64,000 bases of DNA, taken from Rhizomicrobium sp. Its GTDB lineage: Bacteria > Pseudomonadota > Alphaproteobacteria > Micropepsales > Micropepsaceae. The position numbers were made by a program, and so were the translations under genes. Below, in pieces: positions 1 through 64,000 of this stretch (its first letter is position 1; each line of letters opens with the position of its first letter). The DNA lies in contig JBBCGL010000001.1 in NCBI GenBank assembly GCA_037200385.1, forward strand, positions 868,001 through 932,000, in the 5' to 3' direction. The notes under the pieces are model-generated. The model saw nothing but the letters and a program-made list of their open reading frames with translations, was not told where the DNA came from and searched no databases.

Positions 1-186
1 CGTCACCCGGCGCAGAAGCGACGTCTTGTGCGCTCGCTCGTTCGGCACGAAGGCCGCCGGAAGGTCCGGCGCGGGGACGGCTACGCCGAGGACCGCCAGC
101 CGTTGCCTTCGCCCAACCGCCCGCTTAGCGAAGCGCTCGACCTCGCGCTCCAGATCATCCAGAGCGGTTCGCAGCTTGGCATCCAT
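1..186 (-). CDS. Partial hypothetical protein, last visible gene of the membrane operon
   Basis: The reading frame opens with ATG at 186 and stays open to the window edge, giving 62 residues. The ATG follows the TAG stop of the upstream gene (187-189) with no spacer, so the two are almost certainly co-transcribed and translationally coupled. The N-terminus (MDAKLRTALDDLEREVERFA) is charged and helical, and no membrane segment or known domain is visible in the part present. It is at least the fifth gene of the operon running leftward from 4739. Function is unknown; the 3' end lies outside the window. Confidence 0.6.
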   Translation of the reverse strand, partial: MDAKLRTALDDLEREVERFAKRAVGRRQRLAVLGVAVPAPDLPAAFVPNERAHKTSLLRRVT

Positions 187-942
187 CTAAGTCCGCTTCA
201 CATAGAAAAACCGTTCCAGCACGGTCAGTTGTCCCTCGAAAGTCCCCAAATTCTGCGTTTCGTGCGTCTCGCGAATCGAGAAGCGGCAAGGTTCGGCCTG
301 AACATCGGCCCAGGCATTGAGCTGCGCCGCCGCGGCCCGGAACGCATCGAGGCTCAGGGGCTGACCGGAGGCCAGCGTCGCAACGCCCGGCAGGGCGGAG
401 ACCTCCGCGCCAGCCTCCCAGGCGGGCGCGCCACGTATCCGGCCGTCGGCGAGCAGCGTGAAGTCGATCAGATAACCGCTGGTCGCAAGGCAGCGCGGCA
501 AGCCGGGCGCCTTGCCACCCAGCGTCTTGCGCAACAGGCCATTCTCCTGCTGCAGCGAGGCGATGATCCGATTGGCATTGTCGAGCCGTTGTTGGCCCTC
601 AGCGATGCTGCTGATCCGTCCGCTCGATATCACCCCACTGTCCGGCTGGAAGGTCTTCGGATTGATGCCCATGCCGCGGATGAAGCGCTCGAGTTCGGCG
701 ATCCGCTCCCGCGAGGCCTGCAACTGCGCCTTCAACGTGCTGTTCTCGCCCTCGAGCTCCGCGATACGGCTTTGCGCTTCGCGCAGCTGCTTTTGGACCA
801 GCGGAATGTCTTTGAGTCCCTCCTCTTTCGCGAGAAAGGAATATGTGATCGCCATGAAGACCAGCAGCAGCATGAGCTCGGTCAAGCTGAGGCTGACGAC
901 CTGGGCGCGGCGAACCGCTGCGATCTCGCTACGCGTCGTCAT
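187..942 (-). CDS. Single-TM, coiled-coil protein with MotB/ExbD-like architecture
   Basis: 251 residues from the ATG at 942, which overlaps the end of the upstream gene; longer in-frame starts would lie deep inside that gene. After a short cytoplasmic tail there is one hydrophobic helix at about residues 15-37 with a glutamate near its start (SLTELMLLLVFMAITYSFL). Predicted coiled coil follows (about 40-90 and 110-145), then a C-terminal globular domain of about 100 residues with two cysteines. One N-terminal helix with a buried acidic residue and a periplasmic domain is the plan of MotB, ExbD and TolR, but I see no OmpA/peptidoglycan-binding motif. Coupled to the membrane coiled-coil protein upstream, it may be the stator-like partner of that protein. 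This role is inference from topology; no family name is certain. Confidence 0.65.
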   Translation of the reverse strand: MTTRSEIAAVRRAQVVSLSLTELMLLLVFMAITYSFLAKEEGLKDIPLVQKQLREAQSRIAELEGENSTLKAQLQASRERIAELERFIRGMGINPKTFQPDSGVISSGRISSIAEGQQRLDNANRIIASLQQENGLLRKTLGGKAPGLPRCLATSGYLIDFTLLADGRIRGAPAWEAGAEVSALPGVATLASGQPLSLDAFRAAAAQLNAWADVQAEPCRFSIRETHETQNLGTFEGQLTVLERFFYVKRT

Positions 943-2209
943 CGGCTTTTTGGGCGTCGCGAATGGCGGCCGTGATCCGCGCCGCGCCCTGCGTGAGGGC
1001 CTCCGCAACGGACGTCGATTCTGATTGCATCTTCGCCGTCGCGGCAGCGGCTTCGAGGCGCATCTTCTCCGCCGTGGCCCGCATCTCGGCGGTGGCGCCG
1101 TCGATCTGTCCGCCATAGACGCGCGCTTTGGCATCGAGCGACGACCACAATACTCCGAGCTGTTCTGCGAGAAGATTGGCGCGACGACCGAGTTCTTCGA
1201 TGCCCTTGCCGGCGCTTGCCGCCTCGGCCAGCTGCCCTCTTGAACCTTCGAGCGAAACCGACGCCAGATGCTGCGCCTGCGCGATAGACGTATTGGCAGA
1301 TTTCAGTACGTCTTCCAGACGGGCGAGATCGTCTCGTGTGCGCCCGAGAATCGCCGCGCTTTCCTGCAGCACGCGCGAATACTCGGTGGAACTCTCGCTC
1401 AGGCTTTTTTGCAACCGTAGAGCCTGCTCGGCGAAGGAGTCGAAAATCGGATTCAGCCGGCCCGTCAGCGAGTCCATCGGGATATCGAGCTTTTCGATGC
1501 GTTCCGCCACCTGCTTGACGGCGGCGTCGATGCGCGCGGTGGCGCGGCCGGCGATGGTCGGAAGCTCTTTGTTGATCGCGCGGATGGCGTCCGCGGTCTC
1601 CTCCCGCGACCTTTTCGTCTCATCGTAGAAAGCCGATGCGAGATCGGATGCCGACGTCATGATGCCGGTCTTGAACCTCTTCAAGTCTTCCATCGTCGAG
1701 GTAATTTCCGCATTTAGCTGCGCGACATATTTGGCGATGGACTCGCGGGTCTCGTCCTCTTGGTCCGCCACGGTCGGACGGAATTGGATGGTCAGGATAC
1801 GAAACGACATGCCGAAAAATGTCGTCCACAACGCGAAGCCGAACTTCTCGATGAAACCCGCGCTGGTCAGCCCGCCGCGCCCCAGCGTCATCGAAACGAG
1901 AAGCGCCAGCAGGGTGAGGATAAATCCTTGATAATAAAGGCTGTCGGCGAAGCGTTCGCTGTTGCGCGTGCTCTTTGGATTGAGGAGACCGAAAAAGAAA
2001 TAACCGAACATCGCAGCGCAGGCGCCGATCGTCCCCCAAACGCCGCCCATGAAGCAGCCGATGCAGCCCGCCACCGTGCTCAGCAGGAAGGCATAGTTGA
2101 GCGCGGTCCCCAGAGTGTCGGAGGCGCCCGCCGGCTTCGCTCCTGCGGGTGCCGCGACGCTCTCACCGATGATGATGGGTTGGGGCGCCGGTGCCGTATC
2201 CGCGGTCAT
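929..2209 (-). CDS. Membrane protein with long cytoplasmic coiled coil, possibly ZorA/MotA-like
   Basis: 426 residues. The ATG at 2209 overlaps the stop of the VWA-like gene by 4 bp. Hydrophobic helices occupy about residues 35-75 and 95-145, followed by some 280 residues of charged, alanine-rich heptad-like sequence without further membrane segments. A few transmembrane helices followed by a long helical tail resemble MotA/ExbB-like ZorA of Zorya-type systems, and the next gene is a single-TM MotB/ExbD-like protein. I cannot point to a diagnostic motif, so this remains a topology-based comparison. Other possibilities are a generic membrane coiled-coil scaffold or a chemoreceptor-like protein; no methyl-accepting hairpin motif is visible. 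Confidence 0.6.
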   Translation of the reverse strand: MTADTAPAPQPIIIGESVAAPAGAKPAGASDTLGTALNYAFLLSTVAGCIGCFMGGVWGTIGACAAMFGYFFFGLLNPKSTRNSERFADSLYYQGFILTLLALLVSMTLGRGGLTSAGFIEKFGFALWTTFFGMSFRILTIQFRPTVADQEDETRESIAKYVAQLNAEITSTMEDLKRFKTGIMTSASDLASAFYDETKRSREETADAIRAINKELPTIAGRATARIDAAVKQVAERIEKLDIPMDSLTGRLNPIFDSFAEQALRLQKSLSESSTEYSRVLQESAAILGRTRDDLARLEDVLKSANTSIAQAQHLASVSLEGSRGQLAEAASAGKGIEELGRRANLLAEQLGVLWSSLDAKARVYGGQIDGATAEMRATAEKMRLEAAAATAKMQSESTSVAEALTQGAARITAAIRDAQKADDDA

Positions 2210-2937
2210 CGCAACAGCAGCCGTTTGAGCAGTCCGGCGTTCAGACCGACATCGTCGATGGAAGAGACCGTGGCGCCGGAATGCCGCAGGGCGCCTTCCC
2301 ATTTGTGTATGCGCTGGTCGAGAGACCTGGGATCCAGCCGATCGGAATCCAGCACGCGATAAAGCATCACGGCATGCATTCCGGTCAGCGCGCCGAAACC
2401 GCCGGATTGCTGGCGGCGGCGATCCTCCTGAAAATCGGAAAGAACGACTAGTGCGTGGAATCCCGCCGTATCGTAGGCCGACATCCGCGCAACCGTGTCG
2501 AGCGCGCCCGAGATATCCGTGAACTTCTCCGGCGCGTGCAGGAAAATGGCAAGGGGACAGTCCTTGGCCGCGAAATCCCTTAGCTGTTTTAGGTTGACGA
2601 GGCTGTCTGCCGTACTCTTCACCGAGAGGATGTTCGGCGCATAGACAGCCTCGCATAGCGGAGTGCGGGCGAGACTGCGGTCGCCGATCGCGAGATAGCG
2701 GACGGCAATCGGCGGCTCGATCTCCGTAGCAGCGGCACTTACGGCATCGGCGATGACGGAAAGGACCTTGCGATTGTCGGCCTCGGATGCCGGATTGAAC
2801 CAGGTGCCCGAAAGATCCACCAGCACGGTGATCGTGCTGCGCGGTTCGCGCGGCAAACGGTTCTGAGCTTGCGCGCTGCCAAGGGCGAGCGTCGCCGCGA
2901 TGCAAAGGCTCACGAACCAGACCGGGCGATGGCTCAC
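2206..2937 (-). CDS. Secreted von Willebrand factor A-like protein
   Basis: 243 residues beginning at GTG 2937, inside a GTGA overlap with the upstream gene. A signal peptide is clear: SHRPVWFVSLCIAATLALG followed by SAQAQ, suggesting export. The mature part starts with a VWA-like first strand, TVLVDLSGTW, which gives a MIDAS-type D-x-S-x-T. A threonine in FTDISGALDT and an aspartate in LVVLSDFQED fit the second and third metal-site loops. VWA domains bind protein partners through a divalent metal; here the domain would act in the periplasm together with the membrane proteins encoded on both sides. No larger known family is recognised. Confidence 0.65.
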   Translation of the reverse strand: MSHRPVWFVSLCIAATLALGSAQAQNRLPREPRSTITVLVDLSGTWFNPASEADNRKVLSVIADAVSAAATEIEPPIAVRYLAIGDRSLARTPLCEAVYAPNILSVKSTADSLVNLKQLRDFAAKDCPLAIFLHAPEKFTDISGALDTVARMSAYDTAGFHALVVLSDFQEDRRRQQSGGFGALTGMHAVMLYRVLDSDRLDPRSLDQRIHKWEGALRHSGATVSSIDDVGLNAGLLKRLLLR

Positions 2938-4739
2938 GTGGGATTGAACTGCATGACCGCCCTGTCCTTCAGAAACAGATAGCGGAACGGATAGGCGAGC
3001 CAGGCGAGCACCTCCCGCATCGCCCAAAGGACAAGCATGACGGCGCCGGTGAAAAAGCCGGCGAGCGACACCAGGACGCCGGAAAGCGCCCTGGCAGCCA
3101 CTCTGGCAATGACTCCGAGGCTTGCACCGATCAGACCGAGCCGGCCGCCACAGAAGAAGAAACAGAAGCTCGCGAGCATCGCGATGGCGAACCACAACAT
3201 TCGTGTCGTGGTGGCCGACTGCATCGCATAATAGCCGTTCGCGACCGCAATCATCACCATGATGACCGCCGCAACGGCGATGCCCGCCCAGTCGGCAGCG
3301 GGATTGCGTGTCGGCACCGCATCGGCCGAGGATACAATGGCGTTTTCGCGCATCGCCGCATAACCGGCAACCAGCGCGCCGCAGGCCTCGACGATCGCGA
3401 TGACCCAGCCGAGCCATACGCTGTTCAGATGCATGGAGTGGCTGGCGATGCCGAGTTCGGTGTAGAGCAGCGCGACCCCGACGACGAGGATCGCGGCAAC
3501 CACGGCGATGATGACGTTCGCGGACAACAGTCGCAGCATCGCGCCGCGATCCAGCGGTCTGGCCGCGGACATCCTTATCGCCTCGGCGTCCGCGATAGCC
3601 GCCGTGAACTGCGCGCGGCCTTCCTCGATGACCGCGGCGTGGGAATTGGTCGACGCCTCCGCCGAATCGAACGTCGATTTGAGATCGGCCATCGTGGTGT
3701 TCAGCACCGCAGAAGCCTTCTGGGCCGTCGACAGGCGCTCGGAGATCAATCCCGCGCTGCGCGCCTTGAGCCTCAAAGACCGGCGCCACTGCCGCACGAT
3801 GTGGCTCTCGGAAAGCTCGACGATGCCCTGAACCAGCAAGTGACTGGTGAGGGCGAGGCCGCCAACCAGGATGGGTCCGAAAATCCCCAACCAGAGCTTG
3901 AAGATCGCAGGCGCCGGATTGGGCGCAAACAGGGCGTCGAACAGCGTCCAGTCGCTGCCGAGCTTGCTGTAAAACGCGCCTTCGAGCCCGGCCAAGCCGA
4001 GCGTGAGCGCGATGAGAAGTATTTTCACGGCGATATTGCCGGGTGTCATCCCCTTGAAGAAGACGAACAGCCCGCCGAAAGCGAGTTCGGCAATTGAGAA
4101 CAATGCCGCCAAGACGAGCGCGATCTCGATGCCAAAATATCGCTGGCCGGCGAAATAGCTGTCGAAGAATTGGTCCAGCATCCCGGTATTGATCGCAACG
4201 AAAGCGGCGCACAAAGCGGTTCCGAGGATCACCTTGACGACGGCGCGATTCTTTCCGAGCTGGATTTGCTGGAATTCTGCCGGCGACGGCGGGGGCACCG
4301 TCTCGGGATAGACCATTTGGCTCAAGGCATACGAGCTCTGCGTAATCCGCGTGCCGGCTTGGGAAACGGTAGCGTCCAGCGACGCGATCTTGCCCGGTAT
4401 CGCCGCGAGCCGCTTCTGCACACGGGCGATTCGGCGCGCGATGGCGGCGTTCTCGCGCGAGAACGAATATTGCTGTGCGTGGTCCGCCACAAAACGATCG
4501 ACGAGATCCGATCGACTGCCGAAGGTCGCCCGCGCCAGGTCGAAGAGCCATCGACAAGTCTGCCGCAGGGCGGCGATCGCCCGTTCCAGCGCCGGTCCGA
4601 TGATCCGCTCGGTAAAATAGGCTGGGATCGATAAGACCACCCCAGCAATGATAGCGACAAGCGCCAATATTATGATCTTCACTAGCCAAGGCAGAAGCCA
4701 GTTTATCTCGGAAAGTTGTTCAAAGAACTGCTTGATCAT
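2934..4739 (-). CDS. Large polytopic membrane protein with internal coiled coils, first gene of operon
   Basis: 601 residues from ATG 4739. The frame stays open further upstream, but that sequence is arginine-rich and does not look like protein, so the start before the hydrophobic segment (MIKQFFEQLSEINWLLPWLV) is chosen; its ribosome site is weak. About 9-11 transmembrane helices lie in three groups (residues about 18-45, 175-320, 420-590), separated by two helical charged regions near 85-150 and 325-400. The layout resembles a scaffold that spans the membrane repeatedly and presents long cytoplasmic or periplasmic coiled coils. It heads the operon with a VWA-like protein and two further membrane proteins. 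No family is recognised and function is unknown. Confidence 0.6.
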   Translation of the reverse strand: MIKQFFEQLSEINWLLPWLVKIIILALVAIIAGVVLSIPAYFTERIIGPALERAIAALRQTCRWLFDLARATFGSRSDLVDRFVADHAQQYSFSRENAAIARRIARVQKRLAAIPGKIASLDATVSQAGTRITQSSYALSQMVYPETVPPPSPAEFQQIQLGKNRAVVKVILGTALCAAFVAINTGMLDQFFDSYFAGQRYFGIEIALVLAALFSIAELAFGGLFVFFKGMTPGNIAVKILLIALTLGLAGLEGAFYSKLGSDWTLFDALFAPNPAPAIFKLWLGIFGPILVGGLALTSHLLVQGIVELSESHIVRQWRRSLRLKARSAGLISERLSTAQKASAVLNTTMADLKSTFDSAEASTNSHAAVIEEGRAQFTAAIADAEAIRMSAARPLDRGAMLRLLSANVIIAVVAAILVVGVALLYTELGIASHSMHLNSVWLGWVIAIVEACGALVAGYAAMRENAIVSSADAVPTRNPAADWAGIAVAAVIMVMIAVANGYYAMQSATTTRMLWFAIAMLASFCFFFCGGRLGLIGASLGVIARVAARALSGVLVSLAGFFTGAVMLVLWAMREVLAWLAYPFRYLFLKDRAVMQFNPT

Positions 4740-4999
4740 TTGGCGAATACCGCGGCCCCGGCATACTTTATTCAACTGTTCGTTGTCCCGGCAAGACCTA
4801 CGTGTCGCTGCGGATGCGGCCGCTTGCTCGTTCGCGGACGCAATGGCGCAAACCTCTCTGCGCTTCGTCTTTGCCGCTGGCACGGCCGCGTACGCAGACC
4901 GGCAAGCGATGTTTCCTCGGATCATTCGGGGCCAGGTTCGGCGGCGCGATTCGCGCGGCCGGCGCCTGCATGCAAGCCCATGCCGCCAAATCGGGCATG

Positions 5000-5015
5000 T
5001 TAAGCTTTTATTAAC
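5000..5015. promoter_or_regulatory. CtrA-type binding box TTAA-N7-TTAAC
   Basis: TTAA (5000-5003), seven bases, then TTAAC (5011-5015) exactly matches the consensus of the alphaproteobacterial cell-cycle regulator CtrA. It lies in a non-coding stretch between the membrane operon on the minus strand (start 4739) and a rightward terminator at 5079-5108. It could control either direction: the operon, with a long leader of about 260 bases, or a short rightward transcript. Confidence 0.5.
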
Positions 5016-5108
5016 CTCAAGGCCGCAGAGTTCCCGCGTCTTCCCTTGAAGACACCCCACCATTACCCAACGCCTTGGGGCCGGGCTAACCCCCGGCCTC
5101 TTTTTTTT
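5016..5108 (+). ncRNA. Possible small RNA ending at an intrinsic terminator
   Basis: The 458-base gap between the membrane operon and tRNA-Asn has no convincing protein gene. On the plus strand it holds a perfect small hairpin (GTCTTC at 5038-5043, loop CCTT, GAAGAC at 5048-5053), then an unpaired C/A-rich stretch, then a textbook terminator. There is no plus-strand gene upstream to be terminated, so a short independent transcript starting near the CtrA-like box is the simplest reading. The start is guessed and no known RNA family is recognised. Confidence 0.35.
5079..5108 (+). terminator. Strong Rho-independent terminator
   Basis: Seven-base perfect GC stem (GGCCGGG at 5079-5085, CCCGGCC at 5092-5098) with a six-base loop, followed after TC by a run of eight T (5101-5108). 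Confidence 0.85.
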
Positions 5109-5197
5109 GCTGTCCCCATGGGGGGCATTTGCGAGGCGCGGTTTTTGGGCTTTTCATTGGCGGACGGACGCGTTAGACACCCCGTCCTCAAGTGTGT

Positions 5198-5272
5198 TCC
5201 TCGGTAGCTCAGCGGTAGAGCAACCGGCTGTTAACCGGTTGGTCGCTGGTTCGAATCCGGCCCGGGGAGCCA
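5198..5272 (+). tRNA. tRNA-Asn (GTT)
   Basis: Acceptor stem TCCTCGG (5198-5204) pairs with CCGGGGA (5262-5268), including one T-G pair; discriminator G and an encoded CCA (5270-5272) follow. The anticodon loop CTGTTAA carries GTT at 5230-5232, flanked by the stem ACCGG/CCGGT. The TTCGAAT T-loop is present. 75 bases, complete cloverleaf. Confidence 0.95.
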
Positions 5273-5310
5273 TTTTTCTTAACAAGATTGGTCGGAAGCG
5301 GCGGCGCCTG

Positions 5311-5472
5311 TCAGGCGGCGTCGGTCTTCTGCTGCGTCTCAGGCTCGGTCGAGCCGACCGGCTCGCCGGCGAGCCGTTTCACAGTCTTGGAGACCTCCTC
5401 CAGCTTCGAGAGCACGCCGAACAGCAGAAGCAGCACAATGACGTTGATGACCACTGAAATCATACTGAACAT
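5311..5472 (-). CDS. Small single-span membrane protein, 53 residues
   Basis: ATG at 5472 follows a good ribosome site (GAGGAG about nine bases upstream). The protein has one hydrophobic helix (about residues 5-21, SVVINVIVLLLLFGV), an amphipathic charged stretch (LSKLEEVSKTVKRL), and a polar C-terminal tail. Codon use is typical of neighbouring genes. The spacing to tRNA-Asn and to the GST gene leaves it as its own unit. Function is unknown; it could be a small regulator of a membrane complex. It is shorter than usual gene-calling limits, so it is easily missed. Confidence 0.6.
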   Translation of the reverse strand: MFSMISVVINVIVLLLLFGVLSKLEEVSKTVKRLAGEPVGSTEPETQQKTDAA

Positions 5473-5516
5473 GCTGCCGTGCTCCTCTGCGCCGCGGATA
5501 GCCTAGCACGACACGA

Positions 5517-6152
5517 TCAAATGTAAGGAGGTTCGATGCCCTCGGCCGCGAGCGATTCGCGAACGGCCGGCCGATCGGCGACGTGCCCAGCATGACGCGC
5601 CAGAGCCGGGAGCAGACGCGGCGGCGACGGCAGAGCGCGACCCCAGCGCACGAACATGAACAGGTAGAAGTCGGCAGCGGAAAAATCCTCGCCCAGCAGC
5701 CATGCATGTGTTTCGAGATGCGTATCGATCTGCGCGAAGGTCTCGCCGATCCGCCGGGCTGTGGCGGCCTTGACCGAATCGACGCTGCCAGGATCGTCGA
5801 CGAATTCGCCGGCGTAGAACCACGCCCGGAACTGGGTCTGCAGCGCATTGCTGATCAGCACCATCCATTTGTAATACGCGCCGCGCGCAGACGAGCCCGG
5901 CGGCGGTGCCAGTCCGCGTTCGAGGTGCCGGTCGGCGAGATAGAGCGCGATCGCAGCGGTCTCGTAGATAGGCATCCCGTCATCGATCAGCACCGGGATC
6001 CGTCCGGTGGGATTGAGCTTCAGATAAGCGGCGCTCTTCTGTTCGTCGTTGGCCCGATCGACCAGCTTGAGGGTGAACGGGGCGCCGATCTCGCGCAGCA
6101 GCATGTGCGGCATCAGACTGGCATTGCCGGGGAAGTAGTGCAGCGTATACAT
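5517..6152 (-). CDS. Glutathione S-transferase
   Basis: 211 residues, normal length for cytosolic GSTs. The N-terminal thioredoxin-like half contains the cis-proline and substrate-binding strand (LNPTGRIPVLIDDG) and the acidic gamma-glutamyl contact (PIYETAAIALYLAD). The C-terminal half is helical with the conserved hydrophobic/aspartate cap near SAADFYLFMF. Such enzymes conjugate glutathione to electrophiles or act as peroxidases or isomerases; the substrate cannot be told from sequence. It stands alone between a small membrane protein and a signalling pair on the same strand. Confidence 0.9.
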   Translation of the reverse strand: MYTLHYFPGNASLMPHMLLREIGAPFTLKLVDRANDEQKSAAYLKLNPTGRIPVLIDDGMPIYETAAIALYLADRHLERGLAPPPGSSARGAYYKWMVLISNALQTQFRAWFYAGEFVDDPGSVDSVKAATARRIGETFAQIDTHLETHAWLLGEDFSAADFYLFMFVRWGRALPSPPRLLPALARHAGHVADRPAVRESLAAEGIEPPYI

Positions 6153-6199
6153 CGCGGTCGCCTCGAATCGCGCCGAGAGTTTGGCACGGCTTTGCCGGA

Positions 6200-6583
6200 C
6201 TATTGTGCCAAGGCTGCGCGCAACGCCGCGACCATCGCATCCGCAGCGAACGGCTTCTGGACCACGACCTTTCCGGCCCAGCGCGCGTCCATGCCGCTCT
6301 TGCCATAGCCGGTCGTGAAGACGAAGCGCGCCCCGGCCGCTTCGAGCCGCTCGGCCACCGGATAGACCCGTTCACCGCCGAGATTGACGTCGAGCATGGC
6401 AAGGTCCGGCTGCCGCTCGTCGATGCAGATCAGCGCTGCCGCCACCGTTCCGGCATGTCGGATGTCCGCGGCGCCGAGCTCGCCCAGCATGTCCTCGAGC
6501 AGAAAGGAGATGATGGCTTCGTCCTCGACGACAAGAACGCTCAAGCCGTCGAGGAGATGTTTGCCGGCATCGGCTTCGGTCAT
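6200..6583 (-). CDS. Single-domain response regulator receiver
   Basis: 127 residues comprising only a receiver domain: acidic pair in VLVVEDEA, phospho-acceptor aspartate in LAMLDVNLGG, conserved threonine in FVFTTGYG, and lysine in VVQKPF. There is no output domain, so it must act by protein contact or as a phosphate relay or sink. It lies 12 bases downstream of the HWE-family histidine kinase gene on the same strand, and pairing of such kinases with lone receivers is common in alphaproteobacteria, for example in general stress signalling. The kinase is the obvious partner. Confidence 0.9.
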   Translation of the reverse strand: MTEADAGKHLLDGLSVLVVEDEAIISFLLEDMLGELGAADIRHAGTVAAALICIDERQPDLAMLDVNLGGERVYPVAERLEAAGARFVFTTGYGKSGMDARWAGKVVVQKPFAADAMVAALRAALAQ

Positions 6584-6595
6584 GGCGCCTGCCTA

Positions 6596-8014
6596 CTATC
6601 CCGGCAGGGGAATTTCCATCATGCAGTGCACGCCGGACGGCGTGAATTCGAGCAACGGACGTCCACCGAGCTCGTGCGCGATGCTGCGCTCGATCAGGCG
6701 CGTACCGAAGCCGCGTTTGTGCGGCATGGTCACCGCCGGACCGCCCTGCTCCCGCCATTCGACGATCAGCCTGGTGCCGTCCACCCGCCAATCGAGCGCG
6801 ACCGAGCCGGCGGGCGTCGAGAGCGCGCCGTACTTTTGTGCGTTCGACGTCAGTTCGTGCAGCACCATTGCGATCGCAAGCGCGCTTTGCGGCTTGAGCC
6901 GCTGCGACGGACCAGAGACTTGGACGGCACTGTTCGCGGAACCGCGAAGCGGCGCGAAGGTGTCGTGGACGATGGTCGCGAAGTCGGCCCATTCCCAGGC
7001 GTTGCGGGTGAGCTGGTCATGGACCCGGCTCAGCGCCATCAGCCGGCCTTCGAACGTCTTGTCGCCGGGATTCGTCGAGCCGCGCATGGTCTGCGCCGCC
7101 AGCGACTGGATGGTCGCAAGCGTGTTCTTGACCCGATGGTTGAGCTCGTCGATCAGGCCGCGCTGTTGCGCCCCGGCGCGCTTCTGTTCGGTGAGGTCGA
7201 CCAGCATGTTCACGGCGCCGATGAACTCGCCATCGCTGCCGAAGATCGGAGTCGGATACGGCATGAAAGGTACGCGCGTACCGTCCGGCCGTACCGCGAC
7301 CGCCTCCGGCCCGACAACAGCGCGACGCTCCTGGATGGCCACGGCCATCGGGCATTGGTCGTGCGGCAGGGGCGTGCCATCCGGCAGGGCGATCTGCCAC
7401 GAGCCGCACCACTGCTGTTCGCCGAGCGGCGGCGCAAAGCCCCACAGCGCCGCCGCTGCCTGGTTGAAATAAGTGAGCTTGCCGTCGGCATCGGTCGTGT
7501 AGACGGCGACGGGCAATGCTTCCATGACGCGACGGCCGATGCGCCGTCCCTCGCGCATCTGGCTCTTCATCTGCGTGAGTTCGCCGATGTCCTGGAAACA
7601 ACTCACCGCACCGACCAGCGAGCCCTGCTCGTCGAGCAGCGGATCGACATTGACGAGAACGGTCAGCGCCTCGCCGCTTTCCCGCAGCAGGATCATTTCC
7701 CGGTCGCGAACAGACTGGCCATCGGCGAGAACTTGCGCCATGGGGGACCGATCGAAGGCAATCGGCGTGCGGCTGGGCTCCTGCAGCGCGAAGGCGGCGT
7801 CGAACCGAAACCGCTCGTCGGCGAGAACGGGGGTCCGCCCCCACAGATCGACGGCACGGCGGTTGAATTGAACGATGAGGCCGTCCCGGTCGCAGGTGTA
7901 GACGCCGATAGGCAGGTTTTCGACAAGCGAGGCGGGCGAGCGGACGATGCGCTCCAGCGCCAGCGACGCGACCGGTGCAACCCGGGTTGGGCTTTTATCC
8001 GCAGAACTGGACAT
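6596..8014 (-). CDS. PAS-PAS HWE-family sensor histidine kinase
   Basis: 472 residues without membrane segments, so probably cytoplasmic. Two PAS domains occupy about residues 25-150 and 160-285; the first has the LPIGVYTCD entry motif and the second LPVAVYTTD. The dimerisation/phosphoacceptor region follows (DELNHRVKNTLATIQSLA, the H and N being the HWE/HisKA_2 signature). The ATPase domain has HELTSNAQKYGALS and a C-terminal glycine-rich loop (GFGTRLI). The PAS domains could hold a flavin, haem or small ligand, but I do not see the LOV cysteine motif. It is co-transcribed with a lone receiver and diverges from the photolyase gene, a neighbourhood that hints at light or stress signalling without proving it. 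Confidence 0.88.
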   Translation of the reverse strand: MSSSADKSPTRVAPVASLALERIVRSPASLVENLPIGVYTCDRDGLIVQFNRRAVDLWGRTPVLADERFRFDAAFALQEPSRTPIAFDRSPMAQVLADGQSVRDREMILLRESGEALTVLVNVDPLLDEQGSLVGAVSCFQDIGELTQMKSQMREGRRIGRRVMEALPVAVYTTDADGKLTYFNQAAAALWGFAPPLGEQQWCGSWQIALPDGTPLPHDQCPMAVAIQERRAVVGPEAVAVRPDGTRVPFMPYPTPIFGSDGEFIGAVNMLVDLTEQKRAGAQQRGLIDELNHRVKNTLATIQSLAAQTMRGSTNPGDKTFEGRLMALSRVHDQLTRNAWEWADFATIVHDTFAPLRGSANSAVQVSGPSQRLKPQSALAIAMVLHELTSNAQKYGALSTPAGSVALDWRVDGTRLIVEWREQGGPAVTMPHKRGFGTRLIERSIAHELGGRPLLEFTPSGVHCMMEIPLPG

Positions 8015-8133
8015 TCAAGATCCCCTACTCGGCGCGCACTATACCCCATCTCGGTAAGCAAAACGCAAAGACGGATGATCGGTTCCGCAATAAGCCATTG
8101 AACCATGGGCGAGAATCCCTCGTATTCGTTAAC

Positions 8134-9528
8134 ATGGCGCCGGTCCTTTTTTGGTTTCGACATGATTTGCGGCTGGCAGACAACCCAGCATTGCACGCCG
8201 CTTTGGCGAAGAGCGATGCAACGATCTGCGTCTATGTTCTGGACACTGAGGCACCGGACGACCGGCGGGAGGGTGCAGCATCGCGTTGGTGGCTTCACCA
8301 AAGTTTACAAGCACTTGACCAATCGCTTTCACGTATCGGTGGAGCTCTGGTGCTGCGCCGGGGCAGCCCCGAGCGCATCGTGCCGACGCTGGCGCAAGAA
8401 TTCGGTGTCGCCAGGGTGTTCTGGAGCCATCGCTATGATCCCCTGGGACGAGGTCAGGACGCGAGCGTCCGAGCGCGACTGACGGCCGCCGGCATAACGA
8501 CAGAATGTTTCAATAGCTCGCTCTTGTTCGAACCTCGGGATGTGAAGACCGCGGCGGACACGCCGTTCCGGGTTTTCACCCCGTTTTGGCGCGCGACACG
8601 GGCGCTGCCGGAGCCCGGCCGCCCCTTGCCGGCACCCAAAGCGCTGCACACACATGACGCCCCAGGCGACCGGTTGGAAGATTGGGCTTTGCTGCCGACC
8701 AAACCGGATTGGGCCGGCGGCCTGCGGCGGGCGTGGACGCCGGGCGAGATTGGCGCCCGGCGGCGCCTCGATGGCTTTCTTCGGACCCTGTCGGGCTATG
8801 GCGCCGCCCGCGACGTGCCGGCCGCCGAAGCCACGTCGCGCCTCTCTCCGCATCTGCATTTCGGCGAGATTTCGCCCCGGCAAATCTGGCACGCGCTTCG
8901 CGGCCGGGAACCCGACAGCGACAAATTCCGCTCCGAGCTCGGCTGGCGGGAGTTCAATCACCACCTGCTGTTCCACCACCCACAACTCCCGGAGGCACCG
9001 CTCGACCGCAAATTCTCGGCCTTTCCCTGGCGCAGCGACGCCGTGGGTTTCGCGGCCTGGACGAAGGGGCGCACCGGTTTTCCCATCGTCGATGCGGGGA
9101 TGCGGCAGCTCTGGACGACAGGTTGGATGCACAACCGGGTGCGGATGATCGCGGCGTCCTTCCTGGTCAAACATCTCGGTATCGACTGGCGGCGCGGGGC
9201 GGCCTGGTTCTGGGACACGCTGGTCGACGCCGATCTCGCGAACAACGCCGCGAACTGGCAGTGGGTCGCGGGCTGCGGCGCGGATGCCGCGCCGTTTTTC
9301 CGCATCTTCAATCCGGTGCTGCAGGGCGAAAAGTTCGATCCCGATGGCGCCTATGTCCGGCGCTGGATCCCGGAACTGAATAGGATGCCGGATAAATATA
9401 TCCACAAGCCTTGGGCGGCGCCTTCCGATATCCGCCGCGCGGCGAAAGACTATCCTCAACCGATACTTGACCTCGCGACCGGGCGGCTCCGGGCGCTCGC
9501 GGCGTTCCGTTCGCTTTCTTCGCCTTGA
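8134..9528 (+). CDS. phr: Deoxyribodipyrimidine photolyase (class I)
   Basis: 464 residues, usual for class I photolyases. The N-terminal alpha/beta antenna domain begins FWFRHDLRLADNPAL. The C-terminal FAD domain shows RLSPHLHFGEISPRQIW, the WMHNRVRMIAASFLVKH helix and DLANNAANWQWVAG with the electron-transfer tryptophans and asparagine. The enzyme uses blue light to split pyrimidine dimers. The ATG at 8134 is placed directly before the conserved first strand; a longer frame upstream overlaps the divergent promoter region and is not family-like. It diverges from an HWE kinase gene, with a shared 119-base intergenic region. Confidence 0.93.
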   Translation: MAPVLFWFRHDLRLADNPALHAALAKSDATICVYVLDTEAPDDRREGAASRWWLHQSLQALDQSLSRIGGALVLRRGSPERIVPTLAQEFGVARVFWSHRYDPLGRGQDASVRARLTAAGITTECFNSSLLFEPRDVKTAADTPFRVFTPFWRATRALPEPGRPLPAPKALHTHDAPGDRLEDWALLPTKPDWAGGLRRAWTPGEIGARRRLDGFLRTLSGYGAARDVPAAEATSRLSPHLHFGEISPRQIWHALRGREPDSDKFRSELGWREFNHHLLFHHPQLPEAPLDRKFSAFPWRSDAVGFAAWTKGRTGFPIVDAGMRQLWTTGWMHNRVRMIAASFLVKHLGIDWRRGAAWFWDTLVDADLANNAANWQWVAGCGADAAPFFRIFNPVLQGEKFDPDGAYVRRWIPELNRMPDKYIHKPWAAPSDIRRAAKDYPQPILDLATGRLRALAAFRSLSSP

Positions 9529-9580
9529 AGGCCCCTGCCCGTCCCATTAGGTTCGCTGCGATTCCCTCGACCGCGCTCGG

Positions 9581-10612
9581 ATGGACATAAGAAAAGACGT
9601 AGTAGACGCCATCGGCCGCACACCGCTGATCCGCCTCAATCGCGTCAGCGAACTCACCGGATGCGAGATCCTCGGCAAGGCCGAATTCATGAATCCGGGC
9701 CAGTCGGTCAAGGATCGCGCGGCGCTGTTCATCGTCGAGGACGCGGTGCGCCGCGGTACACTCAAGCCCGGCGGCGTGATCGTGGAAGGCACGGCGGGGA
9801 ACACCGGCATCGGACTCGCGGTGGTGGGCAATGCGCTCGGCTTCCGCACGGTGATCGTCATTCCCGATACACAATCCCAGGAGAAGAAGGACGCGTTGCG
9901 TCTTCTCGGTGCCGAATTGATCGAAGTCCCGGCCGTGCCCTACGCCAATCCCAACAATTACGTGAAAGTGTCGGGCCGCATCGCGGAGCAGCTTGCGCAC
10001 ACAACGGATGGGGCGGTGTGGGCCAACCAGTTCGACAACATCGCCAACCGGCAGGCGCATATCGAAGGTACCGGTCCCGAGATCTGGCACCAGACGAATG
10101 GCCGGCTCGACGGTTTCACCTGTGCGGTGGGCACCGGCGGCACGCTTGCCGGCGTCGCCATCGCGCTGAAGGAGAAGAACCCCAAGCTCAAGATCGCCGC
10201 CGCCGATCCGCTCGGTGCGTCGATCTATTCCTGGATCAAGACCGGCGAGCTCACCGCGCATGGGACGTCGATCACCGAGGGCATCGGCCAGGGCCGCGTC
10301 ACCGCGAACCTGGAGGGTGCGCCGATCGACGACGCCTATGAGATCTCCGACGAAGAGGCGCTGCCGATCATCTTCGACCTGCTGGAGCATGAGGGGCTGT
10401 GCATGGGCGGCTCGACCGGCATCAATGTCGCGGGGGCCGTGCGGATGGCAAAGGAGATGGGCAAGGGCCACACCATCGTGACCGTCTTGTGCGACTATGG
10501 CACGCGCTATCAGAGCAAGCTGTTCAATCCGCAATTCCTGCGCAGCAAGGGCCTGCCGGTGCCGGCTTGGCTCGCGCGGCCGCGCGAAGCGATCAAGGTG
10601 CCTTACGCATGA
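9581..10612 (+). CDS. cysK: Cysteine synthase
   Basis: 343 residues. O-acetylserine sulfhydrylase of the PLP beta-family, making cysteine from O-acetylserine and sulfide. The PLP lysine is K44 in NPGQSVKDRAA; the substrate loop EGTAGNTG and the phosphate-binding GTGGTLAG are intact. The C-terminus is longer than in the shortest CysK proteins (FLRSKGLPVPAWL), a form common in alphaproteobacteria. The last codons overlap the next gene in ATGA, so it is translationally coupled to a mercaptopyruvate sulfurtransferase, forming a sulfur-amino-acid operon. Confidence 0.92.
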   Translation: MDIRKDVVDAIGRTPLIRLNRVSELTGCEILGKAEFMNPGQSVKDRAALFIVEDAVRRGTLKPGGVIVEGTAGNTGIGLAVVGNALGFRTVIVIPDTQSQEKKDALRLLGAELIEVPAVPYANPNNYVKVSGRIAEQLAHTTDGAVWANQFDNIANRQAHIEGTGPEIWHQTNGRLDGFTCAVGTGGTLAGVAIALKEKNPKLKIAAADPLGASIYSWIKTGELTAHGTSITEGIGQGRVTANLEGAPIDDAYEISDEEALPIIFDLLEHEGLCMGGSTGINVAGAVRMAKEMGKGHTIVTVLCDYGTRYQSKLFNPQFLRSKGLPVPAWLARPREAIKVPYA

Positions 10613-11454
10613 CGACGCCCGCTTCGCCTCTCGTCTCGACGGACTGGCTCGCCAGCCGGATCAACGCGCCGGACGTGCGCGTCATCGACGCCTCCTGGTA
10701 CCTGCCGCACCTGGACCGCGATCCGCGCGCCGAATACGCCGCGGCGCACATCCCGCGCGCGTTGTTTTTCGACATCGACGACCTGTCGGACGACAAGAGC
10801 GAACTGCCGCATATGCTGGCGCCGGCGCCGAAATTCGCCAGCCGCATGCGCAAGCTCGGGCTGGGCGACGGCAACATGATCGTGGTCTACGATTCCGCCG
10901 GCGTCTATTCGAGCCCGCGCGCCTGGTGGATGCTGCGCGCCATGGGACACAACGACGTCGTGGTGCTGGACGGCGGGCTGCCGAAATGGCGGCGCGAGGG
11001 ACGGCCGCTGGAAGACATGAGCGCGCAGCCCTTCGCCCGGCACTTCACGGCGCGGCCGAACAACGCGCTGGTGCGCGACTTCCGCCAGATGAACGCCAAT
11101 CTGCAGGCCAAAGCGGCGCAGGTGATCGATGCGCGCGGCATTCCCCGCTTCAAGGCCATCGAGCCCGAGCCCAGGCCCGGCGTGCGCGGCGGCCACATCC
11201 CGGGCAGCTTGAATGTTCCGTATACGGAGTTGACCGCCGAGGACGGCACCTTGAAGACGCCGGAGGAGCTGCGCGCCGTGTTCGCGGCGCATCGCGTCGA
11301 TCTGGCCAAGCCCAGCATCACGACCTGCGGCTCGGGCATCACGGCCGCAATCGTCATGCTCGCCATGGCGGTCGCGGGTGCCGGCGACGTGGCGCTGTAT
11401 GACGGCTCCTGGGCGGAATGGGGCGCCAGCGACGCGCCGGTGGAGACCGGATGA
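10609..11454 (+). CDS. sseA: 3-mercaptopyruvate sulfurtransferase, two rhodanese domains
   Basis: 281 residues with an inactive N-terminal rhodanese domain (VIDASWYLP onward) and a catalytic C-terminal one. The active-site loop is CGSGITA, the 3-mercaptopyruvate-type loop, with the persulfide-forming cysteine. RGGHIPGSLNVPY is the conserved entry to the second domain. It transfers sulfur from 3-mercaptopyruvate or thiosulfate to thiol or cyanide acceptors. The ATG overlaps the cysK stop and its own stop overlaps the next ATG, giving a three-gene coupled operon with cysteine synthase. Confidence 0.92.
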   Translation: MTTPASPLVSTDWLASRINAPDVRVIDASWYLPHLDRDPRAEYAAAHIPRALFFDIDDLSDDKSELPHMLAPAPKFASRMRKLGLGDGNMIVVYDSAGVYSSPRAWWMLRAMGHNDVVVLDGGLPKWRREGRPLEDMSAQPFARHFTARPNNALVRDFRQMNANLQAKAAQVIDARGIPRFKAIEPEPRPGVRGGHIPGSLNVPYTELTAEDGTLKTPEELRAVFAAHRVDLAKPSITTCGSGITAAIVMLAMAVAGAGDVALYDGSWAEWGASDAPVETG

Positions 11455-11984
11455 GCCCGGGACGCGAAACCGGCCGGCGCATCCCGATGGTCGTCACCTT
11501 TCTGGAGATGACGGCCAAGCCCGCAGCCCTGCCCCCGCCCGCGCCGCGTGGCAAGGTGGCAATGATGCGCGCCGCACATCCGCCAGTGCATTTCTACCGC
11601 TATCTCTACGATACGATCGGCGACGCCTATTTCTGGGTGGACCGCCGCAAGCTGAACGACGCGGCGCTGGCCAAGATCGTGCAGGACCCGGACGTCGAGT
11701 TGTATGTGCTCTATCTCGACGGCAATCCGGCCGGCATGGCGGAGCTGGACATGCGCGACGCGGCGACCGGCCAGTTGGCCTATTTCGGATTGATGCCGGA
11801 AGCGGTGGGGAAACGACTCGGATATTTCTTCCTCTACCATGCGGTGGTGAACGCCTGGGCGCGGCCGATCTCCAAACTGCTGGTCAATACCTGCACGCTC
11901 GACCATCCGCGTGCCCTGCCCCTCTACCAGCGGCTGGGCTTCACGGCCTATTCGCGCGAGGACCGCTACATCGAATTGCCATAA
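11451..11984 (+). CDS. GNAT-family N-acetyltransferase
   Basis: 177 residues. The acetyl-CoA fold is visible in the central part: LYVLYLDGNPAGMAELD (strands beta 2-4), the pantetheine site LMPEAVGKRLGYFFL and the C-terminal NTCTLDHPRALPLYQRLGF typical of the family. It is the third member of the cysK-sseA operon, overlapping sseA by ATGA. The substrate is unknown; a role in cysteine-precursor or amine acetylation would fit the neighbours but is only a guess. An internal ATG 12 codons in is an alternative start. Confidence 0.82.
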   Translation: MSPGRETGRRIPMVVTFLEMTAKPAALPPPAPRGKVAMMRAAHPPVHFYRYLYDTIGDAYFWVDRRKLNDAALAKIVQDPDVELYVLYLDGNPAGMAELDMRDAATGQLAYFGLMPEAVGKRLGYFFLYHAVVNAWARPISKLLVNTCTLDHPRALPLYQRLGFTAYSREDRYIELP

Positions 11985-12032
11985 AGCCCCGGGTTGGGCA
12001 GTCTCCCTCGCGCAAAATGGGGGAAGCGCCAG

Positions 12033-13466
12033 ATGGCGATCATCGACACCGCGCCGGATGCCGGCGTGGAGAAGACCTTGTTCGGGCATCCGATCGGCCT
12101 GACCTGGCTGTTCACCACGGAGATGTGGGAGCGCTTTTCCTACTACGGCATGCGTGTGCTGCTGCCGATCTACCTCACCGGCTACCTGCTGCTGCCCGGC
12201 CATGCCGAACACGTCATCGGCTACTTCACGATGAAGCACTTCCTGGAAAGCATTCGCGGGCCATTGGGGGTGCAGCCTCTCGAGTCGATGATCTATTCGC
12301 TCTACACGGGCTTCGTCTATTTCACACCGCTGATCGGCGGCTTTCTAGCGGACCGTTTCTTCGGCCGCCGCTATACGGTGGTGATAGGCGGCATTCTGAT
12401 GGCCATCGGCCACTTCATGATGGCGTTCGAGAACTACTTCTTCTTCGCGCTCCTGTTCCTGATCCTGGGCAATGGCGGCTTCAAGCCGAATATCTCCAGT
12501 CAGGTCGGCGGTCTCTACAAGCCCGGCGATCAGCGCATCGACCGCGCCTATTCGATCTTTTATGTCGGCATCAACCTGGGAGCCTTCCTGGGCCAGGAAT
12601 TCGCTGGCAACATCGGCGAGGGGCTTGCCTGGCGCTACGGCTTCGGCTCCGCGGGTGTGGCCATGCTGATCGGCACGATCACCTATCTGTTCGCCATGCG
12701 CCAGCTACCGAACGACCGGCCGAGCCGTAAACATGTGGTGGCCGCCGCCGCGCCGCGCACGCCGCTCAGCCGCAAGGATTGGTGGGCCGTTGTACTTTTG
12801 TGCCTGTTCTTCATTCCCTGCACGATGTTCTGGGCGACCTACGAGCAATCGGGCAATACCATCGAGTTGTGGACGCGCGACCTGGTCGATCGTTCCGTCG
12901 GCGGTCTCTTCACGATCAGCGTCACCACGCTGCAGTCGGTGAACCCCGTGATGATCTTCACCTTCACCGCAGGCGTGGTGGCGCTGTGGTCGTGGCAGGA
13001 GCGGCGCGGCAAGGAGCCGTCGATCATCAGCAAGATGGCGATCGGCTGCGCACTGATCGCCCTGTCCTACCTGCTGCTCGCAGGGGTGCAGTATCTCGCG
13101 GGACCGACCGGCAAGGTCAATTGGATCTGGGCCATCGTCTATTTCGGTGTGCTCACGGTGGGCGAACTCTATTTCTCGCCCGTCGGTCTGTCGCTATACG
13201 CCAAGGCAGCCCCCAAGCAGCTTGGGTCCTTGATGATGGCAGTATTTCTGGCGACGAGCTTCCCCGGAAATCTGCTGGCCGGCTATCTCGGCAGCTATTG
13301 GGACGGCATGGACAAGGTGCGCTTCTTCTTGATGATCGCCGCGATCATCGGCGCTACGGTGCCCATCATCTGGCTGTTCAACATTCCGATTCGCCGGATC
13401 GTCACGAGCCAGCATGAGAACGATTTGGTGACACCCGAGGCGCCGTATCAGGCACCGCCAGCTTAG
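12033..13466 (+). CDS. POT-family proton-coupled peptide transporter
   Basis: 477 residues with 12-14 transmembrane helices. POT/PTR signatures are clear: TEMWERFSYYGMR in helix 1, GGFLADRFFGRR in the helix 2-3 loop, and GNGGFKPNISSQVG in helix 5, followed by FSIFYVGINLGAF-like sequence. The family imports di- and tripeptides with protons. The start at 12033 follows a strong purine-rich site (GGGGGAAG); upstream codons do not look like protein. It is monocistronic, 48 bases after the acetyltransferase, and converges with aapP. Confidence 0.9.
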   Translation: MAIIDTAPDAGVEKTLFGHPIGLTWLFTTEMWERFSYYGMRVLLPIYLTGYLLLPGHAEHVIGYFTMKHFLESIRGPLGVQPLESMIYSLYTGFVYFTPLIGGFLADRFFGRRYTVVIGGILMAIGHFMMAFENYFFFALLFLILGNGGFKPNISSQVGGLYKPGDQRIDRAYSIFYVGINLGAFLGQEFAGNIGEGLAWRYGFGSAGVAMLIGTITYLFAMRQLPNDRPSRKHVVAAAAPRTPLSRKDWWAVVLLCLFFIPCTMFWATYEQSGNTIELWTRDLVDRSVGGLFTISVTTLQSVNPVMIFTFTAGVVALWSWQERRGKEPSIISKMAIGCALIALSYLLLAGVQYLAGPTGKVNWIWAIVYFGVLTVGELYFSPVGLSLYAKAAPKQLGSLMMAVFLATSFPGNLLAGYLGSYWDGMDKVRFFLMIAAIIGATVPIIWLFNIPIRRIVTSQHENDLVTPEAPYQAPPA

Positions 13467-13509
13467 CGCACTGCGGCAAGGGCGGCGGAACCAGCAGCAG
13501 AACTCGGGT

Positions 13510-14253
13510 TCAATGCCCGAGGATCTGGCTCAGGAAGAGCTTGCAGCGTTCGTGCCTGGGAGCGGTGAAGAAGGTCTCGGGATCGGCCTCCTCGATGATC
13601 TCGCCGGCGTCCATGAAGACGACGCGGTCGGCGACTTCGCGCGCGAAGCCCATCTCGTGGGTCACGCACACCATCGTCATGCCCTCCTTCGCAAGGTCGA
13701 CCATCACTTCGAGCACCTCGCCGATCATCTCGGGATCGAGCGCCGAGGTCGGCTCGTCGAACAGCATGATCTTCGGGCTCATGCAGAGCGCGCGCGCGAT
13801 TGCGGCACGCTGCTGCTGACCGCCCGAGAGCTGCAGCGGATGCTTGTGCGCCTGGTCGGCGATGCGCATCCGCTCCAGATGGTGCATCGCGACCTCCTCC
13901 GCCCGCTTCTTCGGCATCTTGCGCACCCAGATCGGCGCCAGGGTGCAGTTGTTCAGGATCGACAGATGCGGGAAGAGGTTGAACTGCTGGAACACCATGC
14001 CGACCTCGCGCCGGACGGTGTCGATGTTGCGGACGTCGCGCGTCAGCTCCGTGCCGGCAACGACGATGCGGCCCTCGTCGTGGGTCTCCAGCCGATTGAT
14101 GCATCGCACCAGCGTCGACTTGCCCGAGCCCGATGGGCCGCACACCACGATCCGCTCGCCGGGCTTCACGCGCAGCGTGATGTCCTTGAGGACGGCGAAC
14201 TGGCCGAACCATTTGCTCACGCCGTCGAGCGTGATGATGTCGCCGTCACTCAT
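13510..14253 (-). CDS. aapP: General L-amino-acid ABC transporter, ATP-binding protein
   Basis: 247 residues. Walker A is GPSGSGKS, Q-loop FQQFNLFPH, signature LSGGQQQR, Walker [13 protein letters not shown] and switch histidine VTHEMGF. This is the amino-acid (PAAT) class of ATPases. It is the last gene of the aap operon; its ATG overlaps the stop of aapM by 4 bp. Together with AapQ, AapM and AapJ it powers uptake of a broad range of L-amino acids. Confidence 0.92.
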
Positions 14254-15341
14254 CGCCGGTCCCCTTCCGCGAGTTGCGTCTCCAGATGCGCCGAATAGCG
14301 CGACATCGAGAAACAGAATGCCCAGTAGATCGCCGCCGCGAAAAGATAGCCCGTCACCGCGGTGTTCGGCCCGGCCCAGTCCAGATCGCTCGAGCCGGTC
14401 TGGATCACGCCCAGCAGGTCGAAGAAGCCGATGATCGACACCAGCGATGTGTCCTTGAACATCGAGATCATGTTGTTGACGATGCCCGGCAGCACGATCT
14501 TGAACGCCTGGGGCAGGATCACGAAGGTCGTGGCGCGCCAATAGCCGAGGCCCAGCGCACCGGCGCCTTCATATTGCCCGCGCGGCAGCGCCTGCAGGCC
14601 GGCGCGCACGACCTCCGCCATATAGGCGGCGTTGAACAGCGCGATGGCGATCAGGGCGCGGGCGAGCTTGTCGAACTCCAGGCCCTCGGGCAGGAAGAGC
14701 GGCAGCATGGAGCTGGCGATGAACAGCACGGTGATCATCGGCACGCCGCGCCAGACCTCGATGAACACGACGCAGAAGATGCGCACCACCGGCAGGGTCG
14801 AGCGCCGCCCCAGCGCGAGGATCACGCCCAGCGGCAGCGACGCGACGATGCCGACCGCGGCGACGACCAGCGTGAGCAGCAGCCCGCCCCAGCGCTCCGT
14901 CGAGACCACGGGAAGACCGAACCAGCCGCCGGTGAGCAGCACATAGGACGCCAGCGGATAGACCGTGAGCATCGCCGCGCCCGCCCATCCCTTATGGGGG
15001 ATTCGCGGGATCATCAGCCAGGCAAGTCCGGCCGCCCCTAGCGTGTAGACGACGTCGGGGCGCCAGCGCTGGTCGAAGTCGTAGAAGCCGTAAAGGATCT
15101 GGCCCATACGCTGGGTGATGTAGGGCCAGCACGCACCGGTCGCGTTGGCGCAGGCCTCGCGCGTGGTGCCCGCCCAGGTCGCGGAAAAGAACGCCCAGTT
15201 CAGCAGCGGCGGAATCGTCCAGGCCAGCAGCGCGAGAATGAGCAGCGTCAGGACCGAATTGAACACGCTAGAGAACAGGTTGGCGCGCAGCCAGCCGACG
15301 GGCCCGACATGGAGAATGGGCGGGGCGCGGAAGGCGATCAT
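14250..15341 (-). CDS. aapM: General L-amino-acid ABC transporter permease AapM
   Basis: 363 residues. Two hydrophobic blocks precede the transporter core, a feature of the AapM/BztC permeases, which are longer than HisM-type proteins. The core carries the EAA loop ([21 protein letters not shown]). About eight transmembrane helices are predicted, and the first periplasmic loop is large with several cysteines. It overlaps aapP downstream and aapQ upstream by 4 bp each, so all three are translationally coupled. Confidence 0.9.
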
Positions 15342-16513
15342 CCCAGCCCCTCCAGCGCATGGGCGCGGTTGTAGAGATTCATCAGCGCCGAGGTGACGAG
15401 GCTGAGCGCCAGATAGATCGCCATGGTGAGGCTGAGGATCTCGATCGCCTGCCCCGTCTGGTTCAGCACCGTGCCCGCGAACACCGCGACGAGGTCGGGA
15501 TAGCCGATGGCGATGGCGAGCGAGGAGTTCTTGGTCAGGCTCAGATATTCGCTCGCCAGCGGCGGGATGATGACCCGCATCGCCTGTGGGATCAGCACCA
15601 GGCGCAGCGCCAGCCCGCGGCGCAGGCCCAAGGCTTCCGCGGCCTCCCGCTGGCCGCGCGCCACCGACACCAGCCCGGCGCGCACGATCTCGGCGATATA
15701 GGCGGCCGTATAGATCGACAGGGCGATGGTGAGGCCTGCAAGTTCCGAGTTGATCTGCAGGCCGCCCTCATAGGAGAAACCGGCAAGCTGCGGCCAGCTC
15801 AGCGCGAAAGGCACGCGCTCGACGAACAGCGCCAGCGCCGGCAGTCCGATCACCAGCAGGGGCGCCGCCCACCATATCGTGGGACGCCGCCCCGTCTTGC
15901 GTTGGAGACGCTGTGCCCAGCCGTACAGCGCGAAGAACACCGCAAGGCCCACAGCCAGCGCCAGGACGACCAGCCACGAGCCGGGCGCGAAGATCACTTC
16001 GGGGACATAGACGCCGCGGTTGTTGAGGACGATCCACGACCCCAGCGCGAGGCTGTCGCGCGGTCCAGGCAGGGTCTGCAGGACGCCGAAATACCAGAAT
16101 ACCACCTGCAGCAGCAGCGGAATATTCCGCAGGGTCTCGACATAGACGGTGCACAGCTTGGCGACGAGCCAGTTGCCCGAGAGCCGCCCGATGCCGACAA
16201 CGAAGCCGATCAGCGTCGACAGGACGATCGAGACCGCCGAGACGACCAGCGTGTTGACCAGCCCGACCCACATCGCCTGGCCGTAGCTCGATTCCTCCGT
16301 ATACGGAATTAATACCTGCGAGATGCCGAAGCCGGCCGTATGCCCGAGGAATGCGAAGCCCGAGGCGACGTGCCGGCGGCTCAGCGCACCGATCGCGTTG
16401 TGCGCCAGCCAGAGGCCGACCGCGGCGATCGCGACCAGCGCGAGCGCCTGGAGCGCGATGCCCTGCCATCTGGTGTCGCGCCACCAGGCGTGGCGTGCAC
16501 GTGGACGAGCCAT
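15338..16513 (-). CDS. aapQ: General L-amino-acid ABC transporter permease AapQ
   Basis: 391 residues, the usual AapQ length. The N-terminal half has VETLRNIPLLLQVVFWYFG, typical of these permeases, and the C-terminal half has the EAA loop EAAEALGLRRGLALRLVLIPQ-like sequence for contact with AapP. About eight transmembrane helices. The ATG at 16513 is two bases past the aapJ stop (16516); a longer frame would run into aapJ. It forms a heterodimer with AapM. Confidence 0.9.
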   Translation of the reverse strand: MARPRARHAWWRDTRWQGIALQALALVAIAAVGLWLAHNAIGALSRRHVASGFAFLGHTAGFGISQVLIPYTEESSYGQAMWVGLVNTLVVSAVSIVLSTLIGFVVGIGRLSGNWLVAKLCTVYVETLRNIPLLLQVVFWYFGVLQTLPGPRDSLALGSWIVLNNRGVYVPEVIFAPGSWLVVLALAVGLAVFFALYGWAQRLQRKTGRRPTIWWAAPLLVIGLPALALFVERVPFALSWPQLAGFSYEGGLQINSELAGLTIALSIYTAAYIAEIVRAGLVSVARGQREAAEALGLRRGLALRLVLIPQAMRVIIPPLASEYLSLTKNSSLAIAIGYPDLVAVFAGTVLNQTGQAIEILSLTMAIYLALSLVTSALMNLYNRAHALEGLG

Positions 16514-16515
16514 GC

Positions 16516-17529
16516 TTAGCGGATCGGCGGCGCGTACATGATCCCGCCCTTGTTCCACAGATTGTTGAGCCCGCGCGGCAGCTTGAGCGGCGTGTTCAGC
16601 CCGACGCCGCGCTCGTAGATCTCGCCGTAATTGCCCAGCCGCTTGACGATGCGATAGGCCCAGTCATTGGCCAGGCCAAGCTCCTGGCCGAAGGCGCCTT
16701 CCTTGCCGAGCAGGCGGCGAATCTCCGGCGAGGTGGAGTTCAACTGGGCGTCGACATTCCTCGAATTCACGCCGAGCTCTTCGGCATTGACCAGTGCGAA
16801 CAGCGTCCAGCGGCACAAATCGCCCCATTGCTGGTCGCCATGGCGCACCGCAGGTCCGAGCGGCTCCTTGGAGATCGTCTCGGGCAGCAGGATGTGATCG
16901 GCGGGGTTCTTCAGCTTCAGCCGGTCGCCGGCGAGCCCCGAGCGATCGGTGGTGGCCGCGTCGCAGCGGCCCGCGTCGTAAGCCGCGATATATTCCGAGG
17001 CCTTCTGGTAGACGAGGATCTTGTATTTGAGCTTGTGGGCGCGGAAGAAGTCCGCCGCGTTCAGCTCGCTGGTCGTGCCGGTCTGGGTGCACAGCGTGGC
17101 GCCGTCGAGCTTCAGTGCGCTGTTCACCCCCAGCGACTTGCGCACCATGAAGCCCTGGCCGTCATAGAAATCGACGCCGATGAATTCGAGACCTTGGGCG
17201 ACGTCGCGGTCCATCGTCCATGTCGTGTTGTGGGACAGGATGTCGAACTGCCCCGCCTGCAACGCCGTGAAGCGTTCGGCGAAGGACACCGGCACGAAGC
17301 GGACCTTGTTCGGATCGTTGAAGATCGCCACCGCCACGGCGCGGCAATAATCCACGTCGATGCCGGTCCAGTTGCCGCGCTGGTCGGGGTTGGAGAAACC
17401 GGGCTGTCCTTCGCTCACGCCGCAGCGCAGAAAGCCGTTCTTGCGAACGTTGTCGAGCGTGCCGGCCTGGGCGGTCGAGGCGAGCGCCAGGGCCGCCACG
17501 AGGCCGAGGAAAAACAGACGCAATTTCAA
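16516..17529 (-). CDS. aapJ: General L-amino-acid ABC transporter, periplasmic binding protein
   Basis: 337 residues if translation starts at TTG 17529, which is placed five bases after GGGGGA and directly before a signal peptide (KLRLFFLGLVAALALASTAQA). No ATG offers that signal peptide. The mature part has the SBP_bac_3 pattern: LRCGVSEGQPGFS, GIDVDYCRAVAVAIF, ERFTALQAGQFDILSHNTTW. It binds amino acids in the periplasm and delivers them to AapQM. It is the first gene of the operon and diverges from metC. Confidence 0.9.
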   Translation of the reverse strand: MKLRLFFLGLVAALALASTAQAGTLDNVRKNGFLRCGVSEGQPGFSNPDQRGNWTGIDVDYCRAVAVAIFNDPNKVRFVPVSFAERFTALQAGQFDILSHNTTWTMDRDVAQGLEFIGVDFYDGQGFMVRKSLGVNSALKLDGATLCTQTGTTSELNAADFFRAHKLKYKILVYQKASEYIAAYDAGRCDAATTDRSGLAGDRLKLKNPADHILLPETISKEPLGPAVRHGDQQWGDLCRWTLFALVNAEELGVNSRNVDAQLNSTSPEIRRLLGKEGAFGQELGLANDWAYRIVKRLGNYGEIYERGVGLNTPLKLPRGLNNLWNKGGIMYAPPIR

Positions 17530-17637
17530 CGATGTCCCCCAATGACAAGCCGGTTCGCCACATTGCGGCGCAGACCGGAGCGCGCTACTTGAATCGAAGC
17601 CTAACAGGCAATTCGCGGATTTGGGAGCGTTCTTCAC

Positions 17638-18801
17638 GTGGCCGAGCATACCGACAGCAAAGAGACCCGGCTTACCAGCGCCGGGCGCGAGAGCGCCGCG
17701 CATTTCGGCGTGGTGAACACGCCGGTCTACCGCGCCTCGACCATTCTGTATCCCGATATGGCGGCATTGGACGCGCACGCCCTGCCGTTTTCCTACGGCC
17801 GGAAAGGCAATCCGACTCTGCGCAGCCTCGAAGAGGCCGTGAGCATGCTCGAGGGCGCGGCAAAGACGGTGTTCGTCGGCTCCGGCCTGCAGGCCGCGGC
17901 AACCGCGATCATGACGGTGTGCAGCGCGGGCGACCACCTGCTGATGGTGGACAGCTGCTATGGTCCGACGCGCGCCTTCTGCGACAAGATGCTGAAGCGC
18001 TATGGAATCGAGACCACCTATTACGATCCGCTGATCGGCGACGGGATCGCGTCCTTGTTTCGGCCGAACACCCGGGCCGTGTTCTGCGAAAGCCCGGGTT
18101 CGCTGACCTTCGAAGTCCAGGATGTGCCGGCGATCGCCGACGCGGCGCATGCGCGCGGCGCGGCGGTGCTGCTGGACAACACCTGGGCCACGCCGCTGCT
18201 CTATCCGGCACTGGCGCGCGGCGCCGATCTGTCGATCCAGGCGGTGACGAAATATATCGGCGGCCATGCCGATGTGATGATGGGCTACGTCGCGACAAGC
18301 GAGCGCTACGCATCTCGCCTTGTCGACTTCCACAACACGATGGGATTCTACGTCAGCGGCGACGACGCCTTCCTCGCCCTGCGCGGATTGCGCACGCTGG
18401 CGGTGCGCCTCAAACGCCATCAGGAGACCGCAACCGCCCTCGCGCATTGGCTCGCGGAGCGGCCGGAGGTCAGCCGCGTGCTCTATCCCGCATTGGCGGA
18501 CGACCCGGGAAACGCGATCTGGCGGCGCGATTTTCGCGGCGCCAGCGGCCTGTTCGGCGTCGTGCTGAAACCCGCGCCGAAGAAAGCTGTGGATGCCATG
18601 ATCGACGGCCTCCAGCATTTCGGGCTCGGCTTCTCCTGGGGTGGGTATGAAAGCCTGCTGGTGCCGTCCGAAATCCACCGCAGCGCGACCAAATTCGCCG
18701 CCCCCGGGCCCTTGATCCGCATCCACGCGGGATTGGAGGATCCGGCGGACCTGATCGCGGATTTGACGGCTGGCTTCGGCCGGCTGAAGGCGGCAACATG
18801 A
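17638..18801 (+). CDS. metC: Cystathionine beta-lyase
   Basis: 387 residues beginning at GTG 17638. Cys/Met-metabolism PLP enzyme: PLP lysine in [18 protein letters not shown], aromatic and arginine substrate contacts in [10 protein letters not shown], and [15 protein letters not shown]. The WGGYESL motif near the C-terminus is typical of MetC-type lyases. It cleaves cystathionine to homocysteine, pyruvate and ammonia. It overlaps hisI by ATGA and so shares a transcript with it. The upstream 108 bases are a bidirectional promoter region shared with aapJ; I see no recognisable SAM riboswitch there. Confidence 0.87.
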
Positions 18802-19154
18802 TAGACCTTCTCTCCCCGACCGACTTCGTCTCCCAGGTGGCGTTCAACGACGACGGGCTCGTGCCCGTCATCGCACAGCGCGCGCTGACCGGAGAGGTCT
18901 TGATGTTCGCCTGGATGAACCGCGAGACGCTGGAGCGGACGCTGCGGACCGGCGAGGTCACCTATTGGTCGCGCTCGCGCCGCAAGGTCTGGATCAAGGG
19001 CGAAGAGTCCGGTCATACGCAGCGCCTGGTCGAGGCCTGGATCGATTGCGACGGCGACGTGCTGCTGATGAAGGTCGACCAGATCGGTCCCGCCTGCCAC
19101 ACCGGCGCGCCGAGCTGTTTCTATCGCCAGGCAAAATTCGAGCCGAAGCCCTGA
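18798..19154 (+). CDS. hisI: Phosphoribosyl-AMP cyclohydrolase
   Basis: 118 residues, the monofunctional HisI form without a fused His[24 protein letters not shown] and the metal-binding set [21 protein letters not shown] plus SCFYR carry the conserved aspartates and zinc cysteines. It opens the purine ring of phosphoribosyl-AMP in step three of histidine synthesis. The other his genes are not in this window. It overlaps metC and is followed after one base by a GFA-family gene. Confidence 0.93.
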
Positions 19155-19155
19155 G

Positions 19156-19512
19156 ATGATCCAGGCATCTTGCCATTGCGGCCTGATTACGCTGGAGATC
19201 GAGGCGGCGCCGTCGGTCGTCACGGACTGCAACTGCTCGATCTGCCGCCGCTATGGCGCGCTCTGGGCCTATTATGCACCGAAGCAGGTCCGCGTCCGGT
19301 CGGGCGGCGCGGACACCGAGACCTACATGTGGGGCGACAAGTCCCTCATGTTCCATCGCTGCCCGGTCTGCGGCTGCGTTTCGCATTGGAGCGCGGCCGA
19401 TCCCGCGTTGGGCCGCATGGGCGTCAACGTGCGGCTCATGCCGCCGCAAATTCTGGCCAAGGCGCGCATCCGGCATCTCGATGGCGCCGTGACAGAACAA
19501 TACCTGGATTGA
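19156..19512 (+). CDS. GFA / CENP-V family zinc protein
   Basis: 118 residues with the complete glutathione-dependent formaldehyde-activating (GFA) zinc site: CHCG near the N-terminus, CNCSICRRYG, and CPVCGC. These proteins are beta-sandwiches that bind zinc and in some cases add glutathione to formaldehyde, but many members have no known substrate. It is the third gene of the metC-hisI transcript, with one base between stop and start. Confidence 0.85.
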   Translation: MIQASCHCGLITLEIEAAPSVVTDCNCSICRRYGALWAYYAPKQVRVRSGGADTETYMWGDKSLMFHRCPVCGCVSHWSAADPALGRMGVNVRLMPPQILAKARIRHLDGAVTEQYLD

Positions 19513-19516
19513 CGGC

Positions 19517-19732
19517 TCAAGCCTTGAGCGAAGCCTTGCGGCGCTGGCTCGCCTCGTGGCGGCGATCGGCCGGCGGCGCGATGTCGTGCGGATAGACATG
19601 GACGAACAGGGCGGTCGACAAGCCAAGCGCGACGCCGATCACCGCGGCGAGCAGCCAATCCGACTCGGCGGCGGACAGGACGAGGCCGCCTCCCAACAAG
19701 CCGCTGATCGTGAAAATCGTCCGCTTGCGCAT
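19517..19732 (-). CDS. Small two-helix membrane protein
   Basis: 71 residues with a strong ribosome site (GAGGAG, six bases before ATG 19732). Two hydrophobic segments (about residues 6-20 and 26-48, ending VALGLSTALFVHVYPH) are followed by a basic tail (RRHEASQRRKASLKA). It lies 17 bases downstream of the aldonolactone oxidase gene on the same strand and is probably co-transcribed with it. Function unknown. Confidence 0.6.
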   Translation of the reverse strand: MRKRTIFTISGLLGGGLVLSAAESDWLLAAVIGVALGLSTALFVHVYPHDIAPPADRRHEASQRRKASLKA

Positions 19733-19749
19733 GTCCGGCTCCTCGAAGC

Positions 19750-21057
19750 CTAGCCCTCAAATATGCTCCGCAAATGCGCATTCAAGAAGCGGTTCTGCGG
19801 ATCGAGTTTTTGCCGCAAAGCACGGAAATCCTCGAATTTCGGATAGAGTTCCGCGAACTCGTCGCGTGTCCTTGTATGGCGCTTGCCCCAGTGCGGGCGG
19901 CCTTCGACAGTCCGGAAGACGCTTTCGCACATGTCGAACAGCCGCGACGTGTTCACCCGGTGATATTGGTGGACGGCGATTGTGGCGCTTTTGCGCTGGT
20001 AGAACGGGCTGATCCAGACATCGTCCGCCGCCACGGTGCGGAATTCGATGGGGAAGCCCGTGTTGATGCGGCGTTTGCGGATCTCCGCGACGATCTTGCG
20101 GATCGTCTCCGGCCCCTTCTCGTACGGCACGGCATATTCCATCTCGTTGAAGCGCGTCGTGCGCGGGCTGGGCAGGATCTCGTGGCTCCAGCGCACCCGG
20201 TCCCCGGCGCTCATTCCGCTGGAGAACAGCCGATGTGCCGGACGCAGCAGGAACGGCGCGTAGGGCAGGACCTCGTTGATCCATTCGAACATGTTCGCAT
20301 CGGCGGCCCGCTTCTCGCCGCGGGCGCGCATGTATTCGGCCGGCCGCGGCTCCGGTGCGGCGGCGTCGCTCTCGTTGAGGGCTTTGCACACGGCGACATC
20401 CGAATAGGGAAACCAGAAGAATTCGAAATGGCGGTTGCCGGCGATGAGGCTTTCGAGCTTGTCCCACAATTCGTCGATCGGCAGCAGGAAGTTCTTCTCC
20501 GCCAGCTTGTAGACGGGGCGGACATTCATCGCGATCTCGACCATCACGCCCAGCGCGCCCAGCGAGCAACGGCCCGCGGCGAAGATCTCGGGATTCTCGT
20601 CCGGGGCGCAATGGATGATCTCGCCGCTCGCCAGCAGCAGGCGGAAGCCCGCGACCTCCGAAGAAAAGCTGCCCATGGTCGGGCCGGTGCCGTGCGTGCC
20701 GGTGCCCACGACGCCGCCGATGGTCTGGCGGTCGATGTCGCCCATGTTCTTGAGGGCACAGCCCAGCGGATGGATGAGCGGCCCGATCTCCCACAGATGT
20801 GTCGCGGCGCCGAGCGTGGCGATCTGCCTGTCCGGATCGAAACCCTGCAGCCCCGTGAAAGCGGCAAGGTCGATGATGGTGCCGGAGGTCTCGTTCAGGG
20901 GGGTAAAGGAATGCCCGGCGCCGGGGACACGCACCGGCGCGGCGCCGGTGCGTATGGCGGCCGCCAGTTCGAGCTCGTTCTTGGGCGCGACGACGGCCTG
21001 CGGCTTGCAGACCACGCCGCCCGACCAATTGGACCACTTACCGCCGACGATTTTCAT
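19750..21057 (-). CDS. FAD-linked oxidase, aldono-1,4-lactone oxidase family
   Basis: 435 residues. The N-terminal FAD-binding_4 domain has VRVPGAGHSFTPLNETSGT, the start of the pyrophosphate loop, and GGVVGTGTHGTGPTMGSFS. The C-terminal half matches the ALO domain, ending HWGKRHTRTRDEFAELYPKF and LDPQNRFLN. Relatives oxidise sugar lactones such as L-gulono- or D-arabinono-1,4-lactone with release of hydrogen peroxide. No covalent-flavin histidine can be assigned with certainty. The real substrate is not evident from the neighbours. Confidence 0.87.
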   Translation of the reverse strand: MKIVGGKWSNWSGGVVCKPQAVVAPKNELELAAAIRTGAAPVRVPGAGHSFTPLNETSGTIIDLAAFTGLQGFDPDRQIATLGAATHLWEIGPLIHPLGCALKNMGDIDRQTIGGVVGTGTHGTGPTMGSFSSEVAGFRLLLASGEIIHCAPDENPEIFAAGRCSLGALGVMVEIAMNVRPVYKLAEKNFLLPIDELWDKLESLIAGNRHFEFFWFPYSDVAVCKALNESDAAAPEPRPAEYMRARGEKRAADANMFEWINEVLPYAPFLLRPAHRLFSSGMSAGDRVRWSHEILPSPRTTRFNEMEYAVPYEKGPETIRKIVAEIRKRRINTGFPIEFRTVAADDVWISPFYQRKSATIAVHQYHRVNTSRLFDMCESVFRTVEGRPHWGKRHTRTRDEFAELYPKFEDFRALRQKLDPQNRFLNAHLRSIFEG

Positions 21058-21179
21058 GAAGACGCACCGCGTTTGCCGGCGGGCGTTTTACGCCACATGA
21101 CGCCGCCGTCAATCTTGCTTTTGCCGCCGAAGGCGCTTTGCGCCTCTTCGCCCCGTCCCTCCAGGAAAGCCGGACGGCC

Positions 21180-22031
21180 TCAGATATCCGCGAACTTCGG
21201 GGCTCGCTTCTGCAGGAAGTGGTCGACACCCTCCTTGAAATCCGGCCATTCGAAGCTGGGCGGCATCTCGGCATCGGCGGTCTCCAGGGCCTCGCCGAAT
21301 TTCTGGAAATAGGATTTCCAAACCTGCGCCTTCATCACTGCCATGGAGCGCGGCGAGACGGTGTCCGCCAGCAGGCGGGCATAGGCCATCACATTGTCCA
21401 TGAAGGTCTCGGCGGCGAAGACCTTGTTGACGAGGCCCATCTCCTTGGCTTCCTGCGGCGAGAATTTGCGCGCGGAGAGCAGGATGTCGAGCGCGTTGGC
21501 CGGGCCGATCAGGCGCGGCAGCAGCCAGGAGATCCCATGCTCGGCGATCAGGCCGCGTTGTGCGAAGGAGGTCGTCAGCACCGCTTTGTCGCTCACGAAG
21601 CGTAGATCGGCATAAAGCGTCATGATCAGCCCGATGCCCGCGCAAGGCCCATTGATCGCGGCGATGACGGGCTTCTTCGTCCGCAGGAAATAGGCAAAGC
21701 GCTTCATGTCGGCGAAGTCCTCGTCGAGGCTCGGGCCGTAGGGCGACTTGAAGCGTGGCGCGAGCTGCGCGTCGGCCGGCGGCAGCGCCTCCTGCGCGCC
21801 GGAAGATTGGATATCCTGGAGCAGGACCATGTCGGCGCCGGCACAGAAGCCCCGCCCTGCCCCGGTCAGCACAATCACGCGGATCTCGGAATCTTCCGCT
21901 GCGTCAGCAAAGGCATGTTTGAGGCTCGTCGCGAGCTGGTCGTTATAGGCATTGAGCCGGTCTGGACGGTTGAGCGTGACGGTCGCGACGCGATCCTGCA
22001 CGGCGTAGAGAATGTCCGGGTAGCTGGCCAT
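21180..22031 (-). CDS. Enoyl-CoA hydratase/isomerase family protein
   Basis: 283 residues, slightly long for the family. Oxyanion-hole motifs are VLTGAGRGFCAGADM and INGPCAGIGLIMTLYADLRF. The region that carries the second catalytic glutamate in true hydratases reads RGLIAEHGISWLLPRLIG, so one acidic residue is retained. It hydrates or isomerises an acyl-CoA thioester, substrate unknown. It is monocistronic between the lactone oxidase and an ankyrin protein on the same strand. Confidence 0.87.
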   Translation of the reverse strand: MASYPDILYAVQDRVATVTLNRPDRLNAYNDQLATSLKHAFADAAEDSEIRVIVLTGAGRGFCAGADMVLLQDIQSSGAQEALPPADAQLAPRFKSPYGPSLDEDFADMKRFAYFLRTKKPVIAAINGPCAGIGLIMTLYADLRFVSDKAVLTTSFAQRGLIAEHGISWLLPRLIGPANALDILLSARKFSPQEAKEMGLVNKVFAAETFMDNVMAYARLLADTVSPRSMAVMKAQVWKSYFQKFGEALETADAEMPPSFEWPDFKEGVDHFLQKRAPKFADI

Positions 22032-22114
22032 ATGTTCCTCCCATTCTTGTTCTGGCCCGCATCAAAGCACGATGCGGAAAATCCGCCACGTGAAACTGTT
22101 CTCTGCATCGACCG

Positions 22115-22819
22115 TCAAGCGCGGGCGGCCAGTTGCTCGGCCAGTTCGCGCAGCGCGGCGGCCTTCTTGCGGCGCAGGATGTCTATCGCCGTCTTGCCGG
22201 TCCCGTCCGGGATATCGCCCCGCGCCCCGTAGCGTACGACCATCGCGATATGCCCCGCGTCGCTGTTCTTCTTGAGCATGTAGTGCAGCGCCGTCATGCC
22301 GTGTTTGTCGCGCCAGTTCGGATCGGCGCCGGCCTTGAGCAGTTCCTCCGCGGGTCCGAACTGGCTCCATTTCACGGCCCCGAGGAAGGGGGTCGTTTCC
22401 TCGGCTATCTGCTCGAGATCGGCACCGTATTTCACCAGAAGGCGGATCGCCGGAAGATCCTTGTTGAACGAGGCGGCCCATAAGGAATGGTTCGGCGATG
22501 CGCCGCGCTCCAGGAGGAATTCCGCCAGCGCAAGGTTCCGGCCGTGGGCGATCGCGTACCACACCGGCGTTGCCTGCCAGTCGCCTTCGGTGAAGGCCGC
22601 CGCATCGATGTCGAAGCCATGCCGCAGCAGCCCCTCGGCTGTCCTGAGACTATCCTTCTCCCGGCCCTTCGCCGGTCTTCGGCCGCAGCAGAGGTGCAGC
22701 CAATTGCGTCCGCGCCGGTCGCGAAACGCCAGAAGTGCGGGATTTTCCTTAAGGCCGTTGTCGACGGCTGTGGCGTCAAACGCTTTGACCGATACCAGCA
22801 TTGCCGTCTTGGAGATCAT
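22115..22819 (-). CDS. Ankyrin-repeat protein
   Basis: 234 residues from ATG 22819, which has AAGGAG seven bases upstream; the ATG seven codons earlier lacks one. About five ankyrin repeats run from residue 35 to the end, including NWLHLCCG, TPVWYAIAHGRNLALAEFLLE, IRLLVKYGADLEQI and TALHYMLKKNSDAGHIA. There is no signal peptide, so it is probably a cytoplasmic protein-binding adaptor. The partner is unknown. It diverges from a second enoyl-CoA hydratase gene. Confidence 0.83.
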   Translation of the reverse strand: MISKTAMLVSVKAFDATAVDNGLKENPALLAFRDRRGRNWLHLCCGRRPAKGREKDSLRTAEGLLRHGFDIDAAAFTEGDWQATPVWYAIAHGRNLALAEFLLERGASPNHSLWAASFNKDLPAIRLLVKYGADLEQIAEETTPFLGAVKWSQFGPAEELLKAGADPNWRDKHGMTALHYMLKKNSDAGHIAMVVRYGARGDIPDGTGKTAIDILRRKKAAALRELAEQLAARA

Positions 22820-22911
22820 GTGCCGCTCCTTCTGCCGCAAGTTTCGCCGGTCCCTTGAGCGCCCACAAGCGCCATGGTCGGATGGCGAAAACGCCTCAGG
22901 GAAACGCCGCC

Positions 22912-23727
22912 ATGACGTACCGCACCATCCTGTTCGAGACCGTCGAACCCGCCATCGCCCTGCTCACCCTGAACCGACCGGAGCGGATGAACGCCTACAC
23001 CAATGCGATGTGCGCGGAGATCGCCGAGGCGCTGCACGCCTATATGGAGGATGACGGCCTGCGTTGCCTGGTCCTGACGGGCGCGGGGCGCGGTTTCTGC
23101 TCGGGCGGCGATGTCGCCGGCGCGCCGGCCGAAGGCGAAGAGAAGCGCACATCGTATCGCAGCAAGCAGATGGGCCCGGCACAGGAGATGCGCGCAGGGA
23201 TGCACCGTGTGATTGCTGCGTTGCATCGCATGGACAAGCCCGTGGTCGCGATGATCAACGGCGCGGCCGTTGCCGGCGGCCTGACGCTGGCCTGTGCCTG
23301 TGACGTCCGCATCGCGGCCGACACCGCCAAGCTCGGCGATACCTCCGGCAAGTTTGCGCTTCTGCCCGACGAGGGTGGCGCGTGGTTCTTTCCCCGGATG
23401 ATGGGCCTCGATCGCGCGCTCAAAATGTCCCTGCTCAGCGAAGTCTATGACGCGGCGGAGGCGCTGAAACTTGGCCTTGTCACCGATGTGGTGCCGGCTG
23501 CGGAACTCAAGGACCGTACCCTGACGCTTGCGCGCGCCATCGCCGGCCGCGCGCCCCTGGCCGTCCGGCTGGCGAAGAACATGATGCGAAAGGGTCTCGA
23601 TTCGTCCTTGGAGACTTCGCTCGACGACGCGGCGCTGTCGGTGATGATCGCCAATCCGAGCCAGGATGTGCGCGAAGGCATCGCGGCTTTCTTTGCCAAG
23701 CGTGCCGCGAAATTCGAGGGCCGGTGA
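22912..23727 (+). CDS. Enoyl-CoA hydratase/isomerase family protein
   Basis: 271 residues. The oxyanion-hole loop is VLTGAGRGFCSGGDV and the second is INGAAVAGGLTLACACDVRI. SGKFALLPDEGGAWFFPRMMG carries an acidic residue where the catalytic glutamate is expected. The ATG at 22912 directly precedes the conserved start of the fold; upstream in-frame codons do not look coding. It is only distantly similar to the hydratase encoded at 21.2-22.0 kb, so the two are not a recent duplication. Confidence 0.88.
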   Translation: MTYRTILFETVEPAIALLTLNRPERMNAYTNAMCAEIAEALHAYMEDDGLRCLVLTGAGRGFCSGGDVAGAPAEGEEKRTSYRSKQMGPAQEMRAGMHRVIAALHRMDKPVVAMINGAAVAGGLTLACACDVRIAADTAKLGDTSGKFALLPDEGGAWFFPRMMGLDRALKMSLLSEVYDAAEALKLGLVTDVVPAAELKDRTLTLARAIAGRAPLAVRLAKNMMRKGLDSSLETSLDDAALSVMIANPSQDVREGIAAFFAKRAAKFEGR

Positions 23728-23732
23728 GGCTG

Positions 23733-23993
23733 CTAGGGCGTCGGGGAGATGTGGCCGGCGCTGATCCAGGCAACGGCGTTGGCACGTCCCAGCGTTGCCA
23801 GCGCTTGCGTCTTGTGGGCGGCAGGCGGCGCCGGCTGGGCCACGTCCTGGGTGATGACCACGTCATCCTGGCCGGCGGCATTGGCGCCCGCCAGAAGGCC
23901 TGCAGCGCCCAGCGGCGCCAGAATCGCAACGGCGCCTGAAATCATCAGTCCCCTTCCCAGTCGCGAGATGCCGTATGCCACGATGAACTCCAT
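23733..23993 (-). CDS. Small hypothetical membrane or exported protein
   Basis: 86 residues from ATG 23993 (five codons shorter than the longest possible frame). One hydrophobic segment (about residues 16-38, MISGAVAILAPLGAAGLLAG) could be a signal peptide or anchor. The rest is polar with prolines and a C-terminal WISAGHISPTP. The ribosome site is weak. It converges with the hydratase gene, leaving five bases between the stops. Could be a spurious frame; no family recognised. Confidence 0.4.
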   Translation of the reverse strand: MEFIVAYGISRLGRGLMISGAVAILAPLGAAGLLAGANAAGQDDVVITQDVAQPAPPAAHKTQALATLGRANAVAWISAGHISPTP

Positions 23994-24063
23994 TGCCGTT
24001 CGTTCCATGAGAACGGCGGGAGCGGCGGCTTGTTTCCGTGCGACGGAAAATATTCTGCGGTTT

Positions 24064-24297
24064 TCAAGGGGCGGGTACGAACAAGGCGATCAAAAGATCG
24101 AACAGAAGAGCAGCTGCCAGCAAAAGCCCAACCTCGGCGAAGATACGGCCCGGCGAATTCTCTTCCGCAAAATGCCCGACATCCGCCGATTCTTCCATCG
24201 CGTCGGTCGGCTCCGGCAGTTCGGACGCCCCATTGCGATCTCGGATGTCCAGCGCGGTGAAGATACGCCAATCGGCGTTGTGCAGACCCCGGCCCAT
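24064..24297 (-). CDS. Small C-tail-anchored protein, 77 residues
   Basis: ATG at 24297 is preceded by an almost perfect Shine-Dalgarno (AAGGAGG, eight bases upstream), which decides this start over longer frames. The first 50 residues are acidic and polar, and the last 25 (FAEVGLLLAAALLFDLLIAL) form one membrane helix at the C-terminus, suggesting a tail-anchored or small inner-membrane protein. It may share a transcript with the small gene downstream. Function unknown. Confidence 0.55.
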   Translation of the reverse strand: MGRGLHNADWRIFTALDIRDRNGASELPEPTDAMEESADVGHFAEENSPGRIFAEVGLLLAAALLFDLLIALFVPAP

Positions 24298-24673
24298 GTC
24301 ACGCAGCCTCCTTAGTGCTGCCGCTGGGATAGGACGATGGGGCGTAGCAATTCGATGGCGATCGCGGCGGACTTCCATAAAAGCCTGCATTCCGGCCCGC
24401 CGCGCCCCCGGCGTTTTTATTTCCCGCCGTGCAAAGCCGTCTCGATTTCCTATGCGGCAGCTTCTACCTCGGAGACACACCAAGGCGAGGCCTTTCCTTG
24501 CGGTATGTGGCAGTGAGTTTGCCGGGCATATTCATCGCACCCGTGCTGTTGCTCTCTTCGGTCCGGACGGCGGATATCGATTCGCCCGAGCCGCGGCGCA
24601 GCTTCTGTCTCCGCGTCCTGGAGAGAATGCCGGGCCTGGCCCCGCGCCGAACGTCCCCCAAGAGGAGAATCCC
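24298..24673. other. Non-coding stretch with no confident gene
   Basis: These 376 bases separate two divergently transcribed units. A plus-strand frame from GTG 24429 to 24677 (82 residues, one hydrophobic patch) ends in an ATGA overlap with the methyltransferase start, but it has no ribosome site and an atypical composition, so I do not call it. AGAGGAG just before 24674 serves the methyltransferase. Confidence 0.5.
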
Positions 24674-25615
24674 ATGAGCATCGCCTTCCGGATGCCGCCT
24701 GCGCCCGATGCCGGCGAGCGCGACGTCGCCGGCGCCTACAACCAAGCCGGCGGGAAATACGTCGAATATGCCGACGGCAATCCCTAGAAGCTTTTCGTCT
24801 TCGGCGGCCAATATGCCTATGGCGATCGCGAGACCTGGAAGCTGCTGGACGGCAAATTGCGAGCTTTGCGTGCCGCGGGCCGGACAGCCTTGAGCGTGCT
24901 CGACCTCGGCTGCGGGCCGGGAACCTGGCTCCGCCGCGTCGTCACCCATGCGCTGGGCCTCGGCTTTTCGGAGATTCGCGCGCGCGGGATCGACGTCGCC
25001 GATGCGCAGGTGCGCCGCGCGGCCGGCCTGGCGCGCACGCTTTGCGCCGAGCCCGGCGTCGCGCTGCGCTTCCAGGTGTGCGACATCCGCCGGCGCTTCG
25101 AGGAAGCCGATGCGGGCGTCGATCTCTGCCTCTGCCTCTACGCCGTGCTCAATCACGTGCCGCGGGCCGACCTTCCGGGGGTGATCGCCGAGGTCGCGCG
25201 CGTGACCCGGGGCGACGTCATCACGACGGTGCGCGCCGCCGGCAGCACGCCCACCATCTTCATCGGCCCCGTCGCCTCGGCACGCCGCTTCCGGCAGGAC
25301 AACCGGACCGACCGGTTCGAAGCGGATCTCGAGGGCGGGCGGCATGCCGTCTTCAATGTCCACCTCTTCGGCGCCGCCGAACTGGAAGAGTTGGTGTCGG
25401 CGCATTTCGACGTCGAAGACCTGCGCGGGCTCGATCTTTTCCATGGCCGCTTCGCCAGCGATCCGCGCTGGAATCCCGAGACGATGCAGGCGACCCCGGG
25501 CTTCTGCTCGGAGCTGGAGCGGATGGAATCGCTCTATTGCCGCGATCCGGGATTCATCGACCACGCGACCCATCTGCTGCTCGTGGCGCGGCGCAAGGGC
25601 TCTTCCCATGACTGA
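24674..25615 (+). pseudogene. Class I SAM methyltransferase interrupted by an in-frame TAG
   Basis: Translation from ATG 24674 (good GAGGAG site) gives 37 residues ending YVEYADGNP, then TAG at 24785-24787. The same frame continues without further stops to 25615: KLFVFGGQYAYGDRETW, then motif I VLDLGCGPGTWLRRV and acidic motif II GIDVADAQ. The stop falls between two stretches that read as one continuous conserved N-terminal segment, so the ancestral codon was probably a sense codon one base away (for example GAG, CAG, AAG or TGG). Without the stop the protein would have about 313 residues. Reinitiation at a TTG near 24857 would give a core lacking the N-terminal cap. Recent nonsense mutation, sequencing error and readthrough are all possible. 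Confidence 0.75.
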
Positions 25616-25790
25616 GCGTCCCGGCTTCACCATCTATCGCGACGCCTTCGGCCATTGGTGCGCGCGCCGCGCAGATGGGCTCGTCGGCGGCACGTTCCGC
25701 GAGCGCGAGGCAGCGCTTCGCTTCGTCCGCCATGAAAGCCGCGGCGCCATGATGCCGGCGATCATCGATCGGGATCCGCTGCGCTGGTGA
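25608..25790 (+). CDS. Small hypothetical protein, 60 residues
   Basis: ATG at 25608 overlaps the end of the methyltransferase frame by 8 bp, the pattern of a coupled downstream gene. The product (start MTERPGFTIYRDAFGHWCARRADGL shortened to its first residues: MTERPGFTIYRDAFGHWCAR) is polar and compact with no membrane segment. The stop overlaps by six bases the CCA end of tRNA-Arg on the opposite strand. No family recognised. Confidence 0.55.
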   Translation: MTERPGFTIYRDAFGHWCARRADGLVGGTFREREAALRFVRHESRGAMMPAIIDRDPLRW

Positions 25791-25861
25791 ACCCGGCGTG
25801 GCTCGAACACGCAACCTGCCGCTTAGAAGGCGGCTGCTCTATCCAGTTGAGCTACGGGTCC
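25785..25861 (-). tRNA. tRNA-Arg (TCT)
   Basis: On the minus strand the acceptor stem GGACCCG pairs with CGGGTTC (one G-T pair), followed by discriminator A and encoded CCA (25785-25787). The anticodon loop CTTCTAA carries TCT. T-loop TTCGAGC present. 77 bases. The CCA end overlaps the stop codon of the small plus-strand gene. Confidence 0.95.
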
Positions 25862-25911
25862 CTGGCGACCGAATCTAACATGATTCAGGATGGGGCGGCG
25901 CGGACCGGACG

Positions 25912-26217
25912 CTAATGCGTCCAAGGCTCCTTGCGGTCGACGCGGAAATTGTCGGAATAGGCTTTCGCCTTGGCCAAGGGTCTGTGCGGCTCGAACACCT
26001 GATAGGGAATCGCGTTCTTATCCGCGTAAGCCACGGCCTCTTCCACCGTGTCGAAGTCGAGCTGCACCTGCTGGCGCATGTCGCGCGAACTGGTCCAGCC
26101 CATCAGCGGATCGGGCGCCTTTGCGGTCTCCGGCTCGTATTCCAGCAGCCACTGCTTGGTGCGGGCCTTGCCCGACTGCATGGCATTCCTTGCCGGCTGA
26201 TAGATGCGCGCACGCAT
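25912..26217 (-). CDS. ETC complex I subunit region protein (NDUFS4-like)
   Basis: 101 residues from ATG 26217, with GGAG about ten bases upstream; a GTG eight codons earlier is an alternative. The sequence follows the NDUFS4/AQDQ family: RARIYQPARNAMQSGKA, KQWLLEYEP, DPLMGWTSSRDMRQQV, LDFDTVEEAVAYADKN and a C-terminal YSDNF. In mitochondria and alphaproteobacteria this is an accessory subunit of NADH dehydrogenase complex I, probably acting at the peripheral arm. It stands alone between two tRNA genes, away from any nuo operon in this window. Confidence 0.88.
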   Translation of the reverse strand: MRARIYQPARNAMQSGKARTKQWLLEYEPETAKAPDPLMGWTSSRDMRQQVQLDFDTVEEAVAYADKNAIPYQVFEPHRPLAKAKAYSDNFRVDRKEPWTH

Positions 26218-26276
26218 GACGTCACCACTCCATATTTCCACCGCGACCTGGCAGGCATGCCAGCCGCAGCGGAGGC

Positions 26277-26353
26277 TGGTCGGGGCGGCGGGATTCGAAC
26301 TCGCGACCCTTAGCTCCCAAAGCTAATGCTCTACCAGGCTGAGCTACGCCCCG
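26277..26353 (-). tRNA. tRNA-Pro (TGG)
   Basis: Minus-strand acceptor stem CGGGGCG pairs perfectly with CGCCCCG, then A and encoded CCA (26277-26279). Anticodon loop TTTGGGA carries TGG within a TTAGC/GCTAA stem. T-loop TTCGAAT. 77 bases. Confidence 0.95.
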
Positions 26354-26410
26354 ATCCGGACGCTGGTGAGATACCGGATGCTCCCGCTCGCGGCAAGCAC
26401 GCCCCGGCGC

Positions 26411-26875
26411 TCAGTCCACATCGTGGAATATGTCGGCGTGGACACGGTCGCCGGGCTTGATGCCCAAATCCCGGGCACGGCCGCCATTGATCTCCAGCAC
26501 GGCGCGAACCGGCTCGGCGGACGGAATCGTCTCGGTCGAGAACGGCACCGCATTCGGCTCGACCGACGAGACCGTGCCGTCGGCGCGGATGAACACCATG
26601 TCGAGCGGCAGCGGCGTGTTCTTCATCCAGAACGACACCCGGGCCGCCTGGTGGAAATCGAACAACATGCCCGCATTGGCCGGCAGATCCCTGCGGAACA
26701 TCAGGCCGCGCTCTTGCGAGGCTGCGTCGGCCGCGACCTCGACCGTAAGCGCTTTGGCGCCGCTGGCCGTCTCGATCCGGATCGTTTCGACAGGCAGGCC
26801 GGGCCGCAGCCCCATGATGGAGGCGCAACCGCCAAGAGACAGAGACGCGATCAGTCCAAGGACCGCCAAGCGCAT
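26411..26875 (-). CDS. DUF192 lipoprotein
   Basis: 154 residues from ATG 26875, preceded by GGGGGAG. A lipoprotein signal peptide is visible (LAVLGLIASLSLGGC, lipobox LGGC). The rest is a DUF192 domain: VEVAADAASQERGLMFR, LPANAGMLFDFHQ, SFWMKNTPLPLDMVFI, and AVLEINGG near the end. The family is widespread and secreted or lipid-anchored; its function is unclear. It lies 19 bases downstream of the DUF2891 gene on the same strand and is likely co-transcribed. Confidence 0.88.
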   Translation of the reverse strand: MRLAVLGLIASLSLGGCASIMGLRPGLPVETIRIETASGAKALTVEVAADAASQERGLMFRRDLPANAGMLFDFHQAARVSFWMKNTPLPLDMVFIRADGTVSSVEPNAVPFSTETIPSAEPVRAVLEINGGRARDLGIKPGDRVHADIFHDVD

Positions 26876-26894
26876 TTTGAGCTCCCCCGAGCTT

Positions 26895-27833
26895 TTATTT
26901 TGCCAAAGTCTGCCGCATCGCGCGCTGAAGCGCAAAGATTCCGAATTGCGGCACCCAATGGGCGACGGCGCGATAGTCGCCGCGCCACCAGCTCGGGCGG
27001 TGCAGATTGGTCTCGATATGGTCCAGGGCGCTGCCCAGCAGGGCATCGTCATGCGCCGCCTCCGCCAGCGCCAGCAGGGCCCAGCCACGGCTGAAATTGA
27101 GCGCGTAGTGATGCGCTTTGCGCGGTGCGGTGATGGGCTCGAGCGCCCTCAGCCGGCCGCCAGCCCGCGCCATCACGGCGGCGATGTCCGCACCGCCTGC
27201 CCGGACCAGCAATTCACAGAACATCGGCGTCACCGCCATGAAGTCCGGCCAGTCCTCTTCCTCGGACTCCGCCGGCAGCCGGTCGAGATGGAGCGCGAGC
27301 GCGCCGGCCGCTTCGCGCACGACGGCCGTCAAATCGGGGCGTCCTTCGACCTCGGCATAATCGAGCAGGTTGAGCAGCGCCCAGCACGGATTGGCATATT
27401 CGCGCGCGAAAGGATCGGTCGTCCTCCCCCGGTATTGCGCCACCAACGAGGCCGCAACGTCGCGCGCCATGAAAGTCAGCCGTGTCGACCCGGTCACCCG
27501 CCGATCCTCCAGCGCCAGACGCAGGAACCAGGCACGGCCATAGGGCATTTCGAATTGCGGCCGGGCCGCCAGGTCTGCGGCCTCGAGCGCCAGCTTGGCC
27601 GGCATCAAGACGCCGTCGATGATGCCGTCATATCGGCCGTCGCCTGTGGCCGCGCGGCAGGCCAGCAAGGCCCAGATCGCATGGCAGGCGGAATGCCAGT
27701 CGATGCAGCCGTGGAAAGCGGGGTGGATGGTATCGTGGCGCTGGACATTGCGCGCCGGCACCTGCGCCAGCAGCGTCATCCAATGTGGAATTTCAGACTG
27801 GAACGCGCGGAAACGCGCCGCGACGTCGGACAT
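26895..27833 (-). CDS. DUF2891 family protein
   Basis: 312 residues, no signal peptide. The family signature is near the N-terminus (HPAFHGCIDWHSACHAIWAL), and the protein continues as an all-helical, tryptophan-rich fold with EMPYGRAWFLRLALE and YANPCWALLNLLDYAE, reminiscent of (alpha/alpha)6 toroids found in glycan-active enzymes. The biochemical role is not established. It is followed by the DUF192 lipoprotein and preceded by a cold-shock gene, all on the minus strand. Confidence 0.82.
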   Translation of the reverse strand: MSDVAARFRAFQSEIPHWMTLLAQVPARNVQRHDTIHPAFHGCIDWHSACHAIWALLACRAATGDGRYDGIIDGVLMPAKLALEAADLAARPQFEMPYGRAWFLRLALEDRRVTGSTRLTFMARDVAASLVAQYRGRTTDPFAREYANPCWALLNLLDYAEVEGRPDLTAVVREAAGALALHLDRLPAESEEEDWPDFMAVTPMFCELLVRAGGADIAAVMARAGGRLRALEPITAPRKAHHYALNFSRGWALLALAEAAHDDALLGSALDHIETNLHRPSWWRGDYRAVAHWVPQFGIFALQRAMRQTLAK

Positions 27834-27863
27834 GGGACCACCGGGGTTGGAACTTCGATCCGG

Positions 27864-28409
27864 TCAAGGATCGATGAGAGTGACCTCGGCCGCAAGCTCG
27901 CCCTTCGGACCCGCGCCGGTCCGGACCTGGACCCGCTGGCCCTGGCGCAACTCACGGATGCCGGAGCGGCGGAGCGTCTCCATGTGGACGAAGACATCCG
28001 CGGTGCCGGCGCCTCGCGACACGAAACCATAGCCCTTGCCGCGGTTGAACCACTTCACCGTCGCTTCGAAAGCCTCGCCGGAAGGTTCGGCAGTGTAGCG
28101 GCTGGGCCGCGGATTGACTGCCGGGACCGCCTGGGCCGTGGAATTGTCGAGCGAGATCAGCCGCCGGGCCTGCAACCCGCGTGGACCCTGCACCGCCTCG
28201 CACACCACGCGCGCCCCTTCATAGGCGGCCTTGAAGCCGGATTGCCGCACGCAGGTCTGATGCAGCAGGATGTCGCCCTCGATCCCGCTGCTCGGCCGGA
28301 TGAAACCATAGCCCTTGTTGAGGTCGAACCACTTCACCAGTCCCATGACCTCAAGGGCCCCGCCCTCAATGCCTCCAGTGCCTGCTCCCAATGTCATGCT
28401 GCGCCCCAT
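27864..28409 (-). CDS. Tandem cold-shock-domain protein
   Basis: 181 residues with two cold-shock domains. Domain 1 (about residues 22-88) has VKWFDLNKGYGFIRP and ILLHQTCV; domain 2 (about 113-178) has VKWFNRGKGYGFVSR and VFVHMETL. Both keep the RNP1-like aromatic patch and RNP2 for single-stranded nucleic-acid binding. A proline/alanine-rich linker joins them. Two-domain CSD proteins of this size are typical of alphaproteobacteria and act as RNA chaperones or in growth-phase adaptation. An ATG four codons downstream is an alternative start. Confidence 0.88.
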   Translation of the reverse strand: MGRSMTLGAGTGGIEGGALEVMGLVKWFDLNKGYGFIRPSSGIEGDILLHQTCVRQSGFKAAYEGARVVCEAVQGPRGLQARRLISLDNSTAQAVPAVNPRPSRYTAEPSGEAFEATVKWFNRGKGYGFVSRGAGTADVFVHMETLRRSGIRELRQGQRVQVRTGAGPKGELAAEVTLIDP

Positions 28410-28543
28410 GCCAGAAACGATGAATTGGGCTAGAGAGGTCTCGCGCCCGTCCGGAATCTGTCACGGCGAGGCGGCATCGGGGTATCCCTCAAACAGGGGG
28501 GTAGGAACTCCCATGTTGCAACCGGCAGGCGGGAGCGGATTGC

Positions 28544-29158
28544 ATGGATTTCACCGGGCGCTACGTCATGACCGCACCGCCCGAGCGCGTTTGGGAGGGG
28601 ATTAACGACCCCGCCGTGCTCAAAGCCTGCATCCCGGGCTGTGAGCAGCTCGACAAGCTCAGCCCGACGGAATTCGCGGCCGCCGCCAAAGTCAAGATCG
28701 GCCCGGTCAGCGCAACTTTCAAGGGAAAAGTCATGCTTTCGGATCTGGATCCGCCGCGCCGGCTTGTCCTGGCTGGCGAGGGCCAAGGCGGCGTGGCCGG
28801 CTTTGCCCGCGGCGGCGCCCTGGTGACGCTGACACCGGAGGGTGACGGCACTCTCCTCACCTACACGGCCAAGGCGTCGGTCGGCGGCAAGCTGGCGCAG
28901 ATCGGGCAGCGCCTGATCGACGGCGCCGCGAAGCAGATCGCCGACGATTTCTTCAAGCGCTTCGCCGCCCAGCTCGAAACACCGATTGCGCTCATGCCCG
29001 ATCCCGAGGTCGAAACCGCGGCAGCCCTCGCGGTCGCCACGGCGCCGGCGCCGATGGTCGCCGAGCCCGTCCGCCGCGGCCTCTCGCCGAAGATATGGGT
29101 CGGCGGCCTTATCGCGGCGATCGCGGTTTTGCTGCTGGTTTTTTTGTCGACACATTAG
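28544..29158 (+). CDS. coxG: CoxG-like SRPBCC protein with C-terminal membrane anchor
   Basis: 204 residues. The N-terminal 150 residues form a START/SRPBCC domain with the CoxG hallmark AVLKACIPGCEQL and KVKIGPVSATFKGKV. The last 25 residues (KIWVGGLIAAIAVLLLVFLS) are a membrane anchor, as in CO dehydrogenase subunit G, which recruits the enzyme to the cytoplasmic membrane. A fragment of a coxS gene and XdhC/CoxI-type genes follow within 3.5 kb, but no coxM or coxL is present. The 3' end overlaps the converging tautomerase gene by 50 bp. Confidence 0.85.
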   Translation: MDFTGRYVMTAPPERVWEGINDPAVLKACIPGCEQLDKLSPTEFAAAAKVKIGPVSATFKGKVMLSDLDPPRRLVLAGEGQGGVAGFARGGALVTLTPEGDGTLLTYTAKASVGGKLAQIGQRLIDGAAKQIADDFFKRFAAQLETPIALMPDPEVETAAALAVATAPAPMVAEPVRRGLSPKIWVGGLIAAIAVLLLVFLSTH

Positions 29159-29426
29159 CGACGGGCGTCTTTTTCTCGGGCTTCGTCGCCGGCTTCCTGA
29201 ACAATGCGTCGAGATCGAGCAAGTCGTCGTTCTGCGGCGCCTTGCGCTCGCTGAGCAGCTCGCCGCCGGTGGCCCAGTTGTCGCGATCATGTTCCTGGAT
29301 CAGCACCTGCGTCGCGCCGCGCTCGAGTTCGAGGATTTCAGTGACCGCATCGGTGATCGCGACGGCCAAGCGGCGGCGTTTCTCCAGCGGCCTGCCGACG
29401 GCGATATGGACGGTTACGAAAGGCAT
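29109..29426 (-). CDS. 4-oxalocrotonate tautomerase-like protein with basic tail
   Basis: 105 residues from ATG 29426, preceded by GGGAG. The first 65 residues are a tautomerase domain: after removal of Met, Pro2 (MPFVTVHI) is the catalytic base, followed by GRPLEKRRRLAVAITDAV and QVLIQEHDRDNWATGG. The extra C-terminal 40 residues are lysine/proline-rich and low-complexity; this part overlaps the end of coxG on the other strand, which suggests the stop was lost and the tail extended. Substrate unknown. Confidence 0.82.
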   Translation of the reverse strand: MPFVTVHIAVGRPLEKRRRLAVAITDAVTEILELERGATQVLIQEHDRDNWATGGELLSERKAPQNDDLLDLDALFRKPATKPEKKTPVANVSTKKPAAKPRSPR

Positions 29427-29525
29427 GTGACACTCCCTGTCGGGCAGGAGCATAGCAGCGCTCGACGCCGCTGCCGCGCCGCCCGTGACTCCGGCTACGC
29501 CATTTCGCCCCAAAAGGATATCGCC

Positions 29526-29669
29526 ATGGCCACGGATGGTGCGCAGGTCACGACCATCGAAGGCCTCGCCCAAGGCGGCAAGCTGCCTCCTGTGCGGGAG
29601 GCGTTCCGCAAATATCCCGGACTGCGATGCGGCTTCTGCACGCCCGGCATGATCGCGACCGCGGTCGAC
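29526..29669 (+). pseudogene. Fragment of a CoxS/XdhC-type [2Fe-2S] subunit gene
   Basis: About 48 codons from ATG 29526 read as the middle of a molybdenum-hydroxylase small subunit: GAQVTTIEGLA, a lysine-leucine-proline stretch and AFRKYPGLRCGFCTPGMI. The CGFC pair are two ligands of the second 2Fe-2S cluster. The N-terminal plant-type ferredoxin part and the last cysteine pair are missing, and after about 29670 similarity ends. It sits 370 bases downstream of coxG, the position expected for cox structural genes, so it looks like the remnant of a deletion. Confidence 0.7.
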
Positions 29670-29707
29670 ACAAGAAGCGGCATAGGCGCATCGCTCGCCG
29701 CGTCCGC

Positions 29708-31342
29708 CTACTTCTTCTTGGCCGGCCGATGCGGGTTCGCCGGCTGCAGAGCCGTGACGGCCATGGGATGCTCGGTCACGACCGTCGTCGAATCCGCCGG
29801 CAGCAATTCCTTGATCCGCTTCGCGAGCACGCTTTGCGGCAGCTTGTCGGGGAAATGGCTGAGATCGGCGCCGAAGGACGATGACGGCAGGTTGTGGCAG
29901 TTGAAGCAGCCGGCCTGGGTCGCGTTGTCGCCGAACGGGTCGTAGCCCGTCGAGCCCGACTGCATCCACGTCTCCATCATCGTGTTGGCGAGGTGCGGGA
30001 AGCCCACCGGCTCGCCATAGGGCAGGCCCGGCTGCTGCGTCTGGAAAATCTGCACCCGGAAATCCTGGGTCGGCGCCAGCGTGCCGCGCACCCAGAGGGA
30101 ACCGATCATCTTGTAGTTCTGCCACACCCCGGTCATCTGCGGCATGAAGGTCGCGTTGAGGCAGGCGACGTTGCCGCCGCTGTTCGAGGCGCTCTCCGGC
30201 GGGCCGTCGGGGATGGTCGTGCAGTTCACGGTGCTGGCGCCGCCGGGCGGCAGATAGTCCGTGCGGCAGATGTTCACCGGCTTGTAGATGAACAATTTCT
30301 GCGTGAGATAGTATTTCGGGTTGGCGTTGCATTGCGGACTGGTACCCGAGACCTCGCAGATCTGCGACGTCATCACGCCCTGCCCGGCCGTCGCCGGATT
30401 GAAGAACGACCAGGATGTGCCGAGCGGCGATTGGGCCGCGATCGGCGTATCGCCCTGCGGCAGGCAATCGGGATCGTTCGCGACATGCTCGAACGAGGCC
30501 CAGATCCATTCGCCGTGGGTTTGCGTCTTCTGCACGATGTGCATGCCGACCAGACCGAAGCGGCCGTCGCAGTAGAATTGCGCCGCCGGGCAATTCGCGG
30601 GCGAGCCGAAATCGCGCCAGGCGGTCTTGATCTCCATCGCTCCCGGGGCCGGAGGCTGGCCGCCGGGATTGGCCGCCGTCGGCGGCAGCCAGATCGGATT
30701 GGCGCAGGTCTGGTTCGGCTGGGGACCCGGCTTGCACGCCGCGTTGTAACCCGCCTGCGTGTAGGTGTTGGCCTGCAGGATCGCGTTGTACATCTGCGCA
30801 TTGAAGCGGATGTCGTACTGGACGAGCGCGCCCTTCACATCGAGCAGGTGATCGTCGTCGCCCGCCTGGCCCTGATCCAGATGCGCGCCCTCGAGCGCGG
30901 TGCTCCCGCCGGGATAGGCGCTGGGCGGGTTCTTTGGGTTGTTCGGCTTGAGCAGATTGTACCACGGCGCCATCTGCAGGAAGCGCGGTGCGCTCTGTCC
31001 CGGGGTCTGGGGATCGGGCGTCGGCTGGACCAGGTAGATGAACTGGTTCCAGGCGAAGGTATGAAAATCGCAGAACAATTGGTCCCCCGGGACATCCTGC
31101 AGATAGACCGGATTGGCGACGTTGATCTTGCTGCCGTCGCTGAAATTGCCATTGCAGGGCGCCGGAGCCGGCGTCGGCGCCGACGCCTCCCGCTGCACGG
31201 CCTTGCCCGGCGGAATATTGCGCTTCACCGGCTGGGCGGACTCCGCCATCTGCGTCACGGCGATGCCAACGGCAAGAACCAGCGCCAAAGCCCCGCCCGT
31301 CCACGCAACAGGGCGAACAAAGGACTTCCAGGATGCTTGCAT
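29708..31342 (-). CDS. Exported cytochrome c-like protein with one C-terminal haem motif
   Basis: 544 residues from ATG 31342 (GAGGGGG upstream). An N-terminal signal or anchor helix (VAWTGGALALVLAVGIAVTQM) exports the rest. The body is rich in asparagine, glycine and aromatic residues with many spaced cysteines, and there is a single CxxCH at residues 479-483 (GCFNCHNLP), which would bind one c-type haem. A downstream methionine may be the sixth ligand. Close homologues are usually annotated only as hypothetical or cytochrome family proteins. It lies between coxS remnant and XdhC genes, on the opposite strand, so a link to them is uncertain. Confidence 0.7.
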   Translation of the reverse strand: MQASWKSFVRPVAWTGGALALVLAVGIAVTQMAESAQPVKRNIPPGKAVQREASAPTPAPAPCNGNFSDGSKINVANPVYLQDVPGDQLFCDFHTFAWNQFIYLVQPTPDPQTPGQSAPRFLQMAPWYNLLKPNNPKNPPSAYPGGSTALEGAHLDQGQAGDDDHLLDVKGALVQYDIRFNAQMYNAILQANTYTQAGYNAACKPGPQPNQTCANPIWLPPTAANPGGQPPAPGAMEIKTAWRDFGSPANCPAAQFYCDGRFGLVGMHIVQKTQTHGEWIWASFEHVANDPDCLPQGDTPIAAQSPLGTSWSFFNPATAGQGVMTSQICEVSGTSPQCNANPKYYLTQKLFIYKPVNICRTDYLPPGGASTVNCTTIPDGPPESASNSGGNVACLNATFMPQMTGVWQNYKMIGSLWVRGTLAPTQDFRVQIFQTQQPGLPYGEPVGFPHLANTMMETWMQSGSTGYDPFGDNATQAGCFNCHNLPSSSFGADLSHFPDKLPQSVLAKRIKELLPADSTTVVTEHPMAVTALQPANPHRPAKKK

Positions 31343-31524
31343 GACGGTCCCCCTCATTTGCGACGACTCGAAGATATATCACAGATACTTTGTCGGTTCG
31401 TGAAATCGCCGAATACTGATGAGGACTTCACTTGCTTTTACTTGGAACAGCGACCGTTCGCCGTCGTTGCTTTTCGCAGCTGCGGGACGCCATGCTGCGC
31501 TTGCGCGCAACCCAGGCTTCGCAC

Positions 31525-31860
31525 ATGACAACGCCCGCCGCCTTCCCGTCCGAGCCCCTGGACGCCGCGCAGCAATGGCTTGAATCCGGGCGCAAAGTCG
31601 CGCTCGGCACTGTGGTGAAGACCTGGGGATCGGCGCCGCGCCAAGCCGGCAGCCAGATCGCGGTGCGCGACGACGGCGCCTTCGCGGGCTCGGTCTCGGG
31701 CGGCTGCATCGAGGGTGTGGTAATCGAAGAGGCGCTCGCGGCGATGCGGGACGGCAAGGTGCGCAATCTCGAATTCGGCGTGAGCGACGAGACCGCCTGG
31801 TCGGTCGGCCTCGCCTGCGGCGGCCGGATCGAAATCTTTCTCGAGCCGGTCGGCGCGTAG
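31525..31860 (+). CDS. XdhC/CoxI N-terminal-domain protein
   Basis: 111 residues that form the XdhC_CoxI domain alone: VALGTVVKTWGSAPRQAGSQ, GAFAGSVSGGCIEGVV, and a closing CGGRIEIFLEPV. XdhC-type proteins bind molybdenum cofactor, help its sulfuration and insert it into molybdenum hydroxylases. Here the Rossmann half is a separate gene 37 bases downstream, as in many coxI/coxF arrangements. ATG 31525 is chosen because the domain starts right after it; an ATG 11 codons upstream is possible. Confidence 0.85.
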   Translation: MTTPAAFPSEPLDAAQQWLESGRKVALGTVVKTWGSAPRQAGSQIAVRDDGAFAGSVSGGCIEGVVIEEALAAMRDGKVRNLEFGVSDETAWSVGLACGGRIEIFLEPVGA

Positions 31861-31897
31861 CCGCCTGCGCCGCGGACACGACGATGGGATTCTTGGA

Positions 31898-32581
31898 ATG
31901 CGTGCCGAAACCCTTCACCGCATCAACGAGGCCCGCAAGGCCGGCCGTACCATCGTGCGCGCCACCGACCTCGCAAGTGGCGAGGAGGTCCTGATCGATC
32001 CGGCGTCGGACGGTTCGGCGCTCGGCCTTGCCGCGGCGGGCGCGGCGCGCGCCGATACGTCCGGGCCGGCGCAGATCGAAGGCCGCAGTTGGTTCCTCGG
32101 CGTGTTCAACCCGCCGCTGGATCTCGTCATCGTGGGCGCGGCGCACATCGCCCAGCCGCTCGTCCGCATGGCGCGCGAGGCCGGCTATGGCGTGCGGGTC
32201 GTCGATCCGCGCACCGCGTTCGCGACGCCGGCGCGTTTCCCGGATGTGGCGATCTCGCATGACTGGCCGGACGAGGCGCTCGCGAAAGCACCGCTGGGCG
32301 CCCGCAGCGCCATCGTCTTTCTCAGCCACGACCCCAAGATCGACGATCCGGGCCTCATGGCGGCGCTGAATTCAAGCTGTTTCTATATCGGCGCGCTGGG
32401 CTCGAAGAAGACGCAGGCGGCGCGGCAGGCGCGGTTGCGCATCGCCGGCTTCGACGACACCGCGCTGGCGCGGATCCACGGTCCGGTCGGCCTCGACATC
32501 GGCGCCCGCAACCCGGCGGAGATCGCCATCTCGATCCTCGCCGAGATGACGCTCGTCCTGCGGGGCGCCAAGGCGAAGTGA
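31898..32581 (+). CDS. XdhC/CoxF Rossmann-domain protein
   Basis: 227 residues. A short N-terminal stretch is followed by the XdhC_C Rossmann fold: LDLVIVGAAHIAQPLVRMAR, VVDPRTAFATPARFP, IVFLSHDPKIDDPGL and the terminal GLDIGARNPAEIAISILAEM. It is the partner of the gene immediately upstream and together they make a complete XdhC-type maturation factor for a molybdenum hydroxylase. The target enzyme is not in this window apart from the coxS fragment. Confidence 0.87.
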   Translation: MRAETLHRINEARKAGRTIVRATDLASGEEVLIDPASDGSALGLAAAGAARADTSGPAQIEGRSWFLGVFNPPLDLVIVGAAHIAQPLVRMAREAGYGVRVVDPRTAFATPARFPDVAISHDWPDEALAKAPLGARSAIVFLSHDPKIDDPGLMAALNSSCFYIGALGSKKTQAARQARLRIAGFDDTALARIHGPVGLDIGARNPAEIAISILAEMTLVLRGAKAK

Positions 32582-32602
32582 CCTTCCCGTAGGGGGAAGG
32601 TC
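32580..32602. terminator. Hairpin between convergent genes
   Basis: GACCTTCCC pairs with GGGGAAGGTC around a GTA loop, directly after the XdhC-type stop and just before the stop of the EF-hand gene. No long T-run follows on either side, so it is at best a weak bidirectional terminator. Confidence 0.45.
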
Positions 32603-32608
32603 CTCACC

Positions 32609-33619
32609 TCAATTGTCGTGGTCCGGCGGCGGACGGCCGTCGTCGCCGCCATGACCGTGCGCATGGCCCCGGTCGCCGTGACCCCAACCGCCATGGCCAT
32701 GCGGCCGCATCTCGTCGGCGTCGATGACGCCGTCATTGTTGCGGTCCATGTGCTCGAACATCTTGAGCGGCGGCGCGGCGAATTCCGCCATCGTCAGCCT
32801 GCCGTCGCCGTCCTTGTCGAGGCGTTTGAACATCTTCTCGTTCATCTCGTGATAGCGCACGGCTTGTGTGGCCGTGAACTGCGCCAGCGTTATGAAGGTG
32901 GCGCCGCCAGACGCCGCCTGGAACTGGCCGGCCATGATCGTATCGAATTCCGCGCGCGTGACCTTGCCATCGCGGCTGATGTCGCCGTCGCCACAGAATT
33001 TCGCGCGGCCGAAGCCGCCATGGCCGCCGAAACCGTGCCCGGCGAAGCCATGGCCGCCAAAGCGGCGTCCGGCAAAGCCGCCCGGGCCATGGCCCCAGCC
33101 GCCGTGATCGCCATGCGGCGGCGCGCCGTCCGCTGGCGGCGCGTCGGGCGGCGGCGGGCCGCGATGGAAGCCCGCATGCATCACGGGACTGCAGGATACG
33201 GTACCGCTGCCGTCCCGATCCATCATCTGGAAATGCGCGCGCTGTGGCGCCTCGAACTCGTCCAGCGAGAGCTTGCCGTCGCCGTTCCAATCGATGCGGT
33301 GGAACATCTCCGCCATGTGCTTTTCAAAGTCGCCGCGATGGATCGCCTCGAATTGCGCCTCGCTCATCGTCTTGGCGCCATGCGTCGCCGCAGCGAACCG
33401 CGTTCCCAGCACATTGTTGAACTCGGCCTTGGTGATCTTGCCGTTGCCGTCCCCGTCGAACTCACCTAGCAAACGGTCGGCGAGCCGACCCTTGTGGACG
33501 AGACCCTGCATCGGACCGTCGGGCGGCGGCGGCCCGTCCATATGGGCCACGGCGAGCCCGGTGCAGCCGATCACGATGGCCGCTCCCAAGAGCAGCGCGA
33601 CCTTGGTGTTTCTGGTCAT
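32609..33619 (-). CDS. Exported EF-hand protein with His/Gly-rich linker
   Basis: 336 residues with a signal peptide (VALLLGAAIVIGCTGLAVAH). Five to six EF-hand loops are readable: DGDGNGKITKAE, DWNGDGKLSLDE, DRDGSGTVSC (degenerate), DISRDGKVTRAE, DKDGDGRLTMAE and DRNNDGVIDADE. Between the third and fourth is a glycine/histidine/phenylalanine-rich linker (about residues 150-210), and the C-terminus is again His/Gly/Asp-rich. EF-hands bind calcium; the histidine runs could bind a transition metal. It diverges from an OmpR-type two-component system, which may regulate it. Confidence 0.87.
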   Translation of the reverse strand: MTRNTKVALLLGAAIVIGCTGLAVAHMDGPPPPDGPMQGLVHKGRLADRLLGEFDGDGNGKITKAEFNNVLGTRFAAATHGAKTMSEAQFEAIHRGDFEKHMAEMFHRIDWNGDGKLSLDEFEAPQRAHFQMMDRDGSGTVSCSPVMHAGFHRGPPPPDAPPADGAPPHGDHGGWGHGPGGFAGRRFGGHGFAGHGFGGHGGFGRAKFCGDGDISRDGKVTRAEFDTIMAGQFQAASGGATFITLAQFTATQAVRYHEMNEKMFKRLDKDGDGRLTMAEFAAPPLKMFEHMDRNNDGVIDADEMRPHGHGGWGHGDRGHAHGHGGDDGRPPPDHDN

Positions 33620-33770
33620 ATGGCGTTCTCCAAATGGATATCGACATCAGACAGGATGAGGATCGCGGAACTGTGCCGGAACAAAACGTGATCGTATCAA
33701 AGTGTACTACGATGCTGACACCTGAAACTTTGGCAAAGGCCGATTTGCAGGCGCCCCCGCGGAGGTCCTA

Positions 33771-34511
33771 ATGGTGCGCACGATGATCAAAGAAGAAACC
33801 AAGCCGCACATCCTGCTGGTCGAGGACGCGCGCGACATCCGCGAGCCGCTGGCCCGCTATCTGCGCGACCAAGGCTATCGGGCGACGACCGCGGCCGACG
33901 CGGTCGCGGCGCGCAAGGTGATGAAGGGCTCCGCCATCGACCTCGTCGTGCTCGACATCATGATGCCCGGCGAGGACGGATTGTCGCTCTGCCGCTCCAT
34001 CCGCGAGACCTCGCAGATTCCGGTGATCCTGCTGACGGCGCGCGGCGAGGAGGTCGACCGCATCATCGGGCTGGAGATGGGCGCCGACGACTATATCCCC
34101 AAGCCGTTCTCGCCGCGCGAGCTGATCGCCCGGGTCGCGGCGGTGCTGCGGCGCACGCAGGCGCTGCCCCCGCGGCAAAAGCCGCCGACCGCGGAGCATA
34201 TCCGTTTCGGCGACTGGACGCTCGACACCGGTCAGCGCGAGCTGATCGGCGTCGATGGGGTCGCCCTGCCGTTGTCCTCGGGCGAATTCCGCCTGCTGAC
34301 CGCGCTGCTGGAGCGGCCGAAGATCGCGCTCACCCGCAACCAGCTCCTGGACCTCACCAAGGGCCGCGACGCCGACCTGTTCGACCGCTCGATCGACAAC
34401 CATGTCAGCCGGCTGCGCAAGAAAATCGAGCCGGACCCGAAGAACCCGCGCTACATTAAGACAGTGTGGGGCGGCGGATACATCTTCGCGATGGACCCGG
34501 AAGTGCAGTGA
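33771..34511 (+). CDS. OmpR/PhoB-family response regulator
   Basis: 246 residues: receiver domain (ILLVEDARD, phospho-acceptor in VVLDIMMPGEDG, LLTARGEE, KPFSPREL) then a winged-helix DNA-binding domain (LPLSSGEFRLLTALLE to VWGGGYIF). It is followed by its sensor kinase after 13 bases. It diverges from the EF-hand gene across a 151-base region, so likely regulates itself and possibly that neighbour. Confidence 0.92.
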   Translation: MVRTMIKEETKPHILLVEDARDIREPLARYLRDQGYRATTAADAVAARKVMKGSAIDLVVLDIMMPGEDGLSLCRSIRETSQIPVILLTARGEEVDRIIGLEMGADDYIPKPFSPRELIARVAAVLRRTQALPPRQKPPTAEHIRFGDWTLDTGQRELIGVDGVALPLSSGEFRLLTALLERPKIALTRNQLLDLTKGRDADLFDRSIDNHVSRLRKKIEPDPKNPRYIKTVWGGGYIFAMDPEVQ

Positions 34512-34524
34512 GCCGAGAGGCAAT

Positions 34525-35877
34525 ATGAAGTTGTGGCCGCGTACGCTGGGCGTTCAGCTGATCGTCGTCACCGCGGCAGCGGTGCTGATCTCCAATCTCG
34601 CGGTCGCGGCCTGGTTCCAGCTCGGCAATGAGCGCATGAGCGAAAGCGACCTCAACGAGCGCCTGATCGACCGGGCCGCCTCGATGTCGACGCTCCTGGC
34701 GGCCATCCCGGCGCATGCCCGCGAAGATGCGGCGCGCGCGATGAGCTCGGGCTTCTGGAATTTCACCTTGCATCGCGGCAAGGCGCCGCAATTGCCGATG
34801 GACGACGACGAGACCCGCCTCGCCAATCGCCTGCGGCAGATGCTGCCCGACGACAAGGCGACGCTGCCGATCACGGTGAAGCGCATCGTGGCGAGCCCGC
34901 CCGAAGATGGCCGAGCCCGTCCGCACCGTCCCCCCGGCCCGGCGATCCAGTTCATCCTGCCCGTGGTGCGCGGTACCCAGCTCATCGCGATGTTCTATCG
35001 CCAGCCGGCGCCGCCCTGGCCGACCGAGATCATGATCGCTGCCTGCATGGCGATCTTCGTGGCGTCCGCCGCGGCCGCCTACATTTCCAGCCGCGTGGCG
35101 CGGCCGCTGATCGCACTCGCCGCGTCGGCCTCGGTCGCGGCGCGCGGCGGCACGGCACCGCGCGTTCCGGAGGAGGGACCGGACGATGTGCGAAACGCCG
35201 CCACCGCCTTCAACGCCATGACCGACCGTGTGACGCGCACGATGGAGAGCCAGCGCCAGTTGCTCTCCGCCGTCGGCCATGATTTGCGCACGCCGATCAC
35301 CGCCATGCGCATCAATATCGAATTCGTCACCGACGAGGAGCTGCGCGACAGGCTGACCGCCAATCTCGAAGAACTGCAGGCATTGACGGAATCCGTGCTC
35401 TCGGCGGCGCGCGGCGCGGGCGGTGAATCCAAGCGGAATATCGATCTCTCCGCGCTGGTCGAGAGCCTGTGCGCCGATCTCGACGATCTGGGCGAGCCGG
35501 TGACCTGGCACACCCACAGGCCGGCGCCGCTCGCCTGCCGGCCGGACGAGATCCGCCGCGCCGTGCGCAACCTGGTCGAAAATGCGGTCGCCTACGGCCG
35601 CCGCGCCGAGGTCATGATCCACGAGACGCCCGCGGCCTATGAAATCCTGGTCGAGGACGAAGGTCCGGGCATCCCCGACGACGACCAGGGCCGCGTTTTC
35701 GAGCCGTTCGTCCGGCTCGAAAGCTCGCGCAATGCCGATACTGGTGGAACCGGGCTCGGCCTGACGCTGGTCAAGGCCATCGCGCACGGTCATGGCGGCG
35801 GGGTTTCGCTGGAAAATCGTCCGCAAGGCGGCTTGCGCGCCCGTCTCAGTTTGCCGCGAGAGGGCGTGGCCGCGTAA
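34525..35877 (+). CDS. Membrane-bound sensor histidine kinase
   Basis: 450 residues from ATG 34525 (GAGAGG six bases upstream). One transmembrane helix at about 9-31, a periplasmic sensor of roughly 130 residues with a proline/arginine-rich patch, a second helix at about 168-192, a HAMP-like linker, the phospho-acceptor helix SAVGHDLRTPITAMR, and an ATPase domain with NLVENAVAYG, DEGPGIPDDD and GGTGLGLTLV. It is coupled to the OmpR-type regulator just upstream. The signal is unknown. Confidence 0.9.
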   Translation: MKLWPRTLGVQLIVVTAAAVLISNLAVAAWFQLGNERMSESDLNERLIDRAASMSTLLAAIPAHAREDAARAMSSGFWNFTLHRGKAPQLPMDDDETRLANRLRQMLPDDKATLPITVKRIVASPPEDGRARPHRPPGPAIQFILPVVRGTQLIAMFYRQPAPPWPTEIMIAACMAIFVASAAAAYISSRVARPLIALAASASVAARGGTAPRVPEEGPDDVRNAATAFNAMTDRVTRTMESQRQLLSAVGHDLRTPITAMRINIEFVTDEELRDRLTANLEELQALTESVLSAARGAGGESKRNIDLSALVESLCADLDDLGEPVTWHTHRPAPLACRPDEIRRAVRNLVENAVAYGRRAEVMIHETPAAYEILVEDEGPGIPDDDQGRVFEPFVRLESSRNADTGGTGLGLTLVKAIAHGHGGGVSLENRPQGGLRARLSLPREGVAA

Positions 35878-35886
35878 ACTCGCGCC

Positions 35887-37508
<1,622 letters not shown>

Positions 37509-37512
<4 letters not shown>

Positions 37513-37931
37513 CCGATCCCCTCTACAAGAAGGAGCTGCTGCGGCTGGCGGCCAATGCGACCGGCTCGGGCCGGCTTCAGATGCCTTGCGGCACCGGCAC
37601 GGCCCACAACCCGGCCTGCGGCGACAAGGTGGTCGTCGACATCGCGCTGGAGGATGGCCGTATCCTGGGCGTGGCGCACCACACCCTTGCCTGCGTCCTC
37701 ACCCAGGCGTCGGCCGCGATCCTCGGCGCCTATGCGACCGGGATGAGCCTCGAAGAGGTCGTGGCCTTGCGCGACGCGGTCCGCGAGATGCTGGAGGGCG
37801 GTCCGGTGCCGCATGCGCCGTTCGACGCCTTCGCGGTGTTCGATGGCGTCGCCGACCACAAGAGCCGGCACAAATGCGTGCTCCTGCCGGTCGACGCGGT
37901 ATTGGCGGCGTTCGAGGCGTCAGAGCGCTGA
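37509..37931 (+). CDS. NifU/IscU-like iron-sulfur scaffold
   Basis: 140 residues. The three conserved cysteines are in HNPACGDKV, TLACVLTQASAAILG and SRHKCVLLP, and the aspartate next to the first is kept, as in SufU/IscU scaffold proteins that assemble 2Fe-2S clusters. It overlaps the MoeA-MobA fusion by 4 bp, so it is produced with molybdenum cofactor enzymes; dedicated cluster supply for a molybdenum hydroxylase small subunit is a sensible inference. Its 3' end overlaps the converging glucosidase gene by 12 bp. Confidence 0.88.
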
Positions 37932-39518
37932 GAACCGCGCCGCCAGCGGACCCAAATGCAGCGTCTCGCCACGGTCGACGGAATTGCCGCAGCCAAGCCC
38001 CAGCACCCGCCCTTGCGCGACGAAAGGATGCGTGAAGGCGGCATCGCCGCGGCCCATGTTGAAGACGCAGAGCATCCGTTCGCCGTCATGCTCGCGGATG
38101 AAAGCCAACACCGGCTTCTCCGCATCGAGGAACGCCAGCGTGCCGAGGCGCAGCGCCAGGTTCTTCTTTCGCTCGCGCAGGAAATGGCGGGCGAATTCCA
38201 GCGCCGAATCCGGATTGCCCTCTTGCACCGAGACCGCGAGCGCCTTGTGGGTCGGCCCCATCGGCAGCCAAGGCGTGCCGTTCGAAAAACCGAGATTCTT
38301 CGCCGCCGCATCCCACGGCATCGGCGTGCGGCAGCCGTCACGACCCTTGGCCATCGGATAATAGAGATCGCCGACCGGATCCCGGAGCTGATCGCGCCGC
38401 AGATCGACGTCCGGCAATCCGAGCTCTTCGCCCTGGTAGATCAGCGTCGTCCCGCGCAGGGCGCAAAGCAGCGCGAAGAGCAGCTTGGCCAGCGCCGGAT
38501 CGCCCGCCGCGCCGCCGCCGAACCGCGTCACGGTGCGCGGCACGTCGTGGTTGGAGAAGGAGATGCAGGGCCAGTGTGCGGGATGCGCGTTCAGCCCCTC
38601 GAAATGCTTCCGGATATAGTTCGGCGCCAGCCGGCTCGCGACCAGCAGCGCGAAGGTGTAACCGGCGTGCAATCCCTCCTGCGGCGAGAGATAGGCGCCC
38701 GAGCGCTCGAACTCCTCCGAGAATTCGCCGAACACGAACCGGTCGTCGAAGGCTTCGACCGTGCGCCGGATGTCGGCGAGTTCGCTGCGGTTCTCGAACA
38801 GATTCGAATCGTGCAGATGGCGCTGCATGTTCGCGGCATGGCTCCATTCATAGGTGCCGCGTGCCGCCGGGGCGATCGCCGGATTGTCCGCCAGCATGGC
38901 GTCGTGGAGATAAGCATTGGCGACGTCGAGGCGGAAGCCGTCTACCCCGCGCGCCAGCCATGTCGTCAGAACGTCCAGCGCGGCTCGCTTGGCGTCCGGA
39001 TCGGTCCAGTTGAGCTTGGGCTGCTGGCGCAGGAATTTGTGGTGGTAATATTGGCGTCGCTCCGGCCGGTAGGCCCAGGCCGGGCCGCCGAACACCGCGA
39101 GCCAGTTGTTCGGCACGGTGCCGTCGTCCTTCGGATCGGCCCAGACGAACCAGTTTTTCTTCGGCGACGACACATCGAGACTCTCGCGGAACCAATCGTG
39201 CTCGTCGGAGGTGTGGCACAGCACCTCGTCGAGTATGATCTTGAGCCCTTTTGCATGCGCCGCCTGAAGCAGCGCATCGAAATCCGCCAGCGTGCCGTAA
39301 TCGGGATGCACGCCGTCATAGTCCGCGACGTCATAGCCCCAGTCCCGGTTGGGCGAGGGATGGATCGGCGACAGCCAGATCGCATCGACCCCGAGTTGCA
39401 CGATGTAGTCGAGCTTGGAGATCAGCCCCGCAAAATCGCCCTGCCCGTCGCCGTTGGAGTCACAAAAGGAACGGATATAAACCTGATAGACGACGGCACC
39501 GCGCCACCAGGCGGTCAT
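37920..39518 (-). CDS. GH13 alpha-glucosidase / oligosaccharide hydrolase
   Basis: 532 residues from ATG 39518. All GH13 regions are present: region I LDEVLCHTSDEHDWF, region II GVDGFRLDVAN with the nucleophile aspartate, region III VFGEFSEE with the general acid, and region IV SFSNHDVPR. The Asp-rich DSNGDGQGDFAGLI loop near the N-terminus is the calcium-site type found in oligo-1,6-glucosidases and alpha-glucosidases. No signal peptide, so it acts in the cytoplasm on imported malto- or isomalto-oligosaccharides. It stands alone, and a repeat element begins four bases upstream of its start codon. Confidence 0.92.
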   Translation of the reverse strand: MTAWWRGAVVYQVYIRSFCDSNGDGQGDFAGLISKLDYIVQLGVDAIWLSPIHPSPNRDWGYDVADYDGVHPDYGTLADFDALLQAAHAKGLKIILDEVLCHTSDEHDWFRESLDVSSPKKNWFVWADPKDDGTVPNNWLAVFGGPAWAYRPERRQYYHHKFLRQQPKLNWTDPDAKRAALDVLTTWLARGVDGFRLDVANAYLHDAMLADNPAIAPAARGTYEWSHAANMQRHLHDSNLFENRSELADIRRTVEAFDDRFVFGEFSEEFERSGAYLSPQEGLHAGYTFALLVASRLAPNYIRKHFEGLNAHPAHWPCISFSNHDVPRTVTRFGGGAAGDPALAKLLFALLCALRGTTLIYQGEELGLPDVDLRRDQLRDPVGDLYYPMAKGRDGCRTPMPWDAAAKNLGFSNGTPWLPMGPTHKALAVSVQEGNPDSALEFARHFLRERKKNLALRLGTLAFLDAEKPVLAFIREHDGERMLCVFNMGRGDAAFTHPFVAQGRVLGLGCGNSVDRGETLHLGPLAARFSAL

Positions 39519-39799
39519 TCCACCCTCCCCTTGAGGGAGGGTCGAACCGCCGCAGGCGGTTCGGGGAAAGGCTGGCCGCAATTCCCGGCGGCTCGCCAGA
39601 TGCCCTCGAGCGCCGCGTCTTTGTTTCCTAGAAAGAATGCGTTGTCGAAGCGCAGTACACGTGTCCGCAGCGTTTTGGCAGCACCGCGCTCAAATTGCGC
39701 GCGCCGTTCAGCGCGATCCTGCGGCTCCGGTGGCATGCCCCTCCCCGAAATTTGCTGCGCAAATTTCGACCCTCCCTCAAGGGGAGGGTCGCATGACAT
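39515..39799 (-). pseudogene. DUF559-like nuclease relic inside the repeat element
   Basis: An open frame of 94 codons begins with ATG 39799, immediately after the ClpP stop, and reads through the inverted repeats on both sides. Its middle (TRVLRFDNAFFLGNKDAALE) resembles the C-terminal strand-helix of DUF559 endonuclease-like proteins (usual form: VLRFWNNEVLxNxExVLExI). The catalytic core is absent. DUF559 genes commonly sit next to just this type of GC-rich hairpin repeat, so this is best read as a decayed mobile passenger rather than a working gene. Confidence 0.45.
39522..39791. repeat. 270-bp element bounded by 25-bp perfect inverted repeats
   Basis: ACCCTCCCCTTGAGGGAGGG-TCGAA at 39522-39546 recurs exactly, inverted, at 39767-39791. 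Inward of each arm is a second short palindrome ending in TTCGGGGA (CCGCCGCAGGCGG on the left, ATTTGCGCAGCAAAT on the right, read in the same orientation). Each arm is itself a hairpin (CCCTCCC/GGGAGGG). The element lies between clpP and the glucosidase gene; the hairpins may also act as terminators. Confidence 0.8.
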
Positions 39800-40402
39800 T
39801 CAAACTTCCGAAGCCGAGCTCACGACCTTGCTTACCAGACCGTATTTCACCGCTTCTTCCGCGCCCATCCAGAAATTGCGCTCGGTGTCCTTCACCACGC
39901 GCTCATAGGTCTGGCCGGTCTCGGTCGCGATCTCGCGGATCAAGCGCTCGCGCATCTTGAGGATCTCTTCCGCCTCGATCGTGATGTCGCTGGCCTGGCC
40001 GCGCACGCCGCCGAGCGGCTGGTGCAGCAGGAAGCGGGTGAACGGGAGGCAGTAGCGGTTCTCCTTCTTCGCGCCCAGGAAGATGTGCGCGCCGGCGCTG
40101 GCCACCCAGCCGGTGCCGATCATCTTCACCCGCGGGCCGACGAAGCGGATCATGTCGTGGATCGTGTCGCCCGACTCCACATGGCCGCCCGGGGAATTGA
40201 CGATCACCCGGATGTCGCCCTCGCCTTCCGCCGCATAGGCGAGAAGCTGCGCCGAGACGCGTTCGGCCATCTTCATGTCGACTTCACCGAAGATCAGCAC
40301 GGTGCGCGACTTGAACAGCGCGTTCTGCACCGGCGTCGATTGCGGCTCGGGGGGCTTGTTCGCGGACTTGTCGTCTTCGTCTTCTTCGTCGAGGCGGCGC
40401 AA
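39800..40402 (-). CDS. ClpP-family serine protease subunit
   Basis: 200 residues. The catalytic serine lies in GWVASAGAHIFLGAK (standard ClpP has ASMGA here), histidine in FLLHQPLGG, aspartate in RVVKDTERNFWM. The first 20 residues are very acidic (RRLDEEDEDDKS), unlike the processed propeptide of the main ClpP. It is probably the divergent ClpP-like paralogue found in many alphaproteobacteria beside the housekeeping clpPX; no ATPase partner gene is adjacent. It may form its own or mixed tetradecamers. Confidence 0.85.
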   Translation of the reverse strand: MRRLDEEDEDDKSANKPPEPQSTPVQNALFKSRTVLIFGEVDMKMAERVSAQLLAYAAEGEGDIRVIVNSPGGHVESGDTIHDMIRFVGPRVKMIGTGWVASAGAHIFLGAKKENRYCLPFTRFLLHQPLGGVRGQASDITIEAEEILKMRERLIREIATETGQTYERVVKDTERNFWMGAEEAVKYGLVSKVVSSASEV

Positions 40403-40489
40403 GGGCGTTACTCCTGAAACGGTTCGAATCCGGCTTACATACTAGCTTCGCGGGAGCAAAGCGTTAAAGCGGCAAAAAGCCTTATAATT

Positions 40490-41650
40490 TCAGCGGTTAT
40501 CGTCGGGAACCACGTCGAAGGCGAAGCTGATCCGATATTCGTCCAGGCCGCTGGCAATGGTGCGGTGATGATAGTGCGACGGCGCCAGCAGCAGCATGCC
40601 TTCCCGAGGGACATAACGCCGCGTTTCGATCAGGCCCGGCTGGGTCCGCGCCAGATAGGGCGGCGGCCCGAATTCGAGGGCGCCCCGGCCATCCGTATCC
40701 CGCGCCACCGCTTGCGGGACTCGGACATAGTACACGCCGCTCAGCCAGCCGCCGCGATGGGTGTGCCAGGCTTCGTGGTCGCCGCCGCGCTGGATCAGGC
40801 CCCAGGCGTGGAGGTGCGCTCCCTGCGGCCGCGCGGCCGCCCAAGGATCGAAGTCGTTGCCGGTCGACGGCGCGGTCGCGGCGATGCGCGCTTCGACCGC
40901 ACTGCGAATCGCGGCCGACAGCGTGCGGACGAGATCGGGGCGCGCCCCATTCAGCAGGTGGTGCACACGGCTCGAGCCGCGATTGGCCTCCTCTTCCGGG
41001 AAGTCGCAGATCGCATAGGGATTGGCGAGCAGTTCGGTCGCGAGTGCTTCGTTGAAGCCGTCGGGCATCGCGAGGGATTGGCGCGTGACGCGTGCAGGAT
41101 CGAACAGGAGGCGCTTCGCCTTGGCGTCCTCACCCGCGATCGCCAAGGCGCGGCCCCAGTCGAGCATAAGCTGCGCGTGGGTGACGCCTTGCGCGACGAG
41201 GCTCTCGCAGACCGCCAGCAGTGCATCCATGCGTCCGGCATCGCGCAAGAGACGGCAGAGATTGAGGCAGGCGCGGCGGTGTCCCGGATCGCGCGCCAGT
41301 GCCGCGCGGAGCGCCGTCTCGGCATCCTGTCGGTCGCCAAGTGCCAGCAAGGCGAGGCCGCGCTGGTAGTCGACCTCGGCGCCGAACGGAACCGCGCGCA
41401 ATGCCGGCTCGGCGAGCGCCTCAAGCGCTTCACTCGGCAGACCGCGTATGTTGCGCAATTGTGCAAGCCGCAGCTGCCATTCGGGTCGCCCCGGCTCCAG
41501 CTGCGCCGCGGCTTCGAATGCGACGAGTGCTTCGATTGGGCGATAGGAGTCGAGATGGATGGCGCCGAGCTTGGCGTAGGGTTCCGCGCGCTCCGGTCCG
41601 GCGGCTATGGCGCGCTCAAGCAACGCCGTGATCTGCCCCGGCGCGGCCAA
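40490..41650 (-). CDS. TPR protein with C-terminal 2OG-Fe(II) oxygenase domain
   Basis: 386 residues. The N-terminal 190 residues are TPR-type helical repeats (AEPYAKLGAIHLDSYRPIEA, LAQLRNIRGLPSEALEAL, AETALRAALARDPGH). The C-terminal 120 residues resemble the 2OG-FeII_Oxy_5 family: AWHTHRGGWLSGVYYV, GALEFGPPP, PREGMLLLAPSHYHHRT and an arginine in EYRISFAFDV that could bind 2-oxoglutarate. No ATG exists near the expected start; TTG 41650 is the first candidate and its ribosome site is too close, so the start is uncertain. Two peptide genes with lasso-like sequence lie immediately upstream on the same strand. The TPR part may recruit the peptide and the oxygenase hydroxylate it; that link is inference. 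Confidence 0.82.
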   Translation of the reverse strand: MAAPGQITALLERAIAAGPERAEPYAKLGAIHLDSYRPIEALVAFEAAAQLEPGRPEWQLRLAQLRNIRGLPSEALEALAEPALRAVPFGAEVDYQRGLALLALGDRQDAETALRAALARDPGHRRACLNLCRLLRDAGRMDALLAVCESLVAQGVTHAQLMLDWGRALAIAGEDAKAKRLLFDPARVTRQSLAMPDGFNEALATELLANPYAICDFPEEEANRGSSRVHHLLNGARPDLVRTLSAAIRSAVEARIAATAPSTGNDFDPWAAARPQGAHLHAWGLIQRGGDHEAWHTHRGGWLSGVYYVRVPQAVARDTDGRGALEFGPPPYLARTQPGLIETRRYVPREGMLLLAPSHYHHRTIASGLDEYRISFAFDVVPDDNR

Positions 41651-41691
41651 GTCCTCGAATGTCGATTTGCTCCAGCGTATCAGCGCAGCGG

Positions 41692-41832
41692 TCAGGAATG
41701 GCCTTCAACGTCGACAGTGGCTCCGACGCCGAGCTCGCTCTGGGAGGCATTGAGGACTCGCATCGCGGGCGTCGTCCAGGCTTGGCGCAGCGCAACGGCT
41801 TCGGGGCGGATCTCGGCGATCTCGTGACTCAT
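41692..41832 (-). CDS. Putative modified-peptide precursor 1, 46 residues
   Basis: ATG 41832 follows CGGAG with eight bases spacing. The 46-residue product has a helical acidic start (MSHEIAEIRPEAVALRQ) then a tail from W19: W-TTP-AMRVLNASQSE, ending in a glycine/aspartate/glutamate-rich EGHS. It aligns without gaps to the tail of the next upstream peptide: both have exactly 27 residues after the tryptophan and share W, P(+3), R(+6), S(+13), E(+14), G(+18), G(+25) and S(+27). Lies 41 bases ahead of the TPR-oxygenase gene. A leader/core RiPP-type precursor is the best reading; no function is known. Confidence 0.65.
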   Translation of the reverse strand: MSHEIAEIRPEAVALRQAWTTPAMRVLNASQSELGVGATVDVEGHS

Positions 41833-41914
41833 GGGGCTGCTCCGATGTTGCTGACTCGACGCTAGCAGCTTCCGGTGATGTTGTCAGTAGGCTACAGCCG
41901 GGCAGGCGTTATGA

Positions 41915-42076
41915 TCAGGACGTGCCATCGCCTTCAGCGTTGCCGCCCGGGGTGGCCTCCGACAGGCCGATATCCATCCGACGCAGCCGCGGGCGAACCC
42001 ACAATTTCAGCGCCGATAAGTCCGGCTGAGTATCGGACTGCGCGGTCTGGTGCGATTTTGCGTGAGGTTCCTTCAT
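41915..42076 (-). CDS. Putative modified-peptide precursor 2, 53 residues
   Basis: ATG 42076 has GGACGAG upstream. The product has a polar leader (MKEPHAKSHQTAQSDTQPDL) and a tail from W26: W-VRP-RLRRMDIGLSE followed by ATPGGN and EGDGTS. A W-x2-P-x-L start and a glycine-rich acidic end are the pattern seen in many proteobacterial RiPP precursors, including lasso types. It overlaps a competing 66-codon frame (41934-42134), which has no such pattern. Paralogue of precursor 1, 82 bases upstream of it, and first in the presumed operon with the TPR-oxygenase. Confidence 0.65.
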   Translation of the reverse strand: MKEPHAKSHQTAQSDTQPDLSALKLWVRPRLRRMDIGLSEATPGGNAEGDGTS

Positions 42077-42139
42077 AATGCTCGTCCAGCTCGATCATTG
42101 CTGATTCAATGCCAGCAGCCGTTGCGGGTTCCATAACCG

Positions 42140-42916
42140 CTAGAGCACTGCGAGCGCTGCCATCATCGTGGCGCCGATGCCCTCATGCACGACGAGATCG
42201 GCGTAAGGATCCTGCTCGGTCGCCTCCCGATTCACGATGGCATAGCGGGCGCCGTTGCGCTTGGCCATCAGCGGGAAGGCCGCGGCGGGATAAACCACCA
42301 GCGAGGAGCCCAGCACCAGCATCAGATCGCAGGCCAGCGTCGCCTCCTGCGCCCGCTCCATTTCCTTCTCCGGCATCGCCTGGCCGAACGAGATGGTTGC
42401 GGTCTTCACGATGCCGCCGCAGAACAGGCAATCGGGTGCGTCACCCTCGGCTTCGAAATGCTTGCGGATATCGGCGATCTCCATCCGCGCGCCGCAGGTG
42501 AGGCATTTGGCGTAGCGGGTGTTGCCGTGCAGCTCGATCACCCTGTCTTCCGGCACACCGGAATCCTGGTGCAGATTGTCGATATTCTGGGTGATGACAT
42601 GGGTGACCTTGCCGCGCCGGACCAGTTCGGCCACGGCGTCGTGCCCGGCATTCGGCTTCACGGCGTTCCAGGTCTCTTCCATCTCGAAGCGGCGCCGCCA
42701 GCTCTCGCGCCGCGCCTCGGCCGAGGCGACGAAATCGTCGAAGTTGATCGGCATCATCTTGGTCCAGATGCCGCCGGGCGAGCGGAAATCGGGAATGCCG
42801 GATTCGGTCGAGATACCGGCCCCGGTGAACACCACGACCCTCTGCGCCGCATGGAGCAGGTGCGCAAGCGCATCCGCACCGGAGGCCGGATCGACCGGGT
42901 GATGCGGTCCATTCAT
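42140..42916 (-). CDS. cobB: NAD-dependent protein deacylase (sirtuin)
   Basis: 258 residues from ATG 42916. Sirtuin motifs: TGAGISTESGIPDFRSP, TQNIDNLHQDSG with the NAD site, catalytic histidine in LHGNTRYAKC, and a four-cysteine zinc ribbon (CLTCGA, CLFCGG). LMLVLGSSLVVYPAA and the closing NREAT follow the class II/III pattern. It removes acyl groups from lysines with NAD. It lies 63 bases upstream of peptide precursor 2, on the same strand, so co-transcription is possible but not shown. Confidence 0.92.
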   Translation of the reverse strand: MNGPHHPVDPASGADALAHLLHAAQRVVVFTGAGISTESGIPDFRSPGGIWTKMMPINFDDFVASAEARRESWRRRFEMEETWNAVKPNAGHDAVAELVRRGKVTHVITQNIDNLHQDSGVPEDRVIELHGNTRYAKCLTCGARMEIADIRKHFEAEGDAPDCLFCGGIVKTATISFGQAMPEKEMERAQEATLACDLMLVLGSSLVVYPAAAFPLMAKRNGARYAIVNREATEQDPYADLVVHEGIGATMMAALAVL

Positions 42917-42962
42917 CGTCCGGTCTTCCGGCAGGTCTGTGGGACCGCGACGCGGCGGATCG

Positions 42963-43379
42963 TCAATGGCTCGCCCCGGCACAGTCGGCTTTCAGCCAGT
43001 GGCCTTCCACCGTGTTCGTCATCTTCATGCCGCCGGTATCGATCGTGATCTTCGCGGTGTAGTGCGTGTCGCTGTCGTAGTCGGACTCGAAATGACCGGT
43101 CGCCTCGAACTGGCCGTGGCAGACCATGTCCGCCGACATCGCATGGCCTTGCAGGCGCACGTTCTGATAGCTGCACTCCTTGTTGCCCGGCGGCGGAGCA
43201 TCGGTCTTCACCTCCGCAGGCGTCATGCAATAGGTCGCCGAATGCGTCTGGGCCGCCATGGTGGGCATCGACATGGTCGTCGTGCTCGACCACAGGCCTG
43301 CCTTGCCATGGCCGCCCAAGGCGGCGACCGGCGCCAGCGCGGCGAGCGCCACGACAGCCAAAAATCCTCTGCGAAGCAT
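42963..43379 (-). CDS. DUF3617 exported protein
   Basis: 138 residues from ATG 43379 with a signal peptide (RRGFLAVVALAALAPVAALG). The mature part follows DUF3617: GLWSSTTTMSMP, a cysteine in ATYCMTPAEV, MVCHGQFEATGHF and AKITIDTGGMKM. The four cysteines suggest two disulfides in the periplasm. Function of the family is unknown. It lies upstream of cobB on the same strand and diverges from the TPR-sulfotransferase. Confidence 0.83.
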   Translation of the reverse strand: MLRRGFLAVVALAALAPVAALGGHGKAGLWSSTTTMSMPTMAAQTHSATYCMTPAEVKTDAPPPGNKECSYQNVRLQGHAMSADMVCHGQFEATGHFESDYDSDTHYTAKITIDTGGMKMTNTVEGHWLKADCAGASH

Positions 43380-43458
43380 GAATCCTCCCGGGCTTTGCGC
43401 GACTTTGGCACAGGGCGGCGGGGCGTTGGAAGCGCCGCGCGCCGTGCCATGATGGGGC

Positions 43459-44973
43459 ATGACCGGACCGGCAAATCCATCCCCCGCCGCCCTGGCGCAA
43501 CTGCGTCGGGTGGACGACACCATCCGCGCCGCGGATTTCGCGACCGCGCGCCGGCTTCTCGAAGCGTGCCTTGAACACGCGCCCGGTCTCACGGCGGCGC
43601 GGCAGCGCTACGCCACCCTGCTCCTCCAGCATTTCGGCGATCCTGCCGGTGCAGCCGCACAGGCCGCAAAGCTCCTGGCCGCCGAGCCGAAGAATGCCGC
43701 CTATCGTGCGTTCCGCGCCGCTGCGCTGGGACAGCTCGGCGACTACGACGCGGCCATCGCGGACTATGAAGCGGCGCTCGCGCTGGCGCCGGAGGATGCA
43801 CGGCTTTGGCTGCAGCTCGGCCATGCGCTCAAGACCGCCGGCCGCGCGGACGGTGCCGTCGCAGCCTATCGCATGAGCCTGACGTTCAAGCCGGGCGGCG
43901 AGGCGTGGTGGAGCCTCGCCGATCTGAAGACGGTCCGCTTCTCCGCCGCCGACGTCGCGGCGATGCGCGGCCTTGTGCAGAGCGCGCTGCCGCCGGCCGA
44001 ACGTGCCGCGCTGCACTTTGCGCTCGGCAAGGCGCTGGAAGACGACGGCGACGCCGCGTCCGCCTTTGCGCAATACGACATGGGCAATGCGCTGAAGCGC
44101 AGCACGCTGCGCTACGACGCGGGCGAGCTGACCGCCTATGTCGCGCGCGCCCGGACGCTGTTCACGCCGGCCTTCTTCGCGGCGCGCGCGGGACTGGGCA
44201 GCACCGCGGCCGATCCGATCTTCATCGTAGGCTTGCCCCGCTCGGGCTCGACTCTGGTGGAGCAGATCCTCGCGAGCCATTCCGCGATCGAAGGCACGAT
44301 GGAATTGGCCGACATGATCGCCGTCGCCCGCGAGGCGATGGGACCCGGACCGTTCGATTTCAACGCCTATCCCGGGGCGCTCGCGGACCTCGATGGCGAA
44401 AGATTGCGGACGCTGGGCGAAGCCTACCTCGCCCGCACCCGCGTCTATCGCCGCGCGGCGCGACCCTATTTCATCGACAAGATGCCGAACAATTTCGTGC
44501 ATGTGGGCTTGATCCAGCTGATCCTGCCGAATGCGAAGATCGTGGACGTCCGCCGCCATCCCCTCGCCTGCGGCCTGTCGGCGTACAAGCAGAATTTCGC
44601 CGCCGGACAGCCCTTCAGCTATGGGCTTGGTGATCTGGGCCGTTATTACGCGGACTATGTCCGCTTGATGGCGCATCTCGATGCCGTGTTGCCGGGCCGC
44701 ATACACCGCGTGATCTACGAAGACCTGGTCGCCGATCCGGAGGGCGAAGTCCGCCGTCTGCTCGCCTATTGCGGCGTCGGGTTCGAGCCCGGCTGCCTGC
44801 GTTTCCATGAGAACCGCCGCGCCGTGCGCACGGCGAGCGCCGAGCAGGTCCGCCGGCCGATCTCCACCGCCGGGCTCGAAAGCTGGCGCCCGTTCGAGCC
44901 CTGGCTCGGGCCGCTGAAATCCGCCCTCGGACCGGTGCTGGAAGACTGGCGCGGCGGCTCAGGCGACTTTTGA
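43459..44973 (+). CDS. TPR-repeat sulfotransferase
   Basis: 504 residues. Residues about 10-225 are TPR repeats (FATARRLLEACLEHAPGLT, GDYDAAIADYEAALALAPED, GRADGAVAAYRMSLTF). Residues about 250-500 are a Sulfotransfer_3 domain: PAPS 5'-phosphosulfate loop FIVGLPRSGSTLVEQIL (PRSGST at 260-265) and 3'-phosphate loop IVDVRRHPLACGLSAYKQ. Such fusions transfer sulfate to proteins (for example tyrosine) or to glycans; the acceptor here is unknown. A peptide-precursor pair lies 1.4 kb away on the other strand and is a conceivable substrate. The 3' end overlaps the SET gene by 15 bp. Confidence 0.87.
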   Translation: MTGPANPSPAALAQLRRVDDTIRAADFATARRLLEACLEHAPGLTAARQRYATLLLQHFGDPAGAAAQAAKLLAAEPKNAAYRAFRAAALGQLGDYDAAIADYEAALALAPEDARLWLQLGHALKTAGRADGAVAAYRMSLTFKPGGEAWWSLADLKTVRFSAADVAAMRGLVQSALPPAERAALHFALGKALEDDGDAASAFAQYDMGNALKRSTLRYDAGELTAYVARARTLFTPAFFAARAGLGSTAADPIFIVGLPRSGSTLVEQILASHSAIEGTMELADMIAVAREAMGPGPFDFNAYPGALADLDGERLRTLGEAYLARTRVYRRAARPYFIDKMPNNFVHVGLIQLILPNAKIVDVRRHPLACGLSAYKQNFAAGQPFSYGLGDLGRYYADYVRLMAHLDAVLPGRIHRVIYEDLVADPEGEVRRLLAYCGVGFEPGCLRFHENRRAVRTASAEQVRRPISTAGLESWRPFEPWLGPLKSALGPVLEDWRGGSGDF

Positions 44974-45507
44974 CACCGGATCGGTTTCCGCGTCGATCAT
45001 CGCCTGGACGAACGGATGGAAGTGGCCTTCATAGCGCGCCCGCACCGCAGGGAGCGTCCAATCGCGTTCGGTAAGCCGGACGCGGCAGTCGGGCGCGCCG
45101 CAGGTGCAATCCTCGGCGTCGACCGTGTATTCGCTTTCGTCGAAATTCCAGGTCCCCTGATCCATCGTGATCTCCTCGCCGGCCGCGATGTCGCGCCGCG
45201 CGATCAGGGTCACCTCGTCGGCCAGCCAGGCATTGGCGTCGCAGGAATGGTTGAGGTTCTCGTCGAGGCTGGGATCGACGTCGCTTTCGGGCAGCGCGAG
45301 ATAGGCGTCTTCGCCCACGATCCAGATCGAGCGGACCCGGTAAGGCCCTTCTTCGGATTCATGGCGCGAGATGAGCCGCCCACCGAACTCCATGAGCTTC
45401 TCGCCTTTTGCGATGGGCGCAACGGCGAGCACACCGTCATAGTGAATCTTGGATTCGCCGGGAACGAGCTTGGGGCTGACCCAGGAGCGAGGGAGATAGG
45501 GTTTCAT
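44959..45507 (-). CDS. SET-domain protein
   Basis: 182 residues. The SET core is readable: GVLAVAPIAKGEKLMEFGG, the NHSCDANAW motif of the SAM/lysine site, GEEITMDQGTWNF, and a post-SET cysteine cluster (CTCGAPDCR). SET proteins methylate lysine side chains using SAM; bacterial ones act on ribosomal or other proteins, or are secreted effectors. No signal peptide. The target is unknown. Confidence 0.88.
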   Translation of the reverse strand: MKPYLPRSWVSPKLVPGESKIHYDGVLAVAPIAKGEKLMEFGGRLISRHESEEGPYRVRSIWIVGEDAYLALPESDVDPSLDENLNHSCDANAWLADEVTLIARRDIAAGEEITMDQGTWNFDESEYTVDAEDCTCGAPDCRVRLTERDWTLPAVRARYEGHFHPFVQAMIDAETDPVSKVA

Positions 45508-45586
45508 GGGCGAGCGCGACTCAGTACGACACGCGCAATGATAACAGCGGCTGAAGAACGCGTTGGGCGGGGTCGGGTTCAGGATA

Positions 45587-45819
45587 TCAAAAACCTTTTT
45601 TTGCCACTGCTTTCCCTGAACCCGACTTGAAGTATCGTTCGAGCTGACGAGCGTGGGGCTCCGTCTGCACGGCGACGTAACACTTCAACTTGGCCGGAAG
45701 CAGCGATTTGGTCGACATCACTTGCCCCTTTTTATGGGACGCGAATCGGCGACGCAAATCGTCCGTCGACCCGACATGATGTCCTTGTTGTTAAGTTCGA
45801 GAAAATGGACTTACCACAT
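45587..45819 (-). pseudogene. GIY-YIG nuclease pseudogene with a stop and a frameshift
   Basis: Reading from ATG 45819 gives M-W-stop (TAA, complement of 45811-45813), then VHFLELNNKDI, then a one-base loss near 45776 where homologues read Y-VGST. In the shifted frame it continues VGSTDDLRRRFASHKKGQV and ends ARQLERYFKSGSGKAVAKKG before TGA. That tail and VGSTDDL are typical of small GIY-YIG endonucleases; the usual length is about 80-90 codons, matching the span here. At least two lesions, so non-functional. Confidence 0.75.
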
Positions 45820-45850
45820 ATCGGCAGTCTCCCTGCGCTCCTCCGGAGCT

Positions 45851-45920
45851 TCGGGAGACACCCTACGCCGAATGATGTGGCGGTGGCCTGCCACCCGAAG
45901 CCGCGAAGCGGCGTAGGGTG
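45851..45920. repeat. REP-like hairpin repeat abutting tRNA-Glu
   Basis: CACCCTACGCCG (45859-45870) recurs inverted as CGGCGTAGGGTG (45909-45920). Between them is a second perfect hairpin, GGTGGC-CT-GCCACC (45882-45895). The right arm runs into the last two bases of the tRNA-Glu CCA (45919-45920). It also lies just upstream of the GIY-YIG pseudogene, so the two may have arrived together. Confidence 0.65.
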
Positions 45921-45993
45921 GTGCGCTCTACGGGAGTCGAACCCGTCTTGCCAGAATGAAAATCTGGAGTCCTAACCGATAGACGAAGAGCGC
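45919..45993 (-). tRNA. tRNA-Glu (TTC)
   Basis: Minus-strand acceptor stem GCGCTCT pairs perfectly with AGAGCGC, then A and encoded CCA (45919-45921). Anticodon stem CCAGA/TCTGG with loop TTTTCAT gives TTC. T-loop TTCGACT. 75 bases. Confidence 0.93.
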
Positions 45994-46083
45994 TTGGTCC
46001 AGGAAGGCCGGGCTATAAAGGCCGAAATCGCCCTTGGCAACCCCGGCTGTTCGGCGGGCCGGCGGCAATGCTAGGTTGCCGCC

Positions 46084-46725
46084 ATGTCGCAGGAAAACCT
46101 CGCCAAGCCGAAGGCGGCGATGACGCCGAAGCAGCTTGCCGTGATGGCCGAACTGCTGCGCTCCGGCCGTACGCCGGTCGTCAAGCCGGCGACGTTCCGT
46201 GAGGTCTGCGCAGTCGATATCGGTTCCCTGCTGGACGGGGTGCGCGGCATTGCGGACGGCGAATGGGAAGCGGAGAATGCCGGCAAGGCGAACGATTTCG
46301 AATGCTTCCGCCAGACCCGCCACATCATCGCGCGCTTCAGCCGGGGCCAGGGGCCGGAATCCTATTACGCGACGGATTTCTGGACGCGCTGGCGCGAGAC
46401 GCTGGAGCCGGTGATGCGACAGGTCGCGGCGCATTACGACCTCGCGGCACCCGATTTTTCGAAAGTCATGCTGGCGCGGCTGGCGGCGGGCGGCAAGATC
46501 GACCCGCATATCGACGTGGGCGTGTCGAACCACCTGACGCACAAGATCCATGTGCCGCTGATCACCAACGACGCCGTGTGGTTCACGGTGGACGGCGAGC
46601 GTTTCCAGCTTGGCGTGGGCCACGCCTATGAGCTGAACAACGTCGTGCCGCACGCGGTGCGCAATGACGGGGCCGCGGACCGGGTGCATCTGATTTTCGA
46701 GATGTTCGATCGGGCGGTTGTCTAG
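46084..46725 (+). CDS. Aspartyl/asparaginyl beta-hydroxylase family protein
   Basis: 213 residues. The AspH-type 2OG-Fe(II) dioxygenase core is visible: LARLAAGGKIDPHIDVG with the HxD iron ligands, HKIHVPLITND, GHAYELNNVVPHAVRN with the distal histidine, and DRVHLIFEMF with an arginine that can bind 2-oxoglutarate. These enzymes hydroxylate Asp or Asn in proteins or peptides. It is monocistronic. It is the second oxygenase within 6 kb that could modify peptide side chains. Confidence 0.88.
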   Translation: MSQENLAKPKAAMTPKQLAVMAELLRSGRTPVVKPATFREVCAVDIGSLLDGVRGIADGEWEAENAGKANDFECFRQTRHIIARFSRGQGPESYYATDFWTRWRETLEPVMRQVAAHYDLAAPDFSKVMLARLAAGGKIDPHIDVGVSNHLTHKIHVPLITNDAVWFTVDGERFQLGVGHAYELNNVVPHAVRNDGAADRVHLIFEMFDRAVV

Positions 46726-46828
46726 CGCTTCGGAGGCGAGCGGCCCTACTGTCATTTGGGTAAGGCAGACGCCGATGGGGCCCCGGCCCGAGGGGTCGGA
46801 CTCGACCGCCGTCGGCCTAACCAAAAAC

Positions 46829-46961
46829 CTGTCATGGCCAGCGAATACAGGCCACCCAGGTGAAGTCCTGCGAAAATCCCAAACGTTCGCAAGGACGCAT
46901 AAACAAATCCGCATACTGCAGAACCCAACTGGGTGGCCCGCATTCTCGGGCCATGACAACC
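46829..46961. repeat. 133-bp inverted-repeat element
   Basis: The left arm (46829-46861) starts TGTCATGGCC and ends GGCCACCCAG; the right arm (46927-46961) carries the inverse with about six mismatches over 33 bases (reads GGGTGGCCCG, ends GGCCATGACA). The 65-base centre shows no coding capacity. This is the structure of a non-autonomous MITE-like or REP-pair element. It lies between two convergent genes. Confidence 0.65.
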
Positions 46962-46982
46962 TTTTGCAATTGAGTCCGAGCC

Positions 46983-47678
46983 CTAAAGCCGCTCAAACCG
47001 GACCAGCTTCTGCCTCGGATGCGGCCATTGCGCGTCGGGCACGGCGGCGACCCGCCAGGGCAGCTCGACGCAGGCGTATTCCAGGTCGCGGAATTTGTAG
47101 TGATACGGGTCGCTGACCGGATGGCTCACCCGGCCGCCCTGGAGCAGGCGCGGGGCGTTGACGTCGGCGTTGTCGGCCACGGCGTGATAGGTCGCGAAGA
47201 ACAGGCTGCCAGGGCGCGTCCTGGGCACCAGCCGCGCCAGGCAGAAGCGGATGAAGTTGAACGGCAGATGGGTGAACAGCGACTGCGCCATCGCGTAGTC
47301 GAAGGTCACGTCCCACGGGAAATCGAAGTCCGCGTTGCAGGCGAGATAGGCGCGCGGCAGCTTTGGCGCGAGGCCGAGCGGCACGAGTTCCTGGTCGTAG
47401 CCGGCGTCGAGCAGCGGCTGGTTCATATCGGTGCCGAAATAATGCGCGGGCTCCAGATAAGCCACGGCATGGATGCCGCCGCGCAGCGCGCCGCAGCCGA
47501 TGTCGAGCAGGAAGTGCTCCGGCCGCATCCCGTTGGCGATCAGGAAGTCGCATTGCAGCTTGCCGAGATATTCCCATTTGCCGCCGACCACGGCGCGGTG
47601 GTTGCCCCGCGCCACCTGCTCCTCGACCGCGCGGGCGTCGAAATAGGGACTGAGCAGGCCGCGCTCCTCGTCAGACAT
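46983..47678 (-). CDS. Class I SAM-dependent methyltransferase
   Basis: 231 residues from ATG 47678, overlapping recJ by 8 bp. Motif I is FLLDIGCGALRGGI; motif II-like GTDMNQPLLDAGY; motif IV region FDYAMAQSLFTHLP. The N-terminal 30 residues are charged and helical. The substrate is unknown. It is translated downstream of recJ but no repair link is evident, and such coupling may be incidental. Confidence 0.85.
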   Translation of the reverse strand: MSDEERGLLSPYFDARAVEEQVARGNHRAVVGGKWEYLGKLQCDFLIANGMRPEHFLLDIGCGALRGGIHAVAYLEPAHYFGTDMNQPLLDAGYDQELVPLGLAPKLPRAYLACNADFDFPWDVTFDYAMAQSLFTHLPFNFIRFCLARLVPRTRPGSLFFATYHAVADNADVNAPRLLQGGRVSHPVSDPYHYKFRDLEYACVELPWRVAAVPDAQWPHPRQKLVRFERL

Positions 47679-49473
47679 CGGCGGCTCCCGCGGGCGCGGC
47701 ATCGTCGATCTGCAGCTGCACGCGCTTGTTGTCCTGCCATTCATCGGCCCGCAGCCGGCCCACGGCATGGATGCGCTTGCCGCGTGACGCCAGCAGCGCC
47801 TTGCCCAGCGGCATGTCGGCGACCCGGAAGGCGATGGCGTCGATCCGCGAACCGTCGCCGCCCGCGAGTCGCACGCGGACGTGATCCTTGCCGACCGTGT
47901 CGGCGAAGACGACCTGGGCGTCGGGGATGACGACCAGCGGCTCGGCATTGCCGGCGCCGAAGGGGCCGGCCTGGGCGAATTCCTCGACCAGGGCGACGGT
48001 GGCGCCGGAGGGCGAGACCACGGTGTCGAGCTCCAGTTCGAGCGCGGCGCCGAGCGCGGCGCCGGCCTTGGCGAATTGTTCGGCAAGGAAGGCGCGGAAG
48101 CCGTCGACCTGCTCCGGCCTCAGGCCGAAGCCCGCCGCCATGGCGTGACCGCCGCCGGTGTCGATGAGCTTTGCGTCCCGCGCGACGCGGATCATCGCGC
48201 CGATATCGACGCCCGCGACCGAGCGCGCCGAGCCGCGGCCATAACCGCCCTCGAAGCCCGCGACGAAGGCGGGCTTGCCGTAACGATCCTTCAGGCGGCC
48301 CGCGACGATACCCACCACGCCGGGATGCCAGCCCTCTTTCGAGACGAGCAGGAACGGCGCCGCGTCCTCGGCACTCAGCGCGATGGCATCGTCGAGGATC
48401 ATCTTCTCCAGCGCCTGGCGCTCGCGGTTGTGGGTGTCGAGAGCGAGCGCAAGCTCGTCCGCCAGCACGGGATCCGTCGCGGTGAGCAGCTCGACGCCGA
48501 GCGACGATCGGCCGACGCGGCCGCCGGCATTGATCCGCGGGCCGAAGAGAAAGCCCAACGCATAAGGCGTGAAGGGCGGCGCGATGTTCGCGACTTTGGA
48601 GAGCGCCGCAAAGCCCGGGCGCTCCAGCGTGTTGAGCCGCATCAGCCCCAGCCGGACGAAGGCGCGGTTGACGCCGATCAGCGGCACGACGTCGGCGACG
48701 GTGGCAAGACCGACGAGATCGACGAGATTGCGCAGGTCGAGCTCCGCGATGGCCCTGCGCGCGTAGAACCCAGCGTCGCGCAGGGCGCGGTTCAGCGCCA
48801 CCACAAACAGGAAGGTGATGCCGGCGGCGCAGACATGGCCGAGCGCGGACGTGTCGCCGGGCTGGTTCGGATTGACATGCGCATAGGCCGGCGGCGGCGT
48901 CTCCACCGCGTGATGGTCGAGCACCACGACATCGAGGCCTGCGTCGCGCGCGGCGGTCAGCGCCGCCACCGCGCCGGCGCCGCAATCGACCGTGACGACG
49001 AGCGCCGTGCCCTCGTCCCTCAGCTTCAGCAGGCCGGCCGCATTGGGGCCGTAGCCTTCGGTCATGCGGTCGGGAATGTAGATGCGCGCCTGCACGCCCA
49101 GCGCGGCGAAGAACTCGCTGAGCAGCGCCGCCGAGGTCGAGCCGTCGACATCGTAGTCGCCCCACACCGCGATCTTCTCGCCGGCTTCGATGGCACGCAA
49201 GACGCGCGCGACCGCCCTGTCCATGTCCTTGAGGGTCAGGGGCTCGGGCAGGAAGCGCCTGAGCGTGGGATTGAGGTAATCCGCGACGTCGGCGGCCGCG
49301 ACGCCGCGCGCCAGCAGCAGCCGGGCCAGCGCGGGCGAGATGGCCTTGTCGCGCGCCAGCACCTGCGCCGCCGCGTCGTCGCCCGCCGCGAGACGCCAGC
49401 GCCGCCCGGTGAAGGAGCGCGCGACGCCGAGGGCGGCGGTGGGTTCCTGTTCTTTGCGGAGAGGCTGCGACAT
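47671..49473 (-). CDS. recJ: Single-stranded-DNA-specific exonuclease RecJ
   Basis: 600 residues from ATG 49473. DHH-family motifs are clear: VWGDYDVDGSTSAALLSE (motif I), VVTVDCGAGA, VVLDHHAVETPPPAY (DHH motif), and the DHHA1 part GGGHAMAAGFGL. A C-terminal OB-like domain ends the protein. It degrades 5' single-stranded DNA in RecF-pathway and mismatch repair. It follows the alaC-hom-glpX operon on the same strand, an order seen in other alphaproteobacteria, but is separated from it here by an inverted-repeat element. Confidence 0.95.
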   Translation of the reverse strand: MSQPLRKEQEPTAALGVARSFTGRRWRLAAGDDAAAQVLARDKAISPALARLLLARGVAAADVADYLNPTLRRFLPEPLTLKDMDRAVARVLRAIEAGEKIAVWGDYDVDGSTSAALLSEFFAALGVQARIYIPDRMTEGYGPNAAGLLKLRDEGTALVVTVDCGAGAVAALTAARDAGLDVVVLDHHAVETPPPAYAHVNPNQPGDTSALGHVCAAGITFLFVVALNRALRDAGFYARRAIAELDLRNLVDLVGLATVADVVPLIGVNRAFVRLGLMRLNTLERPGFAALSKVANIAPPFTPYALGFLFGPRINAGGRVGRSSLGVELLTATDPVLADELALALDTHNRERQALEKMILDDAIALSAEDAAPFLLVSKEGWHPGVVGIVAGRLKDRYGKPAFVAGFEGGYGRGSARSVAGVDIGAMIRVARDAKLIDTGGGHAMAAGFGLRPEQVDGFRAFLAEQFAKAGAALGAALELELDTVVSPSGATVALVEEFAQAGPFGAGNAEPLVVIPDAQVVFADTVGKDHVRVRLAGGDGSRIDAIAFRVADMPLGKALLASRGKRIHAVGRLRADEWQDNKRVQLQIDDAAPAGAADV

Positions 49474-49521
49474 CGCACTAGTATGGCACGAGTCTGACAG
49501 GCGTGTGGAAACAGCCACAAC

Positions 49522-49654
49522 TGTCATCCCCGGCTGAGCATGAGCGAAGTGAATGCGAGGGGAAGGGGACCCAGGTGCCAATCACCGTGACGGTGTTTCC
49601 GACCTGGGTCCCCTTTCCCTCGCGACGCTGCGCGTCACTCGGCCGGAGATGACA
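49522..49654. repeat. 133-bp inverted-repeat element between recJ and glpX
   Basis: The left arm (49522-49576) begins TGTCATCCCCGGCTGAGC and ends GGGGACCCAGGT; the right arm (49602-49654) is its imperfect inverse, beginning ACCTGGGTCCCC and ending GGAGATGACA. The centre has a small hairpin (CACCGTGACGGTG). The right end stops four bases before the glpX stop codon. The arms differ in sequence from the 46.8 kb element but share the TGTCAT ends and similar size. Confidence 0.75.
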
Positions 49655-49658
49655 ACGG

Positions 49659-50660
49659 CTATTGCTCATCCTTCAGATGGCGGGCGCGGACGTGGCGGGC
49701 CTTGATCCAGCGCACGGTGCCGGTCGCCGAGCGCATCACCACCGAGTGGGTGGTGAGGAAATTGCCGTCGTAATGCACGCCGTCGAGCATCGAGCCGTCG
49801 GTCACGCCGGTGGCGGCGAACACCACGTCGCCCGAGGCCATCTCGATCAGCGAATATTTGCGCTTGAGATCCTTGATGCCCCATTTGGCGGCGCGCTCGC
49901 GCTCGCTTTCGTTGCGGAACACCAGGCGCGACTGCATCTGGCCGCCGACGCAGCGCAACGCCGCCGCGGCCAGCACGCCCTCGGGCGCGCCGCCCTGACC
50001 GATATAGATGTCGATCCCCGTCGCGGGATCGGTACAGGCGATCACGCCGGCGACGTCGCCGTCGGTGATCAGCTTCACCGCCGCGCCGGAGGCACGGACC
50101 TTGGCGATCAGCTCCTCATGCCGCGGCCGGTCCATGATGCAGGCGGTGATGTCGCGCGGCCTGACGCCCTTGGCCTTCGCGAGGGCACGGATGTTCTCGG
50201 CCGGATCGGCATCGAGGTCGACGACACCTTCGGCATAGCCCGGCCCGATCGCGATCTTGTCCATATAGGTGTCGGGCGCGTTGAGCAGCGTGCCGGGTTC
50301 GGCCATCGCCATCACCGCCAGCGCGTTGGCCATCGCCTTGGCGGTGAGCGTGGTGCCCTCGAGCGGGTCGAGCGCGATGTCGACGGCGAGCCCGCCGGTG
50401 CCGACCTCTTCGCCGATGAAGAGCATCGGCGCTTCGTCACGTTCGCCCTCGCCGATCCGGACCGTGCCGGAGATCGGCAGCGAGTTGAACGCGATGCGCA
50501 TCGCCTCGACGGCGGCGTGGTCGGCGGCATGCTCGTCGCCGCGGCCGATCTGCTGCGCGGCGGCGATGGCGGCGGCCTCGGTGACGCGGACCGCTTCCAG
50601 CGCGAAGGCGCGGTCGAGCGGGCTGGTCTGGCCGGGCGCGACGATAGTCTTGGTGTTCAA
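49659..50660 (-). CDS. glpX: Class II fructose-1,6-bisphosphatase
   Basis: 333 residues starting at TTG 50660, with GGAGGC just upstream; the start overlaps the hom stop by 4 bp. GlpX signatures: GEGERDEAPMLFIGEEVG with the metal ligands, DIALDPLEGTTLTAKAMANA, GPGYAEGVVDLD and DVAGVIACTDP. It removes the 1-phosphate from fructose-1,6-bisphosphate in gluconeogenesis. The alaC-hom-glpX arrangement is common in alphaproteobacteria. Confidence 0.95.
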   Translation of the reverse strand: MNTKTIVAPGQTSPLDRAFALEAVRVTEAAAIAAAQQIGRGDEHAADHAAVEAMRIAFNSLPISGTVRIGEGERDEAPMLFIGEEVGTGGLAVDIALDPLEGTTLTAKAMANALAVMAMAEPGTLLNAPDTYMDKIAIGPGYAEGVVDLDADPAENIRALAKAKGVRPRDITACIMDRPRHEELIAKVRASGAAVKLITDGDVAGVIACTDPATGIDIYIGQGGAPEGVLAAAALRCVGGQMQSRLVFRNESERERAAKWGIKDLKRKYSLIEMASGDVVFAATGVTDGSMLDGVHYDGNFLTTHSVVMRSATGTVRWIKARHVRARHLKDEQ

Positions 50661-51937
50661 GCTGCCTCCATCGGAATCATGCACGGGCGCGCGCGCACCT
50701 TGTCGGAGGTGGCAATGGCCTTCAAGGCGCGTTCCACCGAAGCCTGTGAGGTTTCGTGGGTTATCATGACGATCGAGACCGGTTCGCCCGGGCTGCGGCC
50801 CCGCTGGATCATGCTTTCGATGGAAACACGCGATTCGGCCAGATGTCCGGCGATATCCGCCAGGACGCCGGGGACGTCCAGCACCTCGAACCGCAGGTAA
50901 TAGGCCGAAGTCGCGGCCCCCGGATCGGATGGCTGGAGCGGCTTGAGGGTCGCGGCGGGCCAGCCGAACGCGGCCCCGAAATTGCCCCGCGCGATGTCCA
51001 CCAGGTCGGCGATCACCGACTGGGCGGTGGGTGCCTCGCCGGCGCCGCGGCCTTCGAAGAAATAGCGCCCGGCCGGCCCGGCATTGGCCATCACGGCGTT
51101 GAACACCCCGTCGACATGGGCGAGCGGCATGCCGGTCTTGACCATCGACGGCGTCACACGCTGGTCGATGCCCTGGGGCGTGCGCCGGGCGATGCCCAGG
51201 AGCTTGATGCGGAAACCGAACTCGCGCGCGAAGCGGATGTCCTCGGTGGTGATGCCCTTGATGCCCTCGACCGCGATGTTCTTCTGGTCGGGGATGGTGC
51301 CGAACGCCAGGCTCGCCAGAAGGACAAGCTTGTGCGCGGTGTCGCCGCCGCCGACGTCGAGCTCGGGATCGGCCTCGGCATAGCCGAGCGCCTGCGCCTC
51401 GCCAAGCACGTCGGCGAAGGTACGCCCGGTCGCTTCCATCTGGGTGAGGATGTAGTTGCAGGTGCCGTTGAGGATGCCGCGCACCGTGGAGACGCCATAG
51501 GCCAGGAGGCTCTCGCGCAGCGCCTTGACGATCGGGATGCCGCCCGCGACGGCCGCTTCCCATTTGAGCGCCACGCCGTTCTTCTCGGCCAGCGCCGCCA
51601 GCCGCGCGCCATGCCTGGCGAGCAGCGCCTTGTTGCCGGTCACGACGTGTTTGCCGGCTTCCAGCGCGCCTTCGACCACGGCGAGTGCGATGCCGTCCTC
51701 GCCGCCGATCAACTCCACCACGACGTCGGCGTCCGAGCGCGTCAACGCCACGGCATCGTCCGTCCAGTTCAGCGCCGAAGCGTCGAAGCCGCGATCCTTT
51801 TTGCGGTCCCGGGCGGAGACCGCGACGATCTCGAATTTGCGCCCTGCCCGCTCCGCCAATTGCGGATCGCCCAGCGCCTTGACGACGCCGCCGCCGACCG
51901 TGCCCAGGCCGGCCATCGCGATCTTCAGAGGCTTCAC
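50657..51937 (-). CDS. hom: Homoserine dehydrogenase
   Basis: 426 residues from GTG 51937, in a GTGA overlap with the aminotransferase gene. The NAD(P) loop is MAGLGTVGGGVVKAL; the substrate region has VTGNKALLARHG, AAVAGGIPIVKALRESL, GILNGTCNYILTQM and the catalytic lysine segment DPELDVGGGDTAHKL. A C-terminal ACT domain (about 345-426, RFEVLDVPGVLADIAGHL) indicates threonine feedback control. It reduces aspartate semialdehyde to homoserine for threonine and methionine synthesis. Confidence 0.95.
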   Translation of the reverse strand: MKPLKIAMAGLGTVGGGVVKALGDPQLAERAGRKFEIVAVSARDRKKDRGFDASALNWTDDAVALTRSDADVVVELIGGEDGIALAVVEGALEAGKHVVTGNKALLARHGARLAALAEKNGVALKWEAAVAGGIPIVKALRESLLAYGVSTVRGILNGTCNYILTQMEATGRTFADVLGEAQALGYAEADPELDVGGGDTAHKLVLLASLAFGTIPDQKNIAVEGIKGITTEDIRFAREFGFRIKLLGIARRTPQGIDQRVTPSMVKTGMPLAHVDGVFNAVMANAGPAGRYFFEGRGAGEAPTAQSVIADLVDIARGNFGAAFGWPAATLKPLQPSDPGAATSAYYLRFEVLDVPGVLADIAGHLAESRVSIESMIQRGRSPGEPVSIVMITHETSQASVERALKAIATSDKVRARPCMIPMEAA

Positions 51938-53148
51938 TTCGCGTGTTCCAGCTCGGCGGGCTCGTTGACCCGCAGCGACAAGAACTTCTTCACGTTGCGC
52001 GCCGCCTGGCGGATGCGGTGCTCGTTCTCGACCAGCGCCACGCGGACATAGCCCTCGCCGTATTCGCCGAAGCCCGTGCCCGGCAGGACGGCGACCTTGG
52101 CATGGATCAGCAACTGTTTTGCGAACTCCATGGAGCCCTTCTCGCGATAGCTCTCGGGCACCGGGGCCCAGGCGAACATCGAGGCGGGTGGCGACGGGAT
52201 CTCCCAGCCGGCCCGCTTCATCGAGTCGACTAGCACGTCGCGGCGCGATTTGTAGATGGCGCGGATCTCGTCGGCGCAGTCCTGCGGGCCGTTGAGCGCC
52301 GTGGTCGCCGCGACCTGGATCGGCGTATAGGCGCCGTAATCCAGATAGGACTTGATGCGGCCCAGCGCGTGGATCAGATGCTTGTTGCCCGCCGCAAAAC
52401 CCATGCGCCAGCCCGGCATGGCATAGGTCTTGGACAGCGACTGGAATTCGATCGCGATGTCCTTGGCGCCGTCGACCTGCAGGATCGACGGCGGCGGATT
52501 GGCGTCGTCGAAATAGATGTCGGCATAGGCGAGGTCGGAGAGCACCCATATCTCGTGCTTCTTCGCAAAGGCTACGATCTCCTTGTAGAAGTCGAGGCCC
52601 ACGACCTGCGCGGTCGGGTTGGAGGGATAGTTCACCACCAGCGCGAGCGGCGACGGCACCGAATGCTTCACCGCGCGGCTCAGATGGCTGAGATATTCTT
52701 CCGGCGTGCGCGCGGGCACGTGGCGAATCGCGGCGCCGGCCAGGATGAAGCCGAAGGCGTGGATCGGATAGGCCGGGTTGGGCACCAGCACGACATCGCC
52801 GGGCGCAGTGATCGCCTGGGCGAGGTTGGCGAAGCCCTCCTTGGAGCCGATATTGGCGATGACCTCGCTGTCGGGATCGAGCTTCACGCCGAAGCGGCGG
52901 GCGTAGAACGCGCTATAGGCCTTGCGCAGGCCCTTGATGCCGCGGCTGGCGGAATAGCGGTTGGAGCGTGGGTCTTTCGCCGTCTCGATCAGCTTGTCGA
53001 CGATGTGCTGCGGCGTGGGCATGTCGGGATTGCCCATCGAAAAGTCGATGATGTCCTCGCCCGCCGCCCGCGCCTTCGCCTTGAGGATGTTCACTTCCTC
53101 GATGACGTAGGGTGGCAGCCGCTTGATGCGGTAAAAGTCGGTTTGCAT
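51934..53148 (-). CDS. AlaC-type aminotransferase (fold type I, class I/II)
   Basis: 404 residues from ATG 53148; a longer frame upstream is not family-like. PLP motifs: VIANIGSKEGFANLAQA, VPNPAYPIHAFGF, NYPSNPTAQV, the PLP lysine in FQSLSKTYAMPGWRMGF, and a C-terminal GYVRVALVENEHR carboxylate-binding arginine. The closest described type is the glutamate-pyruvate aminotransferase AlaC (LL-diaminopimelate-aminotransferase-like). It heads the operon with hom and glpX, so a role in alanine or aspartate-family amino acid supply is likely. Confidence 0.9.
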   Translation of the reverse strand: MQTDFYRIKRLPPYVIEEVNILKAKARAAGEDIIDFSMGNPDMPTPQHIVDKLIETAKDPRSNRYSASRGIKGLRKAYSAFYARRFGVKLDPDSEVIANIGSKEGFANLAQAITAPGDVVLVPNPAYPIHAFGFILAGAAIRHVPARTPEEYLSHLSRAVKHSVPSPLALVVNYPSNPTAQVVGLDFYKEIVAFAKKHEIWVLSDLAYADIYFDDANPPPSILQVDGAKDIAIEFQSLSKTYAMPGWRMGFAAGNKHLIHALGRIKSYLDYGAYTPIQVAATTALNGPQDCADEIRAIYKSRRDVLVDSMKRAGWEIPSPPASMFAWAPVPESYREKGSMEFAKQLLIHAKVAVLPGTGFGEYGEGYVRVALVENEHRIRQAARNVKKFLSLRVNEPAELEHAK

Positions 53149-53317
53149 TGGGTTTCGGACCGTTATGTCTGCGCGAAGCAACGCCTCGCGGGCGGCAACA
53201 TCAGGGCAAAAAGGCTGTCCCGTCAATGATGTTAGAGGGCATTCTTCATCCGCGTCCGCCGCAGAGCGCGAGCCGGCTCGGATGCGGCCGCGTGGGATGT
53301 TTGCGCAGTTCGCGGCC

Positions 53318-54718
53318 TCAGCCCTGGATGAAGATCTCGGCCCGGCGATTGCCGTCCTCGCCCTGCGGCATGGACTCGTAATAGACGGGTTGGCTGTCGC
53401 CGACCGCTTCCACGAGCACCCGGCTGGCCGGCACGCCTTCGCGGATGATCTCCCGCGCCACGGCGTTGGCGCGCTGCTGCGACTTGGCGAAGATCGCCTC
53501 GAGATGCTTTTCCACCGGCATGTTCGACGTGCGGCTCGACGAATGGCCGATCACCTTGATGAAGCCGCTGCCGCCACGCTGCTGGAAGGTTTCGACCGCC
53601 GCGCGGATCTGGGCGCGCCCGGCCGCATTGAGGGCCGTCCCATCGCCCGGGAACATCACGACCGCGGCCGGGGGCATGCCGGCCGGATTGGCATAGACGC
53701 TCGGCGTGCTGCTGCCGGTGCCATTGAGGACGTCGAGATTGGCGACCACGGATCCCGTCATCGCTTCCGGCCCGCCGACCGCCGTCGCCCGGCCACGCCG
53801 CTTGAGCGGCACGGCGGCGGCCATCGCCTGATCCGCCGACAAGGGCCTGATCGTTCCGGTCGCGATTCCGGCATTGGAGGCGGTTTGCTGGTAGCGCGCG
53901 ATGATCGGCTGCGCCACGAATTGCGAGATGCTGGGATCGAGCGCGGGCGCGGCGGATGGCCTGAAGCCGAGCTGCGCGTCGGACATCACGCCCGGCTGGG
54001 CGCCCGGAACGCCGGCATTGGCGGGAACCGCCGGTTGGCTGCCGGGCGGTGCGGCGACCGGCGCGGACGCGACGCGGGTTGTGGGCGCCGGCGCGGCATC
54101 GCTGGCCGGCGCGGCACTATCGGGCGCCGGTGCGCTGGCGGCCGGCGTGCTGGCGGCCGGTGCCGGAGCATTGTCGGGCGTCGGCGTCGAAGGCGGTGTC
54201 GCCGTCGCGACGGCGGTGTCGGCAGCGGGCGGCCCCGGCGGCGCCGCGGCCGGCTCCGTGCCGCCGCGCAACGCTTCGCCGCTGTAATTGGTCCTGGCCC
54301 GGTCGGCGGCAAGCGAGTCCGCGGCTTCGCGCTGCTCGTCCGGCGTGGTCGTGCCGCTCGGCTTCTCGGGCACGGCGGCCAGATCGGGCGGTGGCGCGGC
54401 CGGCGCTGGCGCCGCGGTGTTGTCTGCCGTGGCGGCAGGCGCGGTGTCGGCCGGCGGCGCGGCCGCGCTTGTGTCGGCCTGGGTGCCGGCAGCCAGCGGA
54501 TTGCCGTCATTGGACGGTGCGGCGGACGGCGCCGGCGCACTCGCATCGGCCGTCGCGCCCGGAGGCGCCGTGTCCGGCGGAAAGCCGGTCGAATCCGCGG
54601 CAGGCGTACCCGCCGGCGCGGGGGTGTCGTCGGAGAGCATGTCGTCAAGGGTCGAACATGCGCCGGTGCAAAGCGCGAACGCCATCACCGCCGCCAGGCG
54701 CACCACGGTCTTGGTCAT
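53318..54718 (-). CDS. OmpA-family lipoprotein with long Pro/Ala-rich region
   Basis: 466 residues. Lipoprotein signal peptide with lipobox TGAC (lipidated cysteine about residue 21). Residues about 30-235 are a proline/alanine/threonine low-complexity linker. The C-terminal 120 residues match an OmpA-like peptidoglycan-binding domain: VVMFPGDGTALNAAGRAQI, IKVIGHSSSRTSN, AKSQQRANAVAREII, and closing GEDGNRRAEIFI. The architecture is that of a Pal-like outer-membrane anchor that reaches through the periplasm to peptidoglycan. It is monocistronic and diverges from phaC. Confidence 0.85.
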   Translation of the reverse strand: MTKTVVRLAAVMAFALCTGACSTLDDMLSDDTPAPAGTPAADSTGFPPDTAPPGATADASAPAPSAAPSNDGNPLAAGTQADTSAAAPPADTAPAATADNTAAPAPAAPPPDLAAVPEKPSGTTTPDEQREAADSLAADRARTNYSGEALRGGTEPAAAPPGPPAADTAVATATPPSTPTPDNAPAPAASTPAASAPAPDSAAPASDAAPAPTTRVASAPVAAPPGSQPAVPANAGVPGAQPGVMSDAQLGFRPSAAPALDPSISQFVAQPIIARYQQTASNAGIATGTIRPLSADQAMAAAVPLKRRGRATAVGGPEAMTGSVVANLDVLNGTGSSTPSVYANPAGMPPAAVVMFPGDGTALNAAGRAQIRAAVETFQQRGGSGFIKVIGHSSSRTSNMPVEKHLEAIFAKSQQRANAVAREIIREGVPASRVLVEAVGDSQPVYYESMPQGEDGNRRAEIFIQG

Positions 54719-54902
54719 GCGTCAGCCTCAGACTCGTCGATATTCCAATGGCATCCCGTATACAGGTGCGGGTCCTAGCTTCCAAGCCGCCAAGGCATTC
54801 AAATCCATGAAATCTTGTGGCAAATGGCCCTAGGCCGGAGCCGCCTTGCAGCCTTGCGAGGCCGCGCGCTATCAACGGACACGATACGAGCCGGTGACCG
54901 CC

Positions 54903-56741
54903 ATGCAAAAGAAGCTCGATGATACGGGGAGAGACGCCAAGCCGGCCGTGGAAGGTGCTGACGGCGCCAACCGCTATACGCTGGGCGATCCGGGCGAGTT
55001 CGCGCGCAACATGGTCCGGGTGGGCCAACAGTCGCAGAAGCTGCTCGCCGATTTCCTCAAACGTCAGGGTTCTTCCGGCAAGGCGCCCGTCGATCCGCTC
55101 AACATCGCGGCACCGTTCACCGCCCTGATGACCGCGATGGTGGAACATCCCACCGCCATCGTCGACGCCCAGTTCCAGCTCTGGCGCGATTTCATGGGGC
55201 TCTGGGAGAAGACCGCGCTGCGGATGATGGGCAGCGACGTCGAGCCCGCCGTGGCGCCCAAGCCCGGCGACAAGCGCTTCCGCGACAAGGACTGGCAGGA
55301 GAGCCGGATCTTCGACTTCATCAAGCAGAGCTATCTGCTGACCGCGAACTGGATGCAGAGCACGGTCGCGAATGTCGAGGGCCTGGATGCCGACACCCGC
55401 AAGCGCGTGAGCTTCTACACCAAGCAATTCGCGGACGCGATCGCGCCGACCAATTTCATCCTCACCAACCCGGAAGTGCTGCGCGCCACGCTGCAATCCA
55501 GCGGCGACAACCTGGTCAAGGGGCTCGACAACCTGCTGGAGGACATCGACCGCGGCCACGGCCAGCTCTCGATCCGCCAGTCGGCCGACGCCTTCCGCAT
55601 CGGCGAGAACATCGCGACGACGCCCGGCAAGGTGATCTTCCGCAACGCGCTGCTCGAGCTGCTGCAATACGATCCGGTCACCGCCGAGGTCCACGAGCGG
55701 CCGCTGCTGATCTTCCCGCCCTGGATCAACAAGTTCTACATCATGGACCTGCGGCCGGAGAACTCGTTCATCAAATGGCTGGTCGGCCAGGGCTACACGG
55801 TGTTCGTCGCCTCCTGGATCAATCCCGACCGCCGCCTCGCGCAGAAGACTTTCGAGGACTACATGCGCGAGGGCATCTTCGCCGCGCTCGATGCCGTCCA
55901 CGAAGCAACCGGCGTGCGCGATCCCAACGTCGTCGGCTACTGCATCGGCGGCACGCTGCTGACCGCGACGCTGGGCTACATGGCGGCCAAGGGCGACGAC
56001 CGGATCCATTCGGCCACCTTCTGGGCGGCGCAGGCCGATTTCAGCGAGGCGGGCGACCTCACCGTCTTCGTCGACGAGGCGCAGCTCGAGGCACTGCACC
56101 AGCAGATGGAGAACGCCGGCGGCGTGCTCGAAGGCGCCAAGATGGCGACGACCTTCAACATGCTGCGGGCCAACGACCTGATCTGGTCCTTCGTGATCAA
56201 CAATTACATGCTGGGCAAGCAGCCCGTGCCGTTCGACCTGCTCTACTGGAATTCCGACACCACGCGGATGCCGGAGAAGACGCATCTGTTCTACCTGCGC
56301 GAATGCTACAAGGAGAACAACCTGGCGCGCGGCAAGATGGAGTTGGGCGGGGTCAAGCTCGACCTCTCGAAAGTGAAGCTTCCGGTCTACCTGCAATCGG
56401 CGAAGGAAGACCATATCGCGCCCTATCGCTCGATCTACAAGACCACCAAGCTGTTCAAGGGACCGATCCGCTTCATCCTTGCGGGCTCCGGCCATATCGC
56501 GGGCGTGATCAACGCGCCGGTCGCGAAGAAGTACCAGTACTGGACCAACGACAAGCTTCCCGCGACGGTCGACAAATGGGTCGAAGGCGCCAAGGAGCAC
56601 TCCGGCTCCTGGTGGCCCGACTGGGACAAGTGGCTGTCGAAGCTGTCGGGCAAGATGGTCCCCGCCCGCAAGCCCGGCGACGGCAAGCTGCCGGTGCTGG
56701 GCGACGCGCCGGGCACGTATGTGAAGATCAAGGCGCAGTAG
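54903..56741 (+). CDS. phaC: Class I polyhydroxyalkanoate synthase
   Basis: 612 residues from ATG 54903. The N-terminal PhaC_N domain is followed by an alpha/beta-hydrolase core. The lipase-box-like GYCIGGT gives the catalytic C347; the aspartate is in SAKEDHIAPY and the histidine in GSGHIAGVIN. The length and single-gene form indicate class I. It polymerises 3-hydroxyacyl-CoA into storage granules. No phaA/B/P genes are adjacent. An in-frame ATG 19 codons earlier is an alternative start. Confidence 0.93.
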   Translation: MQKKLDDTGRDAKPAVEGADGANRYTLGDPGEFARNMVRVGQQSQKLLADFLKRQGSSGKAPVDPLNIAAPFTALMTAMVEHPTAIVDAQFQLWRDFMGLWEKTALRMMGSDVEPAVAPKPGDKRFRDKDWQESRIFDFIKQSYLLTANWMQSTVANVEGLDADTRKRVSFYTKQFADAIAPTNFILTNPEVLRATLQSSGDNLVKGLDNLLEDIDRGHGQLSIRQSADAFRIGENIATTPGKVIFRNALLELLQYDPVTAEVHERPLLIFPPWINKFYIMDLRPENSFIKWLVGQGYTVFVASWINPDRRLAQKTFEDYMREGIFAALDAVHEATGVRDPNVVGYCIGGTLLTATLGYMAAKGDDRIHSATFWAAQADFSEAGDLTVFVDEAQLEALHQQMENAGGVLEGAKMATTFNMLRANDLIWSFVINNYMLGKQPVPFDLLYWNSDTTRMPEKTHLFYLRECYKENNLARGKMELGGVKLDLSKVKLPVYLQSAKEDHIAPYRSIYKTTKLFKGPIRFILAGSGHIAGVINAPVAKKYQYWTNDKLPATVDKWVEGAKEHSGSWWPDWDKWLSKLSGKMVPARKPGDGKLPVLGDAPGTYVKIKAQ

Positions 56742-56802
56742 AGGCCGGACCGGCTGCCGGGCCTGTGTTATGCTTCCGCCGCTTGCGCGAGGGGGAAACG
56801 CG

Positions 56803-57741
56803 ATGGCGGGCGAGCCGTTCGACTGGAAAAAGATTGCGGCGCCGGAGAACCGGCCGAAATGGATCGTGTTCTTCCTGGCGGTCATCGCCGCCGTCTATCT
56901 CGTGCAGACCTTCGCGCCGGGCACGCCCCCCGCGCCCGGCCATGGGACGGCGTCCAGCGGCAATGGCGGCGGCGTCCTCGGCGGTCTGTTGGACGGCAGC
57001 GCGGGACGCGGCGCCGTTCCGCTCGATCCGCTCGAGAGCGGCCGATGCCGCACCTTCGCGCCGGCGGGCTGGAGCGTCATCGACAGCAACGCCAACGGCA
57101 CCGCCTTCACCGCCGCGTCCGGCGACCGCTCGGGGATCGCGAGCTATGGCGGCGTCGCGATCAATTCCGGCCAGGCGCAAGGCCTGTATGGACCGCAATT
57201 CACCTCGCCCGAAGCGCTGATCCAGTTCGCGGTCTCCGGGCTGACCAATCAGAACGCGCAACTCCAGCCCGGCCCCGCCTTCGGCGCCTACCAGACCGCG
57301 CAGCTCCAGGCCGGCGACTATCACGGCTATGTGCTCTACTATCGGTTTTTCCTGGCACCCGATCCGGGCGGCTACGGTCTCGTCATGCGCATCGCTCTGG
57401 CGCGCGGCGACCGGCATGCCGTCGCCGAAGCGGGCGGCGTCGCCGCCGCGACGCGCTGCCAGGCGGTGGTGATCCCGCAGCCGATCGGCAACGACACGGA
57501 TCGCGGCAGCGCGCATGGCGCCGGCACATCGAAAGCCTGCGCCGAGCAGGGAAGCTGCGACGACAGCGATCTGGCCGGCACCTACAACACGCAGCTCGGC
57601 ACCGGCTGGGTGCATGACTCGGTGGGGCGAAACTACAATGTCGACGTCACCAGCGATTACGACGACAACGGTCCCGACGGTCCGGGCTATTACGCCTCGG
57701 TCGGCGGCACGCGGGAGAAGCTGCAGCCGGGCCTCGAATAG
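56803..57741 (+). CDS. Hypothetical membrane-anchored protein
   Basis: 312 residues from ATG 56803 (GAGGGGGAAA upstream). A single N-terminal helix (about 28-47, KWIVFFLAVIAAVYLVQTF) anchors a glycine/proline-rich linker and a globular domain of about 200 residues with four to five cysteines (SGRCRTFAPAGWSVIDSN, TRCQAVVIPQP, ACAEQGSCDD). The C-terminal 60 residues look like a separate small module (YNVDVTSDYDDNGPDGPGYY). No family recognised. It follows phaC after 61 bases and may share its transcript. It converges with the graspetide ligase, leaving six bases between the stops. Confidence 0.65.
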   Translation: MAGEPFDWKKIAAPENRPKWIVFFLAVIAAVYLVQTFAPGTPPAPGHGTASSGNGGGVLGGLLDGSAGRGAVPLDPLESGRCRTFAPAGWSVIDSNANGTAFTAASGDRSGIASYGGVAINSGQAQGLYGPQFTSPEALIQFAVSGLTNQNAQLQPGPAFGAYQTAQLQAGDYHGYVLYYRFFLAPDPGGYGLVMRIALARGDRHAVAEAGGVAAATRCQAVVIPQPIGNDTDRGSAHGAGTSKACAEQGSCDDSDLAGTYNTQLGTGWVHDSVGRNYNVDVTSDYDDNGPDGPGYYASVGGTREKLQPGLE

Positions 57742-57747
57742 CGGGCG

Positions 57748-58599
57748 TCACGGCGGCGCGGCGAGATGATCGATGATCGCATCGCATAAGGCGCCGCCGA
57801 GGGCCTTGTCGAACGCGATGAACATGGGCTGGGTGTTGATCTCGAGAAAGCGGTAGCGGCCGGCGCCGTCCAGCATGAAATCGGCCGCGGCGAAATCCAG
57901 TTGCAGCGTCTCGCAAAGCGCCAGGAGACCCAGCCCCACCGCCTTGGGCACCTTTGCCGGCTCCAGCTTCGTGTCGTTGTCGTCGCGGTAGTCGACATGC
58001 GCCGAGGTCAGCGCACAGCCGAACAGGCGCCGGCCGATCACGAAGACGCGGAGCTCCGGCCGGCCGAGCCTCGCCTGATGGAAATAAGGTCGCCAGCGCG
58101 ACGGCGGATCGGCCCTGCGCCCCTCGTCCAGCGCCTCCGTCAACTCGCCACCGGCCACCGGCTTGCGGATCGACGCCGTCTTCGTGGGCGGCGGCGCGCA
58201 AGCTATCGTCGTCTCGGGTATCCGCAGGCCCGCGGCCCGCGCGGCGTGCAGGTTCTCGACCTTGTTGTTCTCCGCGCCATTGGCGGAGCGGTTGAAGCAG
58301 CGTATGGCGGGATCGGCGCAAGCCCAGCCACGCAGGAAATAGAACCAGTTCAGCGCCTCCGCGTGTGCTTCCGCGGGATCGGAATAGCCTTCCAGGAACA
58401 CGTTGTGCCGGATGAACAGTCCGGTCGGCTTCAAGGATTTGCCGCTCAGCGTCAGGCCGCCGCGCGCGAAATCGTAGACGACGTCCGGCTTCAGCGTCGG
58501 CCCGTTGAGGATGTCGGCGAACGCCACGCCGCGCGCCAGCACGCGCCGCAGCAGCCAGCCGATATTCGGATCGTACTGGCCGCCCGCGACGACAAGCAT
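57748..58599 (-). CDS. ATP-grasp ligase, predicted graspetide macrocyclase
   Basis: 283 residues. The fold is RimK/MvdD-type ATP-grasp: an N-terminal pre-domain (GGQYDPNIGWLLRRVL), a nucleotide-binding lysine in SIRKPVAGGELTEAL, adenine-site strand LRVFVIGRRLFGCALTS, and a metal-binding end AADFMLDGAGRYRFLEINTQP (the E and N hold magnesium). The gene starts nine bases after the repeat-rich precursor stop, on the same strand. Family members activate acidic side chains and join them to Ser/Thr or Lys as ester or amide crosslinks. At 283 residues it is a little shorter than microviridin ligases. No separate transporter or peptidase is visible nearby. Confidence 0.82.
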   Translation of the reverse strand: MLVVAGGQYDPNIGWLLRRVLARGVAFADILNGPTLKPDVVYDFARGGLTLSGKSLKPTGLFIRHNVFLEGYSDPAEAHAEALNWFYFLRGWACADPAIRCFNRSANGAENNKVENLHAARAAGLRIPETTIACAPPPTKTASIRKPVAGGELTEALDEGRRADPPSRWRPYFHQARLGRPELRVFVIGRRLFGCALTSAHVDYRDDNDTKLEPAKVPKAVGLGLLALCETLQLDFAAADFMLDGAGRYRFLEINTQPMFIAFDKALGGALCDAIIDHLAAPP

Positions 58600-58608
58600 C
58601 CGGTGCCG

Positions 58609-58971
58609 CTATTTCTCGCCGGCGATCTGGGTGATGGGCGGATGTTCCTCGCCATAGATCATGGTCGTGAACACCGTCTCCTCGCCGAGCGCCAGGGTCG
58701 AGATCGGCGGCCCCTCTTCGCCCTTCTTCTTCGTCGTCGGGCCGCCGGGCTTGTCCTCGCCGGCGATCTGGGTCGTCACCGGCCCGCTCTCGCCGGCGAT
58801 CAGCGTGATGGGATGTTCTTCGCCGACGGCGAGCGTGGTGATGGGCGGATGCTCCTCGCCCCACACCAGCGTGGTGATCGGCGGATTCTCCTCGCCATAG
58901 GCCAGTGTCGTGATCTTCGCCTTGGCCGCGGCCTTCCCGCCGGACGGCTTTTTCGTCTTCCTCGGTGCCAT
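58609..58971 (-). CDS. Graspetide-type precursor peptide with nine TTxxxGEE-like repeats
   Basis: 120 residues; ATG 58971 has AAGGGGAA upstream. A short basic leader (residues 1-19, MAPRKTKKPSGGKAAAKAK) is followed by nine tandem units of about 11-13 residues. Units 1, 2, 3, 6 and 8 are perfect TTxxxGEE (starting at T21, T33, T45, T79, T102); unit 5 is TTxxxGED (T66), unit 7 STxxxGEE (S91), and units 4 and 9 are shortened (ITxxxGES near 55, ITxxxGEK near 113). Many units end HPPI. TTxxxxEE is the plesiocin-type core motif, in which two threonines are esterified to two glutamates. The ligase is nine bases downstream. No conserved leader recognition motif such as PFF is seen. Confidence 0.82.
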   Translation of the reverse strand: MAPRKTKKPSGGKAAAKAKITTLAYGEENPPITTLVWGEEHPPITTLAVGEEHPITLIAGESGPVTTQIAGEDKPGGPTTKKKGEEGPPISTLALGEETVFTTMIYGEEHPPITQIAGEK

Positions 58972-58980
58972 GTCGTTCCC

Positions 58981-59150
58981 CTTGAAAAAAGATCAAAACG
59001 AAATGAAACAAATCGAGGCGAATTCAAAGCACCCCACGCTACGTACTACGGTCGCATGCGTATCACGGACAATGAATACAGTAAATAACAAGGATCATGT
59101 AGATATTAAATCGTATTTACTTTGGATTTCGGCACGGCCGAAAAGATGAA
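58981..59150 (-). promoter_or_regulatory. AT-rich promoter region of the graspetide operon
   Basis: The 226 bases between the PaiB-like gene and the precursor include a marked AT-rich island (about 59060-59130) in an otherwise GC-rich window. It would hold the promoter for the precursor-ligase transcript on the minus strand. No single -35/-10 pair is unambiguous. The low GC might also reflect foreign origin. Confidence 0.45.
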
Positions 59151-59197
59151 CACTGAGCGGTCCGCGACCTGCGCCGGCCGTTTGCGTCGGCGGCGCC

Positions 59198-59815
59198 TTA
59201 GGTTTTGCGCGTTTTGCGCATCTGCGCCGCGACCGCCGCGCCGGCGGCGTCGCCCCGCGCTTCGAGACCGTCCAGCGCACCGGCGAAGTCTTCCGGCTTG
59301 AGATTCTGCGACAGCTTGAACTTTCCCGCGAACGACTCGAGCGTCACTTCGAATCCCGCGATCGCGTTCAGCAGCGCGGCCATGCGCGCCTCGCCCACCT
59401 TGTCCGCGATCCAGGGCGCCTTCGGCAGCAGCAAGGCTTCTTCCGCCGCCGACAACTCGTCGAGCAATGCGCGCAGCTCCGCCACATCGGTCTTGCGGGC
59501 GATGCCTTCGGCCTCGACCGCGCTGTAATTCCACGTCGGCACCATGCCCTGGCTGCGGTACCAATCGGGCGAGACGTAGGCATGCGCGCCGAGGAAGGAC
59601 AGCCGCAGCCGCGCACCGTCCGCCGCCCGCGCCACCGGATTGCCGGCGGCGAGATGGAAGCGCAAGCGCTGCCCGTCGCGATCGAGCACGACCGGAGCAT
59701 AGGCGATCGCCACCCGGTCCGCCTGCGCCAGCATCACCACCGCGAAGGGATTGGCGCGGATGAAATCCCGCAGCATCGCGGGATCGTCGACGGCGAAGGC
59801 GGGCGGGCGATACAT
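59198..59815 (-). CDS. PaiB-type FMN-binding protein
   Basis: 205 residues. The split-barrel FMN fold is recognisable: MYRPPAFAVDDPAMLRDFI start, HLAAGNPVARA, FLGAHAYVSPDWY with the FMN phosphate contacts, and VPTWNYSAVEAEG. PaiB-like proteins were first described as negative transcriptional regulators in Bacillus but are probably flavin enzymes. The ATG overlaps the PhyH-family stop by one base. It is the last gene of the argC-PhyH-PaiB group. Confidence 0.87.
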   Translation of the reverse strand: MYRPPAFAVDDPAMLRDFIRANPFAVVMLAQADRVAIAYAPVVLDRDGQRLRFHLAAGNPVARAADGARLRLSFLGAHAYVSPDWYRSQGMVPTWNYSAVEAEGIARKTDVAELRALLDELSAAEEALLLPKAPWIADKVGEARMAALLNAIAGFEVTLESFAGKFKLSQNLKPEDFAGALDGLEARGDAAGAAVAAQMRKTRKT

Positions 59816-60537
59816 CAATCGGCCCCCAGCAGATAGCGGTCGAGCGCCGGGAGCGCCGCAAGCTCGCGCGTCTCGGGCCGCTGAGCGTAGGCCGCATGGC
59901 TTGTATAGCAGGCCAGCAGCGAACGCCGCGGCGCGCCCGTCATGTTGCGCATGCCCGAATGCGCCAGCCGCCCATGGAAGACGAGAACGTCGCCGGCCTG
60001 CCCTTCCACGACGATCTGGGCCGGATGATTTCCGTCGGGGTCGCCGAGGCCATGCATGGCGCCGGCGTCGCGGTGCGTGGCGGGAACAAGCCTCGTCGCG
60101 CCATTGTGCGGGCCGAACGGATCGAGGAACACCAGCGCGGAGACCATATGCGAGTCCGGATCGTCGTCCGGCCAGTCGCGATGCAGCGCCTGGTAGCCGC
60201 CGGCGGGCAGCGGATCGCGGCCTTGCACCGCCGTCAGGAAGAAGCGATGCGGGATCACCCGTGCGACCGCGGCCAGCATCTGCGGCGACAGGCAGAAGCT
60301 GCGGGCCTCGGCATCGTTGTCGAGCATCGCATGGCGCAGGCTCCGCTCGCGGGGGACCGGCCATCTGTCGGCGGCGAGGACGCAGGCTTCGAAGCGCTCG
60401 CGCAACCTTTCCAGGACGTCGGGCGCCACCGCACCGCGCAGGATCACATAGCCTTGCGCGTCGAGCATCCGCGCATCGGCTTCCATCAGCGAACTCGCCG
60501 TCACACCCGCCGCCGCCAGCGCCTCGTCGATCGTCAT
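59815..60537 (-). CDS. Phytanoyl-CoA dioxygenase (PhyH) family protein
   Basis: 240 residues with the 2OG-Fe(II) triad: LHRDWP (HxD), a distal histidine in GRLAHSGMRN, and an arginine shortly after (APRRSLLACY) for 2-oxoglutarate. VSALVFLDPFGPHNGATRLVP is the typical central strand. Members hydroxylate small acids, amino acids or secondary metabolites; the substrate here is unknown. It sits four bases downstream of argC, so they share a transcript. Confidence 0.88.
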   Translation of the reverse strand: MTIDEALAAAGVTASSLMEADARMLDAQGYVILRGAVAPDVLERLRERFEACVLAADRWPVPRERSLRHAMLDNDAEARSFCLSPQMLAAVARVIPHRFFLTAVQGRDPLPAGGYQALHRDWPDDDPDSHMVSALVFLDPFGPHNGATRLVPATHRDAGAMHGLGDPDGNHPAQIVVEGQAGDVLVFHGRLAHSGMRNMTGAPRRSLLACYTSHAAYAQRPETRELAALPALDRYLLGAD

Positions 60538-60540
60538 CGC

Positions 60541-61491
60541 TCAGACGAGGCCGGTCGTCTCGGGCAAGCCGAGCATCACATTGAGGTTCTGCACCGCCGC
60601 CCCCGAGGCACCCTTGCCCAGATTGTCCAGCACCGCGCTCAGCCGCGCCTGCCCCGTCTTTTCGTTCGCGAATACGTAAAGCTTGAGCTTGTTGGTGTTC
60701 CTGAGCATCTCGGCGTCGAGCGTCTTGAGCGCCGCGGCTTCTGCCGGACCGGCGACCTCGACGAACGGACGATCCTTGTAGGTGTCGGCCAGCGCGGCCC
60801 GGAGGTCGGCGGCCTTCGGTGCGCCGTCCAGCATCCGCAGATGCAGCGGCACCTCGACGATCATGCCGCGATAGAAACGTCCGACATAGGGCGAGAAGAC
60901 CGGCGGATGCGCGAGCCCGGCCCGTTCCGTCATCTCGGGGATATGCTTGTGCGCCAGCTGCAGCGCATAGGCCCGCGCCACCGTCTCGACATAAGTCGGC
61001 GAATCTGGCTTCTCGAACTCCTCGATCATCGTCTTGCCGCCGCCCGAATAGCCCGAGATGCCATGGGCCGTGAGCGGCGTTCCGGCCGGCACGAGTCCGG
61101 CGCGCACCAGCGGCGCCACCAGCGCGAGGAATCCCGTCGCCCAGCAGCCCGGATTGGTCACCCGCTTCGCCGCGGCGATGGCGTCGTAATTGCCGGGCGC
61201 GAATTCGGGAAAGCCGAACACCCAGCCCGGCGCCACGCGATGCGCGCTCGAGGCATCGATCACGCGCACTTCGGGATTCTCGATCAGCGAGACCGCTTCG
61301 CGCGCCGCCTCGTCCGGCAGGCAGAGGATCACCACGTCGGCGGCGTTGAGCGCCGCCGCGCGCGCCGCCGGATCCTTGCGCGCCGCATCGGGGAGCTGCA
61401 CGACCTGAAGGTCGCGGCGCCCCGCCAGGCGCTCGCGAATCTCGAGTCCCGTCGTGCCGGCGGCCCCGTCGATGAAGATTTTCCTGTTCAT
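60541..61491 (-). CDS. argC: N-acetyl-gamma-glutamyl-phosphate reductase
   Basis: 316 residues, the short type 2 ArgC. NADP loop FIDGAAGTTGLEIRERL; catalytic cysteine in VTNPGCWATGFLAL; HGISGYSGGGKTMIE and catalytic histidine-containing HKHIPEMTE. It reduces N-acetylglutamyl phosphate to the semialdehyde in arginine synthesis. It begins the three-gene group argC-PhyH-PaiB. It diverges from a small DUF4282 gene. Confidence 0.93.
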   Translation of the reverse strand: MNRKIFIDGAAGTTGLEIRERLAGRRDLQVVQLPDAARKDPAARAAALNAADVVILCLPDEAAREAVSLIENPEVRVIDASSAHRVAPGWVFGFPEFAPGNYDAIAAAKRVTNPGCWATGFLALVAPLVRAGLVPAGTPLTAHGISGYSGGGKTMIEEFEKPDSPTYVETVARAYALQLAHKHIPEMTERAGLAHPPVFSPYVGRFYRGMIVEVPLHLRMLDGAPKAADLRAALADTYKDRPFVEVAGPAEAAALKTLDAEMLRNTNKLKLYVFANEKTGQARLSAVLDNLGKGASGAAVQNLNVMLGLPETTGLV

Positions 61492-61634
61492 GTTTTCTGC
61501 TTAGCAGAAGAACCGCCCATCGAACCATGGGCTTGCCCGGCACATCGGGCATGCGCCGTGCTGGCAGCGGCCGTTTGTCCGTGCCAGCCTGCCGCCGCAG
61601 CCGGAATCGCGGCTGTAACCATGGGGGAAATAGC

Positions 61635-61940
61635 ATGCAATTCAGCGATCTCTTCAGCTTCGAGAAATTCCTTGCACCGGTGCTCATCAAGGTCGCGTAC
61701 TGGATCGGCCTGGTGCTGATCGTGCTCGCCACGCTGGCCGGCATGCTCGGCATGAGTCTGATGAGCCGATACACCGGCACTTATGGCGGGCATCCCGGCA
61801 TCGGCGGCGTCCTTCTTGCGCTGGTCCTGGGCGTGCTGTGGACCATCTTGTGGCGGATCGTCTGCGAGGCCTGGATCGTGATCTTCTCGATCAACGCGCG
61901 CCTCGGCATCCTCGCGCACAACAGCCAGCCCAGGCCCTGA
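61635..61940 (+). CDS. DUF4282 small membrane protein
   Basis: 101 residues from ATG 61635 with GGGGGAAA upstream. Begins FSDLFSFEKFLAPVLIKVAY and has two transmembrane helices (about 18-40 and 60-85) followed by a conserved RIVCEAWIVIFSINARL end. The family is found in many proteobacteria and actinobacteria; function unknown. It converges with the TM2-domain gene across a strong hairpin. Confidence 0.83.
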   Translation: MQFSDLFSFEKFLAPVLIKVAYWIGLVLIVLATLAGMLGMSLMSRYTGTYGGHPGIGGVLLALVLGVLWTILWRIVCEAWIVIFSINARLGILAHNSQPRP

Positions 61941-61957
61941 TAGTCGCCGGGACGGCA

Positions 61958-61987
61958 AGGCCAGCCCGCCGCTCGGCGGGCTGGCCT
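61958..61987. terminator. 13-bp perfect hairpin between convergent genes
   Basis: AGGCCAGCCCGCC (61958-61970) pairs exactly with GGCGGGCTGGCCT (61975-61987) around a four-base loop. No T-run follows, but the stem is long and central between two convergent stops, so it likely acts in both directions. Confidence 0.6.
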
Positions 61988-61999
61988 CGGCCGCCCATA

Positions 62000-62302
62000 T
62001 CAGGCGAAGCCGTATTTCGCTTCCCACGACGCGTCGTCGGTGACGAAGAACACGATCGCCTCGATGAATGCGACGATGCTGGGAATGAAGGTCCAGCAGA
62101 ACAAGAGATAGAAAATCCCCCACCACTGACCGAGATAGAAACGGTGGACGCCCAGGCCGCCGAGGAACAGCGCGAGCACGCCGGCCACGACCTTGCTCTT
62201 GCCCGGACCGCCGCCGGGGGCGCCGCGCTGCCGCGCGCCACAGGACGGACAAGCCGTCGCCGTCTCATGGATTTCCTTGCCGCAGCCCCTGCAATAGACC
62301 AT
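62000..62302 (-). CDS. Zinc-ribbon TM2-domain protein
   Basis: 100 residues from ATG 62302. An N-terminal zinc ribbon (CRGCGKEI and CPSCGARQ) is followed by a TM2 domain: two hydrophobic helices with GLGVHRFYLGQWWGIFYLL, the characteristic loop with an aspartate/histidine and Tyr. Such proteins sit in the inner membrane; function unknown. It converges with the DUF4282 gene. Confidence 0.87.
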   Translation of the reverse strand: MVYCRGCGKEIHETATACPSCGARQRGAPGGGPGKSKVVAGVLALFLGGLGVHRFYLGQWWGIFYLLFCWTFIPSIVAFIEAIVFFVTDDASWEAKYGFA

Positions 62303-62492
62303 TCCCACGACGCCCTCCCGAGTCTCAAGCCCGCGAAACTTATAGCAGCAGCGACCGGCGGCCGCGCATTGTTTTTCCCATCGCCGGCGATCTCTTCCCG
62401 AGCACCGGTCAGTTCTGTATTCGGACGAAGATTTTTCTTGCGAATCCAGTATTCGATGGCACCTTAGCCCGTGGGGATCGGGGGGTATCATC

Positions 62493-63875
62493 ATGGACAT
62501 CAGAGACTATCCAACCAGCCGGCGCGCCGTGCTCGGCGGGCTCGCGGCGCTGGGCGCGGCTCCGTTCGTCCTGCGCGGCGCCTGGGCCTTCGCGACGGAT
62601 GTCGACGTGATCATCGTCGGCGCCGGCGCCGCCGGCATCGGCGCGGCGATCGCGCTCAAGCAGGCCGGTCTCACCGCGAGGATACTGGAGGCCGACAATC
62701 GTATCGGCGGCCGCGCCCTCACCGACACCACGACCTTCCGCGGCAAGGACGGCAAGGCCGTCCCCTTCGACATCGGCTGTGCCTGGATCCACCGCTTCGA
62801 GACGGGCGATCCGTTCGCCGACTGGTCGCGCAAGCTGCATTTCGATACCCAGGCGCACGATCTGGGCGTCAACCGCCTGTTCTACGGCAAGACCCCCTAT
62901 AGCGACCTGATGGTGCGCTTCCTCGACGAGGACGAGGACAAGGCGAAGAAGGCCTTCGCGGGCGCCGGCGACGTGCCCGCCAGCAGCGTCATCACCGATT
63001 GGGACAAGCCGATGGACGCGGCGGCGACCTATATGGGGCCGATGGACATGGGCGTCGATTTCGACTCGCTGTCGACCGCCGATTTCACCGCGATGGACGA
63101 ATACGATCCCAACTATCTGGTGCGCGAAGGCTATGGCACGCTGGTGAAGACCGTGGGATCGCAGAGCGGCCTCGACATCGTCCTGAACGCGCCGGTGACG
63201 GCGATCGATACCGGCGGCAGCGGCGTCAAGGTGACGATCGGCGGACGGCATCCCGGCGCGCTGACCGCGCGGGCGGTCATCGTGACGGTGTCGACCGGCG
63301 TGCTGGCGTCCGGCGCGATCCGCTTTCCCGCCGGCCTGCCCCCGGCGACGCAGGACGCCATCGGCGATGTGCCCATGGGATTGCTGGCGAAGATCCCGCT
63401 GCAGATCCCGGGCATCAGCCATTATCTCGACGGCGTGCAACCCTACTACAACCTGCTGCAGGAGAATGCCGGTCTCGACGACATCTATTTCCTGGCCTGG
63501 CCTTGGAACAGCGATCTCATGGTCGGATTCGTCGGCGGCAAGTTCGGCTGGGACCTGTCGCGCAAGGGCCAGGCCGCTGCCATCGCCTATGCCAAGGACA
63601 AACTCTCCAACATCTTCGGCAGCGATATCAAGCGCCGCGTGCGGCGCGGGCTGCTGACGCCGTGGGCAACCAACCCGCTGGCGCGCGGCGCCTATTCCGC
63701 AGCCAGGCCCGGCAAGCATGCGAGCCGCGCCGTCCTCGCCCAGCCCGTGCACAGCCGCTTGTTCTTCGCGGGCGAAGCGACCGCGCCCGGCGGCATGTTC
63801 GCGACCTGCAGCGGCGCCTATAGCGCGGGCACGCAGGCCGCGTCGCGCATTGCGGCGTTGTTGAAGGCAGGCTGA
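62493..63875 (+). CDS. Tat-exported flavin monoamine oxidase family protein
   Basis: 460 residues. The N-terminus carries a Tat signal (TSRRAVLGGLAALGA). The FAD Rossmann motif is VIIVGAGAAGIGAAIALKQAG with ILEADNRIGGRA, and the C-terminal FAD strand is FFAGEATAPGGMFATCSGAYSAG. Families of this type oxidise amines, amino acids or polyenes; the substrate loop is not diagnostic. It would be folded with FAD and exported to the periplasm. Monocistronic; last complete gene in the window. Confidence 0.9.
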   Translation: MDIRDYPTSRRAVLGGLAALGAAPFVLRGAWAFATDVDVIIVGAGAAGIGAAIALKQAGLTARILEADNRIGGRALTDTTTFRGKDGKAVPFDIGCAWIHRFETGDPFADWSRKLHFDTQAHDLGVNRLFYGKTPYSDLMVRFLDEDEDKAKKAFAGAGDVPASSVITDWDKPMDAAATYMGPMDMGVDFDSLSTADFTAMDEYDPNYLVREGYGTLVKTVGSQSGLDIVLNAPVTAIDTGGSGVKVTIGGRHPGALTARAVIVTVSTGVLASGAIRFPAGLPPATQDAIGDVPMGLLAKIPLQIPGISHYLDGVQPYYNLLQENAGLDDIYFLAWPWNSDLMVGFVGGKFGWDLSRKGQAAAIAYAKDKLSNIFGSDIKRRVRRGLLTPWATNPLARGAYSAARPGKHASRAVLAQPVHSRLFFAGEATAPGGMFATCSGAYSAGTQAASRIAALLKAG

Positions 63876-64000
63876 CGGGGGCTTTTGCCGCGGCGCGCCG
63901 TCCGAGCATCGTCCGTGTAGAGACGGGTCGGCCGGCGCCCGAAGTGCCTTACATCCATTGCAACCAAAGATTGTTCTGCGCGCAGACGTTCGCGCTGCCG

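Follow-up and report, generated by a model that had tools for sequence, protein, structure and literature searches.

A nine-repeat TTxxxGEE precursor and its adjacent ATP-grasp ligase as a candidate graspetide cassette whose ligase may read the core unit

The window analysed here, a stretch of 64,000 nucleotides from Rhizomicrobium sp., holds on its minus strand a short gene built of tandem repeats and, directly behind it, the gene of an ATP-grasp ligase. Along the minus strand, the features are:

58972..59197, minus strand: region 5' of the precursor, with a ribosome-binding site and a probable promoter
58609..58971, minus strand: precursor gene, 120 aa, a basic front end followed by nine T1-T2-xxx-G-E7-E8 units
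58915..58971, minus strand: precursor residues 1-19 (MAPRKTKKPSGGKAAAKAK), the entire 'leader', pI 11.4
58612..58914, minus strand: core array of nine units, of which 1-3 and 5-8 are predicted to be bicyclic and 4 and 9 monocyclic
58600..58608, minus strand: gap of 9 bases between the precursor stop and the ligase ATG
57748..58599, minus strand: ATP-grasp graspetide-type ligase, 283 aa, assigned by profile and structure matches

A sequence-only reading had described two frames 9 bases apart, and both were found on the minus strand at 58609-58971 and 57748-58599; the small gap suggests that precursor and ligase are translationally coupled. Upstream of the precursor ATG lies a Shine-Dalgarno-like AAGGGGA, and GC content over 58972-59200 drops to 0.48, below the surroundings. 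A sigma-70 consensus was looked for in 58972..59197 and none was found. The nine units read, in order, TTLAYGEE, TTLVWGEE, TTLAVGEE, ITLIAGES, TTQIAGED, TTKKKGEE, STLALGEE, TTMIYGEE and ITQIAGEK, so that five of nine are perfect TTxxxGEE, in line with the earlier count. Shuffling the precursor's own residues (n = 50,000) produced two TTxxxGEE in 2 cases and more than two in 0, and among the 586 ORFs of at least 30 aa in the window the precursor alone contained [TS][TS]xxxGE[ED]. These controls ruled out a chance origin of the repeats. Searches with the precursor gave no match among solved structures or in Pfam and a single chance-level match in NCBIfam.

The front end comprises the 19 residues before 'ITT' and has a pI of 11.4, compared with 4.4 for the core. 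An in-frame TGA lies 8 codons before the precursor ATG; a longer leader concealed by a misassigned start (ATG, GTG or TTG) is thus excluded, and the front end truly consists of just 19 basic residues. The motif Phhx(1,2)h is absent from residues 1-19. The very basic 19-residue leader without a recognisable motif, as first described, was borne out. At the other end, the last unit forms the C-terminus of the precursor, with no tail. Units 4, 5, 7 and 9 had all been called degenerate. This holds for units 4 and 9, where residues are lost (the outer pair jointly, with the inner pair retained), but unit 5 (D in place of E8) and unit 7 (S in place of T1) show conservative changes that leave a usable donor and acceptor. 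On account of both patterns, random decay of these four units was rejected.

The ligase was compared with profile and structure collections. Its leading NCBIfam matches were TIGR04187 (5.5e-18), MvdC (5e-12), MvdD and grasp-with-spasm, while rimK followed far behind (3e-5); peptide-maturase and rimK matches alike lay below the curated cut-offs. The RimK profile reached 23.5 bits against its cut-off of 143.4 and was weaker than four peptide-maturase profiles. The profile search that had been proposed as a check on the ligase thus came out on the graspetide side. Pfam returned nothing above cut-off. In 13 family members examined at 1e-3, TIGR04187, MvdC and MvdD matched all 13, grasp-with-spasm 8 and RimK 5. 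The best solved relative was 7DRM (1.1e-7 with the query alone, 6.3e-25 with the family profile), an entry that PMC10452190 names as PsnB. By profiles and 7DRM, the query ligase is nearer to graspetide synthetases than to other ATP-grasp enzymes. All 13 rows of the ligase alignment share K146, R184, D240, E253 and N255, as would be expected of a working ATP-grasp enzyme. Ahead of R184, solved chains carry residues beyond the family profile (PsnB 4, 9bou 10, the microviridin-type AMdnB, CdnC and 5ig8 13-15), which would hint at a smaller leader-binding hairpin stretch in the family ligases than in microviridin-type chains. The comparison is suggestive only, since PsnB is leader-dependent.

A Pfam scan of the ten flanking genes identified phaC, a paiB-like FMN-binding protein, PhyH, a semialdehyde dehydrogenase of the argC kind, DUF4282, TM2, amine oxidase, OmpA and aminotransferase; the flanking gene 56770-57741 had no Pfam match. 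As noted before, no transporter or peptidase was among these ten genes. The phaC-paiB junction of the window (56742-59197) measures 2462 bases, compared with 4-1298 in the 10 same-genus loci with both junction ends readable. Seven of these have gaps of at most 530 bases, three contain 1.2-1.3 kb of other sequence, and tblastn detected no ligase at the junction in any of the 10. The junction of the window is an occupied, variable site in the genus. The GC content of ligase and precursor (0.65-0.69) equals the local GC. The convergent gene 56770-57741 has relatives in 27 of 60 genus genomes, its own included (26 others). A role as partner is not supported for it, because the ligase was not found in the 59 other genomes and the gene itself in none of the loci compared other than the window's own. 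The corallotide pathway has a 2OG enzyme. PhyH is likewise not supported as a partner, since it also stands beside paiB in L065, L066 and L068, where tblastn detected no ligase.

Searching 100 relatives (the own genome, 59 of the genus, several of them incomplete, and 40 of the class) with the query ligase returned the own genome and one weak match to another ligase in the genus. The sequence-only reading had looked to related genomes for the pair: it recurs outside the genus, at 27 other loci, but none of the 59 same-genus genomes, several of them incomplete, yielded it. Also in the genus, locus L014 (1085-2451, G100) holds another graspetide-like pair, in which a frame for an ATP-grasp ligase accompanies one that resembles a precursor and starts MSQSMHPFLAAF. 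Both were labelled by eye, and this start looks like a classical leader. Across the class, 8 of 386 genomes matched the query ligase at 1e-3, own included and most of them weak, and one Rickettsiales MAG from this search encodes a precursor with seven such units. A two-row ligase profile run on genome_contigs gave 12 loci, the Rickettsiales MAG included, with a core precursor upstream in 12 of 12. With a 13-row profile, the phylum yielded matches at 1e-20 in 7 of 398 genomes, the core being present in the window's and one other and absent in five. At 1e-30 the same profile gave matches in one family within the window's class (4 of 248 genomes), in the family to which the Nitrosospira genome belongs (3 of 125), in the Thiothrix order (15 of 63, including six previously known) and in the class (2 of 385); all counts with this profile include the centre genome and members already known. 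Over the phylum, the families and the Thiothrix order, core-bearing matches scored at least 223 bits and the five without core 75-107. This patchy spread of the ligase-core pair would fit horizontal transfer. A phage origin was rejected: two short peptide patterns run on viral_contigs returned 103 stretches, none of them a relative. The plasmid search returned 7 records with weak matches (best 2e-11, 27-33% identity).

The 28 ligases (query, L015-L026 and L049-L063) formed one clade with support of 100/99 against 5 other graspetide-type ligases, with hosts among the Alpha-, Beta- and Gammaproteobacteria. The query subclade has five members (query, L015, L017 and two Paracoccus; support 98/94); in this tree the query branch is long (1.23) and the positions of L025, L061 and L062 are unsure. 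All 28 ligases have an adjacent precursor upstream on the same strand, with conserved donors (T/S/K) and acceptors (E/D) and at least one [TS][TS]xxxGE[ED]. Position 1 of this motif is T in 27 of the 28 precursors, the other being STMACGEE in L058. Precursor and ligase lie at most 104 bases apart or overlap by at most 32, the exception being L019 (547); L063 also falls out of range, its scripted ligase start having been placed too far upstream. The motif was found in 0 of 12 other ligase-like loci (about 3-4 kb each) and in 0 of 1,811 other ORFs of 16 family loci. The Rickettsiales ligase (L025:5800-6738) shows an internal tandem insertion of NPNTLGP-type repeats before the KP-GG motif.

The regions preceding the core are far more varied. 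BLAST left the pre-core parts of the 28 precursors in 11 unconnected sets; five of these hold one part each, 10-20 residues long (query, L015, L017, L049, L062) and too short to show kinship, so that 11 overstates the number of front ends. By eye we distinguished about six kinds. Short basic starts occur in the query, L015, L017 and the Nitrosospira precursors L026, L049 and L050, the core beginning as early as residue 11 in L049 and residue 15 in L017. The two Paracoccus precursors (L016, L018) have acidic leaders of 25-32 residues with VSGG. Beside the two-unit GG-leader precursor of Paracoccus sphaerophysae (L018:6896-10389) lie genes for a C39 peptidase-ABC transporter and an HlyD-like protein, so that some family members are probably exported. 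The L025 leader is weakly Nif11-like (E 0.0025-0.005, below cut-offs), the L061 front end is lipoprotein-like with a start that we take to be a lipobox, L060 and L063 have a common front-end domain without assignment, and the L062 precursor is cut by the contig end. The 15 Thiothrix-order precursors formed one BLAST set. At these loci (L019-L024, L051-L059) the TTxxxGEE module stands near the C-terminus of proteins that are mostly 300-500 aa long (151 aa in L022). Two of the 15 proteins, L019 and L023, were scanned; both contain DUF6174, and L019 RTX repeats as well; folded proteins may thus be among the substrates of the ligase.

Leader-dependent graspetides (microviridin, graspimiditide and the largest mapped clusters) have conserved N-terminal leaders that track the ligase tree. 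The query family showed no such leader, nor the Phhx(1,2)h motif that these leaders often carry: with AVILMFYW as the hydrophobic set, it was absent before the core, over the first 40 residues at most, in all 28 precursors. Even within the five-member query subclade, three front ends are basic, and the two from Paracoccus are acidic and carry a GG site. In published graspetides, leaders track ligase branches while cores vary (PMC8939145, section 5); judged from the sequences, the constant core and varied front ends seen here are the inverse of the pattern given in that section. Since the front ends vary on one ligase clade and the core stays constant, the core is the part that the ligase would read. 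It had been suggested at the outset that either the core or the basic tail recruits the ligase: the unrelated front ends on a constant core speak for the former, but the acidic Paracoccus leaders speak against the latter.

The architecture of the rings was approached through the residues lost from units. Units were anchored on [TS]xxxGE, which is independent of T1 and E8 but presupposes the inner pair; T, S or K at position 1 counted as donor and E or D at position 8 as acceptor. Among 141 anchored units in the 28 precursors, 131 had both outer residues, 7 neither and 3 one. Reduced to 75 distinct units, the counts were 65, 7 and 3 (Fisher 1.4e-7), or 59, 7 and 9 with Lys excluded as donor (Fisher 2.3e-5), values to be read with the units being non-independent and the alphaproteobacterial ones possibly sharing ancestry. 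With Lys as donor, seven of the nine distinct units without an outer donor had lost the outer acceptor too. The units with neither residue were ITLIAGES and ITQIAGEK (query), PTIFYGEH and PTIYMGEH (L015), PTAPIGEI and PSALVGEV (L017) and GTGFVGEG (L060); the three discordant units were STGEKGEG (L049), PTLPIGED (L060) and CSFWIGEE (L062). Within single precursors, the chance of such pairing is 1/36 for the query, 1/15 for L015, 1/45 for L017 and 1/8 for L060, and few events may underlie the joint losses of the query, L015 and L017. Dropped before counting were three overlapping ESPSTGEK readings and the pre-core NTFRGGEG (L058, L059) and STSLTGEG (L059). Invisible to the anchor are L063 units without Gly at position 6 and blocks without T-xxx-G-E; L063 contains a masked or gap stretch, and L062 is cut at the contig end. 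A reverse anchor, with T1 and E8 kept and the inner positions free, matched just in N-terminal regions and once off-register in L060. In the Nitrosospira block PVTKPKGTKD (L026), T1, E7 and E8 are all lost.

Because the outer pair is lost jointly and the inner pair kept, nested hairpins are predicted, with a T1-E8 outer and a T2-E7 inner bond as the simplest reading. Graspetides are macrolactone or macrolactam RiPPs made by ATP-grasp synthetases, each side-chain ester or amide costing 18 Da. Nesting of this kind would give the query seven beads with two rings and two with one, hence up to 16 esters and a predicted mass shift of -288 Da (288.2 Da) from a calculated average of 12,393 Da with Met removed. 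Six KTxxxGEE units (L060:7419-8432, L063:4806-5954) have Lys in place of T1 and keep E8, which suggests outer lactams instead of lactones.

The observation of a repeat precursor beside a ligase is confirmed, its interpretation as a graspetide locus is supported by the sequence comparisons, and the ligase probably staples the peptide beads into rings. We consider it rather likely that the locus is a two-gene graspetide cassette in which nested esters are formed in the units, 16 in total, and it is the core unit rather than a leader that recruits the ligase. The anatomy, the family, the constant core, the varied front ends and the joint loss of outer residues were observed directly in the sequences; the ester chemistry, the nesting and the independence from a leader we infer. 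The ligase would bind each unit through the hairpin-forming T-xxx-G-E, plus the outer pair, with no N-terminal leader. It would phosphorylate the Glu side chains and join them to Thr/Ser side chains inside the unit, first as the T2-E7 inner and then as the T1-E8 outer ester. Units 4 and 9 would receive the inner ring alone, and the product would be nine cyclised hairpin beads strung together, with all 16 esters. The ligase may act distributively, as described for PsnB in the relevant passage of PMC5934393. In this ligase family the core module could be attached to almost any front end. By analogy with plesiocin, a ring-within-ring peptide and serine-protease inhibitor (PMC13097080), the product would most likely, though tentatively, act as a multi-headed serine-protease inhibitor. 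Its hydrophobic loops (LAY, LVW, LAL, MIY) may point to chymotrypsin and elastase as targets, and KKK to trypsin. It might stay in the cytoplasm or leave by a general route.

The characterised graspetide ligases covered by PMC5934393 and PMC13003496 require leaders: ThfB fails without its leader (PMC13003496) and AMdnC depends on its own (PMC5934393), which counts against a leader-free reading. The 19 basic residues might accordingly bind or activate the ligase, with the ligase of each relative adapted to its own front end, and the recurrence of short basic MA-[PK] starts in the query, L015, L017 and the Nitrosospira trio would suit this. We nevertheless regard it as unlikely, given three basic and two acidic GG-site (Paracoccus) front ends inside one supported five-member subclade, the breakdown here of the leader-follows-ligase-tree rule of PMC8939145 (section 5) and the lack of Phhx(1,2)h before the core in all 28 precursors. 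The ligase could also be guided by a leader supplied in trans or by recognition that is spread diffusely over the linkers. Recognition might instead reside in a C-terminal 'follower' or in the linkers rather than in the hairpin unit. Five precursors from two distant ligase groups (L026, L049, L050, L060, L063) end in [NT]PFG[ER][FYR], and PFG resembles RPFG, a putative motif of the ThfA leader that PMC13003496 describes as functional when moved C-terminal. The query, however, stops exactly at its last unit, tail-free, and the other 22 relatives do not share the ending, which leaves little probability for this explanation. The PFG endings themselves could be a natural C-terminal recognition element in the five precursors that carry them.

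It is also improbable that the ligase bonds units or molecules to each other and yields a cross-linked polymer without self-contained hairpins. The one to four units that close some DUF6174 or RTX-DUF6174 relatives (two scanned) would suit protein cross-linking, but the joint loss of T1 and E8 from the same unit points to bonds inside the unit, and L057-L059 have a single anchored unit each. The possibility that a RimK-type ligase adds amino acids, or that an unrelated ligase happens to stand beside a repeat protein, we consider hardly credible. The weak RimK match (3e-5) and the 5 of 13 members reached by RimK at 1e-3 are set against three graspetide maturase profiles that match all 13 and a ligase-core co-occurrence of 28/28; on the profiles of the query and the 13 members, RimK or another non-peptide ligase was rejected.

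Returning to recruitment by the core unit, we see an even chance that the family as a whole reads the core. The eight-residue TTxxxGEE would then be a portable, self-recognising cyclisation tag, borne by short basic, exported GG-leader, lipoprotein-like and DUF6174/RTX proteins, and the ligase the first naturally leader-independent graspetide synthetase in the open-licence literature, making programmable mono- and bicyclic beads. No earlier report of such a core-reading, leader-independent graspetide ligase was found in the open-licence literature. In the graspetide families mapped in PMC8939145, the leader tracks the ligase and the core is variable; in the present family the core is constant and it is the front end that varies. 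Were a leader dispensable for the ligase, the eight-residue tag could be used inside cells to cyclise peptides or the tails of proteins with no need to engineer a leader, and the native arrays offer a test set for an essential (inner) versus a dispensable (outer) pair. If true, this would widen graspetides from secreted peptides towards the modification of ordinary proteins.

The repeat motif of the plesiocin class is TTxxxxEE. The query repeats share with it two Thr and two Glu per unit at equal spacing and the use of a single ligase, and PsnB (7DRM) is the best solved relative of the query ligase. The ring-within-ring of plesiocin (PMC13097080) resembles the nesting predicted for the query, for which paired loss is the evidence here. 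Differences are that the query has nine units whereas plesiocin is tetravalent, that the query family has Gly at position 6 (fixed by the anchor used), that the front end is 19 basic residues and that two units keep the inner pair alone. The query ligase has 283 aa compared with 334 aa in the PsnB chain, and the first 96 positions of the family profile are unaligned to PsnB. According to PMC13097080, group 2 often co-occurs with an NHLM-type transporter, whereas none is among the ten scanned neighbours of the query; the PsnB similarity group of that study was set at an alignment score of 70, and the query-PsnB match found here has an E of 1.1e-7. Gra-5 (group 2, PMC9576775) has one donor/acceptor set fewer than plesiocin, as do units 4 and 9 of the query; that paper reports apparently inefficient modification and no further characterisation, and Gra-5 is compared with the query by its description.

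Groups 34 and 35 of PMC13097080 often have long precursors with repeated motifs, as here, and group 35 consists of just synthetase and precursor. The query family may already lie within mined group 34 or 35, or within group 2. Fuscimiditide and its ligase ThfB differ from the query in leader dependence, in another core, in Asp acceptors and in a 67-aa leader (PMC13003496, PMC12291112). The same sources describe a leader that is tolerated at either end and two nested side-chain esters made by one ATP-grasp ligase, the arrangement that we predict for the bicyclic units of the query.
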